From an uncultured Olsenella sp. (lineage in GTDB: Bacteria > Actinomycetota > Coriobacteriia > Coriobacteriales > Atopobiaceae): 64,000 bases of DNA. Positions within the stretch are counted from its first letter, which is position 1; every line of letters starts with the position of its first letter. The position numbers were made by a program, and so were the translations under genes. The notes beneath the pieces are model-generated. The model was not told the origin of the DNA. It did no database searches and worked only from the letters and a program-made list of their open reading frames with translations. The stretch spans positions 1-64,000 of the forward strand of contig OMVT01000007.1 in assembly GCA_900314535.1 (NCBI GenBank). The letters run 5' to 3'. Below, piece after piece: positions 1-64,000 of the stretch.

Positions 1-110
1 GGCGATTTCGTGTTTGGCGATGCGATCATACCATCAGGCGTGCCTGGCGGCCAGGCCATTCGGGCCGCCTCTATCCGCACTCTGGTTGACTATTCAAAAT
101 CATATATAAA

Positions 111-137
111 AAGCCTGCATGCAAGGCATGCAGGCTT
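111..137 (-). terminator. Rho-independent terminator of the asp23 operon
   Basis: A 12-bp perfect stem (AAGCCTGCATGC and its complement) closes a 3-nt loop. Read on the minus strand it is followed by TTTATATATG. It lies about 45 bp past the asp23 stop codon. Confidence 0.8.
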
Positions 138-180
138 ATCTTTTCTTGCTCGGCTGTTCAGATGCTGACTTTTCAGCTTC

Positions 181-750
181 CTAGGCCTTGGCAGGCTCCG
201 TCGAAGCGACCGGTGCCACATCCTCCTCGGACTCCTGTGCCTCGGCCTCACTTTCGGCATCGGCATCTGCCTCTTCCTCGGCTGCGCGCTTCGCGTTGCG
301 GGAGACCTCTTCAGGCGTGAGGACATCCTCGATGCGCAGGTTCACGCCTGCAACCTCGAGACCCGTCATCCCCATGACCTGCTTCACGACGGCCTTCTTC
401 ACGTCCTCGAAGATCTGCGGTGCATAGGCACCATACTCGATCAGGACGGAGATGTTCACGCGCACGGCAGCATCAGGCGTCACCTCGACCGTCACGCCCT
501 TCCTGGGGTCGGTCGCACCAAGGGCATCCTGCACGCGGTTCACCCAGCCGCCCTTCATGCCGACAACGCCAGGAACGTCGCGTACGGCGAGGGCGACGAT
601 CTTCTCGATCACGCCGTTGCTGAACGTCAGCGAATCCTCGGAGTTGTCATCCTCCTCTGCTGCCACGATGTCTTCCGTATCGGTCATGCTCTCCTGTCCA
701 TCAGGAGCAGCATACGTGGCCTTTGCTGTGTCCTTCGTCTCTGTATCCAT
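181..750 (-). CDS. Asp23/Gls24 family envelope stress response protein
   Basis: This 189-aa protein matches the Asp23/Gls24 (alkaline shock) family. The core, about residues 40-150, begins with the typical SNGVIEKIVALAVRDVPGV segment followed by the family's alternating beta/alpha pattern. The ends are acidic: an Asp/Glu-rich N-terminus and a Glu/Ala-rich tail of about 40 residues. In firmicutes such proteins form a soluble layer tethered to the membrane by AmaP, and an amaP-like gene sits two genes upstream, so the same role is inferred. It is the last gene of the operon and ends just before a strong terminator. The start at 750 follows an AGGAG-type ribosome binding site. Confidence 0.9.
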   Translation of the reverse strand: MDTETKDTAKATYAAPDGQESMTDTEDIVAAEEDDNSEDSLTFSNGVIEKIVALAVRDVPGVVGMKGGWVNRVQDALGATDPRKGVTVEVTPDAAVRVNISVLIEYGAYAPQIFEDVKKAVVKQVMGMTGLEVAGVNLRIEDVLTPEEVSRNAKRAAEEEADADAESEAEAQESEEDVAPVASTEPAKA

Positions 751-782
751 ACATCCACTCCTTGCTCGTCTCGATTATCCAG

Positions 783-1145
783 CTATCTTCCGTCATCCTT
801 CGGACCCATGAGGCCACGGAAGAATGAGATGATCTTCGGGTCGCCGTCAAGCATCTGGCCTATTGCGACGCCTATGGTCACGCAGAGCGCAACAAGAAGC
901 GTTGCCCAGAAGCCGATTGCAAAGAGAAGGATTGCGACGATGAGGCCCAAAAAGCCGCAGAGCACCGCATTCTCGTGGCCCGGAAACGTCTTGTGGAGCC
1001 ACGCCTCGGCTGCCTCGAGAGGACGGGCACCAGCCTTCTGCTTCGTGGAAGCCGTGTCTGCTACAGCGTCCCTGCTGGCTTCCGATGCGCCCTTCGCATC
1101 ACGCTTGGGCTCGTCCTCGTCGACCGTCACTTTCGGCCTATTCAT
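783..1145 (-). CDS. DUF2273 small membrane protein
   Basis: This 120-aa protein has a hydrophilic, charged N-terminal half and two closely spaced hydrophobic helices (about residues 60-100), ending in a short cytoplasmic tail with FFRGLMGPKDDGR. The pattern fits the DUF2273 family, which is nearly always found beside Asp23 and AmaP genes. It overlaps the end of the upstream amaP-like gene by 8 bp and is followed 32 bp later by asp23, so the three are co-transcribed. Family members usually have about 60-80 residues; the N-terminal extension here is longer. Function is inferred only from context: part of the membrane platform for Asp23. Confidence 0.85.
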   Translation of the reverse strand: MNRPKVTVDEDEPKRDAKGASEASRDAVADTASTKQKAGARPLEAAEAWLHKTFPGHENAVLCGFLGLIVAILLFAIGFWATLLVALCVTIGVAIGQMLDGDPKIISFFRGLMGPKDDGR

Positions 1146-1932
1146 GCGCCTCCTCCTCCCTCGGGGTCCTGCCCTTCATGGAGATCGTCACGCCGTCGCC
1201 CGACGCTGCAGGATGAACCTCGGGCTCATCTGCTGCAGCAGGAGCATCCTCTTCGGCGACAGAGCCGCCCTCTGCGGAAGGCGTCTCGGCGGTGTCCTCT
1301 GAGGAATCATCCTCAGATGCAGACACGCTGTCAGATGCCTCCTCTGCCGGAGCATCGGCATCAGCCGCCGGCACATCGAAGAGGTGGTCATAGGACTCAG
1401 GCTCGGAAAGCGAGCTCGGCTCTTCGGGCGCCAGGAACTCGAGGCTGATCGAGGAGATCCTCTCGCCGCAGAGCTTCGTCAGGCCCTCTTCGAGCTCCTC
1501 CTTGAACTCGCGCCCCTTCTCGACGGCAGAGACCGTCTCGTGCGGACGGATCGTCAAATGGACCGATATCATGCCATGCTTCTCCGCGAAGACTGCGACC
1601 TTCGTCGCTTCGCAGGAGCCATCCTCCTCGACGATGTAGGTAGCCTGGGAGGCAATCGCATCGCGGGTGATTGCAATCGTCGAGCCCTCTTCATCCTCGA
1701 GCTCGATCGTCTGTGCCTTCTTGCGGCGGGCAAGCACGCGGACCCACATCACGAAGCTGCCGATGAGGGAGAAGGCAACGCACCCCTGCACGGCGTAGCT
1801 GTAGCTGTCGACGGCAAAGAGCGCGAGCGCCTCCTTCGTCCACGGTCCGAAGATCGTGAGCACAAGCGCGGCAAACGCGAAAATCGTCGCCAGGAACCAC
1901 AGGGTCATCGCGAGCTTCTTCAGAAATCCCAT
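1138..1932 (-). CDS. amaP: AmaP-like membrane anchor for Asp23
   Basis: The 264-aa product has two N-terminal transmembrane helices (about residues 5-30 and 45-70), a basic RRKK stretch, then a cytoplasmic domain with TIRPHETVSAVEKGREFKE and SLEFL segments as in the alkaline shock response membrane anchor protein AmaP. The last 100 residues are a low-complexity Ala/Glu/Asp/Ser tail. AmaP fixes Asp23 at the membrane in Staphylococcus; the same arrangement is inferred here because DUF2273 and asp23 follow in the same operon. The start at 1932 is chosen for its GGAGGTGG ribosome site; a longer open frame to 2073 lacks one and has non-membrane residues. Confidence 0.8.
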   Translation of the reverse strand: MGFLKKLAMTLWFLATIFAFAALVLTIFGPWTKEALALFAVDSYSYAVQGCVAFSLIGSFVMWVRVLARRKKAQTIELEDEEGSTIAITRDAIASQATYIVEEDGSCEATKVAVFAEKHGMISVHLTIRPHETVSAVEKGREFKEELEEGLTKLCGERISSISLEFLAPEEPSSLSEPESYDHLFDVPAADADAPAEEASDSVSASEDDSSEDTAETPSAEGGSVAEEDAPAAADEPEVHPAASGDGVTISMKGRTPREEEAHE

Positions 1933-2110
1933 GCTGCCACCTCCGCCAGCGTCAGATACATTCCAAGGATACCCCGTTTCGCCGACATGAGTCTGCGAGG
2001 CCGGCCCTCTTGTCCCTGCCATGAAATCTGCCACGATTCTGCAGCTGAGATGCAGATGAAACAGAGCTCCCATATGATGGAAAGACAGGTACTCGAGAAA
2101 GGTGCACCGG

Positions 2111-2980
2111 ATGAGAATCGACGAGCTGCTGAAGACAAAGCAGACCTATTCCTATGAGATCTTCCCGCCAAAGGGCACGATGCCGCTTGCCGATGCGCGC
2201 AAGGTGGCAGAAGCGCTCGCTCAGGACCATCCTGACTGGATATCGACGACATTCTCTGCTGGCGGCACCGGCTCCTCCTCGCATACGGCAGAGATCTGCG
2301 ACACCGTCCAGAACGGCCTCGGCATCACCTCCCTTGCGCACCTGACCTGCCTCGGCTCCTCGAAGGAGGATGTCGAGCGCTATGTGGGAAAGCTCGATCG
2401 GGCAGGCGTCTCCAATGTCCTGGCGCTCAGAGGCGACCGCGCCCCAGGACGCGATGCCATCGACTTCACGTATGCGTCAGACCTCATCTCCTACCTCAAG
2501 GCACAGCACCCCGAGCTCTGCCTCGGCGCTGCCTGCTATCCGGAGGGTCATGTGGAGTCGCCGTCCATAAGGAGATCGCTCGAGAACCTGAAGCGCAAGC
2601 AGGATGCCGGCGCCGACTTCTTCGTGACGCAGCTCTTCTTCGACAACGAGACGTTCTACCGCTTCCGCGACCTCTGCGCCCGTGGCCGCATCAAGATTCC
2701 CATCGTTGTGGGCATCATGCCGTTCACGAGCCAGAAGCAGATCACGCGCATGGCATTCACGTGCGGGGCATCCATTCCCTCTGCCGTGATCAAGCGCATC
2801 ATCGCCGCAGGAGACGACCCAGCCGAGCAGGCAAAGGCAGGCGTTGCCTACGCAATCGAGCAGCTCCAGGACCTCGCACAGAACGGCGTCGACGGCCTCC
2901 ACATCTATACGATGAACAAGCCTGCCATGGCGCACGAGATCCACGAGGCGCTTGTGGGGTGCGGCTACCTTGCCAGCTAG
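2111..2980 (+). CDS. metF: Methylenetetrahydrofolate reductase
   Basis: This 289-aa protein is a full-length MetF. It reduces 5,10-methylene-THF to 5-methyl-THF with a flavin cofactor, supplying the methyl donor used by MetH. The N-terminus has the family motif YEIFPPKG. Barrel segments with LAHLTCLGSS, VLALRGD and FFVTQLFFDN match MetF. It is the first gene of an operon with the reactivation-domain gene (overlapping its end) and metH. The ATG at 2111 is preceded by GAAAGGTG; a GTG three codons earlier overlaps that site and is less likely. No SAM or B12 riboswitch is visible in the 178-bp divergent spacer shared with amaP. Confidence 0.93.
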   Translation: MRIDELLKTKQTYSYEIFPPKGTMPLADARKVAEALAQDHPDWISTTFSAGGTGSSSHTAEICDTVQNGLGITSLAHLTCLGSSKEDVERYVGKLDRAGVSNVLALRGDRAPGRDAIDFTYASDLISYLKAQHPELCLGAACYPEGHVESPSIRRSLENLKRKQDAGADFFVTQLFFDNETFYRFRDLCARGRIKIPIVVGIMPFTSQKQITRMAFTCGASIPSAVIKRIIAAGDDPAEQAKAGVAYAIEQLQDLAQNGVDGLHIYTMNKPAMAHEIHEALVGCGYLAS

Positions 2981-3695
2981 CACATCCGTCTCCCGCTACG
3001 AGATATCCTCTGTCGACAAGGAGGAGGTGCTCCGCTACCTTGGCTATGCCGGGCAGGAGTATAGCCCATCCTTGGATGGCAGGATCGATGCGGCCATCGG
3101 GCATGCCCTCGCTATCTCCGAACCGAAGGGGGTCATGCGCCCCTTCGAGGTCGAGCGCATAGACGAAGGCGAGAATCCCTGCGTCCATCTCAAGGGTACG
3201 GCACTCAAGCTTCCCGGCCACGATATCGCAGAGCATCTTGCCGGGGCCCAGGCCACAGCCGTCTTCGCGGTGACCTTGGGCATGTCGACTGAGCGGGAGC
3301 TCAGACGCCTCTCGCTTACCGACCATCTCGAGCAGATCCTCTTCGATGCTGCCTCAGTCGCACTCGTCGAGCGTGCCGCCGACGCTGCAGAGGCAGAAGC
3401 CGTGAAGTGGGCAGCAGGCCAGGGACTCTTCTGCACCTGGCGCTACTCTCCTGGCTACGGAGACCTGCCGCTTGCCGTGCAGCCGACACTCCTGTCTGCC
3501 CTCAATGCCCAGAGGCTCTTGGGCATCACGCTCTCGCCGAGCCTCCTCATGACACCGACGAAGAGCGTCACGGCCATTGTCGGCTGTTTCACGGAACCGA
3601 AGAGAAGCACGCACATGAGCTGCGCCAAGTGCGTCTGCCACGATTTCTGCACATTCCGTGTCCAGGGAAGGACCTGCCATGACAGAAGGAAATAG
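2952..3695 (+). CDS. Stand-alone B12-dependent methionine synthase reactivation domain protein
   Basis: The 247-aa product resembles the C-terminal AdoMet-binding reactivation domain of MetH, with the YSPGYGDLPL segment that corresponds to the domain's SAM-binding YSPGYGD/RxSPGY motif. The adjacent MetH lacks this domain, so this gene probably provides reductive reactivation of cob(II)alamin in trans. The C-terminus holds a cluster with CAKCVCHDFC and one more Cys, suggesting a metal or Fe-S site. The start is uncertain: in this frame only TTG codons (2952 or 2970) lie near the metF stop, giving an overlap of 29 or 11 bp. Its end overlaps the metH start by 17 bp, consistent with translational coupling. 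Confidence 0.85.
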   Translation: MWGAATLPASTSVSRYEISSVDKEEVLRYLGYAGQEYSPSLDGRIDAAIGHALAISEPKGVMRPFEVERIDEGENPCVHLKGTALKLPGHDIAEHLAGAQATAVFAVTLGMSTERELRRLSLTDHLEQILFDAASVALVERAADAAEAEAVKWAAGQGLFCTWRYSPGYGDLPLAVQPTLLSALNAQRLLGITLSPSLLMTPTKSVTAIVGCFTEPKRSTHMSCAKCVCHDFCTFRVQGRTCHDRRK

Positions 3696-6198
3696 GACCC
3701 TGTCCTCTGTCGCTATCCGCGACCCGAAGGTGCCGGCATCTGCCCCCTTCGGGCCTGGTGCCAAGCGCACGCTCAGAATCAAGGACGAGCATCTCGCCCA
3801 CGTGCTCGAAGGGCAGGAGTTCCTCCTCTTCGATGGCGCCATGGGAACGCAGCTCCAGGAACGTGGCATGAAGGCAGGAGAGCTGCCAGAGCTCCTCTGC
3901 CTTGAAGATCCGGACAATGTCACAGCCATCCATGCCGCTTACGTCGAGGCCGGTGCCGAGGCCGTGACGACGAACACGTTCGGCGCGAATGCCCTGAAGC
4001 TTGCCGGCAAGGCGACCGTGCGCCAGATCTTCGAGGCAGCCGTCTCCTGCGTGCGTGCAGCAGGAGCGCGCTATGTCGCGGCGGATATCGGCCCCACGGG
4101 AGCCCTCCTCGAGCCCATGGGGACCATGAAGTTCGAAGAGGCCTATGGGCTCTTTGCCGAAGAGGCAATCGCGGCAGAAGAGGCAGGAGCCGACCTCTTC
4201 GTGATCGAGACGATGGCAGACCTCGCCGAGGCGAAGGCTGCCCTCCTTGCGGTCAAGGAGCATACGCAGCTGCCGGCATTCGTGACAATGACATTCGGAG
4301 AGGACGGGCGTACCTTCCTCGGCACGACGCCTGAAGTCGCTGCCGTGACGCTCTCCTCGCTCGGTGCCGATGCTGTCGGCATCAACTGCTCGCTTGGCCC
4401 TGAAGACGTGGAGCCGCTTGTGCTCCGCATGCTCCCCTACCTTTCCTGCCCCTGCATGGTGCAGGCCAATGCGGGACTCCCTGAGGTGCATGACGGTGTG
4501 ACGACCTATGGAATCGACGCCGAGGAATTCGTCTCAGCCATGAAGCCCATGGTCGAGGCAGGCGTCTCCATTGTCGGCGGCTGCTGCGGCACGGCACCCG
4601 ACTATATCGCGCGCGAGCGTGCCCTCATCGATGGGATCGGCACGCCCCGTCCCCATGCGCTCTCCCCCGACTTCACGGTCGCAAGCTCCCAGGAGCTCCT
4701 CTCGCTTGCTTCGGGACATATTGCCGTCATCGGCGAGCGCATCAACCCGACGGGCAAGAAGCGCATGAAGGAGGCATTGCGCTCCGGGGACTTCGACTAC
4801 ATCCTGACGCTCGCTATCGAGCAGGAACGCGCCGGCGCCCAGGTGCTCGACGTGAATGTGGGTCTGCCTGAGATAGACGAGACGAAGCTCCTCAAGCGTG
4901 CCGTCACGGACATCTCAGGCGTCACATCGCTGCCGCTCCAGGTCGACTCGGCAACGGCTTCCGCGGTCGAGGCAGCTGTCAGGAGCTATCCGGGAAAGCC
5001 GCTCATCAACTCCACGAATGGCCGCGAAGACATGATGGAGGAGATGATTCCGCTTGCCCACCACTATGGGTGCGCGCTCATCTGCCTGACGCTCGACGAG
5101 GCAGGCATCCCGGCCACGGCAGAAGGACGCCTCGCCGTCGCGCGCAAGATCTATGACCGTGCCCGCAAGGAAGGCATGCCGGCACAGGACCTTGTCTTCG
5201 ACTGCCTTGCTATGGCAGCAAGCACGGATCAGAAGGCACCTGGCGAGATCTTGAAGAGCATCCGCCTCGTGAAGGAGGCGATGCCGGGTGTCCGCACGGT
5301 CCTCGGCGTCTCGAACATCAGCTTCGGCCTTCCCTTCCGCCCCTTGATCAATGCGACCTTCCTCGCTGCTGCCTTTGCTGCCGGACTCGACCTCGCTATC
5401 ATCAACCCGGGCCAGCAGCGCATGCACGATGTCGTGAGCGCCTGGCGCGTGCTTTCAGGCGAAGACGAGGCAGCCCGTGCCTATGTCGAGGAGAATGCCG
5501 GCCGTACCGAGGCAAAGGGCCCGGCCGCTGCTGTCGGCACCCCTGCCGCCTCGAGCGCATCGTCTGCTGCCGCAACGCCTGAAGAGGCTGCCCTTCAGGG
5601 TGTGCTCGATGGCAGGAAGGCAGCCGTCAAGGCGGCGACAGAGAAGCTCCTCGAAGGCCATGATGCGATGTATGCGATCAACCAGGTGCTGATCCCTGCC
5701 CTTGACGAGGTCGGCGTGCGCTTCGAGAAGGGCACGTTCTTCCTGCCTCAGCTCATGGCATCAGCTGAGGCAGCAAAGGCAGGATTCGATGCAATCAAGG
5801 CATCGCAGCCGAAGGACGCCGTGCCGACGAAGGGCAAGATCGCGCTCTGCACCGTCAAGGGCGACATCCACGATATCGGGAAGAACATCGTGAAGATGCT
5901 CCTCGAGAACTATGGCTACGAGGTCTTGGACGTCGGCCGCGATGTGGATCCGCAGGCGTTCTGCGATGTCGTGGTCGAGCACCATGTGAAGCTCGCAGGG
6001 CTCAGCGCACTCATGACAACAACGGTGCCGGCCATGGGAGAGACGATCGAGCTCCTGCGCAAGCAGGCACCCTGGTGCAAGGTCGTCGTCGGAGGTGCCG
6101 TCCTGAATCCCGAGTACGCGAAGATGGTCGGCGCCGACTACTACGCGAAGGACGCCGCCGAGACCGCAAAGATCGCAGCCGAGGTCCTAGGGCAATAG
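3679..6198 (+). CDS. metH: Cobalamin-dependent methionine synthase lacking the reactivation domain
   Basis: This 839-aa enzyme transfers a methyl group from 5-methyl-THF to homocysteine through bound cobalamin. Domains in order: homocysteine-binding barrel (about 40-325) with zinc ligands Cys237 (GINCSL) and Cys302-Cys303 (GGCCGT); pterin-binding barrel (about 355-600) beginning GERINPTGKKRMKEAL; an Ala/Ser-rich linker; the cobalamin cap helices (about 630-710); and the Rossmann B12 domain with GDIHDIGKN, where His731 is the expected lower cobalt ligand. E. coli MetH has about 1,227 residues; the missing C-terminal module is encoded just upstream. The ATG at 3679 follows GAAGGA; a GTG at 3658 is the alternative. 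Confidence 0.95.
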   Translation: MTEGNRTLSSVAIRDPKVPASAPFGPGAKRTLRIKDEHLAHVLEGQEFLLFDGAMGTQLQERGMKAGELPELLCLEDPDNVTAIHAAYVEAGAEAVTTNTFGANALKLAGKATVRQIFEAAVSCVRAAGARYVAADIGPTGALLEPMGTMKFEEAYGLFAEEAIAAEEAGADLFVIETMADLAEAKAALLAVKEHTQLPAFVTMTFGEDGRTFLGTTPEVAAVTLSSLGADAVGINCSLGPEDVEPLVLRMLPYLSCPCMVQANAGLPEVHDGVTTYGIDAEEFVSAMKPMVEAGVSIVGGCCGTAPDYIARERALIDGIGTPRPHALSPDFTVASSQELLSLASGHIAVIGERINPTGKKRMKEALRSGDFDYILTLAIEQERAGAQVLDVNVGLPEIDETKLLKRAVTDISGVTSLPLQVDSATASAVEAAVRSYPGKPLINSTNGREDMMEEMIPLAHHYGCALICLTLDEAGIPATAEGRLAVARKIYDRARKEGMPAQDLVFDCLAMAASTDQKAPGEILKSIRLVKEAMPGVRTVLGVSNISFGLPFRPLINATFLAAAFAAGLDLAIINPGQQRMHDVVSAWRVLSGEDEAARAYVEENAGRTEAKGPAAAVGTPAASSASSAAATPEEAALQGVLDGRKAAVKAATEKLLEGHDAMYAINQVLIPALDEVGVRFEKGTFFLPQLMASAEAAKAGFDAIKASQPKDAVPTKGKIALCTVKGDIHDIGKNIVKMLLENYGYEVLDVGRDVDPQAFCDVVVEHHVKLAGLSALMTTTVPAMGETIELLRKQAPWCKVVVGGAVLNPEYAKMVGADYYAKDAAETAKIAAEVLGQ

Positions 6199-6219
6199 GC
6201 ACCACCTAGAGACACCGCG

Positions 6220-6252
6220 AAGGGCGGCAGGGACGCTTCCCCTGCCGCCCTT
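6220..6252 (+). terminator. Terminator after metH
   Basis: A 13-bp stem (AAGGGCGGCAGGG pairing with CCCTGCCGCCCTT) closes a 7-nt loop 22 bp after the metH stop and is followed by a pyrimidine run CTTC. Confidence 0.7.
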
Positions 6253-6276
6253 CTTCATGGCCTGCCTCCGTATAGA

Positions 6277-6309
6277 AGAAGGGTGCCCGGATGAACCGGA
6301 CACCCTTCT
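6277..6309 (-). terminator. Terminator after yebC
   Basis: A stem pairs AGAAGGGTGCCCGG with CCGGACACCCTTCT (one internal mismatch), 20 bp past the yebC stop; on the minus strand CTTCTTCTATA follows. Confidence 0.55.
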
Positions 6310-6328
6310 GTGCGCTCTGGAATGGAGG

Positions 6329-7129
6329 CTACTCGTCCTCTTCGAGCTGCTCTGCGACCTCGTCGGAGACAGACATCGTCGAGTAGACGTTCTGGACGTC
6401 GTCGAGCTCCTCGAGGCGGTCGATAAGACGCTGGACCTTGCGGGCGTCAGCGAGACCAAGCTCGACCGGCGTGTTCGGGACCATCGTGAGCTCGGAACCC
6501 TTGACCTCGATGCCCTGATCCTCGAGACCCTTCTCGACGTCCTGCATCTTGTCATACGCGGTGTAGACGATCCACTCGTCGCCTGCGTCCTCGTAATCCT
6601 CGCCGCCGGCCTCGGCCACGGCCATCATGAACTCGTCCTCGTCGACAGCGTTCTCCTTGTCAGGAACCTTCTTCTCGTCGGAGACGATGACCTTCTCCAC
6701 GGCGATGGAGCCCTTGCGGGTGAACTGGAAGGCGACGGAACCGGTCGTGCCGAGGTTGCCGCCTGCATGCGTGAAGACGGAGCGGACATCAGCAGCGGTG
6801 CGGTTCAGGTTGTCGGTCAGGCACTCGACGTAGACGGCAACGCCTGCAGGGCCGTAGCCTTCGTACGTGACCTCCTTGTACACGACAGCCTCGGCGCCAG
6901 AGCCGAAGGCCTTGTCGATGGCAGCCTGAATCTTCGCGTTCGGCATGGAAACCATGCGGGCACGGGCGATTGCTGCAGCAAGGGAAGCGTTGTTTGCGGG
7001 GTTCGGGTCTCCGCCGGTACGGGCTGCGACGGTGATGTTGCGGGAATGCTTGGAGAAGAGCGCAGAACGCTTTGCGTCGATTGCGGCCTTCTTGTGCTTC
7101 GTGGTAGCCCACTTAGAGTGTCCGGACAT
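6329..7129 (-). CDS. yebC: YebC/PmpR family protein (translation factor/transcriptional regulator)
   Basis: The 266-aa product begins MSGHSKWATTKHKKAAIDAK, the hallmark of the YebC/PmpR family, and continues with NANIQAAI-like (here NAKIQAAIDKAFG) and YEGYGPAGVA motifs. The family was first described as DNA-binding regulators and more recently implicated in relieving ribosome stalling at proline-rich stretches. The C-terminal third is acidic and about 20 residues longer than in many homologues, with the end QLEEDE. The start at 7129 follows AAGGAG; an ATG two codons earlier overlaps it. It appears to be a single-gene unit, between metH (convergent) and the ECF transporter operon. Confidence 0.93.
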   Translation of the reverse strand: MSGHSKWATTKHKKAAIDAKRSALFSKHSRNITVAARTGGDPNPANNASLAAAIARARMVSMPNAKIQAAIDKAFGSGAEAVVYKEVTYEGYGPAGVAVYVECLTDNLNRTAADVRSVFTHAGGNLGTTGSVAFQFTRKGSIAVEKVIVSDEKKVPDKENAVDEDEFMMAVAEAGGEDYEDAGDEWIVYTAYDKMQDVEKGLEDQGIEVKGSELTMVPNTPVELGLADARKVQRLIDRLEELDDVQNVYSTMSVSDEVAEQLEEDE

Positions 7130-7272
7130 GCACATCTCCTTCTAGATTGGCAAAACATACAGATAATACAAAAGCAGGGATGACTTTGCAAATAGAAGAT
7201 GCCGAAGTGTGGCACCTCTGCGAAGGTCCCCGGAAGCCATGGTGGTACGTACAATCTGCGTTTGTGCGGCTA

Positions 7273-7956
7273 TCAATCATAGCGCGCCAGAGCACGTCTG
7301 AGCGATCTGCCCCAGGGAATCCAGACAAGCAGCAGGAATCCAGCGGTAGAAAGCCCATGCACGAGGTCGAGCGGCAGTCCTGCGAGAAAGGCGGCAATGA
7401 CAGTCTCGGGCACGAGCGGACGCACATAGCCCAGGACATACCAGCCATTGAGGATTGCCCCATAGAGAAGGCCTGAGAGCACGCCTGAGACGGCGAGCTG
7501 CCACTTGCTATGCAAGAGCCCATGACGTGCCAGAACGCCTCCGAGATAGCCTACAAGCCCCCAGGCATACATCTGGAGCGGTGTCCAGGCGCCCTGCCCG
7601 AAAAAGAAGTTCGAGAGGAGCGCTGCGAAGGCGCCGACGGCAAAGCCGCTCTCCGGCCCCAGAAGCGCCCCTGAAAGTATTGCGATGGCAGAGACCGGCT
7701 TCACATCGGGCACAGCCGCAAAGAGGATCCTGCCCGCTGCCGCCAGAGCAGAAAGGCAGGCTACAGGCATCATCTGCCGGAGCGCCGGCTTTCCTGCCTC
7801 GATGCGGGCGAACATGAAGAGGATGGCAACGGCTGCCGCAAGGAGCGCAAGCCCGCCCGATATGGCAGAGCCCGCCCAGGCAGACCAGAGCATGAGGAGA
7901 GGGACAAGGGCCAGGACCAGAGGCTCCGAGGCCTTGAGGATGCGCTGCCACATCAT
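7273..7956 (-). CDS. ECF transporter S component, probably for cobalamin
   Basis: The 227-aa protein is almost entirely hydrophobic with about six helices. It contains GRILFAAVPDVKP, followed by LSGALLGPESGFAVGA and SNFFFGQG, a pattern seen in ECF S components related to CbrT and similar substrate-binding subunits. It is the last gene of an operon (riboswitch, DUF4430, DUF4430, EcfT, EcfA) and overlaps the EcfA gene by 4 bp (ATGA). Substrate is inferred to be cobalamin only because a cobalamin riboswitch heads the operon and DUF4430 relates to transcobalamin; a cobalt or precursor (cobinamide) substrate is possible. Confidence 0.8.
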   Translation of the reverse strand: MMWQRILKASEPLVLALVPLLMLWSAWAGSAISGGLALLAAAVAILFMFARIEAGKPALRQMMPVACLSALAAAGRILFAAVPDVKPVSAIAILSGALLGPESGFAVGAFAALLSNFFFGQGAWTPLQMYAWGLVGYLGGVLARHGLLHSKWQLAVSGVLSGLLYGAILNGWYVLGYVRPLVPETVIAAFLAGLPLDLVHGLSTAGFLLLVWIPWGRSLRRALARYD

Positions 7957-9386
7957 CTGCGCCCCCAGAGCCAGCTTCTGGAAAGGAAGCTCTCTGCATC
8001 TGTGCTCACTGCCGCTCCCCCATCGAAGATGAGCGTGACCGTATTGGCTAGCGCTCGCACAAGCTCGGTATCGTGCGTCGCGCAGACGATGGTCGTGCCT
8101 GCCTCCTGCACCTTCTGGAGCGCCGCAGCCAGCCTTCTCTTCGAGCTCCGGTCAAGTCCCGTCGTCGGCTCATCCAGAAGCAGGATATCCGGCTTCGCAA
8201 GCAGCAGCTTCGCAATCGCCAGGAGCTCTTCCTGCCCGCCCGAGACGTCGTAGGGGTGCCGTGCGAGGAATGCCTCGTCCTGAGGAAGGCCCAGGGCCTC
8301 GAGCACCTCCAGAGCCTCTTTCCTGCCATAGCCAACAGAAGGTCCCCATTCCAGAAGCTCCTCTGAGATGGACGGCTTCTCGAAGAGCGCGCGCGGGTTC
8401 TGCGGCAGGAACGCCTGCATCTTCGCATGGGCGTTCCTCGCCTTTCCATGCTGCACCGAAGCGATGCCTGCAAGTACAGCAAGCGCCGTCGACTTGCCCG
8501 ATCCATTGCCGCCCAGAAGCACGCTGAAGCTTCCCTCAGGCACCGCAAACGAGAGGTCGCGAAGCACCCAGGGGGCACGCGCGGCATAGCGCTGGTAGAC
8601 ACGCTCAAGCTCTGCTGCCACACCAGCTGCAGCAGGATGCACGGCCGCCATGCCAGAAAGCGCTGAGGGTGCCTCTGCAAGGGCTCTGGCCTCTGCCTCT
8701 GCAAGCATGCCTCCTGCGGAAAGCGTCAAGGCCCTGTCTGCATAGGGGACGAGCATTCCGGGGTCGTGCGTCGCGACGATGACGGTGACACCGAGCTCCT
8801 GGTTCATGCGCCAGAGCAGCCCCAGGAAGGTCTTTGCGGCAAGCGGATCGAGCATGGAGGTCGGCTCGTCCAGGAGGAGAAGACGTGGCCTCATGACCAT
8901 GAGCGAGGCCAAGGCAAGAATCTGCTTCTGGCCGCCCGAAAGCTCGGAGGTGCGCTTCCGGAACCAGGAGTCGATACCGAAGAAATAGCAGGTCTCGGCT
9001 ATGCGCTGGCGCATCTCTTCCTGCGTCGAGCCCAGATTCTCGAGGCCGAAGGCAAGCTCGTGCCAGACCGTATCGCAGACGATCTGGCTCTCGGGGTCCT
9101 GGAACACGTATCCGATGCCAGAGGCAGACTCGGCCGGAGAGAGTGCATCAATCGGACGTCCGAAGAAGGAGATAGTGCCAGAAAACCTGCCGTGAGGTGC
9201 CAGCTCTGGCTTCGCGAGACGCAGAAGCGTCGTCTTGCCCGAGCCATTCTGACCGGAGAGGATCGTGAAGGAGCCTTCCGGCACGGAGAATGTGATGTCG
9301 GCAAGGACATCTGGCCCCTGCAGCTCCCCTTCCGGCACTGCATAGGCAAAGCTCACGTGGCTGAACTCCAGAGCGCTTTCTGTCAT
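7953..9386 (-). CDS. ECF transporter energy-coupling ATPase, two ABC domains fused
   Basis: This 477-aa protein carries two complete ABC ATPase domains in one chain, so it acts as EcfA1 plus EcfA2. Domain 1 (about 1-235) has Walker A SGQNGSGKTT and signature LSGGQKQ with Walker B LLLLDEPT. Domain 2 (about 260-475) has Walker A LGGNGSGKST, signature VSGGQEE and LLLDEPTTG. Most ECF modules encode the two ATPases separately. It overlaps EcfT upstream and the S component downstream by 4 bp each, consistent with coupled translation and fixed stoichiometry. It powers uptake by the S component in the membrane. Confidence 0.93.
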   Translation of the reverse strand: MTESALEFSHVSFAYAVPEGELQGPDVLADITFSVPEGSFTILSGQNGSGKTTLLRLAKPELAPHGRFSGTISFFGRPIDALSPAESASGIGYVFQDPESQIVCDTVWHELAFGLENLGSTQEEMRQRIAETCYFFGIDSWFRKRTSELSGGQKQILALASLMVMRPRLLLLDEPTSMLDPLAAKTFLGLLWRMNQELGVTVIVATHDPGMLVPYADRALTLSAGGMLAEAEARALAEAPSALSGMAAVHPAAAGVAAELERVYQRYAARAPWVLRDLSFAVPEGSFSVLLGGNGSGKSTALAVLAGIASVQHGKARNAHAKMQAFLPQNPRALFEKPSISEELLEWGPSVGYGRKEALEVLEALGLPQDEAFLARHPYDVSGGQEELLAIAKLLLAKPDILLLDEPTTGLDRSSKRRLAAALQKVQEAGTTIVCATHDTELVRALANTVTLIFDGGAAVSTDAESFLSRSWLWGRR

Positions 9387-10297
9387 CTCTCCTCCTTCCG
9401 CCAGAGCATCCGCTCATGCACGAGAGATCCTATGGGCAGGGCTGCAAGCATCATATAGGGCACATAGCCCCACCAGAAGACAAGCGTAGGCATTGTGGGA
9501 TAGAAGTGCCATTGTCCGACCGCCATGCCCGCAGGCACAGCCGAGGCAAGCCCGAGCGCGGCAAGGCCGATAAGCGCCACGGCATCCCGTGCATGGAATT
9601 CGTGCGTCTGGAAGGCTGACCGCTTCTGCCCCCGTGCCCACCCGCGGGCGCGCATCGCATCGGCACGTCCGATCGAGTCCTCGAGCATCCAGGAGAGCAG
9701 GATCCCTCCCGCCAGGATATCGGTCCGCTCCTTGGCAGACGAGGGCTGCCTTGCGGCAGTCGTCGCAAGGTGGACATCCTTCACGGCACGGTATCTCCTC
9801 ATGCTCTGGGGCACGAGCTGGGCAGCGATAGCCAAAGTCGTCGCCGCAGCAGGCGCCTTCGTGCCCATCATCTGCATGATCTCATCCTCGTTCACCATGG
9901 AGCTGAGGTTCTCGCACCAGAGCATGACGGAAACAAAGACTGCGCCCATCATCGCCCCGTAGACGAGGCTCTCGAGCTTAATCGTGAAGGGGCCGAGCAC
10001 GCAAAGCGTCGTTGCCCCATACCCGGCAAAGAGAGCATTCACGCAGGCCATGAGAAGGACAAGGCCCAGCTGCCAGCGAAGCTTTGCAAGCGTACGCGTC
10101 CAGCCACGGAGAATTCCTGAGAGCACGAATGCTGAGACGAGACTCAGGCACACATAGACCGGCTGCAGGGCAAACATGGCAAAGAGCAGAAGGGCGGTTC
10201 CTGCGGCAAGCGCAACGGCTGGATGGAAGGAGGCGAAGGGACGGAGTGTCTCCGAGACGTCCGTCCCTCCCTCCCCGAAATCATCAGTAGGAGACAT
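9383..10297 (-). CDS. ECF transporter transmembrane coupling protein EcfT
   Basis: The 304-aa integral membrane protein has N-terminal helices (about 25-135) and a cytoplasmic coupling region. Two coupling-helix motifs are visible: MRRYRAVKDVHLATT and ADAMRARGWARGQKR; the Ala-Arg-Gly cores contact the ATPases in this family. Two more helices lie near the C-terminus. It overlaps the EcfA gene by 4 bp and the upstream DUF4430 gene by 14 bp. The start at 10297 (MSPTDD) gives the shortest plausible overlap; a longer open frame to 10363 would run deep into the upstream gene. Confidence 0.88.
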   Translation of the reverse strand: MSPTDDFGEGGTDVSETLRPFASFHPAVALAAGTALLLFAMFALQPVYVCLSLVSAFVLSGILRGWTRTLAKLRWQLGLVLLMACVNALFAGYGATTLCVLGPFTIKLESLVYGAMMGAVFVSVMLWCENLSSMVNEDEIMQMMGTKAPAAATTLAIAAQLVPQSMRRYRAVKDVHLATTAARQPSSAKERTDILAGGILLSWMLEDSIGRADAMRARGWARGQKRSAFQTHEFHARDAVALIGLAALGLASAVPAGMAVGQWHFYPTMPTLVFWWGYVPYMMLAALPIGSLVHERMLWRKEER

Positions 10298-11375
10298 AGG
10301 CCCACGCAACCGAGTCGCCTGACGAGAGGACATGGTTCGCTGCAGAATGGCTCGGCTCGACACCGTTCACGGCATACACCCAGCCGCGCCTGTCGCGCGA
10401 GCTCGCCTCGACGCCGCCAATGCCGGTGATGTAGATGCCATACTGCGTATTCTGGGTGCTGACGCCGTAGCCTGCCGCCTCGAGTGCATCGAGGACGGAC
10501 GACCCCTGGGGAACCGTGACCGTGACAGAGGTCGAACTGCCGCCACCGAGGCTTGCATCGACGGAGACCGAGACGGTGATCTGGGAAGGCTCGGCAGCTG
10601 CGCTCGGAGAAGTCGATGCACCATTGCCTGACGTGCCAGAGCCTGTCTGAGAAGAGGTACCGGTGCTGCCAGAGCTTCCCTTGCCTTCTTCGCCGCCGTT
10701 TCCCTGCGCCCCATTGCCGGACTGCCCAGATGCACTGCCTTCAGCATTTGAGCTGTCGCTGCCGCCCTGCTCGGGTACATCGGCAAGACCCAAATCCTGC
10801 GAGGCTGCATCGGGAAGCGTGCAGGAGGAAAGCGATGAGAGGAGCTCTTCTGTGCTCTGGGCATCTGTTGCAGGCGCAGCACCTGCATCGAGCGTGCCGT
10901 CAAAGACCTGGGCACCGGCCGAGGTATTGACTGACCAGGAGACCGCAAAGTCGTCTGACCCCGTCTCATCCTCGAGCCACTGTGCCAGGGCAAGCAGGCG
11001 CTTTGCGGCAAGCGGCACGGCATCTGCTGCTGCCCCATCGTCCGTAACGACGACGCTGACCTTGCCGTCCTCGAGCGTGACCGTGGCAGCAGAAGGATCG
11101 AGGCCGATACCTTCGCCCTGCCAGGAAAGGTCCTGGAGCGCTGCCTGGATGCGTGCCTCAGTAAGCGCTGGCGCATCTTCGACCGCGCTCTCTGCGCCCT
11201 CTACCGAAGAGCTAAGCCCCTGAGGCATATCGAAGGCGAGAGCAAAGAGTGCCACGCTGAATGCCACAAGGACGATGCCGCAGATGAGCGGCAGCTTCCA
11301 GCCTGGGCGGCGCCTGGTGCTCCCGCCGCCCTCAGGCTTCTGATTGTCTGTGTCGTGGACGATATATTCTGCCAC
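10284..11375 (-). CDS. Membrane-anchored DUF4430 (transcobalamin-like) protein
   Basis: The 363-aa protein has a basic N-terminus, one transmembrane helix (about 28-48), a predicted extracellular middle region, a Gly/Ser/Asn low-complexity linker (about 205-270) and a C-terminal DUF4430 domain (about 275-363) with GSSVLDALEAAGY, GWVYAVNGVEPS and GDSVAWAYV. DUF4430 is related to the C-terminal domain of transcobalamin/intrinsic factor. The type II orientation puts DUF4430 outside the cell. It starts with GTG one nucleotide after the stop of the upstream surface protein, with AGGAG inside that gene. Inferred role: binding cobalamin at the membrane and handing it to the ECF importer. Confidence 0.8.
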   Translation of the reverse strand: MAEYIVHDTDNQKPEGGGSTRRRPGWKLPLICGIVLVAFSVALFALAFDMPQGLSSSVEGAESAVEDAPALTEARIQAALQDLSWQGEGIGLDPSAATVTLEDGKVSVVVTDDGAAADAVPLAAKRLLALAQWLEDETGSDDFAVSWSVNTSAGAQVFDGTLDAGAAPATDAQSTEELLSSLSSCTLPDAASQDLGLADVPEQGGSDSSNAEGSASGQSGNGAQGNGGEEGKGSSGSTGTSSQTGSGTSGNGASTSPSAAAEPSQITVSVSVDASLGGGSSTSVTVTVPQGSSVLDALEAAGYGVSTQNTQYGIYITGIGGVEASSRDRRGWVYAVNGVEPSHSAANHVLSSGDSVAWAYVSY

Positions 11376-11376
11376 G

Positions 11377-14118
11377 CTACTTCTCCTGCTTTCTGCGCTT
11401 GAGCGCGAGAAGGATCAGGAAGAGGCCCAGGACGAGCAGAACGATCGGCACGGCAATCTTCCACGCATCGCCTGCTGCATTCGTCCCAGCCGTATCCTGG
11501 GCAGCAGCACCCAGATCTTTCGAGCTTCCGGTGGATGAGCTCGAAGAGGACGAGCTCGAAGGCTTTGAGGTATCGGTCGCAGTGCTTGCGGCCTCAGCCG
11601 GTGCGGAAGCGTCTGTGCTGCCGCTCACGCCGGTCGTCTGGACCGTGTCCGTCGCAGCGGTTCCAGCAGATGTGGACGTACGTGCAGAGCGCGTCACAGG
11701 AGCGCTGCCCTGGGAGCCGTTGCTGTCGGATGCATCCGTGCCTTCGGTGCCGCCATTGCCTGCAGGAGCGGCTCCGCCATTCTCCTGGCCTGTGCTATTC
11801 TCGTTGCCGCTGTTCCCGTTGCTGTTGTCAGGGTTCGGTGTCGGTTCAGGCTCTGGCTCGTTTTCGGTCCACTTCGCATAGAGCAACATCGTGCTGCCAC
11901 TCGGCCTCACATAGGTCGCCGAAGCATCGAATGCCGTCTCGAACTCCGGATCGAGATACCAGCCGGCAAATGTATAGGCATCGCGCGTCGGCTCCTCGAC
12001 ACTCCCCGCTGCCATGCCGGAAACTATGGTCTTCGACTCGACGCTGCTGCCGCCGTTGCTTACAAAGGAAAGCGTCCAGGTCTCCGTCTTCGCCAGGACA
12101 TTCTTGAGAGCAAAGAGATAGCCGGAATCGTTCGTATAGAAGATGAGGCCCGCCTTCGAGGCGATCGGGGATGCGGTGCAGTAGTTCTGGTAGGTAGCAT
12201 CTCCCGGCGTGAAGATTGCTTGGGCCGTGGAGAGCGCACCATCCTTGTAGCTTACGAGCGAGAGGCCGCCAGGATTGCTGTTCGTCGTCACATAGATGGA
12301 TATAGCAGTGCCGCCAGAAACCACGAGCGGCGTCGACTGCACGGCACCATTGCCGACTTCGATTGTCTGGGGCACATAGCCTGCCTCGCCGATGCAGGAA
12401 AGATCGATAGCGGAAAGGGTCCCTTCATAGGGCCAGCTCGTGCCCGTCGAGCCGCCGATGAAGGCGACGCCGTTGGAAACCACGGCTGTCGAGGTCGAAC
12501 GGTCAGCAAACTTGGCAGAGCCAGTCTCAGAGATTGTCGTTCCGGAGACATTCAGCACATGGAGCACGCCGTCTGTCGTCACGGCCAGATACTCTTCATC
12601 CGACACCTTCGTGATGCTTGCATGGCTTGCGCTGCCAAGGCTCACGGAGGAGATGACGGAGCCATCCGTGCCGTTCACGAGATAGGCAGAGCCCTTCTCG
12701 TCTGCAATCACGATGTCAGAACCATGGGAGGCGGCACCTGCCCAGTAGTATTCGTCGTTCTCCGTCGTGACCTGCCAGCTCGAACCATCGTTCAAGGAAG
12801 CAGAAACGAGATAGCCTGTCCCATTGAGCGGGTTCATCCAGTCGACGACAGAGAATGCCGCAAAGATGCGTCCTCCTGCAACCGTGAGGGACGAGAGCGT
12901 CTGCGTCGCACCAGACGCTGCGATGCGCGGCGTCTCCCAGACAAGCTTCAGCGAATCGGCAGAATCGCCGCTATAGAGCGTATAGGCCATGAGGCGGCCA
13001 TCATCGAGCGGGACGATCAGGAGCCCTTCTGCGTAGACAGGACGGCAGAAATAGCCGGACTTCGTCGAGATCTTCTTCGTAGCCAGGACCGCACCATCAG
13101 AGGAGTCGATGACCTGGAGCGTGCCGCCCGAGACCATATAGATCTTGCCGTCCACGAGCACAGGGTCGGAAGCGCCCATGCCGATCTTGACCGGATTCCA
13201 GGCAAGGGCCGTATTCGAGGCAGAGATCGGCGTATCGGCCGTGACGGTACCGCCTTCCATGCCCTGGTTGAAGCCAGCCCACTCGGCTGTGCCTTCCGTG
13301 CGCGTGGCTCCTGCATCCGGCTTCTCGAGGCTCGGATCCGAGACGGTCTTCGCGCTGTCGAGCGCAGTACCGGAGCCAGAGTAGTACCAGACGACCTCCA
13401 TGCCTTCCGTGAGCGTGACCTCGGACATGCCGGACTCGGAGGCGGCACCATTCACGAAGAGCTGCCAGTACTTGCCGGTCGTGCTGTCGTAGCCATAGGC
13501 CTTCCCATCGAAGGGCGAGGTGATCGTGTTGAGGTAGGCACCCCGAGACGATGCCAGGATATCGGCCGCGAGCGTGCCCTTGAAGGCATCCTCGGTGAGG
13601 TCTGCTGCGGTCTTGCCGGACTCCACCTTCACCGTCTTCTGGGCGAGCCAGTCGCAGTCATTGCCCTCGGCATCCGGACCTATGACACGGATCTTGACGG
13701 AGATCTCCGTGGCATCTGTCGCTGCAGCGGCTGTCGTGCCAGCTGCAGCTGATGCTGTGGCTTCGGTGCTTGCAGAGGCGGACTTGCCCTTCTGGCCTGC
13801 TGCAGAAGTATCAGAGTTCTTTGCGCTTTCGCTCGAAGAAGCTGCAGAGCTGCTGCTCTCGGATGCAGCATCGGCGCTCTTCTGGGCGCTCTCTTCCGTG
13901 CTGCCCTCAGCGGCTTCTGTCTTCTTCTGGGAGTCCGCAGATGCAGCAGCGTTCTTGGCGGAACCGCTCTCGGCGGCAGCCGCCTCCTGCGTGGACGCCG
14001 TCTCGAGCGTGCCTTCTGCCAGCGCCACCTGCGGCACCTGGCACCAGGCAAGCGAGAGGCTGAGCACGAATGCCAGCATGCGCTTTGCGGTCGCTAGCTT
14101 TTCTGGCTGATTCTTCAT
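11377..14118 (-). CDS. Large surface protein: DUF4430, PQQ-like propeller, InlB-type repeat, membrane anchor
   Basis: The 913-aa product starts with a signal peptide (about 1-34, ending QVALAEG). A Ser/Ala/Glu/Thr-rich stretch of about 100 residues follows, then a DUF4430-type domain (about 140-260; YWQLFVNGAASESG, GMEVVWYYSG). Next is a PQQ-like beta-propeller region (about 290-690) with repeated blades such as DPVLVDGKIYMVSGG, one InlB B-type repeat (about 700-765; VSNGGSSVESKTIVSG, YTFAGWYLDPEFE), a long Ser/Gly/Asn/Thr linker and a C-terminal transmembrane helix with KRRKQEK. No LPXTG sorting motif is visible. It is the first gene behind the cobalamin riboswitch, so B12 capture at the cell surface is inferred. 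The start at 14118 has an AGGAAAGGAAGG site. Confidence 0.82.
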   Translation of the reverse strand: MKNQPEKLATAKRMLAFVLSLSLAWCQVPQVALAEGTLETASTQEAAAAESGSAKNAAASADSQKKTEAAEGSTEESAQKSADAASESSSSAASSSESAKNSDTSAAGQKGKSASASTEATASAAAGTTAAAATDATEISVKIRVIGPDAEGNDCDWLAQKTVKVESGKTAADLTEDAFKGTLAADILASSRGAYLNTITSPFDGKAYGYDSTTGKYWQLFVNGAASESGMSEVTLTEGMEVVWYYSGSGTALDSAKTVSDPSLEKPDAGATRTEGTAEWAGFNQGMEGGTVTADTPISASNTALAWNPVKIGMGASDPVLVDGKIYMVSGGTLQVIDSSDGAVLATKKISTKSGYFCRPVYAEGLLIVPLDDGRLMAYTLYSGDSADSLKLVWETPRIAASGATQTLSSLTVAGGRIFAAFSVVDWMNPLNGTGYLVSASLNDGSSWQVTTENDEYYWAGAASHGSDIVIADEKGSAYLVNGTDGSVISSVSLGSASHASITKVSDEEYLAVTTDGVLHVLNVSGTTISETGSAKFADRSTSTAVVSNGVAFIGGSTGTSWPYEGTLSAIDLSCIGEAGYVPQTIEVGNGAVQSTPLVVSGGTAISIYVTTNSNPGGLSLVSYKDGALSTAQAIFTPGDATYQNYCTASPIASKAGLIFYTNDSGYLFALKNVLAKTETWTLSFVSNGGSSVESKTIVSGMAAGSVEEPTRDAYTFAGWYLDPEFETAFDASATYVRPSGSTMLLYAKWTENEPEPEPTPNPDNSNGNSGNENSTGQENGGAAPAGNGGTEGTDASDSNGSQGSAPVTRSARTSTSAGTAATDTVQTTGVSGSTDASAPAEAASTATDTSKPSSSSSSSSSTGSSKDLGAAAQDTAGTNAAGDAWKIAVPIVLLVLGLFLILLALKRRKQEK

Positions 14119-14237
14119 CGAGCCCTTCCTTTCCTCCCGGAAAAGCGGGCTGCCAGACGCCGAGAGGGCGGCAGGCCACGCCTGCTGCCCCATCTGTTCC
14201 GGCCAGCCTCCCCCTTTGCCCAGGACGCTTCGGACCT

Positions 14238-14412
14238 TAGGATGGAGGGCAGGTCTCCTGGCTTGGGGGATGGCAGAAGCCTTCCTGGACCCCTTCTCAG
14301 GCTCAAGGCCCAATGGGCGTGCGTCCAGGTGTTCCCCGATACAGTAGTGGCGGCTGTCCCGGATTCCGACCGGGTTCCCTTTTGATCGCTCCAGGGGAGC
14401 GAACCTCTCCAT
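14238..14412 (-). promoter_or_regulatory. Cobalamin riboswitch (AdoCbl/MeCbl aptamer)
   Basis: On the minus strand the leader contains, in order, GATCAAAAGGGAACCCGGT, ATCCGGGACAG, CCGCCACTACTGTA and, at 14263-14248, the B12 box AGCCAGGAGACCTGCC. These are the conserved core elements of the cobalamin riboswitch in the right order and spacing. It lies about 120 nt upstream of the start codon of the large DUF4430 surface protein. A GC-rich hairpin region between the aptamer and the ribosome site could be the expression platform. Binding of cobalamin should turn the transport operon off. Confidence 0.95.
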
Positions 14413-14639
14413 CCGACAGTGTCTCTATGTTGTTCGGCAGCATCTTGCTGCCTTCTGACTTCAGTCTAGCAAGCATCTGGCTGAATGGCAGCGCAAAACG
14501 CATGGAAGCGCTCGGAGCTTTTCGTCCTTTTTCTCCTCTCCCCTGTTTCCTGGCACCGTCCACACACAAGGGGAGCTCCGTACACAAGCCAAGCTGCTAG
14601 GCTCTCTCTTGAAGGTCACGCCGTCCAAGGAGGCACCTC

Positions 14640-15116
14640 ATGCTCTATGTCGGAAACTTCAGCTACAACGACGAGCTCGACGCTGCACACAACTACTGCC
14701 TCATGCCCTGCATCGTGAAGGCAGCCGACGCCGATGAAGCGCTCGAGAAGTTCGCGAACCATTTCGAGGACATCCGCCAGAATTCGGACCTGCTCGAAGG
14801 AGCGAAGGAAATCTATCTCGATTCCCTCGTCGAGCTCGCCGAGGAGCCGGAAGAGCCGCTCGTGACGCAGTGGCAGAAGATCGTGCCGACGCGCGAAGGC
14901 CTCTGCTCGCTCGTGAGCGCAACGCCTCTCGCAGAAGGAGACGAAGCCATCTCCTACGATATGAGAAGCGAACCTGCCGACGAAGACGACGCCGATGAGG
15001 ACGACGAGGATGCAGAGGACACAGCGCTCGAGGATGCACGCGAGATCTTCGGCTTCACGGGCGACGATATCGAGCTCGAGGGATACGACGAGGAGCCGTT
15101 CATCGTCTTCGAATAG
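14640..15116 (+). CDS. Acidic protein of unknown function
   Basis: I do not recognise this 158-aa protein. The N-terminal two thirds look like a compact mixed alpha/beta domain (MLYVGNFSYNDELDAAHNY, then a helix with EALEKFANHFEDI). A strongly acidic segment follows (about 112-130, mostly Asp/Glu) and a short C-terminal part ends EEPFIVFE. There is no signal peptide or membrane helix. The start has a near-perfect AGGAGG site. It is transcribed divergently from the cobalamin riboswitch operon and ends at a bidirectional terminator shared with lgt. It seems to be a single-gene unit of the cytoplasm. Confidence 0.75.
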   Translation: MLYVGNFSYNDELDAAHNYCLMPCIVKAADADEALEKFANHFEDIRQNSDLLEGAKEIYLDSLVELAEEPEEPLVTQWQKIVPTREGLCSLVSATPLAEGDEAISYDMRSEPADEDDADEDDEDAEDTALEDAREIFGFTGDDIELEGYDEEPFIVFE

Positions 15117-15138
15117 AGAAGAAGAGCGATATATATGA

Positions 15139-15167
15139 GGAAGGCCAGGCACCAAGCCTGGCCTTCC
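15139..15167. terminator. Bidirectional terminator between the acidic protein gene and lgt
   Basis: A 12-bp perfect stem (GGAAGGCCAGGC with its complement) closes a 5-nt loop ACCAA. The plus strand continues TTCTTT, and the minus strand CTCATATATA. Both neighbouring genes converge on it. Confidence 0.75.
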
Positions 15168-15179
15168 TTCTTTCTGGCG

Positions 15180-16022
15180 CTATTTCGTGTGCGCCGGTGC
15201 CTTCTTGAGGTAGCCGACCTGCGGCAGCTGGTACTTGTGGGCAAAGGCAAGGATAACGAGGCCGATGATGAAGATCGGGATCGAGAGGCACTGCCCCATC
15301 GTGAGCCAGTTCGTGCCGAGGAGATAGCCGAGCTGTGCATCCGGAAGACGCACGAACTCGATCAGGAAGCGGAAGACGCCGTAAAGCGTGAGGAACGTGC
15401 CGATGAACGTGCCCTGGGGGCGGGGCGGCTTCTTCCTCGAGAGCGCAAAGAGGACGACGAAGATCACAAGTCCTTCGAGGATGGCTTCATAGAGCTGCGA
15501 CGGGTGCCTGTAGACGTTGCCGCCCGTCTCGAACATGACGCCCCAGGGAAGATCGGTCGGCTTGCCCCAGAGCTCGCCGTTCACGAAGTTCGCGCAGCGG
15601 CCGAAGAAGAGGCCCAGAGGCGCGCCGCAGACAGCCATGTCTGCAACCGAGAGCGTCGAGATATGGAGATGGCGGCAGACGAGCCAGCCACCGACAATGG
15701 CGCCGCAGAGCCCGCCATGGAAGCTCATGCCGCCCTCATTGAAGGCCAGGATCGAGGCAGGATGCGCAAGATAGTAGCCAGCCCCATAGAACAGGATATA
15801 GAAGAGGCGGGCACCGATGATGACACCGAAGGCGACGCCAATCACGATCGAGAGCAGGTCGTCTTCCACGATATCGAGCTCCCAGCGCCTATTCAGGCTC
15901 CTGATCACGAGATAGGCGCAGATGAACCCTGCGAGATACGCGATGCCGTACCACCTGATGGCAATAGGGCCGATCTGGATGGCTATCGGATTCAGATGCT
16001 GGTAGATCTCATTGAGCCACAT
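15180..16022 (-). CDS. lgt: Prolipoprotein diacylglyceryl transferase
   Basis: The 280-aa polytopic membrane protein matches Lgt. It transfers diacylglycerol from phosphatidylglycerol to the lipobox Cys of prolipoproteins. Key features are IRWYGIAYLAGF near residue 23, SFHGGLCGAIVGGW with the conserved HGG, and the Lgt signature GRCANFVNGELWGKPTD with the essential Arg, Asn and Glu. About seven helices are predicted. The start at 16022 follows GAGGAG. It faces the acidic protein gene across a shared terminator and lies downstream of nifU on the same strand with a hairpin in between. Confidence 0.95.
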   Translation of the reverse strand: MWLNEIYQHLNPIAIQIGPIAIRWYGIAYLAGFICAYLVIRSLNRRWELDIVEDDLLSIVIGVAFGVIIGARLFYILFYGAGYYLAHPASILAFNEGGMSFHGGLCGAIVGGWLVCRHLHISTLSVADMAVCGAPLGLFFGRCANFVNGELWGKPTDLPWGVMFETGGNVYRHPSQLYEAILEGLVIFVVLFALSRKKPPRPQGTFIGTFLTLYGVFRFLIEFVRLPDAQLGYLLGTNWLTMGQCLSIPIFIIGLVILAFAHKYQLPQVGYLKKAPAHTK

Positions 16023-16054
16023 GGGCGCTCCTCGGTGCTTTCTGCCTTACAAGA

Positions 16055-16087
16055 AGCAGCAGCCGAAGGGACGCTCCGGCTGCTGCT
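16055..16087 (-). terminator. Hairpin between nifU-like gene and lgt
   Basis: An 11-bp stem (AGCAGCAGCCG with CGGCTGCTGCT) lies 20 bp past the NifU-like stop; CTTCTTGT follows on the minus strand. Probable terminator of the small gene. Confidence 0.5.
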
Positions 16088-16108
16088 CTCACTTCTTCTA
16101 TCGAAATC

Positions 16109-16342
16109 CTACATCATCGACTGCACGCGGGTCACGCCCGGGACGTGCTCCTTCAGGATGCGCTCGATGCCCATCGACATGTCGTAGCTCGAGAGCGGGC
16201 AGCCTGCGCATGCACCCTGCATCTCGAGGGAGACAACGCCGTCGTCGTCCACATCGACAAGCTCCACGTCGCCGCCATCTGCCTGAAGGCTCTGACGGAT
16301 CACGTCGATCGTCGCAGCCAGAAGTTCCTTGTCTACAGCCAT
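16109..16342 (-). CDS. NifU C-terminal domain protein (Fe-S carrier)
   Basis: The 77-aa protein is a single NifU-C (Nfu) domain. It starts with helices (LLAATIDVIRQSL) and the QADGGDVELVDVDDDGVV segment, followed by the cluster-binding GACAGCPLS, where the two Cys of CxxC would hold a labile Fe-S cluster shared across a dimer. The length equals a bare Nfu domain, with no scaffold N-terminus. Role: delivery of Fe-S clusters to target proteins. It is flanked by hairpins and is probably transcribed alone or by read-through from tyrS-U32. Confidence 0.92.
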   Translation of the reverse strand: MAVDKELLAATIDVIRQSLQADGGDVELVDVDDDGVVSLEMQGACAGCPLSSYDMSMGIERILKEHVPGVTRVQSMM

Positions 16343-16471
16343 AATCCTAAGCTTCCTTTCACCGCGGCTCGTCGCCGCTGGGGACCCTCTCCCCTGTCGG
16401 TTTTTCGCTGGACTGATAATACCCCTATTGAACTAGCAATTGCACGTCTTCGGAAGAGCGTCACAAAATGC

Positions 16472-16487
16472 TACCCTTCCGAGGGTA
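16472..16487 (-). terminator. Probable terminator after the U32 peptidase gene
   Basis: A short stem TACCCT/AGGGTA with a 4-nt loop is followed on the minus strand by GCATTTTGTG. It sits right at the end of the U32 gene. Confidence 0.4.
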
Positions 16488-16489
16488 TA

Positions 16490-19000
16490 TCAGCCGATTC
16501 CGACGAAGAGATGGCCAGACGTCGCACCTTGGAGGCGCGGAGCTGCCTTCCTGCCCTCGCGTCCTGCTGCCACGGCACGCTTCACGCGCTCGACCGCAAA
16601 CGACACTTCCTGCGGGGTCAGAAGCGTCCCGTCTGCCATGAAGCGGGTGACGCCTGCTGCCATGAGATCGGGGATCTGCGGCGTTGCATCGAGCGGATGC
16701 GACGCATAGAGATGGCTTCTGCCCTCGATGTCCGTGCGCACCGGCAGAAGCGCTCCGTCGATATCGCGCAGCGAGAAGCGGCGCTGGCGGAGCTGGCACT
16801 TCGCGCAGTTATGGATGCACTTCCCTGCTGCCTGGAGGATGCAGTGCTCGCTTGTCATCGCCCTCGTCCTGCCATAGACGGAAAGACCCAGAGGAACCGA
16901 GGTCGTCTCCGCAAGCGCCACGATCTCTTCGAGCGTGAGCTCAGGCGAGAGCCAGATGCCTTCTGCCCCTGCCTCTTCGAGCGCGACAAGCGCCGACTCG
17001 TTGTGGACCGGTATGAGCTGGCGGATCTCAGGAAGAGCCCCGCGCTCATGCGCCAGCACGAGCTCGCTCATGTTGCCGCAGGCGACACGCCTGCCCGGCA
17101 CGACAAAGGGATCGAGCCTCTCATGGTCGATCTCGCGGCACACCTCATCGAGGAGCGGCACCGTGCTCTCAGGCCAGGTGCCCTGGGAGAGCGCATCAGG
17201 CGCTGCATAGACGATGTCGGCGCCGGCAGAAAGTGCAGCCTCCGCCGCCTCAGGCGTCGTCACGAGCGCCGAGATTTCAGGCTCTGGCGCCTTCCAGGAA
17301 AGCGGGTCCTGGATTCCGGCGGACTTCCTGACCTCGCGGAGCGTGTCCTTGATCCTCCACGCAGGAGGAACAGGAGCTGTCTTCTCTTCACGCTCGATGT
17401 AGGGAGCAAGGATCTTCTCTTCGAGGAGATGGCAGGCGTCCTGCCGTACCGCATGCACGGCAGAGAAGCCCATACCGCATTCGTCATCGATCTCGCAGGT
17501 CCAGGAGGTGGGTTCGAAAGGCGTCTGCCCCATGCGCAGGACATGCGACTTCAGGTCCTCTTCCGTGACTGCCTTCGTGCGTGCCGGCTCGACCGTGAAG
17601 CCTTCAGCGGTGGCAGAGATGCCATCTTCGGTCTCGATCGTGACCGTGAAGGGCTCGCCGATCCTGGCCTTCGCAGAGACGCTCACCGGACGCTTGCGTG
17701 CGCATTCGAGGTGCGCTGCCCGCTGGGCCTCTTCCATGGCCTGCTTCGAGCGGATGACACGCACGGCAGAGCCCGTCTCCATGGGGCGGGTCGTCCTGAC
17801 CGTGATGCGCTCCTGCGCTTCCGCGTCATGCTCGGCCGTCGCTGTCAGGAACTGCGAGGGATCCGTGAGCGGACGGATCTCGAGGAGGTCTCCCTCGAAG
17901 ACCGGTTCGGCCAGGGCGATCTCGGTCTCCGCCTGGGTGACGTGGCGGTTGCGGCGCCTGCCGCCATTCCCGCCCCCACGGCGCACGAGCGTATCCTCAA
18001 GGCGCCTCGACGAGACAACCTCGCCGACAAGCTCGCCGCGGTTGTTCGACCGCTCGTAGCTCATCATCTCGTTGCCGGACTCGCTCCGAAGATAGGCATC
18101 GGTAAAGCCCCTGTTGAAGGAGCGCAGGAGCCTCCGCATGCGGGCATGCTCGGTCTCGGCCGAAGGCTTCACGCCGGCATACACATCGTCGAGCTCGGCC
18201 CTATAGGAAGAGATGACGGAATAGACATAGTCGGGAGCCTTCATGCGGCCCTCGACCTTGAGCGATCCTACTCCTGCCTCCATGAGGGAGGACAGGTCGG
18301 AGATCGTGCAGTAGTCCTTCGGGCAGAGCGCGCGGTCGGCACCCTTCATCTGCGAAACCGTGCCATCCTCGTCGACCAGGTCATAGGGCAGGCGGCACGG
18401 CTGTGCGCACATGCCGCGGTTGGCAGACCTGCCGCCTGAGAGGCTCGAGAGCATGCAGACGCCCGAGTAGCAGAAGCAGAGCGCGCCATGGCCGAAGGCC
18501 TCGATCTCGACGCCCTCGTCTGCGATGCGGGAAAGCTCAGGCAAGGAGAGCTCGCGCGAGATCGTGACGCGGGCAATGCCCAGTTCGCGGATCCAGGCGA
18601 CCGCACGCGCATCATGGATGTTTGCCTGCGTCGAGACATGGACCTCGATCTCAGGCCAGATGCGCCTGACCTCTGCCATGAGGCCCCAGTCCTGGATGAT
18701 GAAGGCATCGGCGCCAAGGCACCAGGCACGCCTGATCACGGAGAGCACCTTCGGCATCTCAGCTGTGCGGATCACGATGTTCACGGTCACATAGACGCGG
18801 ACGCCGGCAAGATGCGCTGCCTTGCAGGCGGCGGCAAAGCTCTCGTCGTCGAAGTTCGTCGCATTGCGGCGGGCATTGAAGTCATTTCCGAAGCCGCAGT
18901 AGATGGCATCGGCACCTGCAGCCAGGGCTGCCGCAAACGGCTCGGGGCCGCCTGCGGGAGCCAGAAGCTCAAGGGAGCGCTTGTTGTTCCTGTTCTGCAT
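16490..19000 (-). CDS. U32 family peptidase, RlhA/YdcP-like
   Basis: The 836-aa protein has the U32 N-terminal barrel: ELLAPAGGPEPFAAAL at the start, GADAIYCG, and the Cys-rich family signature around residues 170-200 (GHGALCFCYSGVC, SANRGMCAQPCRLPY). The four Cys are a likely metal/Fe-S site. A DUF3656-type middle region and a second copy of barrel-like sequence follow; near the C-terminus CILQAAGKCIHNCAKC adds a second Cys group. Members with DUF3656 include RlhA, which hydroxylates 23S rRNA C2501; that role is plausible but unproven here. The ATG at 19000 lies 4 nt after the tyrS stop, so the two form an operon. Confidence 0.85.
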   Translation of the reverse strand: MQNRNNKRSLELLAPAGGPEPFAAALAAGADAIYCGFGNDFNARRNATNFDDESFAAACKAAHLAGVRVYVTVNIVIRTAEMPKVLSVIRRAWCLGADAFIIQDWGLMAEVRRIWPEIEVHVSTQANIHDARAVAWIRELGIARVTISRELSLPELSRIADEGVEIEAFGHGALCFCYSGVCMLSSLSGGRSANRGMCAQPCRLPYDLVDEDGTVSQMKGADRALCPKDYCTISDLSSLMEAGVGSLKVEGRMKAPDYVYSVISSYRAELDDVYAGVKPSAETEHARMRRLLRSFNRGFTDAYLRSESGNEMMSYERSNNRGELVGEVVSSRRLEDTLVRRGGGNGGRRRNRHVTQAETEIALAEPVFEGDLLEIRPLTDPSQFLTATAEHDAEAQERITVRTTRPMETGSAVRVIRSKQAMEEAQRAAHLECARKRPVSVSAKARIGEPFTVTIETEDGISATAEGFTVEPARTKAVTEEDLKSHVLRMGQTPFEPTSWTCEIDDECGMGFSAVHAVRQDACHLLEEKILAPYIEREEKTAPVPPAWRIKDTLREVRKSAGIQDPLSWKAPEPEISALVTTPEAAEAALSAGADIVYAAPDALSQGTWPESTVPLLDEVCREIDHERLDPFVVPGRRVACGNMSELVLAHERGALPEIRQLIPVHNESALVALEEAGAEGIWLSPELTLEEIVALAETTSVPLGLSVYGRTRAMTSEHCILQAAGKCIHNCAKCQLRQRRFSLRDIDGALLPVRTDIEGRSHLYASHPLDATPQIPDLMAAGVTRFMADGTLLTPQEVSFAVERVKRAVAAGREGRKAAPRLQGATSGHLFVGIG

Positions 19001-19004
19001 GTGC

Positions 19005-20222
19005 CTACGCAAGCCTCGCCCAGCGCTTCTTGCCAGACTGCAGGACGCAGGGCTGAGAGAAGAGTGCAGGATCGACGTTGTAGCTCTTGGGAGCGACGGG
19101 CTTGCCGTCGATCTTGACGGAGCCGCCGTCGATGAGGCGACGTGCCTCGCCCGTGGACTTCGCGATGTTCACATCGACGAGGAGCTTTGCAAGATAGACC
19201 TTGCCCTCGTCGTTCACGGAAGCCAGGGAAAGCGGGAACTCCGGGATGTCTTCAGGCACCTCATTCCTCTTGAACTGGGCATCGAAGGCGGCCTCTGCCG
19301 CCTGGCCTGCGCCCTCGCCGTGATAGAGGTCGCAGATGTTTCTGGCAAGTGCACGCTTCATCTGGTACGGGTCTGCCGTGCCGTCCTTGAAGGCCTCGTC
19401 GATCTTGTCGACCTCGGAGACCGGCAGCGTGGAGCAGAGACGGAAGTACATCGGCACAAGCTCGTCCTTGATGGACATGAGCTTGCCGTACATATCGTCT
19501 GCCTCGTCCGTGAGGCCCACGTAGTTGCCATAGGACTTCGACATCTTCTTCGTGCCGTCAAGACCCACGAGAAGCGGCATCGTGAGGGCGACCTGCGGCT
19601 CCATGCCCATGTCGCGCATGAGGTCACGGCCGGCGAGCAGGTTGAAGATCTGGTCGTTTCCGCCCATCTCGAGGTCCGCCTTCACCATCACGGAATCGTA
19701 GGCCTGAAGGACCGGGTAGATGAACTCATGCAGGGCGATGGACTGGCCATTCGTATAGCGGTTGTGGAAGTCCTCGCGCTCGAGGATGCGGGCGACATTG
19801 AACTTGCTCATGAGGCCAAGCATCGTGCCGAGGTTCATCGGCTTGATCCAGTCGCCGTTGTGCACGATCTCCGTCTTGTCGGGGTCCAGGATCTTCATGG
19901 CCTGCTCGACGTAGGTCTGGGCATTGGCCTCGACCTGCTCCTCCGTGAGAGGAGGACGGGTGGAGTCGCGGCCGGAGGGGTCGCCGATGAGGGCCGTGCC
20001 ATTGCCGATGATGAGGGTCACGTGGTGTCCGAGGTCCTGGAACTGGCGCATCTTGCGCAGCGGCACCGCATGTCCGAGGTGCAGGTCCGGGCTCGTCGGG
20101 TCGACGCCGAGCTTGATGTTCAGGGGCACACCGCGCTCGAGCTTCTTCTTGAGCTCGTCCATCGGCACGATCTGCATCGTGCCGGACGTGATGACCTTGA
20201 GCTGTTCGTCTACAGGCAGCAT
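19005..20222 (-). CDS. tyrS: Tyrosyl-tRNA synthetase
   Basis: The 405-aa class I synthetase charges tRNA-Tyr. The HIGH motif appears as HLGHAVPLRKM and the second signature as KKMSKSYGN. A C-terminal S4 RNA-binding domain (about 345-405) has STGEARRLIDGGSVKIDGK. Sequence style fits the TyrS2/TyrZ-like subgroup (HxGH as HLGH) rather than the E. coli TyrS. The start follows AAGGAG. No T-box leader is recognisable in the 277-bp spacer shared with the divergent PBP gene. Confidence 0.95.
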   Translation of the reverse strand: MLPVDEQLKVITSGTMQIVPMDELKKKLERGVPLNIKLGVDPTSPDLHLGHAVPLRKMRQFQDLGHHVTLIIGNGTALIGDPSGRDSTRPPLTEEQVEANAQTYVEQAMKILDPDKTEIVHNGDWIKPMNLGTMLGLMSKFNVARILEREDFHNRYTNGQSIALHEFIYPVLQAYDSVMVKADLEMGGNDQIFNLLAGRDLMRDMGMEPQVALTMPLLVGLDGTKKMSKSYGNYVGLTDEADDMYGKLMSIKDELVPMYFRLCSTLPVSEVDKIDEAFKDGTADPYQMKRALARNICDLYHGEGAGQAAEAAFDAQFKRNEVPEDIPEFPLSLASVNDEGKVYLAKLLVDVNIAKSTGEARRLIDGGSVKIDGKPVAPKSYNVDPALFSQPCVLQSGKKRWARLA

Positions 20223-20466
20223 ATGTTCTCCTTCTCGAGGCGCGAGCCGAAAGGCCGCATCGCCGCATTTCAGTCAAATAGCTAGTGTAACGCAGATAGA
20301 TAGCGAGCGGCACCGCAACCCCCTGCTTCCACACGAGCGAACAGAACATCTTCGAGCAGCCTTACAGCTGCTTGCGCTATAAATCCCTCATCTTCCAGAA
20401 AAGCATTGATTGCATGGAGCGGCTTGCCAAGTCTTTTCGTTCTGGCGGGAGTGGCTCCCCTGACTC

Positions 20467-20472
20467 TATAAT
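20467..20472 (+). promoter_or_regulatory. Probable -10 element of the class A PBP gene
   Basis: A perfect TATAAT lies 28 bp before the PBP start codon. No convincing -35 hexamer is seen at 16-18 bp spacing, so the exact promoter is uncertain. Confidence 0.4.
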
Positions 20473-20499
20473 GTTCCGTATCTATGAAAGGGGAAATTC

Positions 20500-22710
20500 A
20501 TGGGCATTCGCACCAGACGCGCTCACAAGCATGCCAAGACCCATGCCGTCGCGTTCACGATCGTCGGCGTCTTCGGCTTCATAGCGATGCTTGCGATCGC
20601 GCTCACCATGTCGGTGAACTCTCTTGTGGACTCGTGGCTCCAGGACCTACCGGACTATACGTCGGCAGACGCCTACCTGGCGGCAGAGCCGACGGAGGTC
20701 TATGACTCGGATGGCAACGTGATAGCAGAGTTCTATATGCAGAACCGCCGCTCCATCACGATCGACCAGGTGTCCCCGTATGTCCTCAAGGGCACGGTCG
20801 ACACGGAGGACGTCCGCTTCTACCAGCATAACGGCGTCGACCCGCAGGGCATTGTCCGCGCCATCGTCGTGCAGCTCGGCGGCGGCTCCGAGGGCGCTTC
20901 CACGATCACGCAGCAGCTCGTGCGCAACACGGTGCTCTCCGACGAGCAGTTCGACTACACGATCAAGCGCAAGGTCCGCGAGGCCTATATCGCCATCCAG
21001 ATGGAGAAGACGTACACGAAGGACCAGATCCTCATGATGTATCTCAACACCATCTACTACGGCCATGGCGCATACGGCATCCAGGCTGCCTCGATCACGT
21101 ACTTCAACAAGAATGCTTCCGACCTGACGCTTGCCGAGGCAGCGACGCTCTCTGGCCTCCCGCAGTCGCCTTCCGCCTACGATCCGTTCACGAACCCCGA
21201 AGCAGCGACAGAGCGCAGGAACACCGTTCTCGACCGCATGCTCTCTGCAGGCGACATCACGCAGGAAGAGCATGACGAGGCGGTGGCAGAGCCGCTGACG
21301 CTCAACGAGGGCACAAGCGTGCTTGATGAGGGCGGCACCTATCCGTACTGGACGGACTATATCAAGTCCATCCTGTCCGAGGACTTCGATACCGACACGA
21401 TCTTCAAGGGCGGCCTCAAGGTCTATACGACGCTCGACTCCGCGATGCAGGAAGCGGCCCAGACGGCTGTCGCGAACCAGCTCAACTCCATCGGCGACTC
21501 CAGCCTCGATTCCGCCATGGTCGCAATCGATCCTTCGACCGGCTACATCAAGGCCATGGTCGGCGGCAGCGACTACAACGAGGACCAGTACAATGTCGCC
21601 GCCTACGGCCTCAGGCAGCCAGGCTCCTCGTTCAAGACGTTCACGCTCATCACAGCCCTCGAGCAGGGCATGAACCCTTCTGTCATCCTCAACTGCTCGA
21701 GCCCGCTGCAGGCCACGTCGACCTGGCGTGTCGAAAACTACGGCAACAACAATTACGGCATCATCTCGCTTGCCCGTGCGACGGAGCTCTCCTCCAACAC
21801 CGGCTATGCGCAGGTCGCCCTCGTCGTCGGCGCTGACAACATCGTCTCGACGGCCAAGAAGATGGGCATCGATGCCGACCTGTCCGCTGTTCCTTCGATC
21901 ACCCTCGGATCTTCGGGCGTGCCTCCTCTGCAGATGGCAGAGGCCTACGCCACGATCGCTTCCGGCGGCATCCACCGCGATCCTGTCGCAATCACGAAGA
22001 TCGAGGACAGGAACGGCAATACCGTCTACGAGCATGAGGACTCTGGCGAGCAGGTCGTCGACACGAGCGTGACCTACGCCGCAACGCAGGTCCTCGAGGG
22101 CGTCGTGAAGAGCGGCACCGCCGCAAGCTCGCTCTCCAAGATCACGATCAACCAGCCGGTTGCTGGCAAGACCGGTACCTCCGAGAACAACCGCGACCTC
22201 TGGATGGTCGGCTTCACGCCGCAGCTCTCCGTCGCTGTCTGGACCGGCTACCGCAACGATAACAACCAGAGCGTCACGGTCCACGGCTCTGCCGGTATCC
22301 CAGGCACGACCTCCTGCCCGATCTTCGTGAACTTCCTGAACACCGCGCTTGCAGGCGTGTCGCGCGAAGAATTCCCGGAGGCTGCAGCACCTACCTACAA
22401 GGCGAATTCGAGCTGGGCCTTCGTCGGCACCTCTTCGGGCTACAACAGCGGCTCGAGCTCCTCTGCTTCGAGCAGCTCCAGCACGTCCTCAAACAACTCT
22501 TCGAGCTCCACATCGACGAACACGACGGCTACGACGAAGACCGAGACTTCCTCGACGGAGACCTCGTCCACCGAGACGAACAGCTCCGCAGGCTCTGGCA
22601 CCGGCGGCTCTGGCACGGGTGGCAATGGCGGAACGGGCACGGAGTCCGGCACGTCGAACTCCGACACCACAGGCGAGAGCACGAACGAATCCACATCAAC
22701 GAATGGCTAG
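20500..22710 (+). CDS. Class A penicillin-binding protein (transglycosylase/transpeptidase)
   Basis: The 736-aa bifunctional cell wall synthase has a short basic cytoplasmic tail, one transmembrane helix (about 12-38), a GT51 glycosyltransferase domain (about 60-240) with EDVRFYQHNGVD, EGASTITQQLVRN and KRKVREAYIAIQME, and a transpeptidase domain (about 290-610). Catalytic motifs are SSFK at 376-379, SSN at 431-433 and KTG at 557-559. A Ser/Thr/Gly-rich low-complexity tail of about 85 residues ends the protein and probably reaches into the wall. The start follows AAAGGGGAA. It is a single-gene unit ending at a bidirectional terminator. Confidence 0.95.
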   Translation: MGIRTRRAHKHAKTHAVAFTIVGVFGFIAMLAIALTMSVNSLVDSWLQDLPDYTSADAYLAAEPTEVYDSDGNVIAEFYMQNRRSITIDQVSPYVLKGTVDTEDVRFYQHNGVDPQGIVRAIVVQLGGGSEGASTITQQLVRNTVLSDEQFDYTIKRKVREAYIAIQMEKTYTKDQILMMYLNTIYYGHGAYGIQAASITYFNKNASDLTLAEAATLSGLPQSPSAYDPFTNPEAATERRNTVLDRMLSAGDITQEEHDEAVAEPLTLNEGTSVLDEGGTYPYWTDYIKSILSEDFDTDTIFKGGLKVYTTLDSAMQEAAQTAVANQLNSIGDSSLDSAMVAIDPSTGYIKAMVGGSDYNEDQYNVAAYGLRQPGSSFKTFTLITALEQGMNPSVILNCSSPLQATSTWRVENYGNNNYGIISLARATELSSNTGYAQVALVVGADNIVSTAKKMGIDADLSAVPSITLGSSGVPPLQMAEAYATIASGGIHRDPVAITKIEDRNGNTVYEHEDSGEQVVDTSVTYAATQVLEGVVKSGTAASSLSKITINQPVAGKTGTSENNRDLWMVGFTPQLSVAVWTGYRNDNNQSVTVHGSAGIPGTTSCPIFVNFLNTALAGVSREEFPEAAAPTYKANSSWAFVGTSSGYNSGSSSSASSSSSTSSNNSSSSTSTNTTATTKTETSSTETSSTETNSSAGSGTGGSGTGGNGGTGTESGTSNSDTTGESTNESTSTNG

Positions 22711-22764
22711 ACCAGAAAGGCCCGCGCAAGCGAGCCTTTCTCCTCTCTCTGCCTCTTTAGAGAA

Positions 22765-22798
22765 GAAGAGCGGGATGGCAGAAGCCATCCCGCTCTTC
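22765..22798. terminator. Bidirectional terminator between PBP gene and argR
   Basis: A 15-bp perfect stem (GAAGAGCGGGATGGC with its complement) closes the loop AGAA between two convergent genes. Confidence 0.75.
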
Positions 22799-22820
22799 CC
22801 ATATATCTCTATGCTCTTCC

Positions 22821-23258
22821 CTATTTGTGGGGTGAGCGAAGCTTGTTCAGGATATCTACGAAGCTCTGTGCATCTTCATCTGTCGCAGATATCACGAGCA
22901 CCGTATCGTTGCCGGCGACCGAGCCAATGGCCTCAGGCAGCTGCGCCGCGTCGATAGCGGCAGCCACACCTGGAGCCGTCCCCGGCTGCGACTTCACGAC
23001 GACGAGGTTGTGGGCACGCTCGATCTCGGTCACGAACTCTGAGACCATGCGCTGCAGGTGCAGGTCCTCTGCGAGGACGTAGATGCCTTCAGGAAGCTTC
23101 CTGAGCCCCATATCTGCGATATCTCTTGAAACGGTGGCCTGGGTGCAGGTGAAGCCGGCATTCTGGAGCTCCTGCACGAGAGCACGCTGCGTGCCGATGG
23201 ACTTGCTGCGAACTATCTCGCGCACAGCATCCTGTCTGTTGCTGCGTCTTTTCACCAT
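22821..23258 (-). CDS. argR: Arginine repressor
   Basis: The 145-aa protein is a full-length ArgR. The N-terminal winged helix (about 1-70) has RSKSIGTQRALVQELQNAGF and TQATVSRDIADMGLRKLP. The C-terminal oligomerisation and arginine-binding domain has the GTAPGVAAAIDAA segment with the conserved GxA pattern and NDTVLVI. It represses arginine biosynthesis or induces catabolism depending on arginine. No arginine genes lie in the window. The ATG at 23258 is preferred because the upstream in-frame ATG overlaps its GGGAGG site. It converges on the PBP gene. Confidence 0.93.
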   Translation of the reverse strand: MVKRRSNRQDAVREIVRSKSIGTQRALVQELQNAGFTCTQATVSRDIADMGLRKLPEGIYVLAEDLHLQRMVSEFVTEIERAHNLVVVKSQPGTAPGVAAAIDAAQLPEAIGSVAGNDTVLVISATDEDAQSFVDILNKLRSPHK

Positions 23259-23427
23259 GATGCCTCCCACGCTGGCATGTATTCTGCATTTTGCTTACGA
23301 GTTATGCAGCGTCGATAACAACTTTCGTAATCATCATACTAGTCTAATGCGCCGCAAGTTCCGCAATATCCTCAATGTTCTGAACGGTAGATACGGCTCT
23401 ACGAATAGACGCTCACAAAAGCGCTGC

Positions 23428-23441
23428 TGCATATGCATGCA
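23428..23441. promoter_or_regulatory. Possible ARG-box-like palindrome
   Basis: TGCATATGCATGCA fits the half-symmetric pattern TGNATNNNNATNCA of ArgR sites, in the divergent spacer between argR and the C39-like gene. The pattern is short and degenerate, so a chance match is possible. Confidence 0.25.
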
Positions 23442-23529
23442 AGGTAGCCTATCATAAGAAATTGTACGAACAGATGCCGGCTCATGGAGACTCGGGCCGG
23501 ATACGGATATTGGCATAAAGGATCGAAGC

Positions 23530-24651
23530 ATGACCTCTACACGAGACAGAGATCGTCGCACGCAGGGATCGAGGCGCCAAGGCCGTCCCTCAGGCCGCAG
23601 CGGCTCCCAGCGCGTACAGAGCAGAAGCCTCAACGGAGTCGGCAGCCACGATACCGGCTATACGCTGCATCACCCGAACTATAGCGGGCGATCTGGCCAG
23701 CAGGTCAGGCGTCTGCGCATGCGGGGAAAGAGGAGCCCGCGCTCGCTTGCGCTCCTGATTGTCGTTGCCTGCGTCGCGCTCCTTGCGATCTTCGGCATCA
23801 GCTCCTGCGTCTCGAGCTGCGTCGCGACACGCAATGCCCAGAAGGAGGAGCAGGAGACAGCCGAGACGAATCCCGTCGACTCCCGCGTCGCCTACGGGGC
23901 AGACGACAAGATTTCGCAGGAGCTTTCGAGTGCCCTCGACAATGCAGACAAGCTGAAGGATATCGCGGCAAACGCGACCGCCTACTCCGATGACCGCATC
24001 ATCGAGCTTGCGCTGCGCGAACCCACGGCCATCGACTTCGTCCAGCAGCTGCCGACCGCCTCGAAGGAGACGAGCGCCTATACCGGCACGGTCGTGAAGG
24101 GCACCTATCCTGAGCTCTATGACTGGGATACGAACTGGGCCTTCATGGACTACGGTTCGCTTCCACTTGGCCTTACCGGCTCTGGCCCTACGAGCCTCGC
24201 TATGGCATACATGGGGCTCACAGGCAAGAACGACAAATCCCCTGCCGATATGGCACAGCTTGCAATCAATGGCGGCTATGCGACAGGCGCTTCCGGCACC
24301 TCCTCAGACTTCTTTACGTCCGCTGCTTCCTCGCTTAGCCTCAAGGTCACGAAGATCGATGCGACCGAGAACGATATCGCCGAGAACCTTACGGCCAGCA
24401 CGCCTATCCTCGTAGAGCTCCAGGCAGGTACCGTCGGCGACGAGTCCCACTGGGCGCTCCTCGTCTCCTACAACCGCGATACCTCGGTCACGCTCTATGA
24501 CCCGACCTCGACCTCTGCCTCCGCCCACAGCTGGGATGCCGGCACAATTGCGGACTCCTCGACGACGCTCTATGTACTCGAAGCAGCCGACTCAACAGAC
24601 AGCTCCACGTCTTCGACGGCTACGACGACCACGACTACGTCGAATCAGTAG
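23530..24651 (+). CDS. Membrane-anchored C39-like peptidase-fold protein with Ser in the Cys position
   Basis: The 373-aa protein has an Arg-rich cytoplasmic N-terminus (about 1-70), one transmembrane helix (about 72-92), and an extracellular C39-like domain (about 190-355). The usual catalytic motif GCGPTSLAM reads GSGPTSLAM, with Ser218 replacing the nucleophilic Cys. His307 (ESHWALLVSY) and the YDP segment are kept. A Ser/Thr tail follows. It may be an inactive binding protein or a serine variant. The start follows AAAGGA. It is a single-gene unit, divergent from argR and ended by a strong terminator. Confidence 0.78.
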   Translation: MTSTRDRDRRTQGSRRQGRPSGRSGSQRVQSRSLNGVGSHDTGYTLHHPNYSGRSGQQVRRLRMRGKRSPRSLALLIVVACVALLAIFGISSCVSSCVATRNAQKEEQETAETNPVDSRVAYGADDKISQELSSALDNADKLKDIAANATAYSDDRIIELALREPTAIDFVQQLPTASKETSAYTGTVVKGTYPELYDWDTNWAFMDYGSLPLGLTGSGPTSLAMAYMGLTGKNDKSPADMAQLAINGGYATGASGTSSDFFTSAASSLSLKVTKIDATENDIAENLTASTPILVELQAGTVGDESHWALLVSYNRDTSVTLYDPTSTSASAHSWDAGTIADSSTTLYVLEAADSTDSSTSSTATTTTTTSNQ

Positions 24652-24677
24652 CAGGCAACAGAGATACCTGTGTACAC

Positions 24678-24701
24678 GGAGGGAGCCATCCGGCTCCCTC
24701 C
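24678..24701 (+). terminator. Terminator after the C39-like gene
   Basis: A 10-bp stem GGAGGGAGCC/GGCTCCCTCC with a 4-nt loop is followed by TTTGTT, 27 bp past the stop codon. Confidence 0.75.
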
Positions 24702-24738
24702 TTTGTTATGTCGCGAATTGCATCTGATGCATAAGAAA

Positions 24739-24769
24739 GGAGCCGGCCCTGATGTACAGAACCGGCTCC
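24739..24769 (-). terminator. Probable terminator after the phosphohexomutase gene
   Basis: GGAGCCGG pairs with CCGGCTCC across a 15-nt loop, just past the minus-strand gene; CTTTCTTATG follows on that strand. Confidence 0.5.
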
Positions 24770-24794
24770 AGCCATGAAGCTTGTCGTGCGCGAC

Positions 24795-26519
24795 TTACTT
24801 CAGAATGCTCTCTGCAGCCTCCTGGAGCTTTGCACGAACGGCCTCTGCCTCTTCGCGCGTAGCGCCCTTTGCGAACAGGTAGGCCTTGACCTTCGGCTCT
24901 GTGCCGGACGGACGGAAGATGATCTTGTTGTCGTCCTCGAGTCGGAACTCGATAACGTTGGCAGCAGGAAGCTTCTGCGCCGGCTCCTTCTGGAGACCGG
25001 AGACACGCGGCATCTCTGCGCACTTCTCGTAGTCCGTCATGCCGGTGACCTTGTAGCCAGCGACCTCGGTGAGCGGCTTCTCGCGCAGGCCGCTCATGAT
25101 CTCTGCCATGCGCGCAGCGCCTGCCTCGCCCGGGAAAGAGGCATTGACGGTGCCGTTCAGGTAGTAGCCATACTTCTTGTAGAGCTCTTCCATTGCCTCA
25201 TAGAGGTCCATGTTGCGCGCTGCATAGTAGGCTGCCATCTCGACGCACATCTCGACGGCGACGATAGCATCCTTGTCGCGGGCATGGGTGCCGACGAGGT
25301 AGCCATAGGACTCCTCGAAGCCCATGAGGAAGCGGTCCTCTTCGCCCTCGTCCTTGAGCTGGTCAATCTGGTCGCCGATGTACTTGAAGCCAGTGAGGAC
25401 ACGGCGCATCTCGAAGCCGTGATCACGGGCAAGGGCATCAGGCATGACAGAGGAGACAATCGTGGAGACAGCGACCTTGCGCTTCGGATCCTCGCCACGC
25501 TCCTCGGCCATCTTGATGAGCCAGTCCATCAGAAGGACGCCCATCTCATTGCCGGTCAGGAGCTTGTACTCGCCGTTATGCGGAATGGCAGTACCCATGC
25601 GGTCTGCATCCGGATCGGTTGCGACAACGAGGTTCGGCTTGACCTTCTCCGCGAGGTCGAGAGCCAGCTGCAGTGCCTCGCGGAACTCCGGGTTCGGGTA
25701 CTTGCAGGTCGGGAAGTTGCCATCAGGCTGTGCCTGCTCAGGCACGACCGTCACGTTCTCGACGCCGATCTCCTTGAGGATGCGGGTCACGCACTCCATG
25801 CCGGTGCCATTGAGCGGCGTGTAGACGACAGAATAGGAAGGATCTGCCTTGAAGCCCGGAATGGAGACCTTCTTGACAGCTGCGATGTAGTTGTCGAGGA
25901 CCTCCTCAGGCGTCCACTCGATGAGGCCCTGCTTGAGGCCCTCCTCGAAGTCCATCATCTTGACAGCACCGAACATCGGGGTCTTCGCAATGGAAGCAGA
26001 GATCTCGTCTGCTGCCTCGTTTGCAATCTGGCCGCCATTGTCGTTGTAGACCTTGTAGCCATTGTACTGGGCAGGGTTGTGCGAAGCAGTCAGGACGATG
26101 CCGGCAGAGGTGTGGAGATAGCGGACAGCGAACGACAGGGTCGGCACCGGCTCGATGCGCGGATACACATAGACATGGATGCCGTTGGCAGCAAGGACGC
26201 CAGCAGCGACCTTCTGGAAATCCTCGCCCTTGAGACGGGAGTCGCGGGCGAGCGCGAGCGTCGGGTGATCATAGTGAGCGTTGAGGTAGTCCGCGACACC
26301 CTGCGTTGCCTGCGCGACGACGTAGACGTTCATGCGGTTCGTGCCGACACCGAGCGTGCCGCGAAGGCCTGCGGTGCCGAACTCGAGATTGCGGTAGAAG
26401 GCATCGTTCAGCTGGTCTTCGTTGCCAGAAGCGATGAGGGACTCAAGCTCCTCCTTGAGATCCGGCTCGGTCACATTCTTGCGCCACAGATCGACTTTAG
26501 CCTGTACTTCAGCTTCCAT
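24795..26519 (-). CDS. pgcA: Phosphoglucomutase/phosphomannomutase (alpha-D-phosphohexomutase)
   Basis: The 574-aa enzyme interconverts hexose 1- and 6-phosphates, supplying glucose-1-phosphate for wall and glycan precursors. Motifs are those of the long PgcA/PGM2 branch: GTAGLRGTLGVGTNRMN near residue 45, the phosphoserine loop TASHNPAQYNGYK, the metal loop DPDADRMGTA, the sugar-binding GFEESYG and the phosphate loop RPSGTEPKVK near the C-terminus. All four loops are intact. The start at 26519 is chosen because AGGAGG sits 6 nt upstream; the ATG two codons earlier abuts it. It is transcribed alone. Confidence 0.94.
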   Translation of the reverse strand: MEAEVQAKVDLWRKNVTEPDLKEELESLIASGNEDQLNDAFYRNLEFGTAGLRGTLGVGTNRMNVYVVAQATQGVADYLNAHYDHPTLALARDSRLKGEDFQKVAAGVLAANGIHVYVYPRIEPVPTLSFAVRYLHTSAGIVLTASHNPAQYNGYKVYNDNGGQIANEAADEISASIAKTPMFGAVKMMDFEEGLKQGLIEWTPEEVLDNYIAAVKKVSIPGFKADPSYSVVYTPLNGTGMECVTRILKEIGVENVTVVPEQAQPDGNFPTCKYPNPEFREALQLALDLAEKVKPNLVVATDPDADRMGTAIPHNGEYKLLTGNEMGVLLMDWLIKMAEERGEDPKRKVAVSTIVSSVMPDALARDHGFEMRRVLTGFKYIGDQIDQLKDEGEEDRFLMGFEESYGYLVGTHARDKDAIVAVEMCVEMAAYYAARNMDLYEAMEELYKKYGYYLNGTVNASFPGEAGAARMAEIMSGLREKPLTEVAGYKVTGMTDYEKCAEMPRVSGLQKEPAQKLPAANVIEFRLEDDNKIIFRPSGTEPKVKAYLFAKGATREEAEAVRAKLQEAAESILK

Positions 26520-26770
26520 GTACATCCTCCTCGATACCAAAAAGAGCAGAGACGGTCGGAACTTGCTGCATTCTGAACCACGTTACTTTTATACCGCTAG
26601 TTGCCGTAAAGTTGATAATCAATTCCCCATCTGAGCAGATATGCCATCTAGATGGAGTCAGCAGCCTGTCTCGTGGGAAAGGCATGCAGAAGCAGGGAAT
26701 CTGCGTCCTGCCAGCTACAATGGCAGAAGGCGCAAAAGCGCCCCCTACTTTACGGGCGAAAGGTGACCCG

Positions 26771-29293
26771 ATGGAATTCTATGCAACCTGTCCTGCCGGC
26801 TTCGAGAAGCTTCTGGCTCATGAGCTCTCCTCTCTCGGCATCTCATCCGTACGCCCCTTGAAGGGCCAGACCGCATTCGAGGGGACCTTGGAGGATGGCT
26901 ATAGGGCCTGCCTCTGGTCCTCGCTTGCCTCCCGCATCGTCCTTGTGCTTGGCCGCTTCGATGCCAAGACCTCCGATGAGCTCTATGAAGGGGCAGCGGC
27001 CCTTCCCTGGGAAGACCATATCGCTGCCACCTCGACGCTCGAGATCGAGGCACACGGCACGAACGATGCCCTCAGGAACACCCAGTTCGTGGCTCTGCGC
27101 ACGAAGGACGCAATCTCCGACCGCCTGCTCCAGAAGCGCGGCATCCGTCCTGCCACCGATACCACGAATCCCGATATCCGCATTGCCATCCGCCTCGGCA
27201 AGTCCCGCGCCTCGATCGGCATCGATCTTTCAGGAGAGCCGCTCTTCCGCCGCGGCTATGCCGCAAGGAAATCGTCCCGCTCTCCCCTGCCGCCGCTCAG
27301 GCCCGACTATGCAGCAGCACTCCTCGAGCAGGCCCGCTGGTATGCAGATGTCCGCCACGGCGAGCCTGAAGCGCTCGTGGTCTATAGCGGAGCAGGAACC
27401 ATAGCCACAGAGGCAGCGTCCCAGGCGCTTGACCGGGCTCCTGGCCTTCTGCGTCCCTCCTGGGGCTTCACCGGCTGGCTCGGGCACGCTGAAGGCACAT
27501 GGACAAAGCTCTCGGATGAGGCACAGGAGCGTGCTGCAGCAGGCGCCGATAGCAGGCTCTCCCTCATCTGCGCCGATACGAGGACAGGTGCCGAATCGTC
27601 GCTTCGCCAGATGCTTCGCCAGGCTGGCATGGGCGAGGTGGAGCCCCGCTTCTTCGATATGCGCCGCTCGGCAGAAGACCTCTCCGCAGCCGTGGGGACG
27701 CTTTCCCATCCCACAGCCCTCGTCGACCTTTCATGGCTCCGCGAAGGGGCGCTTCCTGAAGAGGCAGAGGCGCTCTCGCTCATTGCAGAGACGGCAGCGG
27801 CACTCCCCTCTGGCACGAAGGCAGCATCCTTGGCACCCGGCCCCTCGCTTGCAAGCGTGCTCGGCACAGCCCCTGAGGAGAGCGCCACAGTCCTTCAGGG
27901 CAGCCAGACAGAGCAGCTCTCGAGCTGGAACATCGAAGAAGCGCCAGAGCGCCCTCTGGCAGAGGCAGCCGGCCAGAAGATCTCTGTGCTCCTTTCTGCC
28001 TCCGACCAGTTCGCAAAGAGGCTCCAGAAGGTCGCAAAGCTCCGTGCCAAGTGGGCCAAGCGCGAGGGCATCTCGAGCTACAGGGTCTATGACCAGGACC
28101 TGCCGGACTACGCTGTCGCAATCGAGCTCTTCGAGGGTGCAGGCACGCCTGAGCGCTGGCTCCAGATCGCCGAATATTCGGCACCCAAGGATATCGATCC
28201 CGAGCTTGCCCATGAGCGGCTGCTCGATGTGCTCACGATCGCACCCCGGGTCATGAAGGTCGCACCCGACCATGTCTACCTCAAGGTCCGCACCCGTGCG
28301 AAGGGCGGATCTCAGTACGCAGACGAAGGCACAGCCCCCGAGCCGAAGGCAGGAAGGCGCAAGGACGGACGTCCGCTCCTGCCTCAGGGTGCCCACCTTA
28401 TCGAAGAGGGCGGCCTTGTCTTCGAGGTCAGCTTCGAGGGACGCCTCGACTGCGGCATCTTCCTCGACCACCGCGACACCCGTGCCCTCATCCGCGAGCT
28501 TGCAAAGAAGACGAAGGGCTCGAAGCGCTTCCTCAATCTCTTTGCCTATACGGGCACGGCGACCTGCTATGCCGCAGATGGCGGCATGTACCATACGACA
28601 ACCGTGGACATGTCGAAGCCATCGCTCGAATGGGCCAGGCGCAACATGGAGCGCAATGGCTTCTCCGGCCCCGACCATGAGTATGTCCAGACAGATGTCC
28701 TCTCCTGGGTGCAGCAGGAGCGCCACACAAGGGACCGCTGGGACCTCATCTTCTGCGATGTGCCGACCTTCTCGAACTCGTCGCGCATGCATGCCTCCTG
28801 GGACGTACAGAGGGACCATGCAGAGCTCCTGATCGGCGTCTCGAGACTCCTCACCCATGACGGCGTCTGCGTCTTCTCCTGCAACCTCAGGAGCTTCAAG
28901 CCCGATACGGAAAAGCTCAGCAAAGCAGGCGTCGAGATCGAGGACATCACGGCCCAGACCATCCCCGAGGACTTTGCACGGAATCCGAAGATCCACCACT
29001 GCTACCTTGTGAAGAGGACGCCGCGTCCTGAAGGCGAAGCCAGCGCGCCCGAGCACAGAAGTGCTCCTCGTCCTCGTGGCGCCTCCTCGGCACATGCCCC
29101 CGCCCGCAAGGGCCCGCGTCCTTCTGGCGCCCGGTCCACGGGCAGCCGCCCAGGAAACGCCCGCACCGGAGGGCATGGACCGAGGAAGCCCGGTTCCGGA
29201 CAGGGACACCCCGGCAATGGACGTCCGAACAGGGGACATGGTCCTGCAGGTGCCGGTCCTGCCCACAGGAGCCCCTACTCTGCCCGCTATTAG
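26771..29293 (+). CDS. RlmKL-like 23S rRNA methyltransferase with degenerate RlmL half
   Basis: The 840-aa product aligns end to end with bifunctional RlmKL. A THUMP region (about 1-160), an RlmL-like Rossmann domain (about 165-420) and an RlmK domain (about 440-745) are followed by a 90-residue Gly/Arg/Pro-rich basic tail. In the RlmL half, motif I reads YSGAGT (usual MCGSGT) and the catalytic NPPYGER segment is DLSWLRE near residue 318, so m2G2445 activity is probably lost. The RlmK half keeps FLDHRDTR, NLFAYTGTATCYAA and CDVPTFSNSSRM, fitting m7G2069 methylation. The start at 26771 follows AAAGGTGA. Confidence 0.88.
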   Translation: MEFYATCPAGFEKLLAHELSSLGISSVRPLKGQTAFEGTLEDGYRACLWSSLASRIVLVLGRFDAKTSDELYEGAAALPWEDHIAATSTLEIEAHGTNDALRNTQFVALRTKDAISDRLLQKRGIRPATDTTNPDIRIAIRLGKSRASIGIDLSGEPLFRRGYAARKSSRSPLPPLRPDYAAALLEQARWYADVRHGEPEALVVYSGAGTIATEAASQALDRAPGLLRPSWGFTGWLGHAEGTWTKLSDEAQERAAAGADSRLSLICADTRTGAESSLRQMLRQAGMGEVEPRFFDMRRSAEDLSAAVGTLSHPTALVDLSWLREGALPEEAEALSLIAETAAALPSGTKAASLAPGPSLASVLGTAPEESATVLQGSQTEQLSSWNIEEAPERPLAEAAGQKISVLLSASDQFAKRLQKVAKLRAKWAKREGISSYRVYDQDLPDYAVAIELFEGAGTPERWLQIAEYSAPKDIDPELAHERLLDVLTIAPRVMKVAPDHVYLKVRTRAKGGSQYADEGTAPEPKAGRRKDGRPLLPQGAHLIEEGGLVFEVSFEGRLDCGIFLDHRDTRALIRELAKKTKGSKRFLNLFAYTGTATCYAADGGMYHTTTVDMSKPSLEWARRNMERNGFSGPDHEYVQTDVLSWVQQERHTRDRWDLIFCDVPTFSNSSRMHASWDVQRDHAELLIGVSRLLTHDGVCVFSCNLRSFKPDTEKLSKAGVEIEDITAQTIPEDFARNPKIHHCYLVKRTPRPEGEASAPEHRSAPRPRGASSAHAPARKGPRPSGARSTGSRPGNARTGGHGPRKPGSGQGHPGNGRPNRGHGPAGAGPAHRSPYSARY

Positions 29294-29314
29294 CGAGATG
29301 GCATAGACAGCAAA

Positions 29315-29351
29315 GAGGCAGTGCCGGATGCGACTGCAGCGGCACTGCCTC
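29315..29351. terminator. Bidirectional terminator between rlmKL and the S10 peptidase gene
   Basis: An 11-bp stem (GAGGCAGTGCC with GGCACTGCCTC) closes a 15-nt loop and is followed by TCTTTTG on the plus strand. The flanking genes converge. Confidence 0.65.
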
Positions 29352-29375
29352 TCTTTTGCTGCTCTGGTCCAGATC

Positions 29376-30878
29376 CTACTTCTTTGCGTAGAAGGCACGC
29401 ATGTCCTCGAAGAGCGCCTCGAGCGTCGGCACATCGACATAGGCCATGTGTCCGCAGCCATAGCGGTGGAACTCGACACGCTCCTTCAGGTCTTCCGGCA
29501 GATAGAGGCAGGAGACGTCGTGGACCGTGTTCCAGTACGTCGTTGCCGCATCGTAGCGGCCACCGAGGAAGGCGACCTTCATGTGCGGGTTGCGCTTCAG
29601 GGCAACGGCAATGTCGTAGGAGACATTCGGTGCATGGACGGTCTCCATCGTGCCCGGCTCGGCGTGGTCCCAGTTCCAGCTCGTGCCGACGCCCTCATAG
29701 TTGCTGTTGAGATAGACGGCAGGATTGCGGTAGCCAAGCGTCTGGGAGAGGAAGCGCCTGAATGCCGTGACCCAGCTCGACTCCACCGCATCATCTGCTG
29801 CATCCTCGCCGGCAAACCACTCGGCGCTGTCCTGCGAGGCAAGAGGGGCAGGCGAGCTGAAGCGCATATCGAGCCTGCCGCAGACCTTGCCCTCGTCGGC
29901 GATGATGGAGCGCCTGAACTCGTCGAGGCCGATCCTCAGGTGCGCACGCTGGATCTGCTCGGCCGGAAGGCCGATGAAGCCGCTCATCTGGGAAGCGACC
30001 TCTGCCTCCTTCTCAGATCCCAGCCTGTCGCCCTTGAGGAGTGCCGGTGCGAGCACATCCTCGTTCCATGCCATGGCCTGATCGAACCAGGTGTCGACAT
30101 CCGTATCCTGTCCGGCCTTGCCGAAGTACTGGGCCGTCGCCGCATAGGTCGGCATCATGCCAAGATAGTAGAGATCCTCGCCCGGCTGCGTCTGCACCCA
30201 GTCGAAGATCGAGGAGAGCATCGTGACGCCGGCGACCTTCACATCGTGCTCGCCGAGCACGCGCATGAGGACCGAGTTGCGCACAGTGCCATAGGACTCG
30301 CCGAAGAGATAGACCGGGCTTCCCCAGCGGGCATGGGAGTCGAGCCACTCCATGATGGCACGGCAGAACGCATCGGCATCGCCGTCGATACCGAAGAGCT
30401 TCTTCGGGTCGGCATCCTCGGCGACCGCAGAGAAGCCGGTGCCCGGCGCGTCAAGGAAGACGAGGTCGGAAAGCCTGAGCAGGCTCCACGGGTTCTGCTC
30501 TGCCTCAATCGGATAGGACAGGTGCTCGACGCCGTCTGTCGCGACACGGAAGGGTCCCATGCCGCCGAAGTCGACCGGCACGGAAGCACATCCTGGGCCG
30601 CCGTTGTAGCAGAACGTGACCGGGCGCTTCTCATCCTGCTTGCCATCCTCGAGCTTCACGAACGTGAGCGAGAACATCTTTGCGAGCACGCGGCCGTCAT
30701 TTGTATAGACCGGAAGGTGCGCTGCCGTGGCTTCGTAGCCAAAGGACTCCCCTCCTGCCTCATAGTGCAGAACCTTCGATGCAGGCTCGGGCACGCCGAG
30801 CCTCTCAGGTGCGGCAAAGCCGATATACAGATTCGAGCCCTTGTGCGCCGTTTCCGGCGCCTTTTCCTCTTCTGCCAT
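29376..30878 (-). CDS. S10 family serine carboxypeptidase
   Basis: The 500-aa protein has the alpha/beta hydrolase fold of peptidase family S10. NGGPGCAS (about 92-99) forms the oxyanion and binding region, FGESYGT holds the nucleophile Ser195, GGRYDAATTYWN contains the catalytic Asp, and YGCGHMAYVD the catalytic His. All triad residues are present. There is no signal peptide or membrane helix, so it should act in the cytoplasm, releasing residues from C-termini of peptides. The S10 family is common in eukaryotes and patchy in bacteria. It is a single-gene unit, divergent from kup. Confidence 0.92.
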   Translation of the reverse strand: MAEEEKAPETAHKGSNLYIGFAAPERLGVPEPASKVLHYEAGGESFGYEATAAHLPVYTNDGRVLAKMFSLTFVKLEDGKQDEKRPVTFCYNGGPGCASVPVDFGGMGPFRVATDGVEHLSYPIEAEQNPWSLLRLSDLVFLDAPGTGFSAVAEDADPKKLFGIDGDADAFCRAIMEWLDSHARWGSPVYLFGESYGTVRNSVLMRVLGEHDVKVAGVTMLSSIFDWVQTQPGEDLYYLGMMPTYAATAQYFGKAGQDTDVDTWFDQAMAWNEDVLAPALLKGDRLGSEKEAEVASQMSGFIGLPAEQIQRAHLRIGLDEFRRSIIADEGKVCGRLDMRFSSPAPLASQDSAEWFAGEDAADDAVESSWVTAFRRFLSQTLGYRNPAVYLNSNYEGVGTSWNWDHAEPGTMETVHAPNVSYDIAVALKRNPHMKVAFLGGRYDAATTYWNTVHDVSCLYLPEDLKERVEFHRYGCGHMAYVDVPTLEALFEDMRAFYAKK

Positions 30879-31077
30879 AGCGTTCCTTTCTTTGGATAGA
30901 GCAGCCCAATCTATACCGTAAATGCAAGTATTTATACGCTTTTGCCGCTAGCAGACTGTTATCAGCCGCATCTAGGCATGTCAGGGCCGCTATCGTATAT
31001 CACGTGTACAATATCACATTTGTAGGATTCGTCATTTCTGTCTGAGTCTCAAGCATCCGACAGTTTGGAGTATCTGC

Positions 31078-33333
31078 ATGAGTACGAAATCTGGTGCAGC
31101 CGCGCGCACGCCGCAGAAGAGATCGTCGAGCACGATTCCTCTGTCCATGGGCATGATCCTGGTCACGCTCGGCGTCGTCTACGGCGACATCGGCACATCG
31201 CCGATGTACACGATCAAGGCCATCATCTCCGGCAACGGCGGCCTGGCCACGATCGACGACGATGTGATCATCGGCGCTCTGTCCCTCATCATCTGGACAA
31301 TCACCCTGATCACGACTGTCAAGTATGTCCTCATCGCAATGAAGGCGGACAACAAGGGCGAGGGCGGCATCTTCGCGCTCTACAGCCTCGTGCGCCGCTG
31401 CGCGAAGTGGCTCATCATCCCCGCCATGATCGGCGGCGCTGCCCTTCTGGCAGATGGCATCCTGACACCTGCCGTCACGGTCACGACCGCTATCGAGGGA
31501 CTCAGGACCATCGAGCTTGGACGCCAGCTCATAGGCGACAACCAGCATATCGTGGTCGGCATCACGATCATCATCCTCTGCATCCTGTTCGTGATCCAGC
31601 GTGCCGGCACCTCGAGCATCGGCAAGCTGTTCGGCCCGGTCATGACGATATGGTTCCTGTTCCTCGGCTTCACGGGCCTTCTCAACATGGGTGCAGACCT
31701 GAACGTCCTGCGCGCCCTGAACCCGCTCCGCGCGGTCACATTCCTGTTCTCGAACAAGAACGCTGCAGGCATGATGGTCCTGGGCAACGTCTTCCTCTGC
31801 ACGACCGGCGCCGAGGCCCTCTACTCCGATATGGGACACGTCGGCAAGGCGAACATCTATGCTTCCTGGCCATTCGTGAAGTGCTGCCTGATCTTGAACT
31901 ACCTTGGCCAGGGTGCCTGGGTCCTTGCAAACAGGACCGACCCGACGCTTCTTGCTATGACGGACATGAACCCGTTCTTCGAGATGCTTCCTGAGGTCTG
32001 GCGCCCCTTCGCCGTCATCCTTTCGACCTTTGCCGCCATCATCGCCTCCCAGGCGCTCATCACCGGCTCCTACTCCATCGTCTCCGAGGCAATCAGGCTG
32101 AACCTCCTGCCGCACATGAAGATCACCTATCCTTCCGAGACGAAGGGCCAGCTCTACATTCCTCTGGTCAACAACATCATGTGGGTCGCCTGCATCTTCG
32201 TCGTACTGCTCTTCCAGACCTCTTCGCACATGGAAGCAGCCTACGGCCTGGCAATTACCTTGACGATGCTCATGACAACGATCCTGCTGTACACGTACCT
32301 GTCGCAGATGCGCCACAAGCGTGTCGGCGCGGTCGTCTTCCTCGTGTTCTTCGGTGTCCTCGAGTCCACGTTCTTCTTCTCGAGCCTGACGAAGTTCATG
32401 CATGGCGGCTACTTCACCGTGCTCATGGCAACGCTCATCTTCCTTGTCATGTTCATCTGGCGCCGTGGCACCGCCATCGAGCGCACGCAGTCCGTCTACC
32501 TTCCCGTCAAGGACTACATCGGCCAGCTTGCAGAGCTCAGGGACGACCCCGCCTACAACTACACGGCAGACAACCTCGTGTTCCTGACGAACGACTCCTC
32601 GCCTGACAAGCTCGACCGCGACATCCTCTACTCGATCCTCGACAAGCGCCCGAAGCGTGCCCGTGCCTACTGGTTCCTGAACGTCACGGTCACAGACGAG
32701 CCGAACACGCTCGAGTACTCTGTCAACAGCTTCGGCACCGACTTCATCTTCAAGGTCCAGCTGCGCCTCGGCTTCCGCGTGAACCAGCGTGTCAATGCGT
32801 TCCTGCGCCAGATCGTCGGCGACCTTGTCCAGAACCATGAGCTCGCAAAGCAGGACCACCACTACTCGATCTACAAGAATCCGGGTGCTGTGGGAGACTT
32901 CCGCTTCTGCATCCTGCACAAGGCACTTGCCCCTGAGACCGCACTTTCCGGCAGCGACTATCACGTCATGATGATGAAGTACGCAATCAGGCACGTCTGC
33001 GGCTCGCCTGCCCGCTGGTATGGCCTCGAGACCTCGTCCATCATCTACGAGTACGTGCCGCTGTTCACGCGTGCGAAGGCTGCTCCGACCCTGAAGCGCA
33101 TCGCACCTCCTGATACGACGGGCACTGCCCCGAAGATGGCAAAGATCGACGAGGGCGACGAGGACATCTTCTCCGACTCCGTCGCAGACGAGACGTCGAA
33201 CATGGCAGCAATCACCGAAGAGGCTGTCATCGGCGGCGACACAGCCGTCTTCCGTCCGCTCTCCGACGAGGATATCGAAGAGGAAGAAGAAGCCGAAAAC
33301 GCAGGGAACGCAGAGAGCGCAGACAAGAAATAG
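31078..33333 (+). CDS. kup: KUP family potassium transporter
   Basis: The 751-aa protein has about 12 transmembrane helices (residues 20-460) and a long cytoplasmic C-terminal part. The first helix region has the KUP signature GVVYGDIGTSPMYTIKAI; GEGGIFALYSL, GDGILTPA-like ADGILTPAVTV and TTGAEALYSDMGHVG follow. It imports K+, probably with protons. The last 110 residues are an acidic extension (EDIEEEEEAENAG) beyond the usual family end. The start follows TTGGAGT. It stands alone and ends at a strong terminator. Confidence 0.94.
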   Translation: MSTKSGAAARTPQKRSSSTIPLSMGMILVTLGVVYGDIGTSPMYTIKAIISGNGGLATIDDDVIIGALSLIIWTITLITTVKYVLIAMKADNKGEGGIFALYSLVRRCAKWLIIPAMIGGAALLADGILTPAVTVTTAIEGLRTIELGRQLIGDNQHIVVGITIIILCILFVIQRAGTSSIGKLFGPVMTIWFLFLGFTGLLNMGADLNVLRALNPLRAVTFLFSNKNAAGMMVLGNVFLCTTGAEALYSDMGHVGKANIYASWPFVKCCLILNYLGQGAWVLANRTDPTLLAMTDMNPFFEMLPEVWRPFAVILSTFAAIIASQALITGSYSIVSEAIRLNLLPHMKITYPSETKGQLYIPLVNNIMWVACIFVVLLFQTSSHMEAAYGLAITLTMLMTTILLYTYLSQMRHKRVGAVVFLVFFGVLESTFFFSSLTKFMHGGYFTVLMATLIFLVMFIWRRGTAIERTQSVYLPVKDYIGQLAELRDDPAYNYTADNLVFLTNDSSPDKLDRDILYSILDKRPKRARAYWFLNVTVTDEPNTLEYSVNSFGTDFIFKVQLRLGFRVNQRVNAFLRQIVGDLVQNHELAKQDHHYSIYKNPGAVGDFRFCILHKALAPETALSGSDYHVMMMKYAIRHVCGSPARWYGLETSSIIYEYVPLFTRAKAAPTLKRIAPPDTTGTAPKMAKIDEGDEDIFSDSVADETSNMAAITEEAVIGGDTAVFRPLSDEDIEEEEEAENAGNAESADKK

Positions 33334-33353
33334 CTGCTCTCAGAGAACGACGA

Positions 33354-33381
33354 AGCAGGGGCTGGCACATGCCAGCCCCTG
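33354..33381. terminator. Bidirectional terminator between kup and the HAD phosphatase gene
   Basis: A 13-bp perfect stem (GCAGGGGCTGGCA with its complement) with a 2-nt loop is followed by CTTTTC on the plus strand. Confidence 0.8.
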
Positions 33382-33426
33382 CCTTTTCTTGGCTCCGCTA
33401 TAGGATGCCTGCCTGTTGCCGCCGCT

Positions 33427-34260
33427 CTATCCGAGAAGCTTCTCCATCGCACGTGCAACGCCGTCCTCGTCGTTCGAGGGCGCCACGGCGTCCGCTGCTG
33501 CCTTCGTCTCCGGCACGGCATTTGCCATAGCCACACCCACTCCTGCAGCGGCCAGAAGCGGTGCATCGTTGAGTCCGTCTCCGAAGGCGACGGAGGACGA
33601 GACAGGGATGCCGAGATGGCTGCAGAGCCATATGAGGGCAGCTCCCTTGTTCACCGAAGCATCCATGACCTCTATGTCATGAGGTACGGAGTTCGTCCAA
33701 GCAAGCGTCGGGTCTGCTGCGACAGCGGCAATGACCGCGTCTCTTCCCTCTACCGTCTTCCAGAAGAGGGTCACACGCTCCACGTCTTCACCACGTTCTG
33801 CAAGCCAGGCGAGCGTCTCTTCAGGGGTCCTTTCCGTCGGCGTACGGCAGCCTTTCACAGACTTCAGGGTCTGCTCATCGATGCCGTAGCTGTCGAGCCT
33901 CTCGTACGCTCTGCGCTCGGACCATATCTTGCCGTCCGCAAAGATATCGAAGGAGACATCGAGCCCCTTGACGCGCTTCCAGAGCGCCAGTGCACGGTCT
34001 CGTCCCATATAGCTCTGGAAGAGCTTGCGATATGTCTTGGACTCGGAGATGGCAGCACCATTCGAGCACACCGCATAGTGGCAGCACGGGAGCTCCAGGA
34101 GCTCTTTGGGAAGACCTGAAAGTGCCCTGCCGGAGCAGGGCACGAATTCTATTCCTCGCGAGGTCAAATTCTCGAGCATCTGTCTTGTGGCACGGGAGAG
34201 CTTCTTGTCGTAGGTCAGAAGCGTTCCGTCGAGGTCCGAGAAGACAATCCTTACGCCCAA
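33427..34260 (-). CDS. Cof-type HAD superfamily phosphatase
   Basis: The 277-aa protein is a Cof/YbiV-type HAD hydrolase. Motif I is FSDLDGTLL with the nucleophile Asp near residue 9, motif II is CSGR, motif III contains NKGAAL, and motif IV is FGDGLNDAPLL. A type IIB cap domain lies between. Such enzymes dephosphorylate sugar phosphates, nucleotides or FMN/PLP; the substrate cannot be told from sequence. The start overlaps the end of the citrate synthase gene by 10 bp, so it is the last gene of the ACT-citrate synthase operon. Confidence 0.9.
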   Translation of the reverse strand: MGVRIVFSDLDGTLLTYDKKLSRATRQMLENLTSRGIEFVPCSGRALSGLPKELLELPCCHYAVCSNGAAISESKTYRKLFQSYMGRDRALALWKRVKGLDVSFDIFADGKIWSERRAYERLDSYGIDEQTLKSVKGCRTPTERTPEETLAWLAERGEDVERVTLFWKTVEGRDAVIAAVAADPTLAWTNSVPHDIEVMDASVNKGAALIWLCSHLGIPVSSSVAFGDGLNDAPLLAAAGVGVAMANAVPETKAAADAVAPSNDEDGVARAMEKLLG

Positions 34261-35810
34261 ATGCGTGACACCTTCGCACGCTCGTCGATTGGCACATACT
34301 CGTTTTCCGGCATGTAGGAGTTGTAGGCAGGACGGATGATCCTGCTCGAGCCATAGAGCTCCTCCATGCGATGCGAGGCCCAGCCTGCCATGCGGGCAAT
34401 AGCGAAGATCGGCGTATACATCTCCTGGGGGATGCCGAGCATCGAGTAGACGAAGCCCGTATAGAGGTCGATGTTTGCGCAGATCGGCTTCTTCGTGCCT
34501 TTCACGTCGCGCATGACCTGAGGTCCGAGCTTCTCGATACGCTCGATCAGGTCGAGCCGCTCTTCCTGGCCCTTGTTCTTCGCAAGCTTCCTTGCGTAGC
34601 GCTTCACGAGCTGTGCACGCGGGTCGGAAAGCGTATAGACGGCATGTCCCAGGCCGTAGATAAGACCGGACTTGTCGAAGGCCTGGCCCTTGACGATGCG
34701 AGCAAGGTAGGCCGCAAGCTCATCATCGTCGTCCCACTTCTCCACGTGGGCGGCGATATCGTCGATCATCTGGCCGACCTTGAAGTTCGCGCCGCCGTGC
34801 TTCGGCCCCTTGAGCGAGCCCATGGCTGCCGCATAGGCAGAATAGGCATCGGTGCCGGAACTGGAGAGGACACGGCAGGAGAACGTCGAGTTGTTGCCGC
34901 CGCCGTGCTCAGCATGGAGCATGAGCATGACATCGAGCATCATGGCTTCCTCGTGCGTGAAGCCCTCATCGCCGCGCAGGATATCGAGGACCGTCTCCGC
35001 CATCGAGAATCCAGGCTCAGCTGCTGGCACGACGAGACTCTCGTTGTTCTTGGCGGCACGGTCTGCTGCCTGGGCGATGGCTGCGATGCGCGGAAGACGG
35101 CCAAGCATCGAGAGTGCCACATCCACCTCATGCGTCGGCGACGTATCGTCCGGCGTCGGGTCGAAGGCATAGAGCAGAAGGATCGAGCGGGCCATCACAT
35201 TCATGATGGAATGGGAGCTCGTACGGCGCGGGAAGACGCCGAGGAAGTCTGTCGGGAACTCGCGCCTCGAATCGATGCGGGCCTTGAAGTCGGCCAGCTG
35301 GTCGCGGGTCGGAAGAGCGCCGGAAATCAGGAGATAGGCAATCTCCTCGTAGCCGAAGCGGTCCTCCTTCTGCGGGTTGTCGACGAGATCGCGGATATGG
35401 TAGCCACGGTAGATGAGGTCGCCCTCATCCGGCACGAGCTTGCCGTCCACCATGTTGTAGCCATGGACATTGGAGATCGTCGTGAGTCCTACGAGCACGC
35501 CGGAGCCATCGGCATTGCGCAGACCCCTCTTCACGTCGTATTTCTCGAATAGCTCGTTCGGCACCTCGTCGATAGCACGGAAGCCGACATAGAGCTGGTC
35601 GGAGACCGGGGGGCGTCCCAGGCTCACGCTTGGCATCGGATATTTCTCGCCCATGAGGCTCAGAGCCGAGGTCTCGGTCGAATCAAGAATCGCGCCGTGC
35701 CTATGCTCCTTGCCGGGAACAATCTGTGGCTTGGAAACGGGTACCTCGGGAGCAGATGCCGTGCTTCCGGCACCCGTCTGAGTGTCGGGCTGCTTGTCTT
35801 CCTGTGACAC
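34251..35810 (-). CDS. Citrate synthase
   Basis: The 519-aa enzyme condenses oxaloacetate and acetyl-CoA. Catalytic segments are present: MLHAEHGGGNNSTF (His of the oxaloacetate site), YGLGHAVYTLSDPRAQ (second His) and ANIDLYTGFVYSMLGIP (catalytic Asp). The N-terminal 90 residues, Ser/Pro-rich and hydrophilic at first, make it longer than the usual 370-430 residues, as in many Coriobacteria and clostridia. The GTG start at 35810 has a perfect AAGGAGG site. It lies 14 bp after the ACT gene and overlaps the HAD gene. With no other TCA gene nearby, a role in glutamate synthesis is likely. Confidence 0.94.
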   Translation of the reverse strand: MSQEDKQPDTQTGAGSTASAPEVPVSKPQIVPGKEHRHGAILDSTETSALSLMGEKYPMPSVSLGRPPVSDQLYVGFRAIDEVPNELFEKYDVKRGLRNADGSGVLVGLTTISNVHGYNMVDGKLVPDEGDLIYRGYHIRDLVDNPQKEDRFGYEEIAYLLISGALPTRDQLADFKARIDSRREFPTDFLGVFPRRTSSHSIMNVMARSILLLYAFDPTPDDTSPTHEVDVALSMLGRLPRIAAIAQAADRAAKNNESLVVPAAEPGFSMAETVLDILRGDEGFTHEEAMMLDVMLMLHAEHGGGNNSTFSCRVLSSSGTDAYSAYAAAMGSLKGPKHGGANFKVGQMIDDIAAHVEKWDDDDELAAYLARIVKGQAFDKSGLIYGLGHAVYTLSDPRAQLVKRYARKLAKNKGQEERLDLIERIEKLGPQVMRDVKGTKKPICANIDLYTGFVYSMLGIPQEMYTPIFAIARMAGWASHRMEELYGSSRIIRPAYNSYMPENEYVPIDERAKVSRIWA

Positions 35811-35824
35811 GCTGCCTCCTTAGA

Positions 35825-36121
35825 TTAGAGACGATACATGAAGCGGAATACCTCTTCACGCTGCAGAGTGATCTGGACATCGAGCTTCTGCGAAAGGTCC
35901 TGCAGCTCTGCCTGGAGCGCCTTGAACGACACGTCGGTGTCCTTCAGGTCCACCAGCATGGTCATCGTGAAGATCCCCTGCAGGATGGTCTGCGAGATGT
36001 CGAGGATATTGGCATCGTGTTCCGAGAGCACTCCCGTCACGGCTGCAACAATGCCGGATCGGTCGCTGCCGAGCACCGTGATGATGGCGCGGTTCTGAGC
36101 ATCTTCGTCGCTGTATCCCAT
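35825..36121 (-). CDS. ACT domain protein (UPF0237 type)
   Basis: The 98-aa protein is a single ACT domain of the UPF0237 family, with VLGSDRSGIVAAVTGVLSEH and ANILDISQTILQGIFTMTM. ACT domains bind small ligands such as amino acids; this subgroup is widespread but poorly characterised. It starts at an ATG after AAGGAGGG and is followed 14 bp later by citrate synthase, so it may sense an amino acid that reports on glutamate-family metabolism. It is the first gene of the operon. Confidence 0.9.
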   Translation of the reverse strand: MGYSDEDAQNRAIITVLGSDRSGIVAAVTGVLSEHDANILDISQTILQGIFTMTMLVDLKDTDVSFKALQAELQDLSQKLDVQITLQREEVFRFMYRL

Positions 36122-36288
36122 GAGCCCTCCTTCGATGGACAGTATGAAGAATTGTATCCGAGGCTATGAGATAGTTTCAGGCCTTTCCCCTATTGTTAAC
36201 AGGCCGGCGGCATCTGGCAGCACGAATACGCACGAAGGGCGGCTTGTGGCAGAATCAATCTGCAACCATCTCAGGAAGGCAGAGAGCC

Positions 36289-37158
36289 ATGGGGAGAAAA
36301 GAAGAGCTCAAATCGTATGCACCGGCAGCCATCGCAGCCATAGGATGCCTGACGACCGGACCCAACGCAAAGGCCGGAGATGAAGTGCTTGCCCTCGCCG
36401 TTGCAGACGGTACCGGAGAGATCCTCTTCGACGAGCTTGTGCGCCCTGAGAGGCGCAAGAGCTGGAAGCAGGCAGAGACGAGGACCCATATCTCCCCCGC
36501 CATGATCGAGGGCAGGAAGACCCTGCGCGAGCAGGCCCCCGAGATAGAGAAGATTCTCTCCTCTGCCCAGCTCATCGTCTTCTACGGAAAGGATGTTCCT
36601 GCCTTCCTGAAGAAATCAGGCATCACGCTGCCTCAGGCAAAGACGCTCGACCTTGCCCATGAGTTCTCAGAGGCGCATGGCGCCTATGACCCGGCAACCG
36701 ACTCCTGGAAGGTCTGCACGCTTGAAGAGTGCGTCACCTATTTCGGCGGCAAGGCACCAGAGACGACAGCTGCTTCAGAGGCAGAAGCTGCGGCTTTCAC
36801 CTTCCGCGAACTGCTGCGCGATTCCTGGTACGGAAAGCCGCGCACAAAGCCGCTCAAGAGCATGGAGGCGGCAACAGGCGAGACATTCTGGGACTACGGC
36901 GATGAAGAAGGGCGACTGGCAGGCAAAGATGCCGCGTCCCACGCGTCCAAGGAAAAGAGGGCAGAGGAAGACAGCGAGGAGTCGGAGACCGACCGCGAGC
37001 TCAGGGAGGCAGAGCGCTCCTGGCTCAAGCCGACGCCTGCCAAGTTCGTGATCCTTGCACTCGGAGCCATAGGCTTCACCGTAGCCGGCGAGCCGGAAGG
37101 CGCCGCGGTCTGCGCCTTCCTGGCCGTCTTCCTGCTCATGCCAAAGAAGCGCCGCTAG
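36289..37158 (+). CDS. Exonuclease-like protein, catalytically degenerate, with C-terminal membrane hairpin
   Basis: The 289-aa protein resembles a DnaQ/DEDDh exonuclease fold at low similarity: a first strand, VRPERRKSWKQAETRTHISPAM (compare the VRP...N.ItpeM pattern of family members), a helix and FYGKDVPAF. The first catalytic motif DxE is absent (IGCLTTGP in its place), and no clear HxxxxD motif is seen. An acidic/basic charged linker leads to two short hydrophobic helices (about 248-285) ending MPKKRR. It is thus probably a membrane-tethered, inactive nuclease-like protein. Start chosen at the ATG after GGAAGG. It is convergent with the IIA gene, with stops 1 bp apart. Confidence 0.6.
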   Translation: MGRKEELKSYAPAAIAAIGCLTTGPNAKAGDEVLALAVADGTGEILFDELVRPERRKSWKQAETRTHISPAMIEGRKTLREQAPEIEKILSSAQLIVFYGKDVPAFLKKSGITLPQAKTLDLAHEFSEAHGAYDPATDSWKVCTLEECVTYFGGKAPETTAASEAEAAAFTFRELLRDSWYGKPRTKPLKSMEAATGETFWDYGDEEGRLAGKDAASHASKEKRAEEDSEESETDRELREAERSWLKPTPAKFVILALGAIGFTVAGEPEGAAVCAFLAVFLLMPKKRR

Positions 37159-37159
37159 C

Positions 37160-37702
37160 CTACTTCTCGGTGACCCTCATCAGGAGCTCGCCCGGCTTCA
37201 CGACGGGGTGCGAGCCGAGCTTCACGGACTCGTCGACCTCGTAGGTGACAGGCCCGAGCTCGTCTGCGTTCGTGACCATAACGACGACGGTGTCCTTGTA
37301 GCCGGCATCGAGGATGCGCTGGTCGTCGAAGGCGATGAGCGGATCTCCTGCCTTGACCTCGTCTCCTGCCTGCACGAAGCGGACAAAGCCGCGTCCGTTC
37401 ATGGATACGGTGCCAATGCCGATGTGCATGAGGACATCGATGCCGTCAGCGGTGGTGATGCCGATAGCATGGTTCGTGACCGTCGTCGCACGGATGCGTC
37501 CGGAAACCGGCGCATAGACGATCTCTGCTGCCGGATGAAGGGCTACGCCCTTGCCGAAGAGGCCCATGGTCTCGACCTCGTCCTCGACAATCTCGCCTGC
37601 AAGCGGCGCATAGATGGTACGGGGCTGGGCCACAAAGGTCAGCCTCTCCGGTGCCTTCGAAGAGTATTCGGGGTTCGACGCAAAGCGCTCGATGATGTTC
37701 AT
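37160..37702 (-). CDS. crr: PTS glucose-type EIIA protein
   Basis: The 180-aa protein is a stand-alone IIA-Glc domain. It carries the phosphoryl group from HPr to sugar-specific IIBC proteins and often regulates uptake. Family motifs: IYAPLAGEIVE, MGLFGKGVALHP, APVSGRIRATTVTNHAIGI and the active-site segment GIDVLMHIGIGTV with the phosphorylated His. It has no IIB or IIC partner in the window. The ATG at 37702 follows GCGAGGA; an upstream ATG at 37717 is less well placed. It lies downstream of the YbhN-type gene with a 138-bp gap. Confidence 0.93.
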   Translation of the reverse strand: MNIIERFASNPEYSSKAPERLTFVAQPRTIYAPLAGEIVEDEVETMGLFGKGVALHPAAEIVYAPVSGRIRATTVTNHAIGITTADGIDVLMHIGIGTVSMNGRGFVRFVQAGDEVKAGDPLIAFDDQRILDAGYKDTVVVMVTNADELGPVTYEVDESVKLGSHPVVKPGELLMRVTEK

Positions 37703-37840
37703 GGATGGTCCTCGCATTCCCTGGCTGGCTGCTCGTGCAGCAACAGACTTGCAATAGACCCAGTATGCGTAGGAAATAGGGGTTGCGCTGCTCCAAACGG
37801 ACGCCCTGCACCGAAGCGTCGGCAGACGGCATGCAGGAGG

Positions 37841-39052
37841 CTACTTTCTGCCCTTGTTCTGCATCTTCTTCGGATTCACGCTGATGCCGCCCTTCGAGCG
37901 GCCGCCCGAAGCGAGCTTCGAGGTGGCTGAGCCGGTACGGCGCTTGAAGCGTGCCCAGCGCACTGCGATGCTCTGTCCCCTGTCGGAGCGAAGCGAGAGA
38001 AGAGGGATTGCCGCGAGCACGGGCAGGAAATACTCGACCGAGCGCCACACTACATAGCCTGCTGCGACATTCGCGTCGCCGAACATGCCGCCGAAGAGCA
38101 CGGCAAAGCCGCCTTCGGCGCCTCCGGTGCCGCCCGGAAGAGGAATCGCAGAGGTCAGAAGCTCGAGCATGGAGCCTGCCGTAAGGCAGGTCAGAAGATC
38201 TGGATCCTGGCCGAAAGCATGGAGCACGAACCACGGCAGCGCATAGAGGCACCCCAGCTGCAGGAGCGTCACGAGAAGCGTGAGCGCAAGCTCGGGCAGA
38301 TTCTTGGCAGCGGAGCGGAAGCCGCGGGAGAACTCGTCCACCTGGACCGTTGCCATCTCCCGCCACTTGTCCGGGTTCTTCATCCATCCATGGTTCGTGG
38401 CGATCTTGATGATCCAGAGGCCGACCTTCGTTACGACCTTCGGGAAGAAGCAGATGGCAAGAAGCGCCCCGACCTCGACGATCTTGAAGCCGAAGAGCAG
38501 AAGCGCTACGAGCCACGCTGCATCGGCATAGGTATCCATGAACCACTGCCCCCGGAAGAGGAGCATGAGGGCAGCGAAGATGCCCTCTCCTGCCTCGTAG
38601 ATGATGAAGCGGGTGTACTGGACAGCACCTGCCGCTCCAACAGAAAGCCCTGCCCGCATGAGACGGTAGACCTGGGCAGGCGCGCCGCCTGCGCCGTTCG
38701 GCGTCAAGTTCGAGAAGAAGATGCCCGACGCCTCGACGCTCATGAGGTCGCGGATGCCCAAGGGGCACTTCGGGTCCTTGATGACAGCAAGGACATAGGC
38801 AAGGACACCGAAGAAGTAGTAGACGACATAGGCGAAACAGGCTGCCGCGACCCAGCCCTTATCTATGGAGCCCAAGGCCGCCATGAACTCCCCGAACTGC
38901 CCGGAGAGGACAAGGTAGGCCATATAGATGACAGCGACGATAGCCAGAAAGACGACGCTCTTGCGCACGGAGCCCATGCGCTCCTGCTCTTCAGCGCTGC
39001 CCTTCGTGCTCGAGACCTGCGCCTTCACCTTCATCTTCGGCTTTGTCGCCAC
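37841..39052 (-). CDS. Lysylphosphatidylglycerol synthase TM-region (YbhN/UPF0104) family membrane protein
   Basis: The 403-aa protein has eight or so transmembrane helices and the family segments FFSNLTPNGAGGAPAQVYRL and PLPGGTGGAEGGF. These match the membrane half of MprF-like proteins and YbhN (UPF0104), thought to flip or handle lipids or lipid-linked sugars. The catalytic C-terminal synthetase domain of MprF is absent. Both ends are basic. It begins with GTG after CAGGAG, 63 bp downstream of recQ on the same strand. A link to cell-surface glycolipid work is suggested by the glycosyltransferase divergent from recQ, but this is inference. Confidence 0.85.
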   Translation of the reverse strand: MATKPKMKVKAQVSSTKGSAEEQERMGSVRKSVVFLAIVAVIYMAYLVLSGQFGEFMAALGSIDKGWVAAACFAYVVYYFFGVLAYVLAVIKDPKCPLGIRDLMSVEASGIFFSNLTPNGAGGAPAQVYRLMRAGLSVGAAGAVQYTRFIIYEAGEGIFAALMLLFRGQWFMDTYADAAWLVALLLFGFKIVEVGALLAICFFPKVVTKVGLWIIKIATNHGWMKNPDKWREMATVQVDEFSRGFRSAAKNLPELALTLLVTLLQLGCLYALPWFVLHAFGQDPDLLTCLTAGSMLELLTSAIPLPGGTGGAEGGFAVLFGGMFGDANVAAGYVVWRSVEYFLPVLAAIPLLSLRSDRGQSIAVRWARFKRRTGSATSKLASGGRSKGGISVNPKKMQNKGRK

Positions 39053-39115
39053 GCCTGCTCCTGTCTGTCACCTCTAGTAACACATTTCCTACCCGGTTTG
39101 CTGCAGATGTTGCCG

Positions 39116-40651
39116 CTAGCTTTGGAGTTCCTTGAGGAAATACGCACCATAGCGGGAAAGCTTGGCCTGGCCGACACCCGATATCTCGAGCATCCCGTCC
39201 TCCGTCTGGGGACGGCGGCGGACCATGGCACGAAGCGTCGCATCGGAGAAGACCATGTAGGGCGCGATATGGCGCTCGTCTGCAAGGCGCTTCCTCAAGG
39301 CACGCAGCCTCTGGAACATCTCTTCTGCATCGTCTCCCGCCTCGTCGAAGGAAGAGACTGAAGCAGCTTCAGCCGCACCGCCGAAGACATGCGGACGTGC
39401 CGCCGGAAGCTCGCCGAGCGTGGGCACGCAGACAGAGCAGCCGCCGCAGTTTCCGGCCATGTCTGCCTTCTCGCCGAAATAGCGAAGCATCCGGGCACGG
39501 AGGCAGACCGTGCTCTCGGCGTAGCCGATCATGGAGCCCAAAAGCTGCTCGCGGCAGCGGATGCGCTCCTTCAGGACATCAGGTCCCGACCCTTCCGGCA
39601 CCTCGGTGCGGTCGATCAGGAAGTGCGCAAGGCGGATATCGCCGTCGCTCCAGAGCAGGATGCACTCGGCGGGCTCTCCATCCCTGCCGGCACGTCCTGC
39701 CTCCTGGTAGTATTCCTCGAGCGTGAGCGGCAGGCCGTCATTGATGACAAAGCGGACGTCGGACTTGTCGATGCCCATGCCGAAGGCATTCGTCGCGACG
39801 ATGACAGAGACATTGTCCCGGACAAAGGCCTCCTGTGCACGGGTGCGCTCGTCTGCCTCCATACCGGCGTGGTAGGTGGCAGCACGGAAGCCGTCTTCGA
39901 GAAGCGCTGCTGCGACCTCTTCGGTGCGCTTCCTCGTCCTGCAGTAGACGATGCCTGAGGTATCGCGGTGCGCAGCCAGATAGCGCTCGATATAGCGCAG
40001 GCGCTCCTTCGGCGTGAGCTTCTTGACGATGAAGGAAAGGTTCGGCCGGTCGAAGTCCGTATGCACCGAGACGGGGTCCTCAAGGCCCAAGCGGCTCTTG
40101 ATGTCACGCTCGACCGTGCGGGTCGCAGTCGCCGTGAAGGCGGCCACGACCGGGCGCTTCGGCAGCGCTTCGGCAAACTCCCGGATGCCCAGATAGGCCG
40201 GGCGGAAGTCCTGCCCCCACTCGCTTATGCAGTGCGCCTCATCGACCGCAAGGAACGGAATCTGTGCCTCATGTGCAAAGGCGACAAACGCAGGGTCCTG
40301 GAGGCGCTCGGGCGCCACGTACATGAGGTCATACCAGCCGGCCAGAGCACGTGCGAGCACGACGCGCTGCTGTCCCGGAGTGAGCGAGCTGTTGAGATAG
40401 GAGCCACGGATGCCTGCCTCCTTGAGCGAGCGCACCTGGTCGCCCATGAGCGAGATCAGAGGCGAGACGACAATCGTGAGGCCTGAAAGCACCGCTGCAG
40501 GAATCTGGTAGCAGAGCGACTTTCCTGCCCCTGTCGGCATGATCCCTACGGCATCTCTCCCTGCCAGAATCGCTTCGATGAGCTCTTCCTGGCCAGGACG
40601 GAAGCTCGGATAGCCGAAATGCTCTGCAAGCGCCTGCTGCGCTTCTTCCAT
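39116..40651 (-). CDS. recQ: ATP-dependent DNA helicase RecQ
   Basis: The 511-aa RecQ helicase unwinds DNA 3'-5' in repair and recombination. The core begins FGYPSFRPGQEELI (RecQ Q/0 motif); Walker A is MPTGAGKSLCYQIP, motif II is VDEAHCISEWGQDFRP, and motif VI is in YYQEAGRAGRDGEPAE. A zinc-binding region (Cys at CREQ, CLR, CGGCSVC) and a C-terminal HRDC domain (about 440-511) follow; the winged helix is short or degenerate. The true start is 40651 after AGGAAAG; the open frame continues upstream across the divergent glycosyltransferase gene and is not coding there. Confidence 0.94.
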   Translation of the reverse strand: MEEAQQALAEHFGYPSFRPGQEELIEAILAGRDAVGIMPTGAGKSLCYQIPAAVLSGLTIVVSPLISLMGDQVRSLKEAGIRGSYLNSSLTPGQQRVVLARALAGWYDLMYVAPERLQDPAFVAFAHEAQIPFLAVDEAHCISEWGQDFRPAYLGIREFAEALPKRPVVAAFTATATRTVERDIKSRLGLEDPVSVHTDFDRPNLSFIVKKLTPKERLRYIERYLAAHRDTSGIVYCRTRKRTEEVAAALLEDGFRAATYHAGMEADERTRAQEAFVRDNVSVIVATNAFGMGIDKSDVRFVINDGLPLTLEEYYQEAGRAGRDGEPAECILLWSDGDIRLAHFLIDRTEVPEGSGPDVLKERIRCREQLLGSMIGYAESTVCLRARMLRYFGEKADMAGNCGGCSVCVPTLGELPAARPHVFGGAAEAASVSSFDEAGDDAEEMFQRLRALRKRLADERHIAPYMVFSDATLRAMVRRRPQTEDGMLEISGVGQAKLSRYGAYFLKELQS

Positions 40652-40729
40652 CTGCGGTCTTTCCTGCACCCCGCAAAACCTTTCTGCCTCGATGTATAGA
40701 ATTGAAGGGAACCTATGCGAAGGAGTCCC

Positions 40730-42061
40730 ATGGAACCCAAGGTAAGCATTATAGTGCCCGTCTACAACGCCGAGAAGAAGCTCGAGCGCTGCGTCGACTC
40801 GATTCTCGGCCAGGAATTCACCGATATCGAGCTCATCCTCGCAGACGATGGATCGACCGACTCCTCGGGCTCCATCTGCGATGCCTATGCGAAGCGCGAC
40901 CCCCGGGTGCATGTCATCCACAAGCCGAACTCCGGCGTCTCGAGCACCCGCAACTGTGCCATGGATGCAGCCCAGGGCACCTATATCCAGTTCCTCGACT
41001 CCGACGACTGGATCACGCCCGATGCGACGAAGCTTCTGGTCCGTGGCATCGAGGAGAACAGCTGCGACATGGTCATCGCAGACTTCTATCGTGTCATCGG
41101 CAGCCGCGTGGCAAGGAAGAGCGACATCGACTCCGAGGACGTGATCACGCGCGAGCAGTACGCCGACCTCATGATGGAGTCTCCCTCCGACTTCTACTGG
41201 GGCGTCGTCTGGAACAAGCTCTACAAGCGTTCGATCATCGAGAGCCACCACATCCGCATGGATCCCTCGATCAGCTGGTGCGAGGACTTCATCTTCAACA
41301 TGGAGTATGTGCTCCACACTGCCAGGATCTATCCCCTGCATGTGCCGATCTACTACTACGAGAAGACGAGGGGCTCTCTTGCGACGCAGGGTGTCTCGCT
41401 TGCAAATACCATCCGCATGAAGATCAACGTGATCGAGTACTACAAGAACTTCTACAAGGAGATCATGGACGAGGACGACTATGCCGCACGCCGTCCGGAC
41501 ATCTACCGCTTCTATATCGACTCGGCCTCAGACGGCGGCGTCCTACCCGGACCTCTGAGCACAAAGCTCGGACGCGAGCGCGTGACCGCACAGCTCGATC
41601 CCGATATGCAGGCAAACCCGCTCGGGCTCCTCTATCTTTCTGCCAAGCTCCTCGACCGCTACCTCGATGTCGCAGGGTCTGCCCATGATCTGGAGCTGGC
41701 CGATATGAAGGTCCTGCTCTATCTCAGGGACTGCGGCACCTGCGGTCCCATGAAGGAGATCGCAGCCTATGCCGGCGTGACGCAGAGCCAGGCAGCACGC
41801 GCCCTGGGGCACTTGAAGAGCCGTGGCTTCGTCGGCACGGGCACCGGCAAGGACAAGGATGCAGATCAGAGTGCAGACTCAGAGCGCAAGACCCAGGACA
41901 TCGAGATCTTGGCTCCTGCAGCTCCGGTGCTTGCCTCTATTGCCACCGCCCTCAACGACTTCGACCATGCGCGCCTCGCCCATCTCGATGAGGGGACAGA
42001 CGAAGACGTCGAGGCAGCAGAGGCGAAGGAATATGAAGCCCTCGTCGAGAGCTTCTCGTAA
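40730..42061 (+). CDS. GT2 glycosyltransferase fused to a MarR-like winged-helix domain
   Basis: The 443-aa protein has a GT-A family 2 glycosyltransferase domain (about 1-270): KVSIIVPVYNAEKKLERCVD, ILADDGSTD, NSGVSSTRNCAMD and the DXD-like FLDSDDW at 88-94. After a bridging region, residues 321-372 read as a winged helix-turn-helix (ADMKVLLYLRDCG, MKEIAAYAGVTQSQAARAL, HLKSRGFVGTG) like MarR-family regulators. A charged 70-residue tail ends the chain. No membrane helix is seen. The fusion is unusual. The ATG at 40730 follows GGAG; the ATG at 40715 overlaps nothing useful. Divergent from recQ with 78 bp between. Confidence 0.82.
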   Translation: MEPKVSIIVPVYNAEKKLERCVDSILGQEFTDIELILADDGSTDSSGSICDAYAKRDPRVHVIHKPNSGVSSTRNCAMDAAQGTYIQFLDSDDWITPDATKLLVRGIEENSCDMVIADFYRVIGSRVARKSDIDSEDVITREQYADLMMESPSDFYWGVVWNKLYKRSIIESHHIRMDPSISWCEDFIFNMEYVLHTARIYPLHVPIYYYEKTRGSLATQGVSLANTIRMKINVIEYYKNFYKEIMDEDDYAARRPDIYRFYIDSASDGGVLPGPLSTKLGRERVTAQLDPDMQANPLGLLYLSAKLLDRYLDVAGSAHDLELADMKVLLYLRDCGTCGPMKEIAAYAGVTQSQAARALGHLKSRGFVGTGTGKDKDADQSADSERKTQDIEILAPAAPVLASIATALNDFDHARLAHLDEGTDEDVEAAEAKEYEALVESFS

Positions 42062-42105
42062 GGCTTCAAGGTCTCTTCAAGACAGCTGGTCTTTGTCCAT
42101 ATTCA

Positions 42106-42133
42106 TTGACCTCGTCTTGCCTTGACCGATAAT
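42106..42133 (+). promoter_or_regulatory. Promoter of the DegV-family gene
   Basis: TTGACC at 42106-42111 and GATAAT at 42128-42133 are separated by 16 bp and lie 40 bp before the start codon, close to the sigma-70 consensus. Confidence 0.6.
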
Positions 42134-42172
42134 GGTCCTGAAACAGTGTGCGCACCGATTGGGGATGGTGGT

Positions 42173-43063
42173 ATGGGAATCAGGGTCGTCTGCGACTCTT
42201 CCAGCAATGTGTATGCGCTCGACGGCGTGGACTTCCGGAGCGTCCCTCTGACCGTGACGCTCGATGGGACCGATTACGTCGACGAGGAAGGCCTCGATCT
42301 CGCCGAGTTCTGCGACCGCATGTCGCTCAACCAGGGATCGGCTTCGACCTCCTGCCCGAGCCCTGATGCGTGGCTTGCTGCCTTCCAGGGCGCAGATGAG
42401 ATCATTGCAATCACGATCACCGGCAAGCTCTCAGGCTCCTGCAATGCCGCCCGTCTTGCAGCTGCCCAGTATCTGGAAGAGCACCCAGAGGCAAAGATCG
42501 CCGTCGTCGATTCCCGCTCCGCCGGAGAGGATCTGGCGCTTCTTGCAGCACGTGCTGCCGAGCTCGGAGAGGAGCCCATCCCCTTCGAGGAGCTCATGCG
42601 CATGCTTCTTGCCTACCAGCACCACGTGCATGTCCTCTTCGATATCGCCGACCTCTCGAACCTCGCGAAGGGCGGCCGTGTGAATCCGGCAGTTGCCCGC
42701 TTCGCGAATGCGCTCGATGTGCATGTGATCAGCACCGGCAGCCCCGAAGGCGAGATCGAGGTGCTGCGCAAGGTCCGTGGCGCCAAGAAGGCTGCACGTG
42801 CGATGATCCACGAGATGCAGATGCACCGCTATTCGGGCGGCCCCTGCTACATCTCCCATGTGGACAATGTAGGCGGAGCCGAGTTCATGAGAGACGAGCT
42901 CAGGAAGGTCTGGCCCGAGGCAGACATCACGCTCGGGCGCTGTGGCGCCCTCTGCTCCTACTATGCTGCCCGTGGCGGCCTCATCATCAGCTATGCAGAC
43001 TCGAGGAAGGTCAATCCCGAGCGCGACCTGCCCAAGCAGGGTCCCGCATCCTTCATCCTCTAG
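42173..43063 (+). CDS. DegV family fatty-acid-binding protein
   Basis: The 296-aa protein begins MGIRVVCDSSSN and continues with the DegV features VPLTVTLDG, STSCPSPDAW (family T/S-P-S/T substrate loop), AITITGKLSGSCNAARLAA, AVVDSRSAGEDLALL and LSNLAKGGRV. DegV/FakB proteins bind a fatty acid and present it to the FakA kinase; no fakA is in the window. The start at 42173 puts a standard DegV N-terminus first; an in-frame upstream start has no support. Its stop overlaps the stop of the convergent dtxR-like gene by 2 bp. Confidence 0.92.
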   Translation: MGIRVVCDSSSNVYALDGVDFRSVPLTVTLDGTDYVDEEGLDLAEFCDRMSLNQGSASTSCPSPDAWLAAFQGADEIIAITITGKLSGSCNAARLAAAQYLEEHPEAKIAVVDSRSAGEDLALLAARAAELGEEPIPFEELMRMLLAYQHHVHVLFDIADLSNLAKGGRVNPAVARFANALDVHVISTGSPEGEIEVLRKVRGAKKAARAMIHEMQMHRYSGGPCYISHVDNVGGAEFMRDELRKVWPEADITLGRCGALCSYYAARGGLIISYADSRKVNPERDLPKQGPASFIL

Positions 43064-43434
43064 CTGCCGAAGCGCTCCATCCACTTTTCCGTCGTGCCGT
43101 CGGAGAGTGCATGCTCAATGCCATGCGCCTCTTCGGCGGCCGTTTCTTCATCGACACCGAGCTCCTGCACAAGGAAGTCATAGATTGTCTGGTAGCGGCG
43201 CTCGAGCGCACGTCCGCGCTCCTTGCCTGCCTCGGTAAGCACGATCGGCGAATACGGCTCAGCTGTCAGATACCCATGCTCTGCGAGGATTCCGACGGCA
43301 CGATGCACGCTTGGCTTCGAGACGCCGAGCGAACGTGCCACCTCCACGCTGTGAACCGTTCCTGTCTCGTCTGCCAGCTCGAAGAGCGCCCTCAGGTAAT
43401 CTTCGAGACTCGCGGAGTCCATCTTCTGTGCCAT
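43060..43434 (-). CDS. DtxR/MntR family metal-dependent repressor (short form)
   Basis: The 124-aa protein has the DtxR winged helix (SLEDYLRALFEL, VHSVEVARSLGVSKPSVHRAVGIL, YSPIVLTEAGKERG) and the dimerisation/metal-binding domain (EEAHGIEHALSD). It lacks the C-terminal SH3-like domain, so it resembles MntR in length. Expected metal ligands Asp/Glu in the first helix and Glu, His in the EEAHGIEH helix are present; the His normally found near the ERRYQTIYDFL segment is not. It follows feoAB by 112 bp on the same strand and probably controls it with Fe or Mn as corepressor. The start at 43434 follows AAGGGAG. Confidence 0.9.
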   Translation of the reverse strand: MAQKMDSASLEDYLRALFELADETGTVHSVEVARSLGVSKPSVHRAVGILAEHGYLTAEPYSPIVLTEAGKERGRALERRYQTIYDFLVQELGVDEETAAEEAHGIEHALSDGTTEKWMERFGS

Positions 43435-43477
43435 ATGCGCTCCCTTCCCTGGCTGAAAGCTCCCTAAGACATGATAA

Positions 43478-43512
43478 GCCCATAAAGCCGTATGCATTCC
43501 GGCTTTATGGGC
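43478..43512 (+). terminator. Hairpin with T-run facing feoAB
   Basis: A 13-bp perfect stem (GCCCATAAAGCCG with its complement) and 9-nt loop is followed by TTTTTGC on the plus strand and only TTAT on the minus strand. It would stop antisense reading from the DegV gene before feoAB and may only partly block feoAB-to-dtxR transcription. Confidence 0.65.
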
Positions 43513-43546
43513 TTTTTGCTATCTCCAGGCTATCAGTTCAGATGCG

Positions 43547-45970
43547 CTACGCGAAGCCGAGGAGCATGCCGATCGTATGGACGAGGAAGGCAGCCGCCCA
43601 AGCAACCGCACACTGGAAGAAGACGATGCCGGTCGCCCACTTGCCGCCAAGCTCGCGCTTGATGGCAGAGATGGCAGCGACGCAGGGTGTATAGAGAAGG
43701 CAGAAGACGAGGAGGGAGATGACCGCAAGCGGCGTGAGCGCAGCCGTGAGCTCGGCCAGGCTGCCAAAGAGGACGGAGAGCGTCGAGACGACGACTTCCT
43801 TTGCCATGAAGCCAGCGATAAGCGCGGTCGTGATGCGCCAGTCTGCAAAGCCGAGCGGCGCGAAGATCGGGGTGAGCCAGCTTGCGACAGCAGCCAGAAG
43901 CGAGTCGGCAGGATCGCTCACCATATCGAAGGTCGGGCTGAAGGTCTCGAGCGCCCAGATGATCACGGCTGCAGCAAAGACGACCGTGAAGGCGCGGGTC
44001 AGGAAGTCCTTCGACTTCTCCCAGAGGAGCTGGCGCACCGACTTGGCAGAGGGCATGCGGTAGTTCGGAAGCTCCATAACGAAGGGGACAGCCTCGCCCT
44101 TCGCGACGGTCATGTGCGCAATCTTCGCGCAGAGGATGCCGATCAGGATGCCTGCAAGGTAGAGGGCAAGGATAACGAAGCCGCCATTGCCCGGGAAGAA
44201 GGCTGCCGTGAAATAGCCATAGATCGTGAGCTTCGTGGAGCAGCTCATGAAGGGCGTCAAGGCAATCGTGAGCTTGCGGTCACGCTCGGACGGCAGCGTG
44301 CGTGTAGCCATGACAGCAGGCACCGTGCAGCCGAATCCCATGAGCATGGGGACGATCGAGCGGCCGGAAAGGCCGATGCGGCGGAGCAGCTTGTCCATTA
44401 CGAAGGCAACGCGGGCCATATATCCCGTGTCCTCAAGAAGCGACAGGAAAAAGAACATGCAGACGATGTTCGGCAAGATCGGCAGCACCGTGCCGATTGC
44501 ATTGAAGACGCCGTCGATCAGGAGCGAATGGAGGACCGGGTTCGCATTGCCGGCAGTAAGGCCTGCATCTGCCATGCCGCTTATCCAGTCCACAAACTGC
44601 GAGATGAGGTCACCGAGGAACGGTCCTATCACATTGAACGTGAGCAGGAAGATCGTTGCCATGATGAGGATGAACATCGGGATGGCAGTATAGCGACCGG
44701 TAAGCACTGCATCGATCCTGCGGGAGCGCTCTGTCTCCTTCGACTCCTCGGGTTTGATCACGCAGGCGCGCACGATCTTGGAGATGAAGGAGAAGCGCAT
44801 GTCTGCAATAGCGGCAGCACGGTCGAGGCCGCGCTCCTCTTCCATCTGGTGCACGATGTGCTCTACCGCATCATGCTCGTTCGGTTCGAGCTTCAGTGCC
44901 TTCTCGATGGCGGCATCGCCCTCAACGAGCTTCGTCGCGGCAAAGCGGATAGGAATCTGTGCACGCTCTGCATGGTCTTCGATGAGGTGCATGACAGCAT
45001 GAAGGCAGCGGTGCACCGCTCCCCCATGGTCATGGACATCGCAGAAGTCCTGGCGACCCGGCGTTTCCTGGTAGCGTGCGACATGCAGGGCGTGCTGGAC
45101 AAGCTCGTCCACGCCTTCGCCCTTGACGGCTGAAATCGGCACGACAGGAAGCCCCAGGATATCCTCCATGCGGTTCACATCGATGGAGCCGCCATTCTCC
45201 TGGACCTCGTCCATCATGTTCAAAGCCACGACCATGGGGACATTGAGCTCCATGAGCTGCATCGTGAGGTAGAGATTGCGCTCGATGTTCATGGCATCCA
45301 CGATATCGATGATGCCGGAAGGCTTCTCGTCGAGAATGAACTGGCGGCTCACGATCTCTTCCGAAGAGTATGGGCTCATCGAATAGATGCCCGGAAGGTC
45401 GGTCACACGCGTATTGGGATGTCCGATGATGGCGCCATCCTTGCGGTCGACCGTGACACCCGGGAAGTTGCCCACATGCTGGTTCGATCCCGTGAGCTGG
45501 TTGAAGAGGGTCGTCTTTCCGCAGTTCTGGTTGCCAGCAAGGGCAAACGTGAGCGTCGCATCTGCCGGAAGCGGATGGGAGTGGTCGCTCGTGCGGACGT
45601 CCGTATGGGCGCCCTGCGAAGGTTCGCCCAGACCTGGGTGGGTCTGCGCCGGCTCATGCTCGAGCACTTCGACGTGCTCTTCCTCTGCCTTGCGCTGCGA
45701 TGCCACCTCTTTGGGCGAAAGCAGGGTGCAGCCGATCTTCTTCGCATCTGCCACACGCAGCGTCAGCTCGTAGCCGTGGATCTCGAACTCCATAGGATCG
45801 CCCATCGGTGCGTACTTCACGAGCCTGATTTCCGCTCCTGGGATGACGCCCATATCGAGGAAGTGCTGGCGGAGTGCGCCCGATCCCCCGACCTTGTCGA
45901 TGCGCGCCACATCGCCTATCTCGAGCGAGCCGAGAGTGGAGGCTTCTGCCTGCTTCTGGCTCCTGTCCAT
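43547..45970 (-). CDS. feoB: Ferrous iron transporter, FeoA-FeoB fusion
   Basis: The 807-aa protein joins a FeoA SH3-like domain (about 10-85; LGSLEIGDVARIDKV, FLDMGVIPGAEIRL) to FeoB through a His/Glu-rich linker (about 86-135). The GTPase domain has G1 GNQNCGKTTLFN (usual GNPNSGKT), the PGVTVDRKDG switch, G3 DLPGIYSMSPYSSEE and G4 NMMDE. The membrane part includes GFGCTVPAVMATRTL and PFMSCSTKL, the FeoB gate region with conserved Cys. It imports Fe2+. Start 45970 places FeoA at the N-terminus. An iron-box-like site lies 78-96 bp upstream and a dtxR-like gene follows. Confidence 0.94.
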   Translation of the reverse strand: MDRSQKQAEASTLGSLEIGDVARIDKVGGSGALRQHFLDMGVIPGAEIRLVKYAPMGDPMEFEIHGYELTLRVADAKKIGCTLLSPKEVASQRKAEEEHVEVLEHEPAQTHPGLGEPSQGAHTDVRTSDHSHPLPADATLTFALAGNQNCGKTTLFNQLTGSNQHVGNFPGVTVDRKDGAIIGHPNTRVTDLPGIYSMSPYSSEEIVSRQFILDEKPSGIIDIVDAMNIERNLYLTMQLMELNVPMVVALNMMDEVQENGGSIDVNRMEDILGLPVVPISAVKGEGVDELVQHALHVARYQETPGRQDFCDVHDHGGAVHRCLHAVMHLIEDHAERAQIPIRFAATKLVEGDAAIEKALKLEPNEHDAVEHIVHQMEEERGLDRAAAIADMRFSFISKIVRACVIKPEESKETERSRRIDAVLTGRYTAIPMFILIMATIFLLTFNVIGPFLGDLISQFVDWISGMADAGLTAGNANPVLHSLLIDGVFNAIGTVLPILPNIVCMFFFLSLLEDTGYMARVAFVMDKLLRRIGLSGRSIVPMLMGFGCTVPAVMATRTLPSERDRKLTIALTPFMSCSTKLTIYGYFTAAFFPGNGGFVILALYLAGILIGILCAKIAHMTVAKGEAVPFVMELPNYRMPSAKSVRQLLWEKSKDFLTRAFTVVFAAAVIIWALETFSPTFDMVSDPADSLLAAVASWLTPIFAPLGFADWRITTALIAGFMAKEVVVSTLSVLFGSLAELTAALTPLAVISLLVFCLLYTPCVAAISAIKRELGGKWATGIVFFQCAVAWAAAFLVHTIGMLLGFA

Positions 45971-46472
45971 GTGCTGCCTGCTTTCTCCCAAGGCTCCGAA
46001 GAGCCCGATATGTTCCGTTCCGCTCCCGATACTACCCCATTCAGCCGAGAAGTTAGCCCAAACTGACGTATTGGGCAGAAGTTTCCTGAACGACCTTTCA
46101 GGCCATGGGCATGAAAGGCAGATGCCTGCCTGCTGCAGCCCAGGTCTCTCCCCTTCCTGCGGATCCGGCTGAAACATCAGGGCAGATGGCAAGGACCCGA
46201 TCGGGAAGAGTCCGGAAAGCGCAGGGACGACGTACCGAGGGGCCGAAATGGCGCAGGGCCGCATCGGAGAGCATCCTGGCCAGAAGGCTCTGGACCGTCA
46301 GTGTCAGTCCCTCTTTCCTTTTCGCTCCTGGAGCACAGGACTGGGTTCCACAGAGAGGAAATCTTGCCGGAAGAGATCCTCATGTTGGCAGGCAGTCTTT
46401 CTGCCCTATCATGGCTAGAGGCTGCAGGTGCCTCTCCTCAGGGCTCAGCAGCACAGATTTGGAGGCTTTCCC
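45971..46472. other. 502-bp divergent spacer between feoAB and the AEC transporter gene
   Basis: No gene is supported here. The feoAB side holds a DtxR-box-like sequence and a possible -10 (TAGTAT, minus strand, 46034-46029). The remaining 390 bp form a long leader in front of the AEC gene with several small inverted repeats, for example AGAGGC/GCCTCT at 46420-46438. It does not match a riboswitch or T-box that I know. Confidence 0.5.
46048..46066. promoter_or_regulatory. Candidate DtxR/IdeR iron box upstream of feoAB
   Basis: The 19-mer centred on GTTAGCC agrees with the DtxR consensus TTAGGTTAGCCTAACCTAA at 13 of 19 positions, counted by hand. It lies just upstream of the possible feoAB -10 and could cover the -35 region. 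A GCCCAA/TTGGGC inverted repeat (46056-46076) overlaps it. Confidence 0.4.
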
Positions 46473-47405
46473 GTGAACATGTCTGCCGTGCTGGCTCTCA
46501 AGGTGCTCGTGATGTTTCTTCTGGTCGGCATCGGCTATGCGCTGTTCCGTGCCGGCAAGATCACGATGGAGGGAAACAGGGTCATCGGCAACATCCTGAT
46601 CTATCTTTCCCTTCCTGCTGTCATCATCAAGTCCCTCCTCATCGAGCACACGGCAGAGCATACGGCAGCGCTCGTCGAAGGAACGGCTGTCTCGCTTCTG
46701 CTCCTTGTCCTCGCGGCTATGGTGGCCCGCATCGTCTGCGGCAAGGACGCTATCGGCAACTTCGCTGCCACCTTCTCGAACCCGAGCTTCTTCGGCATCC
46801 CTCTGGTAATCGCGACCGTCGGTGCCCAGAGCGTCTTCTACAATGTCGGCTTCATTGCCCTCATGAACATAGGGCAGTGGACCTACGGCGTGAGCCTTAT
46901 CACGCACGAGAAGGGAGAGCCCGCACCTACCGCCAAAGAGGTGCTGCACAGCCTTGCTTCGGCTCCCTTCATGATTGCAGCCCTCATAGGCATCGTGCTC
47001 TATGCGACGCAGGCACCGCTGCCTTCTGTCATTGCGACATGCCTCGACGATGTGGCAGCCCTGAATACCCCGCTTGCGATGTTCACGATCGGCGTCTATC
47101 TGGCCAAGACCGACCTGAAGCAGATGTTCACACGCAGCCAGAACTACCGTGTCGCGCTCTGCCGCATCGTGCTGGCCCCTCTTGCCTCTCTGGCGCTTCT
47201 GACCCTGATGCCCATCTCGAGCTACGAGATGCGCATGGCGCTGCTCATCGCCTCTGCCTGCCCGGTAGGATCCAATGTGGCCGTCTATGCCCAGCTGCAC
47301 GATGCCGACTATTCCTACGCCGTCGAGACTGTCGTGATATCGGTGCTCCTCTCCATCCTGACGGTGCCTGCCATTGCAGGTCTGGCCAATGCCATCTGGC
47401 TCTAG
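46473..47405 (+). CDS. AEC (auxin efflux carrier) family transporter
   Basis: The 310-aa membrane protein has about ten helices in two halves, with the family features RAGKITMEGNRVIGNILIYL and ATFSNPSFFGIPLV in the first half and CPVGSNVAVYAQLHDAD in the second. Bacterial AEC proteins move organic acids such as malate or other small metabolites; the substrate is unknown. The GTG at 46473 is 7 nt after GGAGG and fits better than the ATG two codons later. A long untranslated leader precedes it. No partner gene is adjacent. Confidence 0.88.
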   Translation: MNMSAVLALKVLVMFLLVGIGYALFRAGKITMEGNRVIGNILIYLSLPAVIIKSLLIEHTAEHTAALVEGTAVSLLLLVLAAMVARIVCGKDAIGNFAATFSNPSFFGIPLVIATVGAQSVFYNVGFIALMNIGQWTYGVSLITHEKGEPAPTAKEVLHSLASAPFMIAALIGIVLYATQAPLPSVIATCLDDVAALNTPLAMFTIGVYLAKTDLKQMFTRSQNYRVALCRIVLAPLASLALLTLMPISSYEMRMALLIASACPVGSNVAVYAQLHDADYSYAVETVVISVLLSILTVPAIAGLANAIWL

Positions 47406-47734
47406 CATGCCATCCTGCCCGCAGGAAATGGCAGCGCCGAAGCAAAAGGCCCTCTTCATCCTTCAGGACAAGAAGCGCAGATGCATCAGGACGCTGCAGG
47501 TGCTGCCCCTGGCATTCCTGCATGTCAGCCAGGTCCCGCAGGAGACGCACATGCCGGCAACGGCCGCACAGATGCGCACGGGCGCACGGCAGGCAGCCAG
47601 GGCCCGCTTCTTCCTGGAGAGCGCAGACACATGATCTGCCGGACCGAAGATGCGGCATGTGCGGCAGCACGCCGAAGAACAGGGGGCCTTTGGTTTTGAG
47701 GCCGGCGCGCAGGCATGCCTCTGCACAAAGAAAC
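47406..47734. other. Stretch without a supported gene after the AEC transporter
   Basis: GC-rich sequence with short open frames on both strands, none with a good ribosome site plus a recognisable product. A 75-codon plus-strand frame starts at 47407 (MPSCPQEMAAPK) but has no clear site. It may be remnant DNA. Confidence 0.4.
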
Positions 47735-47754
47735 GGGCCCACCGAAGCGGGCCC
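47735..47754 (-). terminator. Probable terminator after the 54-aa membrane protein gene
   Basis: GGGCCC pairs with GGGCCC across an 8-nt loop 19 bp past the stop codon; GTTTCTTTG follows on the minus strand. Confidence 0.5.
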
Positions 47755-47773
47755 AGCCAGCTGCTATGGGAGG

Positions 47774-47938
47774 CTATCTCCTGCTGTGGCGGGAAGCCTC
47801 GTGCCTTCCTCCTCTGCGCATCTCGACCGTACCTTCGCGCCTCCTGCGCTTGCGGTCAGCTGCGGCAGACGAGAGCATTCCCAGAAGGCACCCCAAAAGA
47901 ACGGCAACAACAATCGCCAGGATGGTTGTATCGCTCAT
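47774..47938 (-). CDS. Small single-span membrane protein
   Basis: The 54-aa product starts MSDTTILAIVVAVLLGCLL, a clear transmembrane helix with a short outside N-terminus, followed by a basic cytoplasmic tail rich in Arg and His (DRKRRRREG, then RRGGRHEASRHSRR). An AAAGGAGC site lies 6 nt before the ATG, which supports a real gene. I do not recognise a family. It stands alone, with a hairpin after it. Confidence 0.6.
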   Translation of the reverse strand: MSDTTILAIVVAVLLGCLLGMLSSAAADRKRRRREGTVEMRRGGRHEASRHSRR

Positions 47939-48102
47939 GGAGCTCCTTTCTCTCGCGTAGCCAATGCATTCTAGGATGCCACGAGAGCGGCATGTCCTCG
48001 CATCTTCCCTTAAAACCACAGCGACCGGACACATACCAGACATTGCGAAAGGAGGTGCAGCCATGCAGCTGCACCTCCTTCTTTCACGTGTTTTATACCA
48101 AT

Positions 48103-48537
48103 CTAGAGGCTCTTCAGGTCCTCGAGGCTCAGCACCTTGAAGCCTGCCTCCTCAATTGCGAAGGTCGCCTTCGAGGCTGCTGCAGGGTCGGAGATCTTGA
48201 GCGCATCGACGGCGTAGTCTCCTGCCACCTGGAAGCAGTAGCCATACTCGACCGGGATATCGAGGTCATCGAGGATGCCCAGAAGGTCTGCCAGAGAGCC
48301 TGGGCGGTCAGGCAGCTTGATGAGCGATACCTTCGTTATGGATGCTCTGTAGCCGCGCTTGTTGAGCTCATCGCGTGCGGCAGAAGGGTTCGCGCAGAGG
48401 ATGCGCACGACACCGTATTCAGGTGTATCCATGAGGGTCAAGGCATCCATGTTGATGCCAGCGTCTGCCAGAGCACGGCAGAGCTTTGCGAGGCGTCCCT
48501 CTTCGTTCTCCAGGAATACTGTCAGCTGGTCTACCAT
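48103..48537 (-). CDS. Tandem ACT domain protein
   Basis: The 144-aa protein has two ACT domains. The first (about 1-70) begins MVDQLTVFLENEEGRLAKLC with ALADAGINMDALTLMDTPE; the second (about 72-144) has LIKLPDRPGSLADLLGILDD. Such double-ACT proteins regularly follow phenylacetate-CoA ligase-type genes, as here, where the ATG lies 3 nt after the paaK stop codon with AGGAG inside that gene. It probably binds an aromatic or other amino acid and modulates the partner enzyme. Its neighbourhood, not its sequence, suggests that. Confidence 0.9.
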   Translation of the reverse strand: MVDQLTVFLENEEGRLAKLCRALADAGINMDALTLMDTPEYGVVRILCANPSAARDELNKRGYRASITKVSLIKLPDRPGSLADLLGILDDLDIPVEYGYCFQVAGDYAVDALKISDPAAASKATFAIEEAGFKVLSLEDLKSL

Positions 48538-48539
48538 CG

Positions 48540-49844
48540 CTACTCCTGCCCCCTCTTGTCGATGACACGCTTTGCCTTGCCTTCGCTTCTGGGCAGCGAC
48601 TGCGGCTCGACGAGGCGCACCTTCACGCCGACGGAGAGTGCTGTCTTGAGCGCTGCCTGGATACGATTCTGCAGGTTCTCGATGGCACCAGTCGAGTCGA
48701 AATCGAAGTCCGGATTGACTTCTGCCTTGAGCGTGACGACGTCGAGATAGTTCTTCGTCGTGAGCTCGATCTGATACCACGAGGACACCTCGTCGAAGGT
48801 CTCCATGACATTCTCGATCTGGCTCGGGAAGACGTTGACGCCGCGGATGATGAGCATATCGTCCGTACGCCCATGGATGCGGTCGATCCTTCTGTGGGTG
48901 CGTCCGCAGGGACAGGAGCCCGGAAGAATCCTTGTAATGTCGCGCGTGCGATAGCGGAAGACGGGCGATGCCTCGCGGTCAAGGGTGGTGACGACAAGCT
49001 CTCCCCACTCGCCGTCGGGCAGCACCTGGCCTGTTGCCGGGTCGATGATCTCGCAGAGGAAGTGGTCTTCTGCGATATGGAGCCCCTGCTGTGCCAGGCA
49101 CTCCACGGCGACACCCGGTCCCATGGTCTCTGTCAGGCCATAGACATCGAGGACCTTGTAGTTGAGCTTCTTCTCAAGCTCTTTCCTGAAGTTGTCGGAG
49201 AATGCCTCTGCGCCGTGGATGCCGACACGCAGATGGAACTCGCGGGCAGGATCGATGCCCATGGAGATGGCCGTATCTGCGATATGCATGGCATAGCTCG
49301 GCGTGCAGCAGAGGATGGTCGAGCCCATCTCGCGCATGACCCTGATCTGGCGCTCGGTGTTGCCGGCCGAGATGGGTATCGTCGTGCAGCCTGCTGCCTT
49401 GGCACCATAGTGGGCACCGAGGCCGCCCGTGAAGAGGCCATAGCCATAGGCAATCTGCGCCACATCGTTCGGTCCGCCGTCGGCATACCTGATGCCACGG
49501 GCGAAGCACTCTCCCCAGAAGTCCAGGTCATGCTCTGTATAGGCACCGACGGTCGCTACACCGGTCGTGCCGGAGGACATATGGATCTCGCGCACTTCGG
49601 AAAGCGGCACGGCAAGCATGCCATACGGATAGGCATCCCTCAGATCCTGCTTCGTAACGAAGGGAGCCTTCTTCACATCATCGAGGCTGGAGATGGAATA
49701 GGGATCAAAGCCCGCCTCGTCGAAGCTCTTCTTGTAGAAGGGGATCTTCTCGTAACACTGGACGGCGGTCTTCTTGATTCCCTCGAGCTGCAGCGCCTCA
49801 ATCTGGTCGTGCGGCAGCGTCAGGATGTCTTCCTTAGACTCCAT
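48540..49844 (-). CDS. paaK: Phenylacetate-CoA ligase family AMP-forming enzyme
   Basis: The 434-aa enzyme is a compact member of the adenylate-forming family. The P-loop motif is MSSGTTGVATVGAYTEHD, an AMP-binding segment is YGLTETMGPGVA, and the hinge follows EWGELVVTTLD and YRTRDIT; the C-terminal domain has GRTDDMLIIRGVNVFPSQIE. It joins an aryl acid such as phenylacetate or indoleacetate to CoA. In gut anaerobes paaK with an ACT gene often accompanies aromatic amino acid fermentation, but no indolepyruvate oxidoreductase is in the window. The start at 49844 follows AAGGTGAGAGG. Confidence 0.92.
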   Translation of the reverse strand: MESKEDILTLPHDQIEALQLEGIKKTAVQCYEKIPFYKKSFDEAGFDPYSISSLDDVKKAPFVTKQDLRDAYPYGMLAVPLSEVREIHMSSGTTGVATVGAYTEHDLDFWGECFARGIRYADGGPNDVAQIAYGYGLFTGGLGAHYGAKAAGCTTIPISAGNTERQIRVMREMGSTILCCTPSYAMHIADTAISMGIDPAREFHLRVGIHGAEAFSDNFRKELEKKLNYKVLDVYGLTETMGPGVAVECLAQQGLHIAEDHFLCEIIDPATGQVLPDGEWGELVVTTLDREASPVFRYRTRDITRILPGSCPCGRTHRRIDRIHGRTDDMLIIRGVNVFPSQIENVMETFDEVSSWYQIELTTKNYLDVVTLKAEVNPDFDFDSTGAIENLQNRIQAALKTALSVGVKVRLVEPQSLPRSEGKAKRVIDKRGQE

Positions 49845-50138
49845 GCCTCTCACCTTTCTGTTCCCAACTCTCTCTGCGCCGAGCCTGAGCCCGGGCGCAC
49901 TACATCCTAGCCGCCTTCTATGTCCGGTCCATTTCGGCTGAACGCTGCATCCTGTGAGCGGTTGCCTATTCAGCGTTGCCGGAGCCACAGAACTGTGGAA
50001 GCGATGAGAAGGTGAGTTGAAGCCTTCTTGCAAACATCAGCCATTGTTGTCAGATGGCAGATGCGGGTGCAATAGAGATGCACCAGCAATGCCCGAAATC
50101 CTTAACGCGGCGCGGGCGGCGCAGGTGTTGATTACTCA

Positions 50139-50162
50139 GAAGCCCGGTGGCCACCGGGCTTC
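50139..50162. repeat. 24-bp perfect palindrome
   Basis: GAAGCCCGGTGG is followed directly by its exact complement, with no loop. It could be a terminator for either strand (weak T content: ATTCGTT on plus) or a protein site. Confidence 0.6.
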
Positions 50163-50183
50163 ATTCGTTAAAGTGCGTCTTCC

Positions 50184-50360
50184 TTATGATGCTTTATGTT
50201 CCCTTCTGATCCTGACCACCTCTTCCGCGATCTCGAGAATGGTTTTCAGGATCCCCGCAAAGAACGCAAGGGCCTGCAGGATTTCAAGGATATTGTCCTG
50301 AGGCTCCCTCGATCTCTCGAAGCGCCATCCGCATCCGGATATCGCTGGTGCAGGCTGCAT
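50184..50360 (-). CDS. Possible small amphipathic/membrane protein
   Basis: This 58-codon frame encodes a C-terminal half (NILEILQALAFFAGILKTIL, then EIAEEVVRIRREHKAS) that could form one hydrophobic or amphipathic helix with a basic end, as in small membrane peptides and some type I toxins. GAGGTG lies 9 nt before the ATG. The palindrome at 50139-50162 follows. Homology is not recognised and the N-terminal half (MQPAPAISGCGWRFERSREP) is unremarkable. Confidence 0.3.
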   Translation of the reverse strand: MQPAPAISGCGWRFERSREPQDNILEILQALAFFAGILKTILEIAEEVVRIRREHKAS

Positions 50361-50627
50361 TCCACAAGACACCTCTTTCACGTCTCGCTATCCCTGCTGA
50401 CGCATATCTTTCAGAGTTTATGCAGGACATATGTCGTTTCTGGCACTAGCAAGGGCAGGGCCCAGTCTTGCTGCCCCATCTCTGCCGAGCAGAGCTGCAC
50501 GTTTCGGCACATGGCATGACATGCCATCTGGCATATCCAGATATCCGGTTGCCCATGCAAGTCTTTCATTGCGCCTCAAAGACGTACAATTGCGGAAGCT
50601 GAAGCTTCCGGCACAAAGGAGAGGAAC

Positions 50628-51704
50628 ATGCTTCGAATCGGCCTTCTTACAAGCGGCGGCGATTGCCAGGCCCTCAACGCCACGATGCGCGGCATCGTGA
50701 AGACGGTTCTCCACAACTCGAAGGAGAACATCGAGATCTACGGCTTTGAGGATGGCTATCAGGGCCTCATCTATGGGCGCTATCGCCAGATGAAGTGGAA
50801 GGACTTCTCCGGCGTGCTGACCCAGGGCGGCACGATCCTGGGCACGAGCCGCACCCCCTTCAAGATGCTCGACGTTCCGGAAGCAGACGGAGTCCAGAAG
50901 GTCCCCGCCATGAAGAAGACGTACAAGAGCCTCAAGCTTGACTGCCTCTTCATGCTTGGCGGCAACGGCTCCACGAAGACCGCAAACCGCCTCTCCCAGG
51001 AAGGCCTGAACGTTATCGCCCTTCCCAAGACCATCGACAACGATACCTGGGGAACCGACATCACGTTCGGCTTCACCTCTGCCATCGATGTGGCCACCCG
51101 CTACCTCGACGAGATCAAGACCACGGCATCTTCCCACAACCGCGTCTTCGTCGTCGAGATCATGGGCCACAAGGTCGGCTGGATCCCTCTCTATGCAGGC
51201 ATTGCCGGCGGCGCTGACGTGATCCTTCTTCCTGAGATCCCCTACGATATCAAGAACGTCGTCCGCGCCATCGAGTCCCGCGAGCAGTCCGGCGGCCGCT
51301 ATGCCCTCGTCGCCTGCGCAGAAGGCGCCATCTCCAAGAAGCAGGCAGCAATGCCCAAGAAGGAGTACAAGAAGCTCGTGGCCCAGCGCCGCTACTCCGT
51401 TGCCTATGAGATTGCAGACGAGATTGCACAGCTCACGTCCCGCGAGGTCCGTGTCGGCATTCCTGGCCACACGCAGCGTGGCGGCACCCCTGATGCCCAG
51501 GACCGCATCTTTGCGACCCAGTGCGGCGTCGAGGCAGCCCGTGCCCTCTTCGATCATGACTATGGCTGCATGATTGCCAAGGTCAACAACAAGATGGTGC
51601 GTGTCCCGCTTGCTGATGTTGCAGGCAAGCTCAAGTACGTCGACCCGAAGTCGGACCTGGTCCAGGAGGCAAAGCTTCTGGGCATCAGCTTCGGCGACGA
51701 GTAA
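50628..51704 (+). CDS. pfkA: 6-phosphofructokinase (mixed-type active site)
   Basis: The 358-aa protein is a PfkA-family phosphofructokinase of glycolysis. It has GLLTSGGDCQALNATMRG, the phosphate loop GGNGS at 111-115 and LPKTIDNDT at 132-140. At the two phosphoryl-donor positions it has Gly114 (ATP type) but Lys134 (usual in PPi enzymes), the combination of the mixed clade; the Mg-binding Asp of GGDGS is Asn113. Whether ATP or PPi is used cannot be settled from sequence. The start follows AAAGGAG. Single-gene unit with a strong terminator. Confidence 0.93.
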   Translation: MLRIGLLTSGGDCQALNATMRGIVKTVLHNSKENIEIYGFEDGYQGLIYGRYRQMKWKDFSGVLTQGGTILGTSRTPFKMLDVPEADGVQKVPAMKKTYKSLKLDCLFMLGGNGSTKTANRLSQEGLNVIALPKTIDNDTWGTDITFGFTSAIDVATRYLDEIKTTASSHNRVFVVEIMGHKVGWIPLYAGIAGGADVILLPEIPYDIKNVVRAIESREQSGGRYALVACAEGAISKKQAAMPKKEYKKLVAQRRYSVAYEIADEIAQLTSREVRVGIPGHTQRGGTPDAQDRIFATQCGVEAARALFDHDYGCMIAKVNNKMVRVPLADVAGKLKYVDPKSDLVQEAKLLGISFGDE

Positions 51705-51734
51705 GGCCGAAAGCGCCAATTGCAGCCCTTCCGG

Positions 51735-51769
51735 AAAGAGCCTGGAGCGCAAGCTTCAGGCTCTTTTTT
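51735..51769 (+). terminator. Terminator after pfkA
   Basis: AAGAGCCTG pairs with CAGGCTCTT across a 12-nt loop that holds its own small stem, followed by a run of T to 51769. The T-run touches the stop codon of the convergent exonuclease gene. Confidence 0.85.
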
Positions 51770-52710
51770 CATGAGGAATGGGCAATGCGCGCGAGACGTA
51801 CCAGCTCATCCAGCCATTCCTCTTCATCCATGAGGACAAGCTGCGCGTGGGGCCTGCCCCGTGATTCGCCGAGGCGTACCTGGCAGGAAGGCATCCCATC
51901 CTCCGCCTCCTCCTCTCCGAAGAAGGTACGCACCTTCCAGAAGGAAGCGGCGGGAACAAGGCCGACAGGCACCCCGTCCACACAGCAGGCAAGATTCTGT
52001 TTTCCTGCGCATGCACCTTCGATCCAGCAGAGCTCGGCAGCATAGGTGCCTGGCCCCTGCTTCTCCAGCAGGGATGCTGCCGCCTCGACAGTCGCCTTCC
52101 TCTGCCCCAGCGCCATCTGAAGACGTCCGGAGCGCTCCTGGGCAGCAATCCTCAGGTAGCTGCCGTCTGCCAGAAGATGCCTGAAGCAGAAGGCCGTAGC
52201 CCTCGCATCATCTTCTGCATCATGCGGATGGAACGTATACCCATAGGTTGCTGCACACTCGGAGAGCCTCACCCACCGCTTGCTGCCCCATTTCCTCGAG
52301 GGCTTTCCATGCACGCGGGCAAACTCCTTCATCACATCGAAGGTATTGCGGGGCCAGGAAGAGAGGGCTCCCACACGGCGAAGCATCGAGAGGTCATAGC
52401 TGACGTTGTAGCCAGAGACGAGGCCAGCTGACCCAAGCGTCTCTGCCAAGGAGGGTGCCAGCTCCTCTATCGTGGGAGCGTCTCTGACATCTGCATACGT
52501 GATGTGGTTCACCTCTGCAGCGCCAGGCCACTTCGTATGGTGCTGAGGCCTCACGTAGCTTGAGAGCAGGGTCTCGCCGTACCCATCCACGACAGCGATC
52601 TCGAGGATCTCATCGCCGTCAGAAAAGCCTGTCGTCTCCGTATCGAAGATGGCGACTCTGCTCAAGGGACAGCCGAAGAGCGCATCCGAGAGGTCTTCGA
52701 ACTCATGCAT
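51769..52710 (-). CDS. DEDDh 3'-5' exonuclease (DnaQ/PolC epsilon type)
   Basis: The 313-aa protein has a complete DnaQ-like exonuclease domain (about 15-180): FDTETTGF with catalytic Asp and Glu, GYNVSYDLSML with the second Asp, and HPHDAEDDARAT with the HxxxxD ending. The last 110 residues are an unassigned domain (VPVGLVPAASFWKVRTFF, MPSCQVRLGESRGRPHAQLV) seen in no standard DNA polymerase subunit. It may act in DNA repair or RNA trimming. It lies 35 bp after the M18 aminopeptidase gene on the same strand. Confidence 0.9.
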   Translation of the reverse strand: MHEFEDLSDALFGCPLSRVAIFDTETTGFSDGDEILEIAVVDGYGETLLSSYVRPQHHTKWPGAAEVNHITYADVRDAPTIEELAPSLAETLGSAGLVSGYNVSYDLSMLRRVGALSSWPRNTFDVMKEFARVHGKPSRKWGSKRWVRLSECAATYGYTFHPHDAEDDARATAFCFRHLLADGSYLRIAAQERSGRLQMALGQRKATVEAAASLLEKQGPGTYAAELCWIEGACAGKQNLACCVDGVPVGLVPAASFWKVRTFFGEEEAEDGMPSCQVRLGESRGRPHAQLVLMDEEEWLDELVRLARIAHSS

Positions 52711-52745
52711 CAGGTGCGCCCCTCATCTCTGGCTGCCAATACATA

Positions 52746-54062
52746 CTAGAAGCGGAAGCTCTCCGCTCCCTCAATCTCGAGATTTGCCTCGAAGAAGGCC
52801 TTCATGGCCGCAATGCCCAGAGCGGTATCCTCGATGCCTGTCGTCTCATAGGCAGAGTGCATCGCAAGCTGCGGCATGCCCACATCCACCGCATGGAGCG
52901 AGACCTGGGTGTTGGAGAGATTGCCCAGAGTCGAGCCTCCACGCATATCGGAGCGATTCGCGAAAGTCTGGTAGGGGATCTTCGCCTCGTCGAGTATCGC
53001 AGAGAGCACAGAGCGGCTGAAGGCATCAGAGGTATAGAGCTGGTTTGCCGCCTCCTTGATAACAATGCCGTGATTGAGCTGGCAGCGGTTGACCTCATCC
53101 GACTTTTCAGGATGGTTCGGATGCACGGCGTGCGCATTGTCGGCACTCACAAGGAAGGACTTTGCATATGCCTCATGGAGCTCCTCTGCGTTCCAGCCCA
53201 GGCCGGAAGCGACACGGGAGAGCGTATCCCTCAGAAGTGTCGACATCGCGCCCTGCTTCGTGTTCGAGCCCACTTCCTCGTTGTCGAAGCAGGCAAGAAC
53301 GCTCACATCGTGCGGGTTCTCGGAGGAGAGGAAGGCTTCGAGCCCGGCGTAGACGCTCTGGAGATCGTCCAGGTGTCCTGCACTCACGAACTCATCTGCC
53401 GCTCCCCAGATGGTAGGCTTCTCCCGGTTCACGAGATAGAGGTCGCGCCCGAGGATATCCTCTGCCTTGCAGCCCAGCTCTTCTGCCAGAAGGTCGTCCA
53501 GAGAGCCCTGCTTCAGCTTTCCAGCCGACCAGAGCGGCAGGAGATCTATCTGCCTGTTCGGGCCGAAAGACTTGTTCACGTCGCGGTCCATATGTACCGC
53601 CAGGGACGGGATCAGGAGAAGGTCGCGATCGAAGTGGACAAGATGCTCCTTCGCTCCCCTGCCCTCGCGCACATAGACCCTGCCTGCCAGCGTGAGCGGA
53701 CGATCGAACCATGTGTAGTCGATCATGCCGCCGTAGGCTTCCACATCAAGACGAAGGTAGGACTCGGGGCCTGAGAGCTCAGGAACATTCTTGAGCTTGA
53801 AGGTCGGGGAATCATTGTGCGCCGCGACGAGCTGGAAATGGGGCGCATCGAGCGTCTCCCCTGCCTTCCAGGCAATGAGGCTCGAGTCGTTCCTGACGGT
53901 GTAGTACTTTCCGCCCTTTGCCTGTGTCCAGGACGTGCCCTCAGGAAGATAGGCAAAGCCTGCTTTATCGAGACGGGCGCGCAGCGCCTTGACCGTGAAG
54001 AATGCACAGGGGCTCTCGCAGATGAACTGCAGGAGCCCCTGGGATGCCGTACGTGAATCCAA
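52746..54062 (-). CDS. apeB: M18 family aminopeptidase
   Basis: The 438-aa metallopeptidase matches aspartyl/M18 aminopeptidases. Zinc-site segments: VAAHNDSPTFKLK (first His), VLACFDNEEVGS (metal-bridging region and catalytic Glu), SADNAHAVHPNHPEK and MHSAYETTG (last His). It removes N-terminal residues from peptides in the cytoplasm as a large oligomer. The apparent start is TTG at 54062 with GGAG upstream. It follows the phosphate transporter gene by 18 bp, so it is probably in the DUF47-pit operon by transcription only. Confidence 0.92.
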   Translation of the reverse strand: MDSRTASQGLLQFICESPCAFFTVKALRARLDKAGFAYLPEGTSWTQAKGGKYYTVRNDSSLIAWKAGETLDAPHFQLVAAHNDSPTFKLKNVPELSGPESYLRLDVEAYGGMIDYTWFDRPLTLAGRVYVREGRGAKEHLVHFDRDLLLIPSLAVHMDRDVNKSFGPNRQIDLLPLWSAGKLKQGSLDDLLAEELGCKAEDILGRDLYLVNREKPTIWGAADEFVSAGHLDDLQSVYAGLEAFLSSENPHDVSVLACFDNEEVGSNTKQGAMSTLLRDTLSRVASGLGWNAEELHEAYAKSFLVSADNAHAVHPNHPEKSDEVNRCQLNHGIVIKEAANQLYTSDAFSRSVLSAILDEAKIPYQTFANRSDMRGGSTLGNLSNTQVSLHAVDVGMPQLAMHSAYETTGIEDTALGIAAMKAFFEANLEIEGAESFRF

Positions 54063-54080
54063 GATCGTGCTCTCCTTCCG

Positions 54081-55073
54081 CTAGACCAGAAGGCCGATAA
54101 GCCAGCAGGCTGCACCTCCCAGAAGCATCGTGACGGGAAGGGTGACAAACCAGGCCTGGACGATATCGGCCGCAACACCCCAGTTTACCTTCCTGAGGCC
54201 CTTGGCGGAACCGGCACCCATGATCGACGTCGTTATGACCTGAGTCGTGGAGACGGGTGCGCCGATCGCTGTCATGATCTGGATTGCGATGGCAGAGGAG
54301 GTCTCGGAGACAAAGCCCATGACGGGCTCGAGCTTCGTGACGCCGCCGCCGACCGTCTTCATGATGCGCTGGCCGCCGACCGAGGTGCCCAGAGCCATCG
54401 TCGCAGCGCAGAAGATCTTGACCCAGAGGGGAACACCGGAGCCAGGAGCGATGAGGCCCTCGGAAATCAGCGCAATCGTGATGATGCCCATCGTCTTCTG
54501 GGCATCGTTCGAGCCATGGCTGAATGCCATGAACATGGAAGAGCAGATCTGCAGGCGGTGGAAGAGCAGGTTCGCACGGTGCGGCACCCAGTTCGCGAAG
54601 AGCTCGAACACAAGCTTCATAAGGAAGAAGCCCAGGCAGAGGCCTATCAGAGGAGAGGTGATGAGGGGAATGACGACCTTGTCGAGGACGCCCGTCCAGA
54701 TGATGTCCTGAAGACCTCCGGTCGCGACAATCGTGGCACCAATCAGAGAGCCGATCAGGGCATGGGAAGAGCTCGAGGGGACGGACTTCCACCAGGTGAA
54801 GAGGTCCCAGATGATGGCACCGACAAGCGCGGCCAGAATCACATAGAGCTCCGGCGTGATGCTCACGAGCCCCTCGGCGATGGTCAGGGCGACGCCCTCG
54901 TGCGTGAGGGCACCGATGAAGTTCATGCCAGCCGACATGAGAATCGCGACGCGAGGCGGAAGGGCTCTTGTATAGACCGTCGTCGCAATGGCATTGGCTG
55001 AATCGTGGAAGCCGTTGATGAGTTCGAATACAAAGGCTGCCACAAGCACGCCCACAAGCAGCCCGCTAAGCAT
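54081..55073 (-). CDS. pit: Inorganic phosphate transporter, PiT family
   Basis: The 330-aa membrane protein has two inverted halves with PiT signatures: GFHDSANAIATTVYTRAL near residue 22 and AFSHGSNDAQKTMGIITI near residue 185 (GxxDxANA and GANDxxK-type motifs). KLEPVMGF and STTQVITTSIMGAGSAKGL follow near the end. It imports phosphate with a cation. The start overlaps the upstream DUF47 gene by 8 bp; DUF47 proteins pair with PiT carriers. Confidence 0.94.
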   Translation of the reverse strand: MLSGLLVGVLVAAFVFELINGFHDSANAIATTVYTRALPPRVAILMSAGMNFIGALTHEGVALTIAEGLVSITPELYVILAALVGAIIWDLFTWWKSVPSSSSHALIGSLIGATIVATGGLQDIIWTGVLDKVVIPLITSPLIGLCLGFFLMKLVFELFANWVPHRANLLFHRLQICSSMFMAFSHGSNDAQKTMGIITIALISEGLIAPGSGVPLWVKIFCAATMALGTSVGGQRIMKTVGGGVTKLEPVMGFVSETSSAIAIQIMTAIGAPVSTTQVITTSIMGAGSAKGLRKVNWGVAADIVQAWFVTLPVTMLLGGAACWLIGLLV

Positions 55074-55692
55074 TCTTCAGCACCACATTGCCGACGAGGG
55101 CTGCCACGGTCTTGCAGGAGTCGAGGATCTCTTCCTGCTTGTTGTAGATCGTGTTCCACTTGAGAAGATGGGTTGGCACAGGAGCCTTCTCATCGAAAAG
55201 GCGTGCGAGCGCATCGTGGAAGACAGCATCGCCCTCATCCTCGATCTTGTGGATCTTCCCTGCCTCCTCCATCACCACAGGGTCGCGGCGGAAGTCATGG
55301 AAGTGCTGGAAGAGCGTATCCATGTAGTGGCAGGCTTCATTGGCAAGACGTGCCATCTCCGTCGCCTCAGGAGGATTCGTGTTCACGTGGAAGAGCTCGT
55401 AGCGCCTCGAGACGTTCTCCATCCCATCCACCACATCGTCCATCTTGAGGATCAGAGACGAGATGTCCTCGCGGTCGAAGGGCGTGATGAAGGACTCGCT
55501 CAGATGCTCGAAGATGCGCGAAAGCATCTTGTCGCAGTCGGTCTCATACTGCTTCATCTCTTCGAGACGGTCCATGTGCTCTGGATAGGTCGAGATGATA
55601 TCGAAGTAGCAGTCAGATGCTGACAGGATCTTGGCTGAAAGCTCCTGGAACATCTCATAGAACTGGTCTTCCTTCTTGCTGACTCGGGACAT
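55066..55692 (-). CDS. DUF47 (PhoU-like) Pit accessory protein
   Basis: The 208-aa all-helical protein is a DUF47/TIGR00153 member, related to PhoU. It shows CDKMLSRIFEHLSESFITPF, the DREDISSLILKMDDVVDGME metal-binding helix and KIHKIEDEGDAVFHDALARLF, with conserved Asp/Glu pairs on helices. Partners of PiT carriers, such proteins are thought to control transport. The ATG at 55692 follows TTGGAG; the longer open frame to 55950 lies in non-coding promoter sequence. First gene of the operon. Confidence 0.92.
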   Translation of the reverse strand: MSRVSKKEDQFYEMFQELSAKILSASDCYFDIISTYPEHMDRLEEMKQYETDCDKMLSRIFEHLSESFITPFDREDISSLILKMDDVVDGMENVSRRYELFHVNTNPPEATEMARLANEACHYMDTLFQHFHDFRRDPVVMEEAGKIHKIEDEGDAVFHDALARLFDEKAPVPTHLLKWNTIYNKQEEILDSCKTVAALVGNVVLKNA

Positions 55693-56030
55693 GGGGCTCC
55701 AACCTACACAGAGAGTAAAGACAATGTTAAGTATAGGTAAAGCGCACGTTAGGCCCCACCAGATTGGCCGTTTGTGGAGAAATGTACGCCTTCTGCGAGA
55801 TATCCGACAGCTTTCGCGGAATATGTGTATGAAATTGGGCCGAAGCGCTTCCATCCATCTTCGCGCATGCGGCATCCGGTGCACACAGAAACGGTGCATC
55901 GCATCCGAGATGACGCATCCCTGAAGCCCAGCATATCCTGCATGCCCCAAGCCTCTGCCGCACTGTCAGATGGCACAACGTGCTAGGCTAGAGTGAATCA
56001 GAAAGCAAGCTATCCGGATGCAGGCACCAC
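55693..56030. other. 338-bp divergent spacer between the DUF47-pit operon and an exonuclease gene
   Basis: Relatively AT-rich near 55700-55760, which probably holds the pit operon promoter (minus strand). No operator for phosphate control is clear, and no gene is supported. Confidence 0.4.
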
Positions 56031-56999
56031 ATGAATCTCGCACAGGCCATCGAGCATGCAAACTCCATCGTGTTTCCCGGCTTCCTCGTCGGCGACGAGG
56101 CAATGACGGAAGAGCGCCACAAGAACGAGGAAGCGCTCGTCCTCCTCATGGACGCCTGGAAGACGGCGCCTCTGGGCCAGGAGCCCTTCGGCTTCGATAC
56201 CGTGAGGAAGCTCGCCGACAGGAACCGCGAGCTCTGCGACCTCTATGGGACAGAGAGGCTGAGAGACGAGCCGGTAGCGACGCTTTCAAGGAAGCTTCCC
56301 GACTCAGACCTTGTGCACGCCGTCGCCGTGATGCAGCACCGCTCCGATGCAGATGTGGCACGCACGGCAGGAAGAGATCTCAGGGATCTGGGCGTTGCCT
56401 GGCAGGAGGCTCCGGTCTCAGGCATGATACTGGGCATCGATCTCGAGACGACCGAGCGCGACCCAGCACGCGGCTACATCATCAATGTCGGCTTCGAATT
56501 CATGTATATGTCTCCCAAGGCAAAGCCGACGAACGGCCATGCTGCCTATTTCGGCATCCCCGAGATGTACAAGGAGAAAGGCGTGCCCTTGACCGAGGTG
56601 CACCACATCACCTGGAAGGACCTCGACGGCAAGACCCCCTTCCGCGAGGCAAAGGCCGTCCAGGAAGCGCTCATCAAGATCCTCGAGCGCTATCCCTTCA
56701 TGGCACACAATGCTGCCTTCGAGGATTCCTGGCTGACACTCCACCTCGATGGCTATGCCGAAGGCAGGAAGGCCGGCAGGATCGTGCCGATCGACACGCG
56801 CGACATCTGCAGGAGATGCGACCCCGAGGTCAAGAACCTTCCCCGCGAGGCAAGACCTGCTGCCCTTGAGTCCTGGGCAAGGCGTCGCAAGGTCCTGAAG
56901 AAGAGCCAGAAGGAGCGCCATTTGGGCCTTGAGGACGTGGACCTCATGTTCAAGACAGTCCAGGCAGAGTTCTCAGAGCGCACGATGTTCGCGTCCTGA
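56031..56999 (+). CDS. 3'-5' exonuclease (DEDDh) domain protein
   Basis: The 322-aa protein has an N-terminal region of about 130 residues with no known motif (AQAIEHANSIVFPGFLVGDE) and a DEDDh exonuclease domain (about 130-315): LGIDLETTERDP with Asp and Glu, MAHNAAFEDSWL with the next Asp, and RHLGLEDVDLMF as the HxxxxD end. The domain contains an Arg/Lys-rich insert (WARRRKVLKKSQK). It may process DNA or RNA ends; the exact substrate is unknown. Single gene with a terminator after it. Confidence 0.85.
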   Translation: MNLAQAIEHANSIVFPGFLVGDEAMTEERHKNEEALVLLMDAWKTAPLGQEPFGFDTVRKLADRNRELCDLYGTERLRDEPVATLSRKLPDSDLVHAVAVMQHRSDADVARTAGRDLRDLGVAWQEAPVSGMILGIDLETTERDPARGYIINVGFEFMYMSPKAKPTNGHAAYFGIPEMYKEKGVPLTEVHHITWKDLDGKTPFREAKAVQEALIKILERYPFMAHNAAFEDSWLTLHLDGYAEGRKAGRIVPIDTRDICRRCDPEVKNLPREARPAALESWARRRKVLKKSQKERHLGLEDVDLMFKTVQAEFSERTMFAS

Positions 57000-57025
57000 T
57001 TGAAGACCCCATAGATACGAAAGAG

Positions 57026-57054
57026 GCCCGCAGTGCTTATGCGCATCTGCGGGC
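57026..57054 (+). terminator. Terminator after the 3'-5' exonuclease gene
   Basis: GCCCGCAG pairs with CTGCGGGC around a 13-nt loop, followed by CGCAATCTTTATT; 27 bp past the stop codon. Confidence 0.6.
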
Positions 57055-57111
57055 CGCAATCTTTATTGGGAAGTGAGAGAGGAAGGGGTTCGAAAGAGAG
57101 GGTTTCCGAAC

Positions 57112-57351
57112 TTACTCCTGCCAGGCCTTTGCCTCGGCTTCGGAGATCGGACGAATGTCCTCGCCGGCAGCGTACGGGGACTCGGTGCCGCCGACGCCGT
57201 GGAGGAAATAGAAGCCAGAGCGGTTCTTGAAGAGGGACTCCTCGTAGCCGGCTGCGTCGCCGAACTCGCCGAAGGTCTTGTGACCGACCTCGGTCGACTT
57301 CTCGGTGTCGTAGCTGTGACGCTTGCCCTGGAAGGTCATGGTCTTGCGCAT
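57112..57351 (-). CDS. Small protein of a mobile-element-associated type
   Basis: The 79-aa protein reads KRHSYDTEKSTEVG, then YEESLFKNRSGFYFLHGVGG and ISEAEAKAW. From memory this matches a common small family on plasmids and conjugative elements with the pattern K-Y-DT-TA, LYrkktGeyFLyGeGG and P-s-eeA-W, whose function is unknown. A GAAGGAGC site precedes the ATG. No mobile element is seen nearby. The upstream side faces the palindrome-rich spacer. Confidence 0.75.
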   Translation of the reverse strand: MRKTMTFQGKRHSYDTEKSTEVGHKTFGEFGDAAGYEESLFKNRSGFYFLHGVGGTESPYAAGEDIRPISEAEAKAWQE

Positions 57352-57420
57352 ATCAGATGCTCCTTCAAAATGTCAATATATTTTCCGCCAAATGTACTCG
57401 ACAGCCGTTATATTACGCAA

Positions 57421-57434
57421 CTCGACATGTCGAG
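57421..57434. repeat. Palindrome CTCGACATGTCGAG, copy 1
   Basis: Exact 14-bp palindrome in the spacer between the 79-aa protein gene and the aldo/keto reductase gene; identical core at 57562-57575. Confidence 0.8.
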
Positions 57435-57556
57435 CAGCCGGCAACAGCCAATTTGTGCAGGTTATTCACAGGATGTTCATCAACTATCAGAATCTCGAAA
57501 CATGGACGCCCTATGTACTCGACATCGACTCGTTGCCGCAGACGGCAGAAGTCGAC

Positions 57557-57580
57557 CTCTGCTCGACATGTCGAGCAGAG
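57557..57580. repeat. 24-bp palindrome containing CTCGACATGTCGAG, copy 2
   Basis: The copy-2 core is extended on both sides by CTCTG/CAGAG to 24 perfect bp. Single half-sites GTACTCGACA and TGTCGAGTAC flank it at nearly equal distances (33 and 22 bp), so the arrangement is itself nearly symmetric. Confidence 0.8.
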
Positions 57581-57773
57581 TGATAGTGAGACTATCATCC
57601 CTGTCGAGTACTCCTGTTCGGCAGGGCATTGCCTTTGTTTCATCAGATAGCACACGCATGTGCCTGCCTTGGCATGCTTCCCATGCATGCCCGCTTTCCA
57701 GGAACGCAAGGCCGAAAGCAACCTCCTCTGCGTAGCATCTATCTTGCAGAACACATCTGAGCAGGGAGACGCA

Positions 57774-58606
57774 ATGGAACGCCATACGCTTTCAGATGGA
57801 TATGAGATGCCGAAGATTGGCCTGGGGACCTTCCAGATGAAGCCAGAAGAGGCAGAAGCTGCAGCAGCTTCTGCGCTTGCAGCGGGATACAGGCACATCG
57901 ATACCGCCAACATATGCATGAACGAGCGGGCAGTGGGCCGTGCAATCAAGCGTAGCGGCATCTTCGTGCCCTCCAAGCTCTGGCCAAGCGTCTGCCGCGC
58001 AGGAGCAGAAGCAATAGGCGCAACGCTCTCACGCCTGGACACCGACTATCTCGATATGCTGATCCTCCACCAGCCAGCAGGCAACTGCGTCAGGGCTTGG
58101 AAGGCGATGGAGGATGCCTATGCGCAGGGCAAGATATGCGCACTCGGCCTCTCGAATTTCTCCGAGAAGCAGATACAGAAGGTCCTGGCTTCAGCGCATA
58201 TCATGCCTCAGCTCGTGACGGTCGAGTGCCATCCCTGCCATCAGCAGCGCGAGCTCAGAAGCTGCCTCAAAGCCCACAGCATCCTCCTCGAAGCCCGGTA
58301 TCCGCTGGGTCATGGAGACAGGAGGCTTCTGGAGGAGCCTGCATTCGTGCGCCTGGCAAAGAGCTATGGCAAGACGCCTGCCCAGACAGTTCTTCGCTGG
58401 CAGTACAGATGGGCACTTCCGTCATCCCCGGCTCGACGAATCCTGCCCATGTTGCCGTGAATGCCGATATATTCGATTTCCCGCTTTCCACCTTCGAGAT
58501 GGCAGAGATAGCAGCGCTCGATGGAAAGAGGCGCTACTTCCACCAAAACCGGATGAGCCTTCTTGCCTATCGCATGATGCGTCCCGACTTCGACGCTCAG
58601 AGATAG
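57774..58606 (+). pseudogene. Aldo/keto reductase, frameshifted
   Basis: The first frame (57774-58460) encodes an AKR barrel: MPKIGLGTFQM, HIDTANICMNE, YLDMLILHQPAGN, ALGLSNFSEKQ. Similarity then continues in another frame from about 58403 (VQMGTSVIPGSTNPAHV, FDFPLSTFEMAEIAALDG) to 58606, so one base is missing near 58400-58403 and the first frame adds an unrelated tail. Of the catalytic tetrad, Asp43, Lys68 and His99 are present but the Tyr is Cys48. A sequencing error is possible for the shift but not for the Tyr change. GGGAG precedes the ATG. Confidence 0.8.
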
Positions 58607-58691
58607 CCTCTGGTCTAGCCAGGAAGCCTGCAAAAGAGCATTGGACATGCATTCCCGAAGGCCATGCGAGCACGGATCGGCACGCAAAGAA

Positions 58692-58723
58692 GATGCCGGC
58701 CCCGCATGAGCGGCGCCGGCATC
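58692..58723 (-). terminator. Probable terminator after htpG
   Basis: GATGCCGGC pairs with GCCGGCATC across a 14-nt loop, 25 bp past the htpG stop; CTTCTTTGCG follows on the minus strand. Confidence 0.55.
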
Positions 58724-58747
58724 AGACCATGGACTATGAGAGAAGCT

Positions 58748-60721
58748 CTACTCCATGAGCTTTGTGACCTCGGAGGCAAATTCGACCGGGTCGTCGATAG
58801 GCAGGCCCTCGACGAGCAATGCCTGATCGTAGAGGATGTGGCCATAGAGCTTGAGCCTGTCCTTGTCCCCTGCCTTCTCTGCAGCAACAAGCTTGCCGAA
58901 GACCGGGTGTGCAGCATTGAGCTCGAGCACGCGCTTGGCCTTGGGGGCAGTTCCTGCCTCAGGGCCCTGGGCAATCACACGCTCCATCTCAAGGGACACG
59001 GGGCCTTCTGCAGAGACGCGGGCCGGTGCATCCTCAAGACCAGCGGCCACCGTGACATCCTCGACCTTGCCATCCAGTGCTTCCTTCATGGCAGAGAAGA
59101 GGTCCTTGTTCTCGTCAGCCGTCTTCTTTGCGTCAGCCTTCTCATCCTCTGTCGCGAAGTCCACGTCCTTGCTCGAGACGTTCGTGAACGTGAGGTCGCG
59201 GGCATCGGTGCCCTTGTGCTCGGAGTCCCCTGCCACAGCATCCACATGGTAGGTGCGCATGACCTGGAACATGAACTCGTCGACATCCTGCGTGCAGAGA
59301 AGGACATCGAAGCCATGGTTGAGTGCAGAGCTCACGACCGGCATCTTCTGGATGCGGTCACGGGACTCGCCTGCAGCGTAGTAGATCCTGTCCTGGCCTT
59401 CGGGCATTGCATCGACGTATTCCTTGAGCGTGACGTACTTGTTCTGCTTCACCGACCAGAAGAGCAGGAGGTCTGCAAGCTCATCTGCCTTGGAGCCGTA
59501 GGAGTTGTAGATGCCGAACTTGAGGCCACGGCCGAAGTTCTCGAAGAACTTCTCATAGGCTTCGCGGTCATTGTCGCGCATATCCTGGAGCTCGGACGTG
59601 ATCTTCTTCTCGACACGACGTGCGATGGCACGGAGCTGTGCGTTCTGCTGGAGCGTCTCACGGGAGATGTTGAGCTTCACATCAGGCGAGTCGACGACAC
59701 CACGGACGAAGTTGTAGTAGTCCGGAAGCAGGTCTGCGCACTTGTCCTGGATGAGGACATTCGAGCTATAGAGGGCAAGGCCCTTCTGGTAGTCCTTGCT
59801 GTAGAGATCGAACGGTGCCTCAGACGGGATGAAGAGCAGCGCGTCATAGGAGATCGTGCCCTCAGCGTGGAAGCTGATCGTGCGGGCCGGCTTTGCCCAG
59901 TCATGGAAGGTCGACGTATAGAACTCGTCGTAGTCCTTCTGCTCGACCTCGCCCTTGCGCTTCTTCCAGATCGGCGTCATGGAGTTCAGCGTATCGAGCT
60001 CCTGGTACTCTTCGTACTCGGGCTTGTAGTCGTCGCCTGCATCTTCCGGCTTCGGCTTCTGGCGGCTCTTTGTCACCATCATCTGGATCGGGTGGCGCAC
60101 ATAGTTCGAGTACTTCTCGACGAGCTCGCGCAGGCCCCACTCGGAGAGATACTTGTCCGTATCGTCTTCCTCGGTGGAATCCCGCAGATATACGATCACA
60201 TCGGTGCCGTGGTCGTCAGCGCTCGAGCGCTCGCCTTCCTTGGCCTCCTCTACCGTGTAGCCGGAGACGCCGTCAGATTCCCACGCATAGGCAGCATCCG
60301 CACCATATGCACGGCTCACGACGCGGACCTTCTTCGCGACCATGAAGGCAGAATAGAAGCCGACGCCGAACTGACCGATGATGTCCATATCGGAGCCCTG
60401 GTGCTCAGCGTTCTCCTCCTTGAACTGCTCGGAGCCAGAATGGGCGATTGTGCCGAGGTTCTTGTCGAGCTCTTCCTTGGTCATGCCGATACCGTTATCG
60501 GAGACCGTGATGGTGCGGGCATCCTTATCGAAGGAAAGACGGATGGCAAGGGAGCTCTGGCCCACCTTCACATCCGGATTCGTGAGGCTCTCGAAGCTCA
60601 GCTTGTCGATAGCATCCGATGCATTCGAGATGAGCTCGCGGAGGAAGATCTCCTTGTTCGTATAGATGGAATTGATCATGAGATCGAGAAGCTTCTTGCT
60701 CTCAGTCTTGAACTGTTTCAT
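58748..60721 (-). CDS. htpG: Molecular chaperone HtpG (Hsp90)
   Basis: The 657-aa protein has the GHKL ATPase domain with ELISNASDAIDKL, SDNGIGMTKEELD, LGTIAHSGS and GQFGVGFYSAFMVA, then the middle domain (RGVVDSPDVKLNISRETLQQ with the catalytic Arg) and the C-terminal dimerisation domain. It is an ATP-driven folding chaperone. The start at 60721 is chosen because GAGAGG lies 6 nt upstream; the ATG two codons earlier abuts it. Neither a CIRCE nor an HspR (HAIR) element is seen upstream, so heat control, if any, uses something else. Confidence 0.95.
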   Translation of the reverse strand: MKQFKTESKKLLDLMINSIYTNKEIFLRELISNASDAIDKLSFESLTNPDVKVGQSSLAIRLSFDKDARTITVSDNGIGMTKEELDKNLGTIAHSGSEQFKEENAEHQGSDMDIIGQFGVGFYSAFMVAKKVRVVSRAYGADAAYAWESDGVSGYTVEEAKEGERSSADDHGTDVIVYLRDSTEEDDTDKYLSEWGLRELVEKYSNYVRHPIQMMVTKSRQKPKPEDAGDDYKPEYEEYQELDTLNSMTPIWKKRKGEVEQKDYDEFYTSTFHDWAKPARTISFHAEGTISYDALLFIPSEAPFDLYSKDYQKGLALYSSNVLIQDKCADLLPDYYNFVRGVVDSPDVKLNISRETLQQNAQLRAIARRVEKKITSELQDMRDNDREAYEKFFENFGRGLKFGIYNSYGSKADELADLLLFWSVKQNKYVTLKEYVDAMPEGQDRIYYAAGESRDRIQKMPVVSSALNHGFDVLLCTQDVDEFMFQVMRTYHVDAVAGDSEHKGTDARDLTFTNVSSKDVDFATEDEKADAKKTADENKDLFSAMKEALDGKVEDVTVAAGLEDAPARVSAEGPVSLEMERVIAQGPEAGTAPKAKRVLELNAAHPVFGKLVAAEKAGDKDRLKLYGHILYDQALLVEGLPIDDPVEFASEVTKLME

Positions 60722-60785
60722 ATGCATCCTCTCACATTGCCTTGCAGGACAGCTATGTCCTGCCCTCTCCATACTTTTATCGATG

Positions 60786-60797
60786 TACCCGCTGAAA
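60786..60797 (-). promoter_or_regulatory. Shared motif TTTCAGCGGGTA upstream of htpG
   Basis: The same 12 bp occurs upstream of the DUF389 gene (63763-63774). Here TTGAAT at 60813-60808 could be the -35, placing the motif just before the -10. Confidence 0.3.
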
Positions 60798-61027
60798 ATG
60801 CATCTATTCAAGATGAGGCATAAAATCTGATATTGAAGCGCTTAGGTTTTCGCTTTCTGGCTCCCCAAGACGACAATGCGGAGCGGCTTGCTTTCTGCAC
60901 GACAGTTCTTCATTGCGTGTATGGTTGACACAGCAATCCTTCCGCCCTGCCGCTCCCGGCGAAAGACACGTTCGATAGAGGCCAGCGATGCGTACGATAG
61001 ATGCATCGTCCAGAGATTGGATTGCGC

Positions 61028-61321
61028 ATGGCCATGACTGTCGATAGCGACGAGGATCTCGAAAGAGAGTTCACGGAGGTGTGCCGCGAGATAGGTCTGT
61101 CCCCCTCCGAGACTTTTGCCATCTTTGCACGGGCGGTCATACGCGGACGCAGGATTCCCTTCATGCCTTCAGCTGAAGGCATGAAGGAGCATGCAGTGCA
61201 TGAACCTGAGCTTTCCATCTCGGGCGGAATCGCCCGGGACATTGCTGACCTGCAGGCAGGGGATGTCATCTCTCGCGAGAAGTCTCATACGATGCGCGCG
61301 GCACGAAGAAGAGATGCGTGA
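61028..61321 (+). CDS. RelB/DinJ-type antitoxin-like protein, no toxin partner seen
   Basis: The product of about 97 aa (106 if it starts at 61001) begins MTVDSDEDLEREFTEV, then CREIGLSPSETFAIFARAVI and RGRRIPF, the ribbon-helix-helix pattern of RelB/DinJ antitoxins. The C-terminal half that would hold a toxin is short and charged. No RelE/YafQ toxin frame follows; the next 254 bp hold only short frames. It may be an orphan antitoxin or regulator. Neither candidate start has a strong ribosome site. Confidence 0.65.
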   Translation: MAMTVDSDEDLEREFTEVCREIGLSPSETFAIFARAVIRGRRIPFMPSAEGMKEHAVHEPELSISGGIARDIADLQAGDVISREKSHTMRAARRRDA

Positions 61322-61575
61322 AGTCTTGGAACGTCCATCATGCCCGGCTCGATTGCGAAGCTCAATCCTGCTGGTGTCCGCTGACGCTTCTGAGATATGG
61401 ACCATGCATTCGCTCCCGAAGAGCCTGAGGAGATGCTGGGACGGCTCAATCTCGTCGAGAGCTCACCTCCTCTCCATCTCTTGCATGGAGAGAGGCATTT
61501 CACAAGAAAGAGCGCTGCCTTAAGAGGAATAATTCCTGTAGAACACAACTCAGTTCCAGGAGAGGAGCTGCACAT

Positions 61576-61824
61576 ATGAAGAGCGTCCTTATCAAAGACA
61601 CGACCCGCGAAGAGCGGATAGAGATCATCCGCAAGGGTCTGTCATTCTGTGCCGATGGCAGCTGCGAGAACTGCAGCGGCTGCTCCATGGGTGTGGCATC
61701 AATCGACACGATGTATCAGCCCTACATTGACGGCAAGCTCGAACTTGCCGAGGTCAACATGCTGCATGCTGCAAAGCGCTACACGCTGGGCGGCGGCTAC
61801 AACGTGGATTCGGACAGGAAGTAG
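61576..61824 (+). CDS. Small Cys-rich protein of unknown function
   Basis: The 82-aa protein has an N-terminal helix (DTTREERIEIIRKGL) followed by CADGSCENCSGCSMG, where four Cys spaced C-x4-C-x2-C-x2-C could bind zinc or an Fe-S cluster, then YQPYIDGKLELAEVNM. The start has a strong AGGAGAGGAG site. A bidirectional hairpin follows. I do not recognise a named family. It might be a small redox or metal-handling protein. Confidence 0.7.
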   Translation: MKSVLIKDTTREERIEIIRKGLSFCADGSCENCSGCSMGVASIDTMYQPYIDGKLELAEVNMLHAAKRYTLGGGYNVDSDRK

Positions 61825-61847
61825 GTTCCATACACACAGACATGACG

Positions 61848-61877
61848 CAGGGCGTCCGGCATCTGCCGGGCGCCCTG
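61848..61877. terminator. Bidirectional terminator between the Cys-rich gene and comB
   Basis: CAGGGCGTCCGGCA pairs with TGCCGGGCGCCCTG (one mismatch) around a 2-nt loop, with CTGCGTTTC following on the plus strand. The two genes converge. Confidence 0.65.
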
Positions 61878-61905
61878 CTGCGTTTCCTGCTCTGTCTTTC
61901 TGCTC

Positions 61906-62610
61906 TTACAGCCTGACGGGCGTATTCACGAGCCTGCCTTCTGCATCATGGCCGACAGAAATCGCAAAGTCGAAGCGGTCCACATCGACGCAGTATGCGA
62001 AGTCCTTGACAGGGAACTCTGGACGCTTGGGATCGAAGAACTTGGCACCGCAGGTGGTGTCGAAGCCTATCGCTTCCCTCTGGCAGGCAAGGTGTGCCAC
62101 CTTGGGGTCTTCCCCTTCGAGGAGCGCCTTGATGTAGCGGGCACAGAGCACATCCTCATCAGCCCTTGCCACGCCGGCATTGCCCATTGCGACGATGGAG
62201 ACTGTCTCAGGGTTCTTCTGCTTGATATAGCGTGCCGTCGCCGCTGCATTCGCAAGAGAGGAGCAGACGATCTCGGTAGCACCTGTAGCATTCACGATGC
62301 CCTGTGTGCCAGCAGAGGTTGTGTGGATGCAGGTCTTGCCTGTAAGGTCCACGCCCGCTACCTGGACGGGCGAGTTGCCATACTCGAAGCCTTCGACCTG
62401 CGCTCCCCCGCGCTCGCCGAAGCTCACATACTCCGGATGCTCGCGCTTGAGCGCCAGGGCATCCTCGACAGAGCCGATCGGATAGATCTTCTCTGCGCCC
62501 TGGTTGAAGAGATAGGGCTCGAGCGTAAAGGCACGGAACACATCGATCACGACAGTGAGGCCTTCTGCCTTCTTAGCACCCTCGACGAGTTCCAGAATCT
62601 GTACCTTCAT
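61906..62610 (-). CDS. comB: 2-phosphosulfolactate phosphatase family protein (ComB-like)
   Basis: The 234-aa protein matches ComB: VVIDVFRAFTLEPYLFNQGAE, SFGERGGAQVEGFEYGNSP, IHTTSAGTQGIVNAT and AMGNAGVARADEDVLCARYI. ComB removes phosphate from (R)-2-phospho-3-sulfolactate in coenzyme M synthesis. Bacterial members occur without that pathway and their substrate is then unknown; no other comA-type gene is here. The start follows AAGGGGCAG. It follows the DUF389 gene by 36 bp, probably in one transcript. Confidence 0.88.
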   Translation of the reverse strand: MKVQILELVEGAKKAEGLTVVIDVFRAFTLEPYLFNQGAEKIYPIGSVEDALALKREHPEYVSFGERGGAQVEGFEYGNSPVQVAGVDLTGKTCIHTTSAGTQGIVNATGATEIVCSSLANAAATARYIKQKNPETVSIVAMGNAGVARADEDVLCARYIKALLEGEDPKVAHLACQREAIGFDTTCGAKFFDPKRPEFPVKDFAYCVDVDRFDFAISVGHDAEGRLVNTPVRL

Positions 62611-62646
62611 GTTCTGCCCCTTCCTCTGAGTCGTTCCGTGCCTACC

Positions 62647-63732
62647 CTACGACTCTGAATCGGTGCCGTCGATGAAATTGATGGACTTCACCTGAGGCAC
62701 ATGGATCTCTATGAGGTTCTTGATCTGCTGCCTCTCTCCTGTCGTGAGTGCACGGTCTGCTTCCACTGTGGCTACGACCTGCTGGGACGGCGTATCGCCT
62801 CCGGAGACAAACTCGGTGCCAACGTGGTACTCAGTGACGGCAGGGCACGCGGCCTGAAGCTCCTGCGCCGTGAGCTGCGTCTCATAGGTATCCATAGAGC
62901 TCACGGTAGCAGCATCGTTGGTAGCTGCAGCCTGCCTCACCATGTCTGCTGTCATGAATATGCACGGCACGGCGAAGAGCGCCGTAGCGATGATGAGGGT
63001 ACGGCGGATGCGCTTGGCAGAACGCTCGGAATCGGCACGTGCCGCGGCAGCCGGACAGAGCGGGATGCGCAGGGCCAGAAGAACAATCTCTGCCGCAAAG
63101 GCGATGAAGACGACATTGAGCGCGAACTCATAGAAGGCACTCAATGCCTGGACGATGTTTCTGATGGAGAGGTAGTAGCCGACAGCGCAGAGCGGCGGCA
63201 TCAGGGCTGTTGCGACCGCAACGCCTGCAATGAGTGTCGTCGGCTCCTGGTTGCGGGAGTTTCCCAGGCCTCCCGCAAAGCCGCCGGCAAGGGCGATGAG
63301 CACATCCCAGACGGTGGGCGTCGAGTTCGTGAGGAGCTCGTTCGTCTCATAGGAAAGAGGCGTCAGCACGAAGTAGAGGGTCGAGGTCGCAAGGCAGAAG
63401 GCAACCTGTATGGCAAGACCCAGGAGTGCGTCTCCGAGCGTGTGCCGGTCGAGCGTTGCCACCGAATAGGAGATGGCCAAAACCGAGCCCATGAGCGGGC
63501 AGATCAGCATGGCACCGACAATGGCTTCGGTCGAGTTCGTGTTGAGGCCGATCGAGGCGATGAGCATTGCAACGATGAGGATGCAGAGATGGGGACCATC
63601 AAGACGCGAGCCATTCACGAAGCGGCGGCGGATCTCCTCGAAGGAAGCCCTGCCTTCACGCACGTTGAAGAGGCTTGCAAGATGCCGCCTGAGCCTTCCG
63701 GTCGTGCTCTTCTCTGCATGCGTTCTTTCCAC
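62647..63732 (-). CDS. DUF389 family membrane protein
   Basis: The 361-aa protein has six or so transmembrane helices (about 45-265) with the DUF389 features LDGPHLCILIVAMLIASIGL, VGAMLICPLMGSVL and VAVATALMPPLCAVGY, followed by an extracellular C-terminal domain (about 270-361). Function is unknown. It probably starts at GTG 63732, because the GTG at 63741 lies inside the GAGAGGTG ribosome site. The upstream region shares TTTCAGCGGGTA with htpG. Confidence 0.85.
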   Translation of the reverse strand: MERTHAEKSTTGRLRRHLASLFNVREGRASFEEIRRRFVNGSRLDGPHLCILIVAMLIASIGLNTNSTEAIVGAMLICPLMGSVLAISYSVATLDRHTLGDALLGLAIQVAFCLATSTLYFVLTPLSYETNELLTNSTPTVWDVLIALAGGFAGGLGNSRNQEPTTLIAGVAVATALMPPLCAVGYYLSIRNIVQALSAFYEFALNVVFIAFAAEIVLLALRIPLCPAAAARADSERSAKRIRRTLIIATALFAVPCIFMTADMVRQAAATNDAATVSSMDTYETQLTAQELQAACPAVTEYHVGTEFVSGGDTPSQQVVATVEADRALTTGERQQIKNLIEIHVPQVKSINFIDGTDSES

Positions 63733-63762
63733 TGCCCTCACCTCTCGCTTTCGCCGGCTATA

Positions 63763-63774
63763 TACCCGCTGAAA
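63763..63774 (-). promoter_or_regulatory. Shared motif TTTCAGCGGGTA upstream of the DUF389 gene
   Basis: Identical 12 bp to 60786-60797 upstream of htpG. On the minus strand it runs into TATATA, a possible -10, 31 bp before the start codon. Confidence 0.3.
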
Positions 63775-63951
63775 GGAGACAGAAACTCTCTTCTCCCCTT
63801 CTCTCGGGATGTGGCCACATGAAAGCCGGAATGCGGCATATCTAGCGCGCAGGAATCCGTAAAGGTTCTACGTACAGACGTTCTTATGCGTGCAAGCGTG
63901 TAGAATGGATTTCGTATAGGAAAACTCGGGTCTGTGCAGGAGGTGCAGCGG

Positions 63952-64000
63952 ATGGCAAGGAGACGTTCCAAAGAGGAATGGGACAATATCTTGGACGGTC
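63952..64000 (+). CDS. Start of an unidentified gene, cut by the window end
   Basis: Sixteen codons are visible (MARRRSKEEWDNILDG). A GGAGGTG site lies 6 nt before the ATG and TAGAAT at 63901-63906 could be a -10, so a real gene start is likely. Too little is visible to name the product. Confidence 0.6.
   Translation, partial: MARRRSKEEWDNILDG

Follow-up and report, generated by a model that had tools for sequence, protein, structure and literature searches.

The closest described systems to the locus studied here were outlined by Burroughs, Balaji, Iyer and Aravind in 2007, who reported transcobalamin-type SLBB domains in bacterial secreted and surface proteins, fused to a beta-propeller or an alpha/alpha toroid, together with a second paralogous SLBB protein paired in the operon and CbiO/CbiQ neighbours; the hosts were mostly without B12 synthesis, and B12 scavenging was proposed (PMC1796856). 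Among importers, ECF-CbrT (6FNP) transports cobalamin and cobinamide (PMC5997447), and in Bacteroides the seven-bladed, Bacteroidetes-only propeller BtuG works with its partner BtuB (PMC6143338). For the animal carriers, Trp359 and Tyr362 of transcobalamin-1 (haptocorrin) are reported corrinoid contacts (PMC4350170). Two papers continue to describe B12 acquisition by Gram-positive gut bacteria as an open problem (PMC6593275; PMC8941943). In the literature searched, none of the papers naming DUF4430 dealt with bacterial B12 uptake, and we found no experiment on these proteins.

The locus lies in a 64,000-nucleotide stretch of DNA from an uncultured Olsenella sp., the whole of which is referred to here as the window. 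Its minus strand from 14424 to 7273 carries a riboswitch followed by five genes, each overlapping or abutting the next, in the order large surface protein, small DUF4430 protein, EcfT, fused EcfA-A and S component. This layout agrees with the first-pass annotation, which had read two DUF4430 proteins, EcfT, a fused EcfA and an S component as one operon behind a clear cobalamin riboswitch. The features are as follows.

14231..14424, minus strand: cobalamin riboswitch aptamer (RF00174) in the operon leader (cmscan, 105.1 bits, E 2.9e-25)
14122..14150, minus strand: candidate translational expression platform, a possible hairpin over the Shine-Dalgarno stretch GGAAAGG of the large gene (RNA fold, weak)
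11377..14118, minus strand: large surface protein of 913 aa, with signal peptide, DUF4430, eight-bladed propeller, InlB-type repeat, low-complexity stalk and C-terminal membrane anchor
13372..13704, minus strand: DUF4430 (transcobalamin-like SLBB) domain, aa 139-249 of the large protein (PF14478, 1.7e-7; domain map; AlphaFold2 model)
12106..13308, minus strand: PQQ/BamB-type eight-bladed beta-propeller, aa 271-671 of the large protein (AlphaFold2, fold matches; 8orr BamB 3e-10 by sequence)
11872..12075, minus strand: Listeria-Bacteroides (InlB-type, List_Bact) repeat, aa 682-749 of the large protein (PF09479, 1.3e-13)
11401..11466, minus strand: C-terminal transmembrane anchor and basic tail of the large protein (from the sequence itself)
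10284..11375, minus strand: small type II membrane protein of 363 aa, with N-terminal TM helix, juxtamembrane domain (aa about 60-194), linker and C-terminal DUF4430
10293..10505, minus strand: DUF4430 domain, aa 291-361 of the small protein (PF14478, 5.8e-15)
9383..10297, minus strand: EcfT transmembrane coupling protein (profile A4 against solved EcfT chains 5d3m_D, 4huq_T and 4hzu_T, about 1e-11)
7953..9386, minus strand: fused EcfA-EcfA ATPase with two nucleotide-binding domains (ABC_tran in two stretches, 9.7e-49; ECF ATPase families)
7273..7956, minus strand: CbrT-family S component with two additional N-terminal helices (6fnp_A match; AlphaFold2 pLDDT 93.3)

The aptamer is complete, covering model positions 1-189 of RF00174 and scoring 105.1 bits in cmscan against a gathering score of 31.5, and nowhere else in the genome was RF00174 matched. 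Two boundaries in the earlier annotation needed correction: the region had been ended at 14412, short of the riboswitch, which extends to 14424, and the same position had been given as the start of the large gene, where it falls within the aptamer. The gene instead starts at the ATG at 14118, from which the signal peptide begins MKNQPEKLATAKRMLAFVLSLSLAWC... No terminator-like site that could act as an expression platform was found on the operon (minus) strand, and the hairpin over the Shine-Dalgarno stretch may act on translation, with a weak folding signal in this region (whole-region z-score just -1.5). Since OFF is the usual direction of switching in the cobalamin riboswitch family, the present switch is presumed to be OFF as well.

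Downstream, EcfT, two ATPase domains and an S component are encoded together, which is the make-up of an ECF transporter. While the single EcfT sequence had no match in Pfam, 5 of 15 homologues matched Pfam CbiQ, and the family profile (A4) found solved EcfT chains with a best value of 9e-12. The S component matched a Pfam ECF S-component family (6.4e-9), and in the PDB it found 6fnp_A, with E 3.2e-7 for the sequence alone and 7.3e-16 once a profile was used; the runner-up in the sequence search, 4hzu_S, reached just 0.07, leaving CbrT as the sole clear solved relative. Chain A of 6fnp was taken as CbrT because by length it is neither EcfT nor ATPase. The AlphaFold2 model (pLDDT 93.3) has an S-component fold (4hzu_S, Z 16.9), and, having eight helices, is also similar to 4m58 and 4m5b, which are metal S components. 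Searches of this model with Foldseek and VIA-align listed RibU, FolT, HmpT and others, with 6FNP absent, and the CbrT assignment therefore rests on sequence, which supports a CbrT-family protein predicted to bind and transport cobalamin. In comparison with ECF-CbrT of Lactobacillus delbrueckii (6FNP, PMC5997447), the S component is homologous and the EcfT and ATPases are of the same kind, whereas the window operon has its own ECF module, in which the ATPases are fused and the S component has two more helices at its N-terminus, together with two surface DUF4430 proteins and a riboswitch.

The genotype of the host, a gut or rumen actinobacterium, fits a cobamide importer. A MetH-type methionine synthase is encoded inside the window (3658-6198), and searches of the host genome (98.5% complete) for CbiD, CobS and MetE gave no match to any of the three. 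With MetH present and CbiD, CobS and MetE absent, complete cobamides have to be taken up from outside unless the host has some unusual route of salvage. An ECF import system specific for cobalamin, as proposed from the first reading, is thus supported by the riboswitch, the CbrT-family S component and this scavenger genotype.

Both DUF4430 domains exceed the PF14478 cut-off of 23.8 bits. For that of the small protein, the best PDB match was human transcobalamin-1 (E 0.0074), aligned with its beta domain, in line with the suggested kinship of DUF4430 to the C-terminal domain of transcobalamin and intrinsic factor; as a profile, the match to transcobalamin was weak (E 0.08). The alignment places Y-G-I-Y of the small protein opposite W-G-P-Y of transcobalamin-1, and we assign the former, by its aligned letters, as the probable counterpart of the corrinoid-facing hairpin residues. 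On this alignment the two hairpin positions, bulky hydrophobic or aromatic in such a role, are both Tyr in the small protein, and among 25 homologues the second is Tyr in at least 90% and the first mostly Tyr, Phe or Met. The juxtamembrane domain had no match in Pfam, yet it is conserved and recurs at further loci. DUF4430 alone is no proof of B12, because it also occurs in Lactococcus lactis, which has no reported RF00174 match.

Inspection of the large protein by eye showed no LPXTG motif, and its C-terminus is a transmembrane segment followed by a basic tail. Pfam matches to the propeller were weak, and the fold is confirmed by a confident AlphaFold2 model of DUF4430 plus propeller (mean pLDDT 91.8, pTM 0.86 over both domains). 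Against known folds, the propeller model matched YxaL (Z 39.8), the designed eight-bladed Cake8 (Z 36.2), Rv3035, which was crystallised with FecB (Z 34.8), and BamB (Z about 34); the Cake8 alignment, covering 312 of 320 residues at 2.0 A, points to eight blades. Compared as a profile, the propeller preferred BamB (8orr, 1.7e-16) to the ‘YncE family’ entries (0.01-0.03), which we take to be BtuG. Kinship with BtuG is not supported, given this preference and the eight-bladed fold match, and what the two share is a surface propeller at a B12 transport locus, that of BtuG being seven-bladed (PMC6143338) and that of the window eight-bladed and of BamB/YxaL type.

Focusing on the class as a whole, we surveyed 199 Coriobacteriia genomes for DUF4430 and the operon-type S component. 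Both were present in 108 genomes and neither in 85, with only 2 and 4 genomes having one alone (Fisher p 1.5e-48, a value inflated by relatedness, for which it is not corrected), and many genera from several families show this pattern. In genomes with DUF4430, 33 of 44 RF00174 places had a DUF4430 gene downstream on the same strand within 12 kb, in comparison with about 0.15 expected under a rough uniform model. Leaders in Eggerthellaceae and Collinsella were weak by RF00174 and matched the related family RF01689 (AdoCbl-II), as in Eggerthella sinensis (35.5 bits against a cut-off of 36.5), and 47 of 55 RF01689-like places preceded DUF4430; many of these scores are under curated cut-offs and are supported by their position. 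Taken together, at least 65 genomes have DUF4430 genes downstream of a riboswitch of the cobalamin clan. Because of the near one-to-one co-occurrence with the S component and the riboswitch linkage, a role for the DUF4430 proteins in the B12 transporter is supported.

For the propeller family, the 27 propellers together had no conserved stretches, and the scan pattern was drawn from a closer subset. It found 53 loci among named genomes, in Coriobacteriia and Clostridia, most with large protein, small DUF4430, EcfT, EcfAA and S in this order and frequently preceded, at a distance of a few hundred bases, by a riboswitch. The gap between DUF4430 and propeller is about 15 residues in nearly all homologues, and within the propeller the residues of YYW, NxxPGG and YYTNDSG show strong conservation. 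Some loci depart from this arrangement and sit less well with the explanation we favour below: more distant riboswitch-linked relatives have a propeller protein without DUF4430 (L040-L042, L044-L046), minimal operons have a small DUF4430 protein and ECF genes without the large protein (L057, L058, L060-L063), and in Collinsella the DUF4430 genes are separate from the ECF genes, with CbiD in 15 such genomes.

At three loci (L047, L048 and L056) an equivalent operon encodes a large protein in which two DUF4430 domains are joined to an alpha/alpha toroid replacing the propeller, with a profile match to squalene-cyclase-type toroids of 2.8e-9. The first of these is in a genome (G070) that has the same genus label as G054, which we take to be Eggerthella sinensis; on this basis congeners of E. 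sinensis have a toroid in the slot that holds a propeller in E. sinensis itself. The alpha/alpha toroid is also the partner with which transcobalamin pairs its DUF4430-type domain, and for this reason the exchange suggests that the propeller may perform the toroid's function. Measured against human transcobalamin-1 and intrinsic factor, the likeness lies in DUF4430 as counterpart of the beta domain and, in some Coriobacteriia relatives, in an added toroid of the alpha-domain fold class; the window protein differs in having a propeller where the two-domain carriers have their toroid, in being membrane-anchored and in its predicted feeding of an ABC-type importer.

Set beside the systems of Burroughs et al. 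(PMC1796856), the operons share the surface SLBB protein, the paired second protein, the propeller and toroid fusions and the CbiO/CbiQ neighbours; a riboswitch is nowhere mentioned in that paper and no S component is named in the sections consulted, whereas both are identified here. The first reading had taken propeller plus DUF4430 to be undescribed, which was wrong, since an SLBB-propeller fusion appears in the 2007 paper. Its B12 capture and import reading therefore holds for the cobalamin transporter and, through co-occurrence with the S component, for a DUF4430 role, and fails on the novelty of the combination. The outline was predicted in 2007, and what is new is the linkage to riboswitch and CbrT, the near one-to-one coupling quantified over the class and the propeller/toroid exchange within one genus.

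We conclude that this is a real, widespread B12 import operon, and probably a B12-repressed one that imports complete cobamides, its outward-facing DUF4430 proteins being likely to capture corrinoid and pass it to the CbrT-type S component. Low intracellular cobalamin would let the riboswitch permit expression, whereupon the two membrane-anchored, outward-facing DUF4430 proteins, likely to be the capturing components, could concentrate corrinoid locally or strip it from other carriers. We infer that corrinoid would be contacted through the transcobalamin-type beta-grasp domains, with the propeller, which adjoins DUF4430 in the toroid's place, perhaps forming the second half of a clamp, and would then be handed to the S component, whose toppling would be reversed by EcfT together with the fused EcfA-A ATPase. 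The most interesting point is the propeller itself. More tentatively, and with greater doubt than confidence, the large protein may be a B12 clamp resembling transcobalamin, with a PQQ-type propeller substituted for the toroid and enclosing corrinoid jointly with DUF4430; on this reading the two partner folds would have been swapped, within individual genera, at one position of the operon.

A serious rival, plausible if short of probable, keeps the transporter for B12 and makes the propeller, perhaps with the DUF4430 of the large protein, a docking scaffold or wall tether, leaving only the small DUF4430 protein or the S component to touch B12. The propeller is of the PQQ/BamB type and BamB is a scaffold, the crystallised partner of FecB, Rv3035, is among its close fold matches, minimal operons consist of small DUF4430 and ECF genes only, and tethering was proposed for such accessory domains by Burroughs et al. 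(PMC1796856). Against it stand the placing of DUF4430 directly before the propeller with its near-constant gap, the pTM of 0.86 across both domains, the toroid able to occupy the same slot and the strongly conserved motifs within the propeller.

That the DUF4430 proteins capture something else, such as a corrinoid precursor, another cofactor or a carrier protein, and share their regulation with B12 import on other grounds, seems unlikely to us: SLBB domains are known for varied ligands and the Lactococcus lactis case shows DUF4430 apart from RF00174, but the near one-to-one co-occurrence with a CbrT-like S component and the control by riboswitches across most of the class argue against it, and with CobS absent a precursor would need a different salvage. 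Cobalt import in the manner of CbiMNQO, with the riboswitch reflecting the cobalt demand of B12 synthesis, is highly improbable, even though cobalt ECF transporters are often under cobalamin riboswitches, the EcfT relatives match the CbiQ family and the eight-helix S model is similar to metal S components; the genome is without the corrin synthesis marker CbiD and without CobS, and the S sequence matches CbrT, not CbiM or NikM.

With cobalamin import as the preferred reading, more than half of the Coriobacteriia genomes sampled contain one B12-regulated module with homologues of animal B12 carriers. Relatives such as Eggerthella, Gordonibacter, Slackia, Adlercreutzia and Collinsella are named organisms in which the 2007 prediction can be put to the test. 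If these proteins bind B12 tightly, the bacteria would compete for it with the host and with Bacteroides, and the existence of two alternative partner folds would illustrate how a vitamin clamp of two domains can be rebuilt. Among the large-protein homologues, the long N-terminal parts of the very large ones gave matches to Ig-like aBig_2 alone, with neither a toroid nor any other known ligand-binding domain, and across the family one to five DUF4430 copies precede the propeller.

Upstream of the Eggerthellaceae operon equivalent to that of the window, we observed cobalamin-type leaders with an altered B12 box, in which AAGTCGGAAYACC replaces AAGYCAGGAGACC, and which score slightly under the family cut-off for RF01689, the related AdoCbl-II riboswitch family. 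These leaders, listed here by locus in other genomes, are possibly a separate riboswitch subgroup with a different ligand preference.

Leaders with the altered B12 box
L101:5562-5786, + strand, variant leader
L075:4881-5105, variant leader
L089:3505-4040, variant leader in two copies
L096, L111, L123 and L126, further loci with the variant leader

For Collinsella and relatives (L064, L065, L093 and L110), the DUF4430-propeller and small DUF4430 genes are isolated, and the CbrT-like S component is encoded away from them. A weak AdoCbl-II-like leader precedes the stand-alone DUF4430 genes in many Collinsella genomes, and DUF4430 is retained even in the 15 genomes of this genus where the corrin synthesis marker CbiD was found. 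Within the window's own family, an RF00174 riboswitch lies 5′ of a CbiD-containing locus (L039) in genome G114, where neither DUF4430 nor a window-type CbrT-like S component was found; the organism is likely a B12 maker instead of a scavenger.

Two further features lie in the window itself.

3658-6198, + strand, MetH-type methionine synthase
10794-11198, - strand, juxtamembrane domain of the small DUF4430 protein (aa about 60-194)

The MetH-type protein matches only model positions 3-857 of 1182, and so lacks the C-terminal reactivation domain; MetE had no match in the genome of the window organism. The juxtamembrane domain gave no match in a Pfam search and is kept at additional loci. At L047, L048 and L056, the equivalent operon position encodes two DUF4430 domains plus an alpha/alpha toroid, a bacterial protein that matches the two-domain make-up of transcobalamin.
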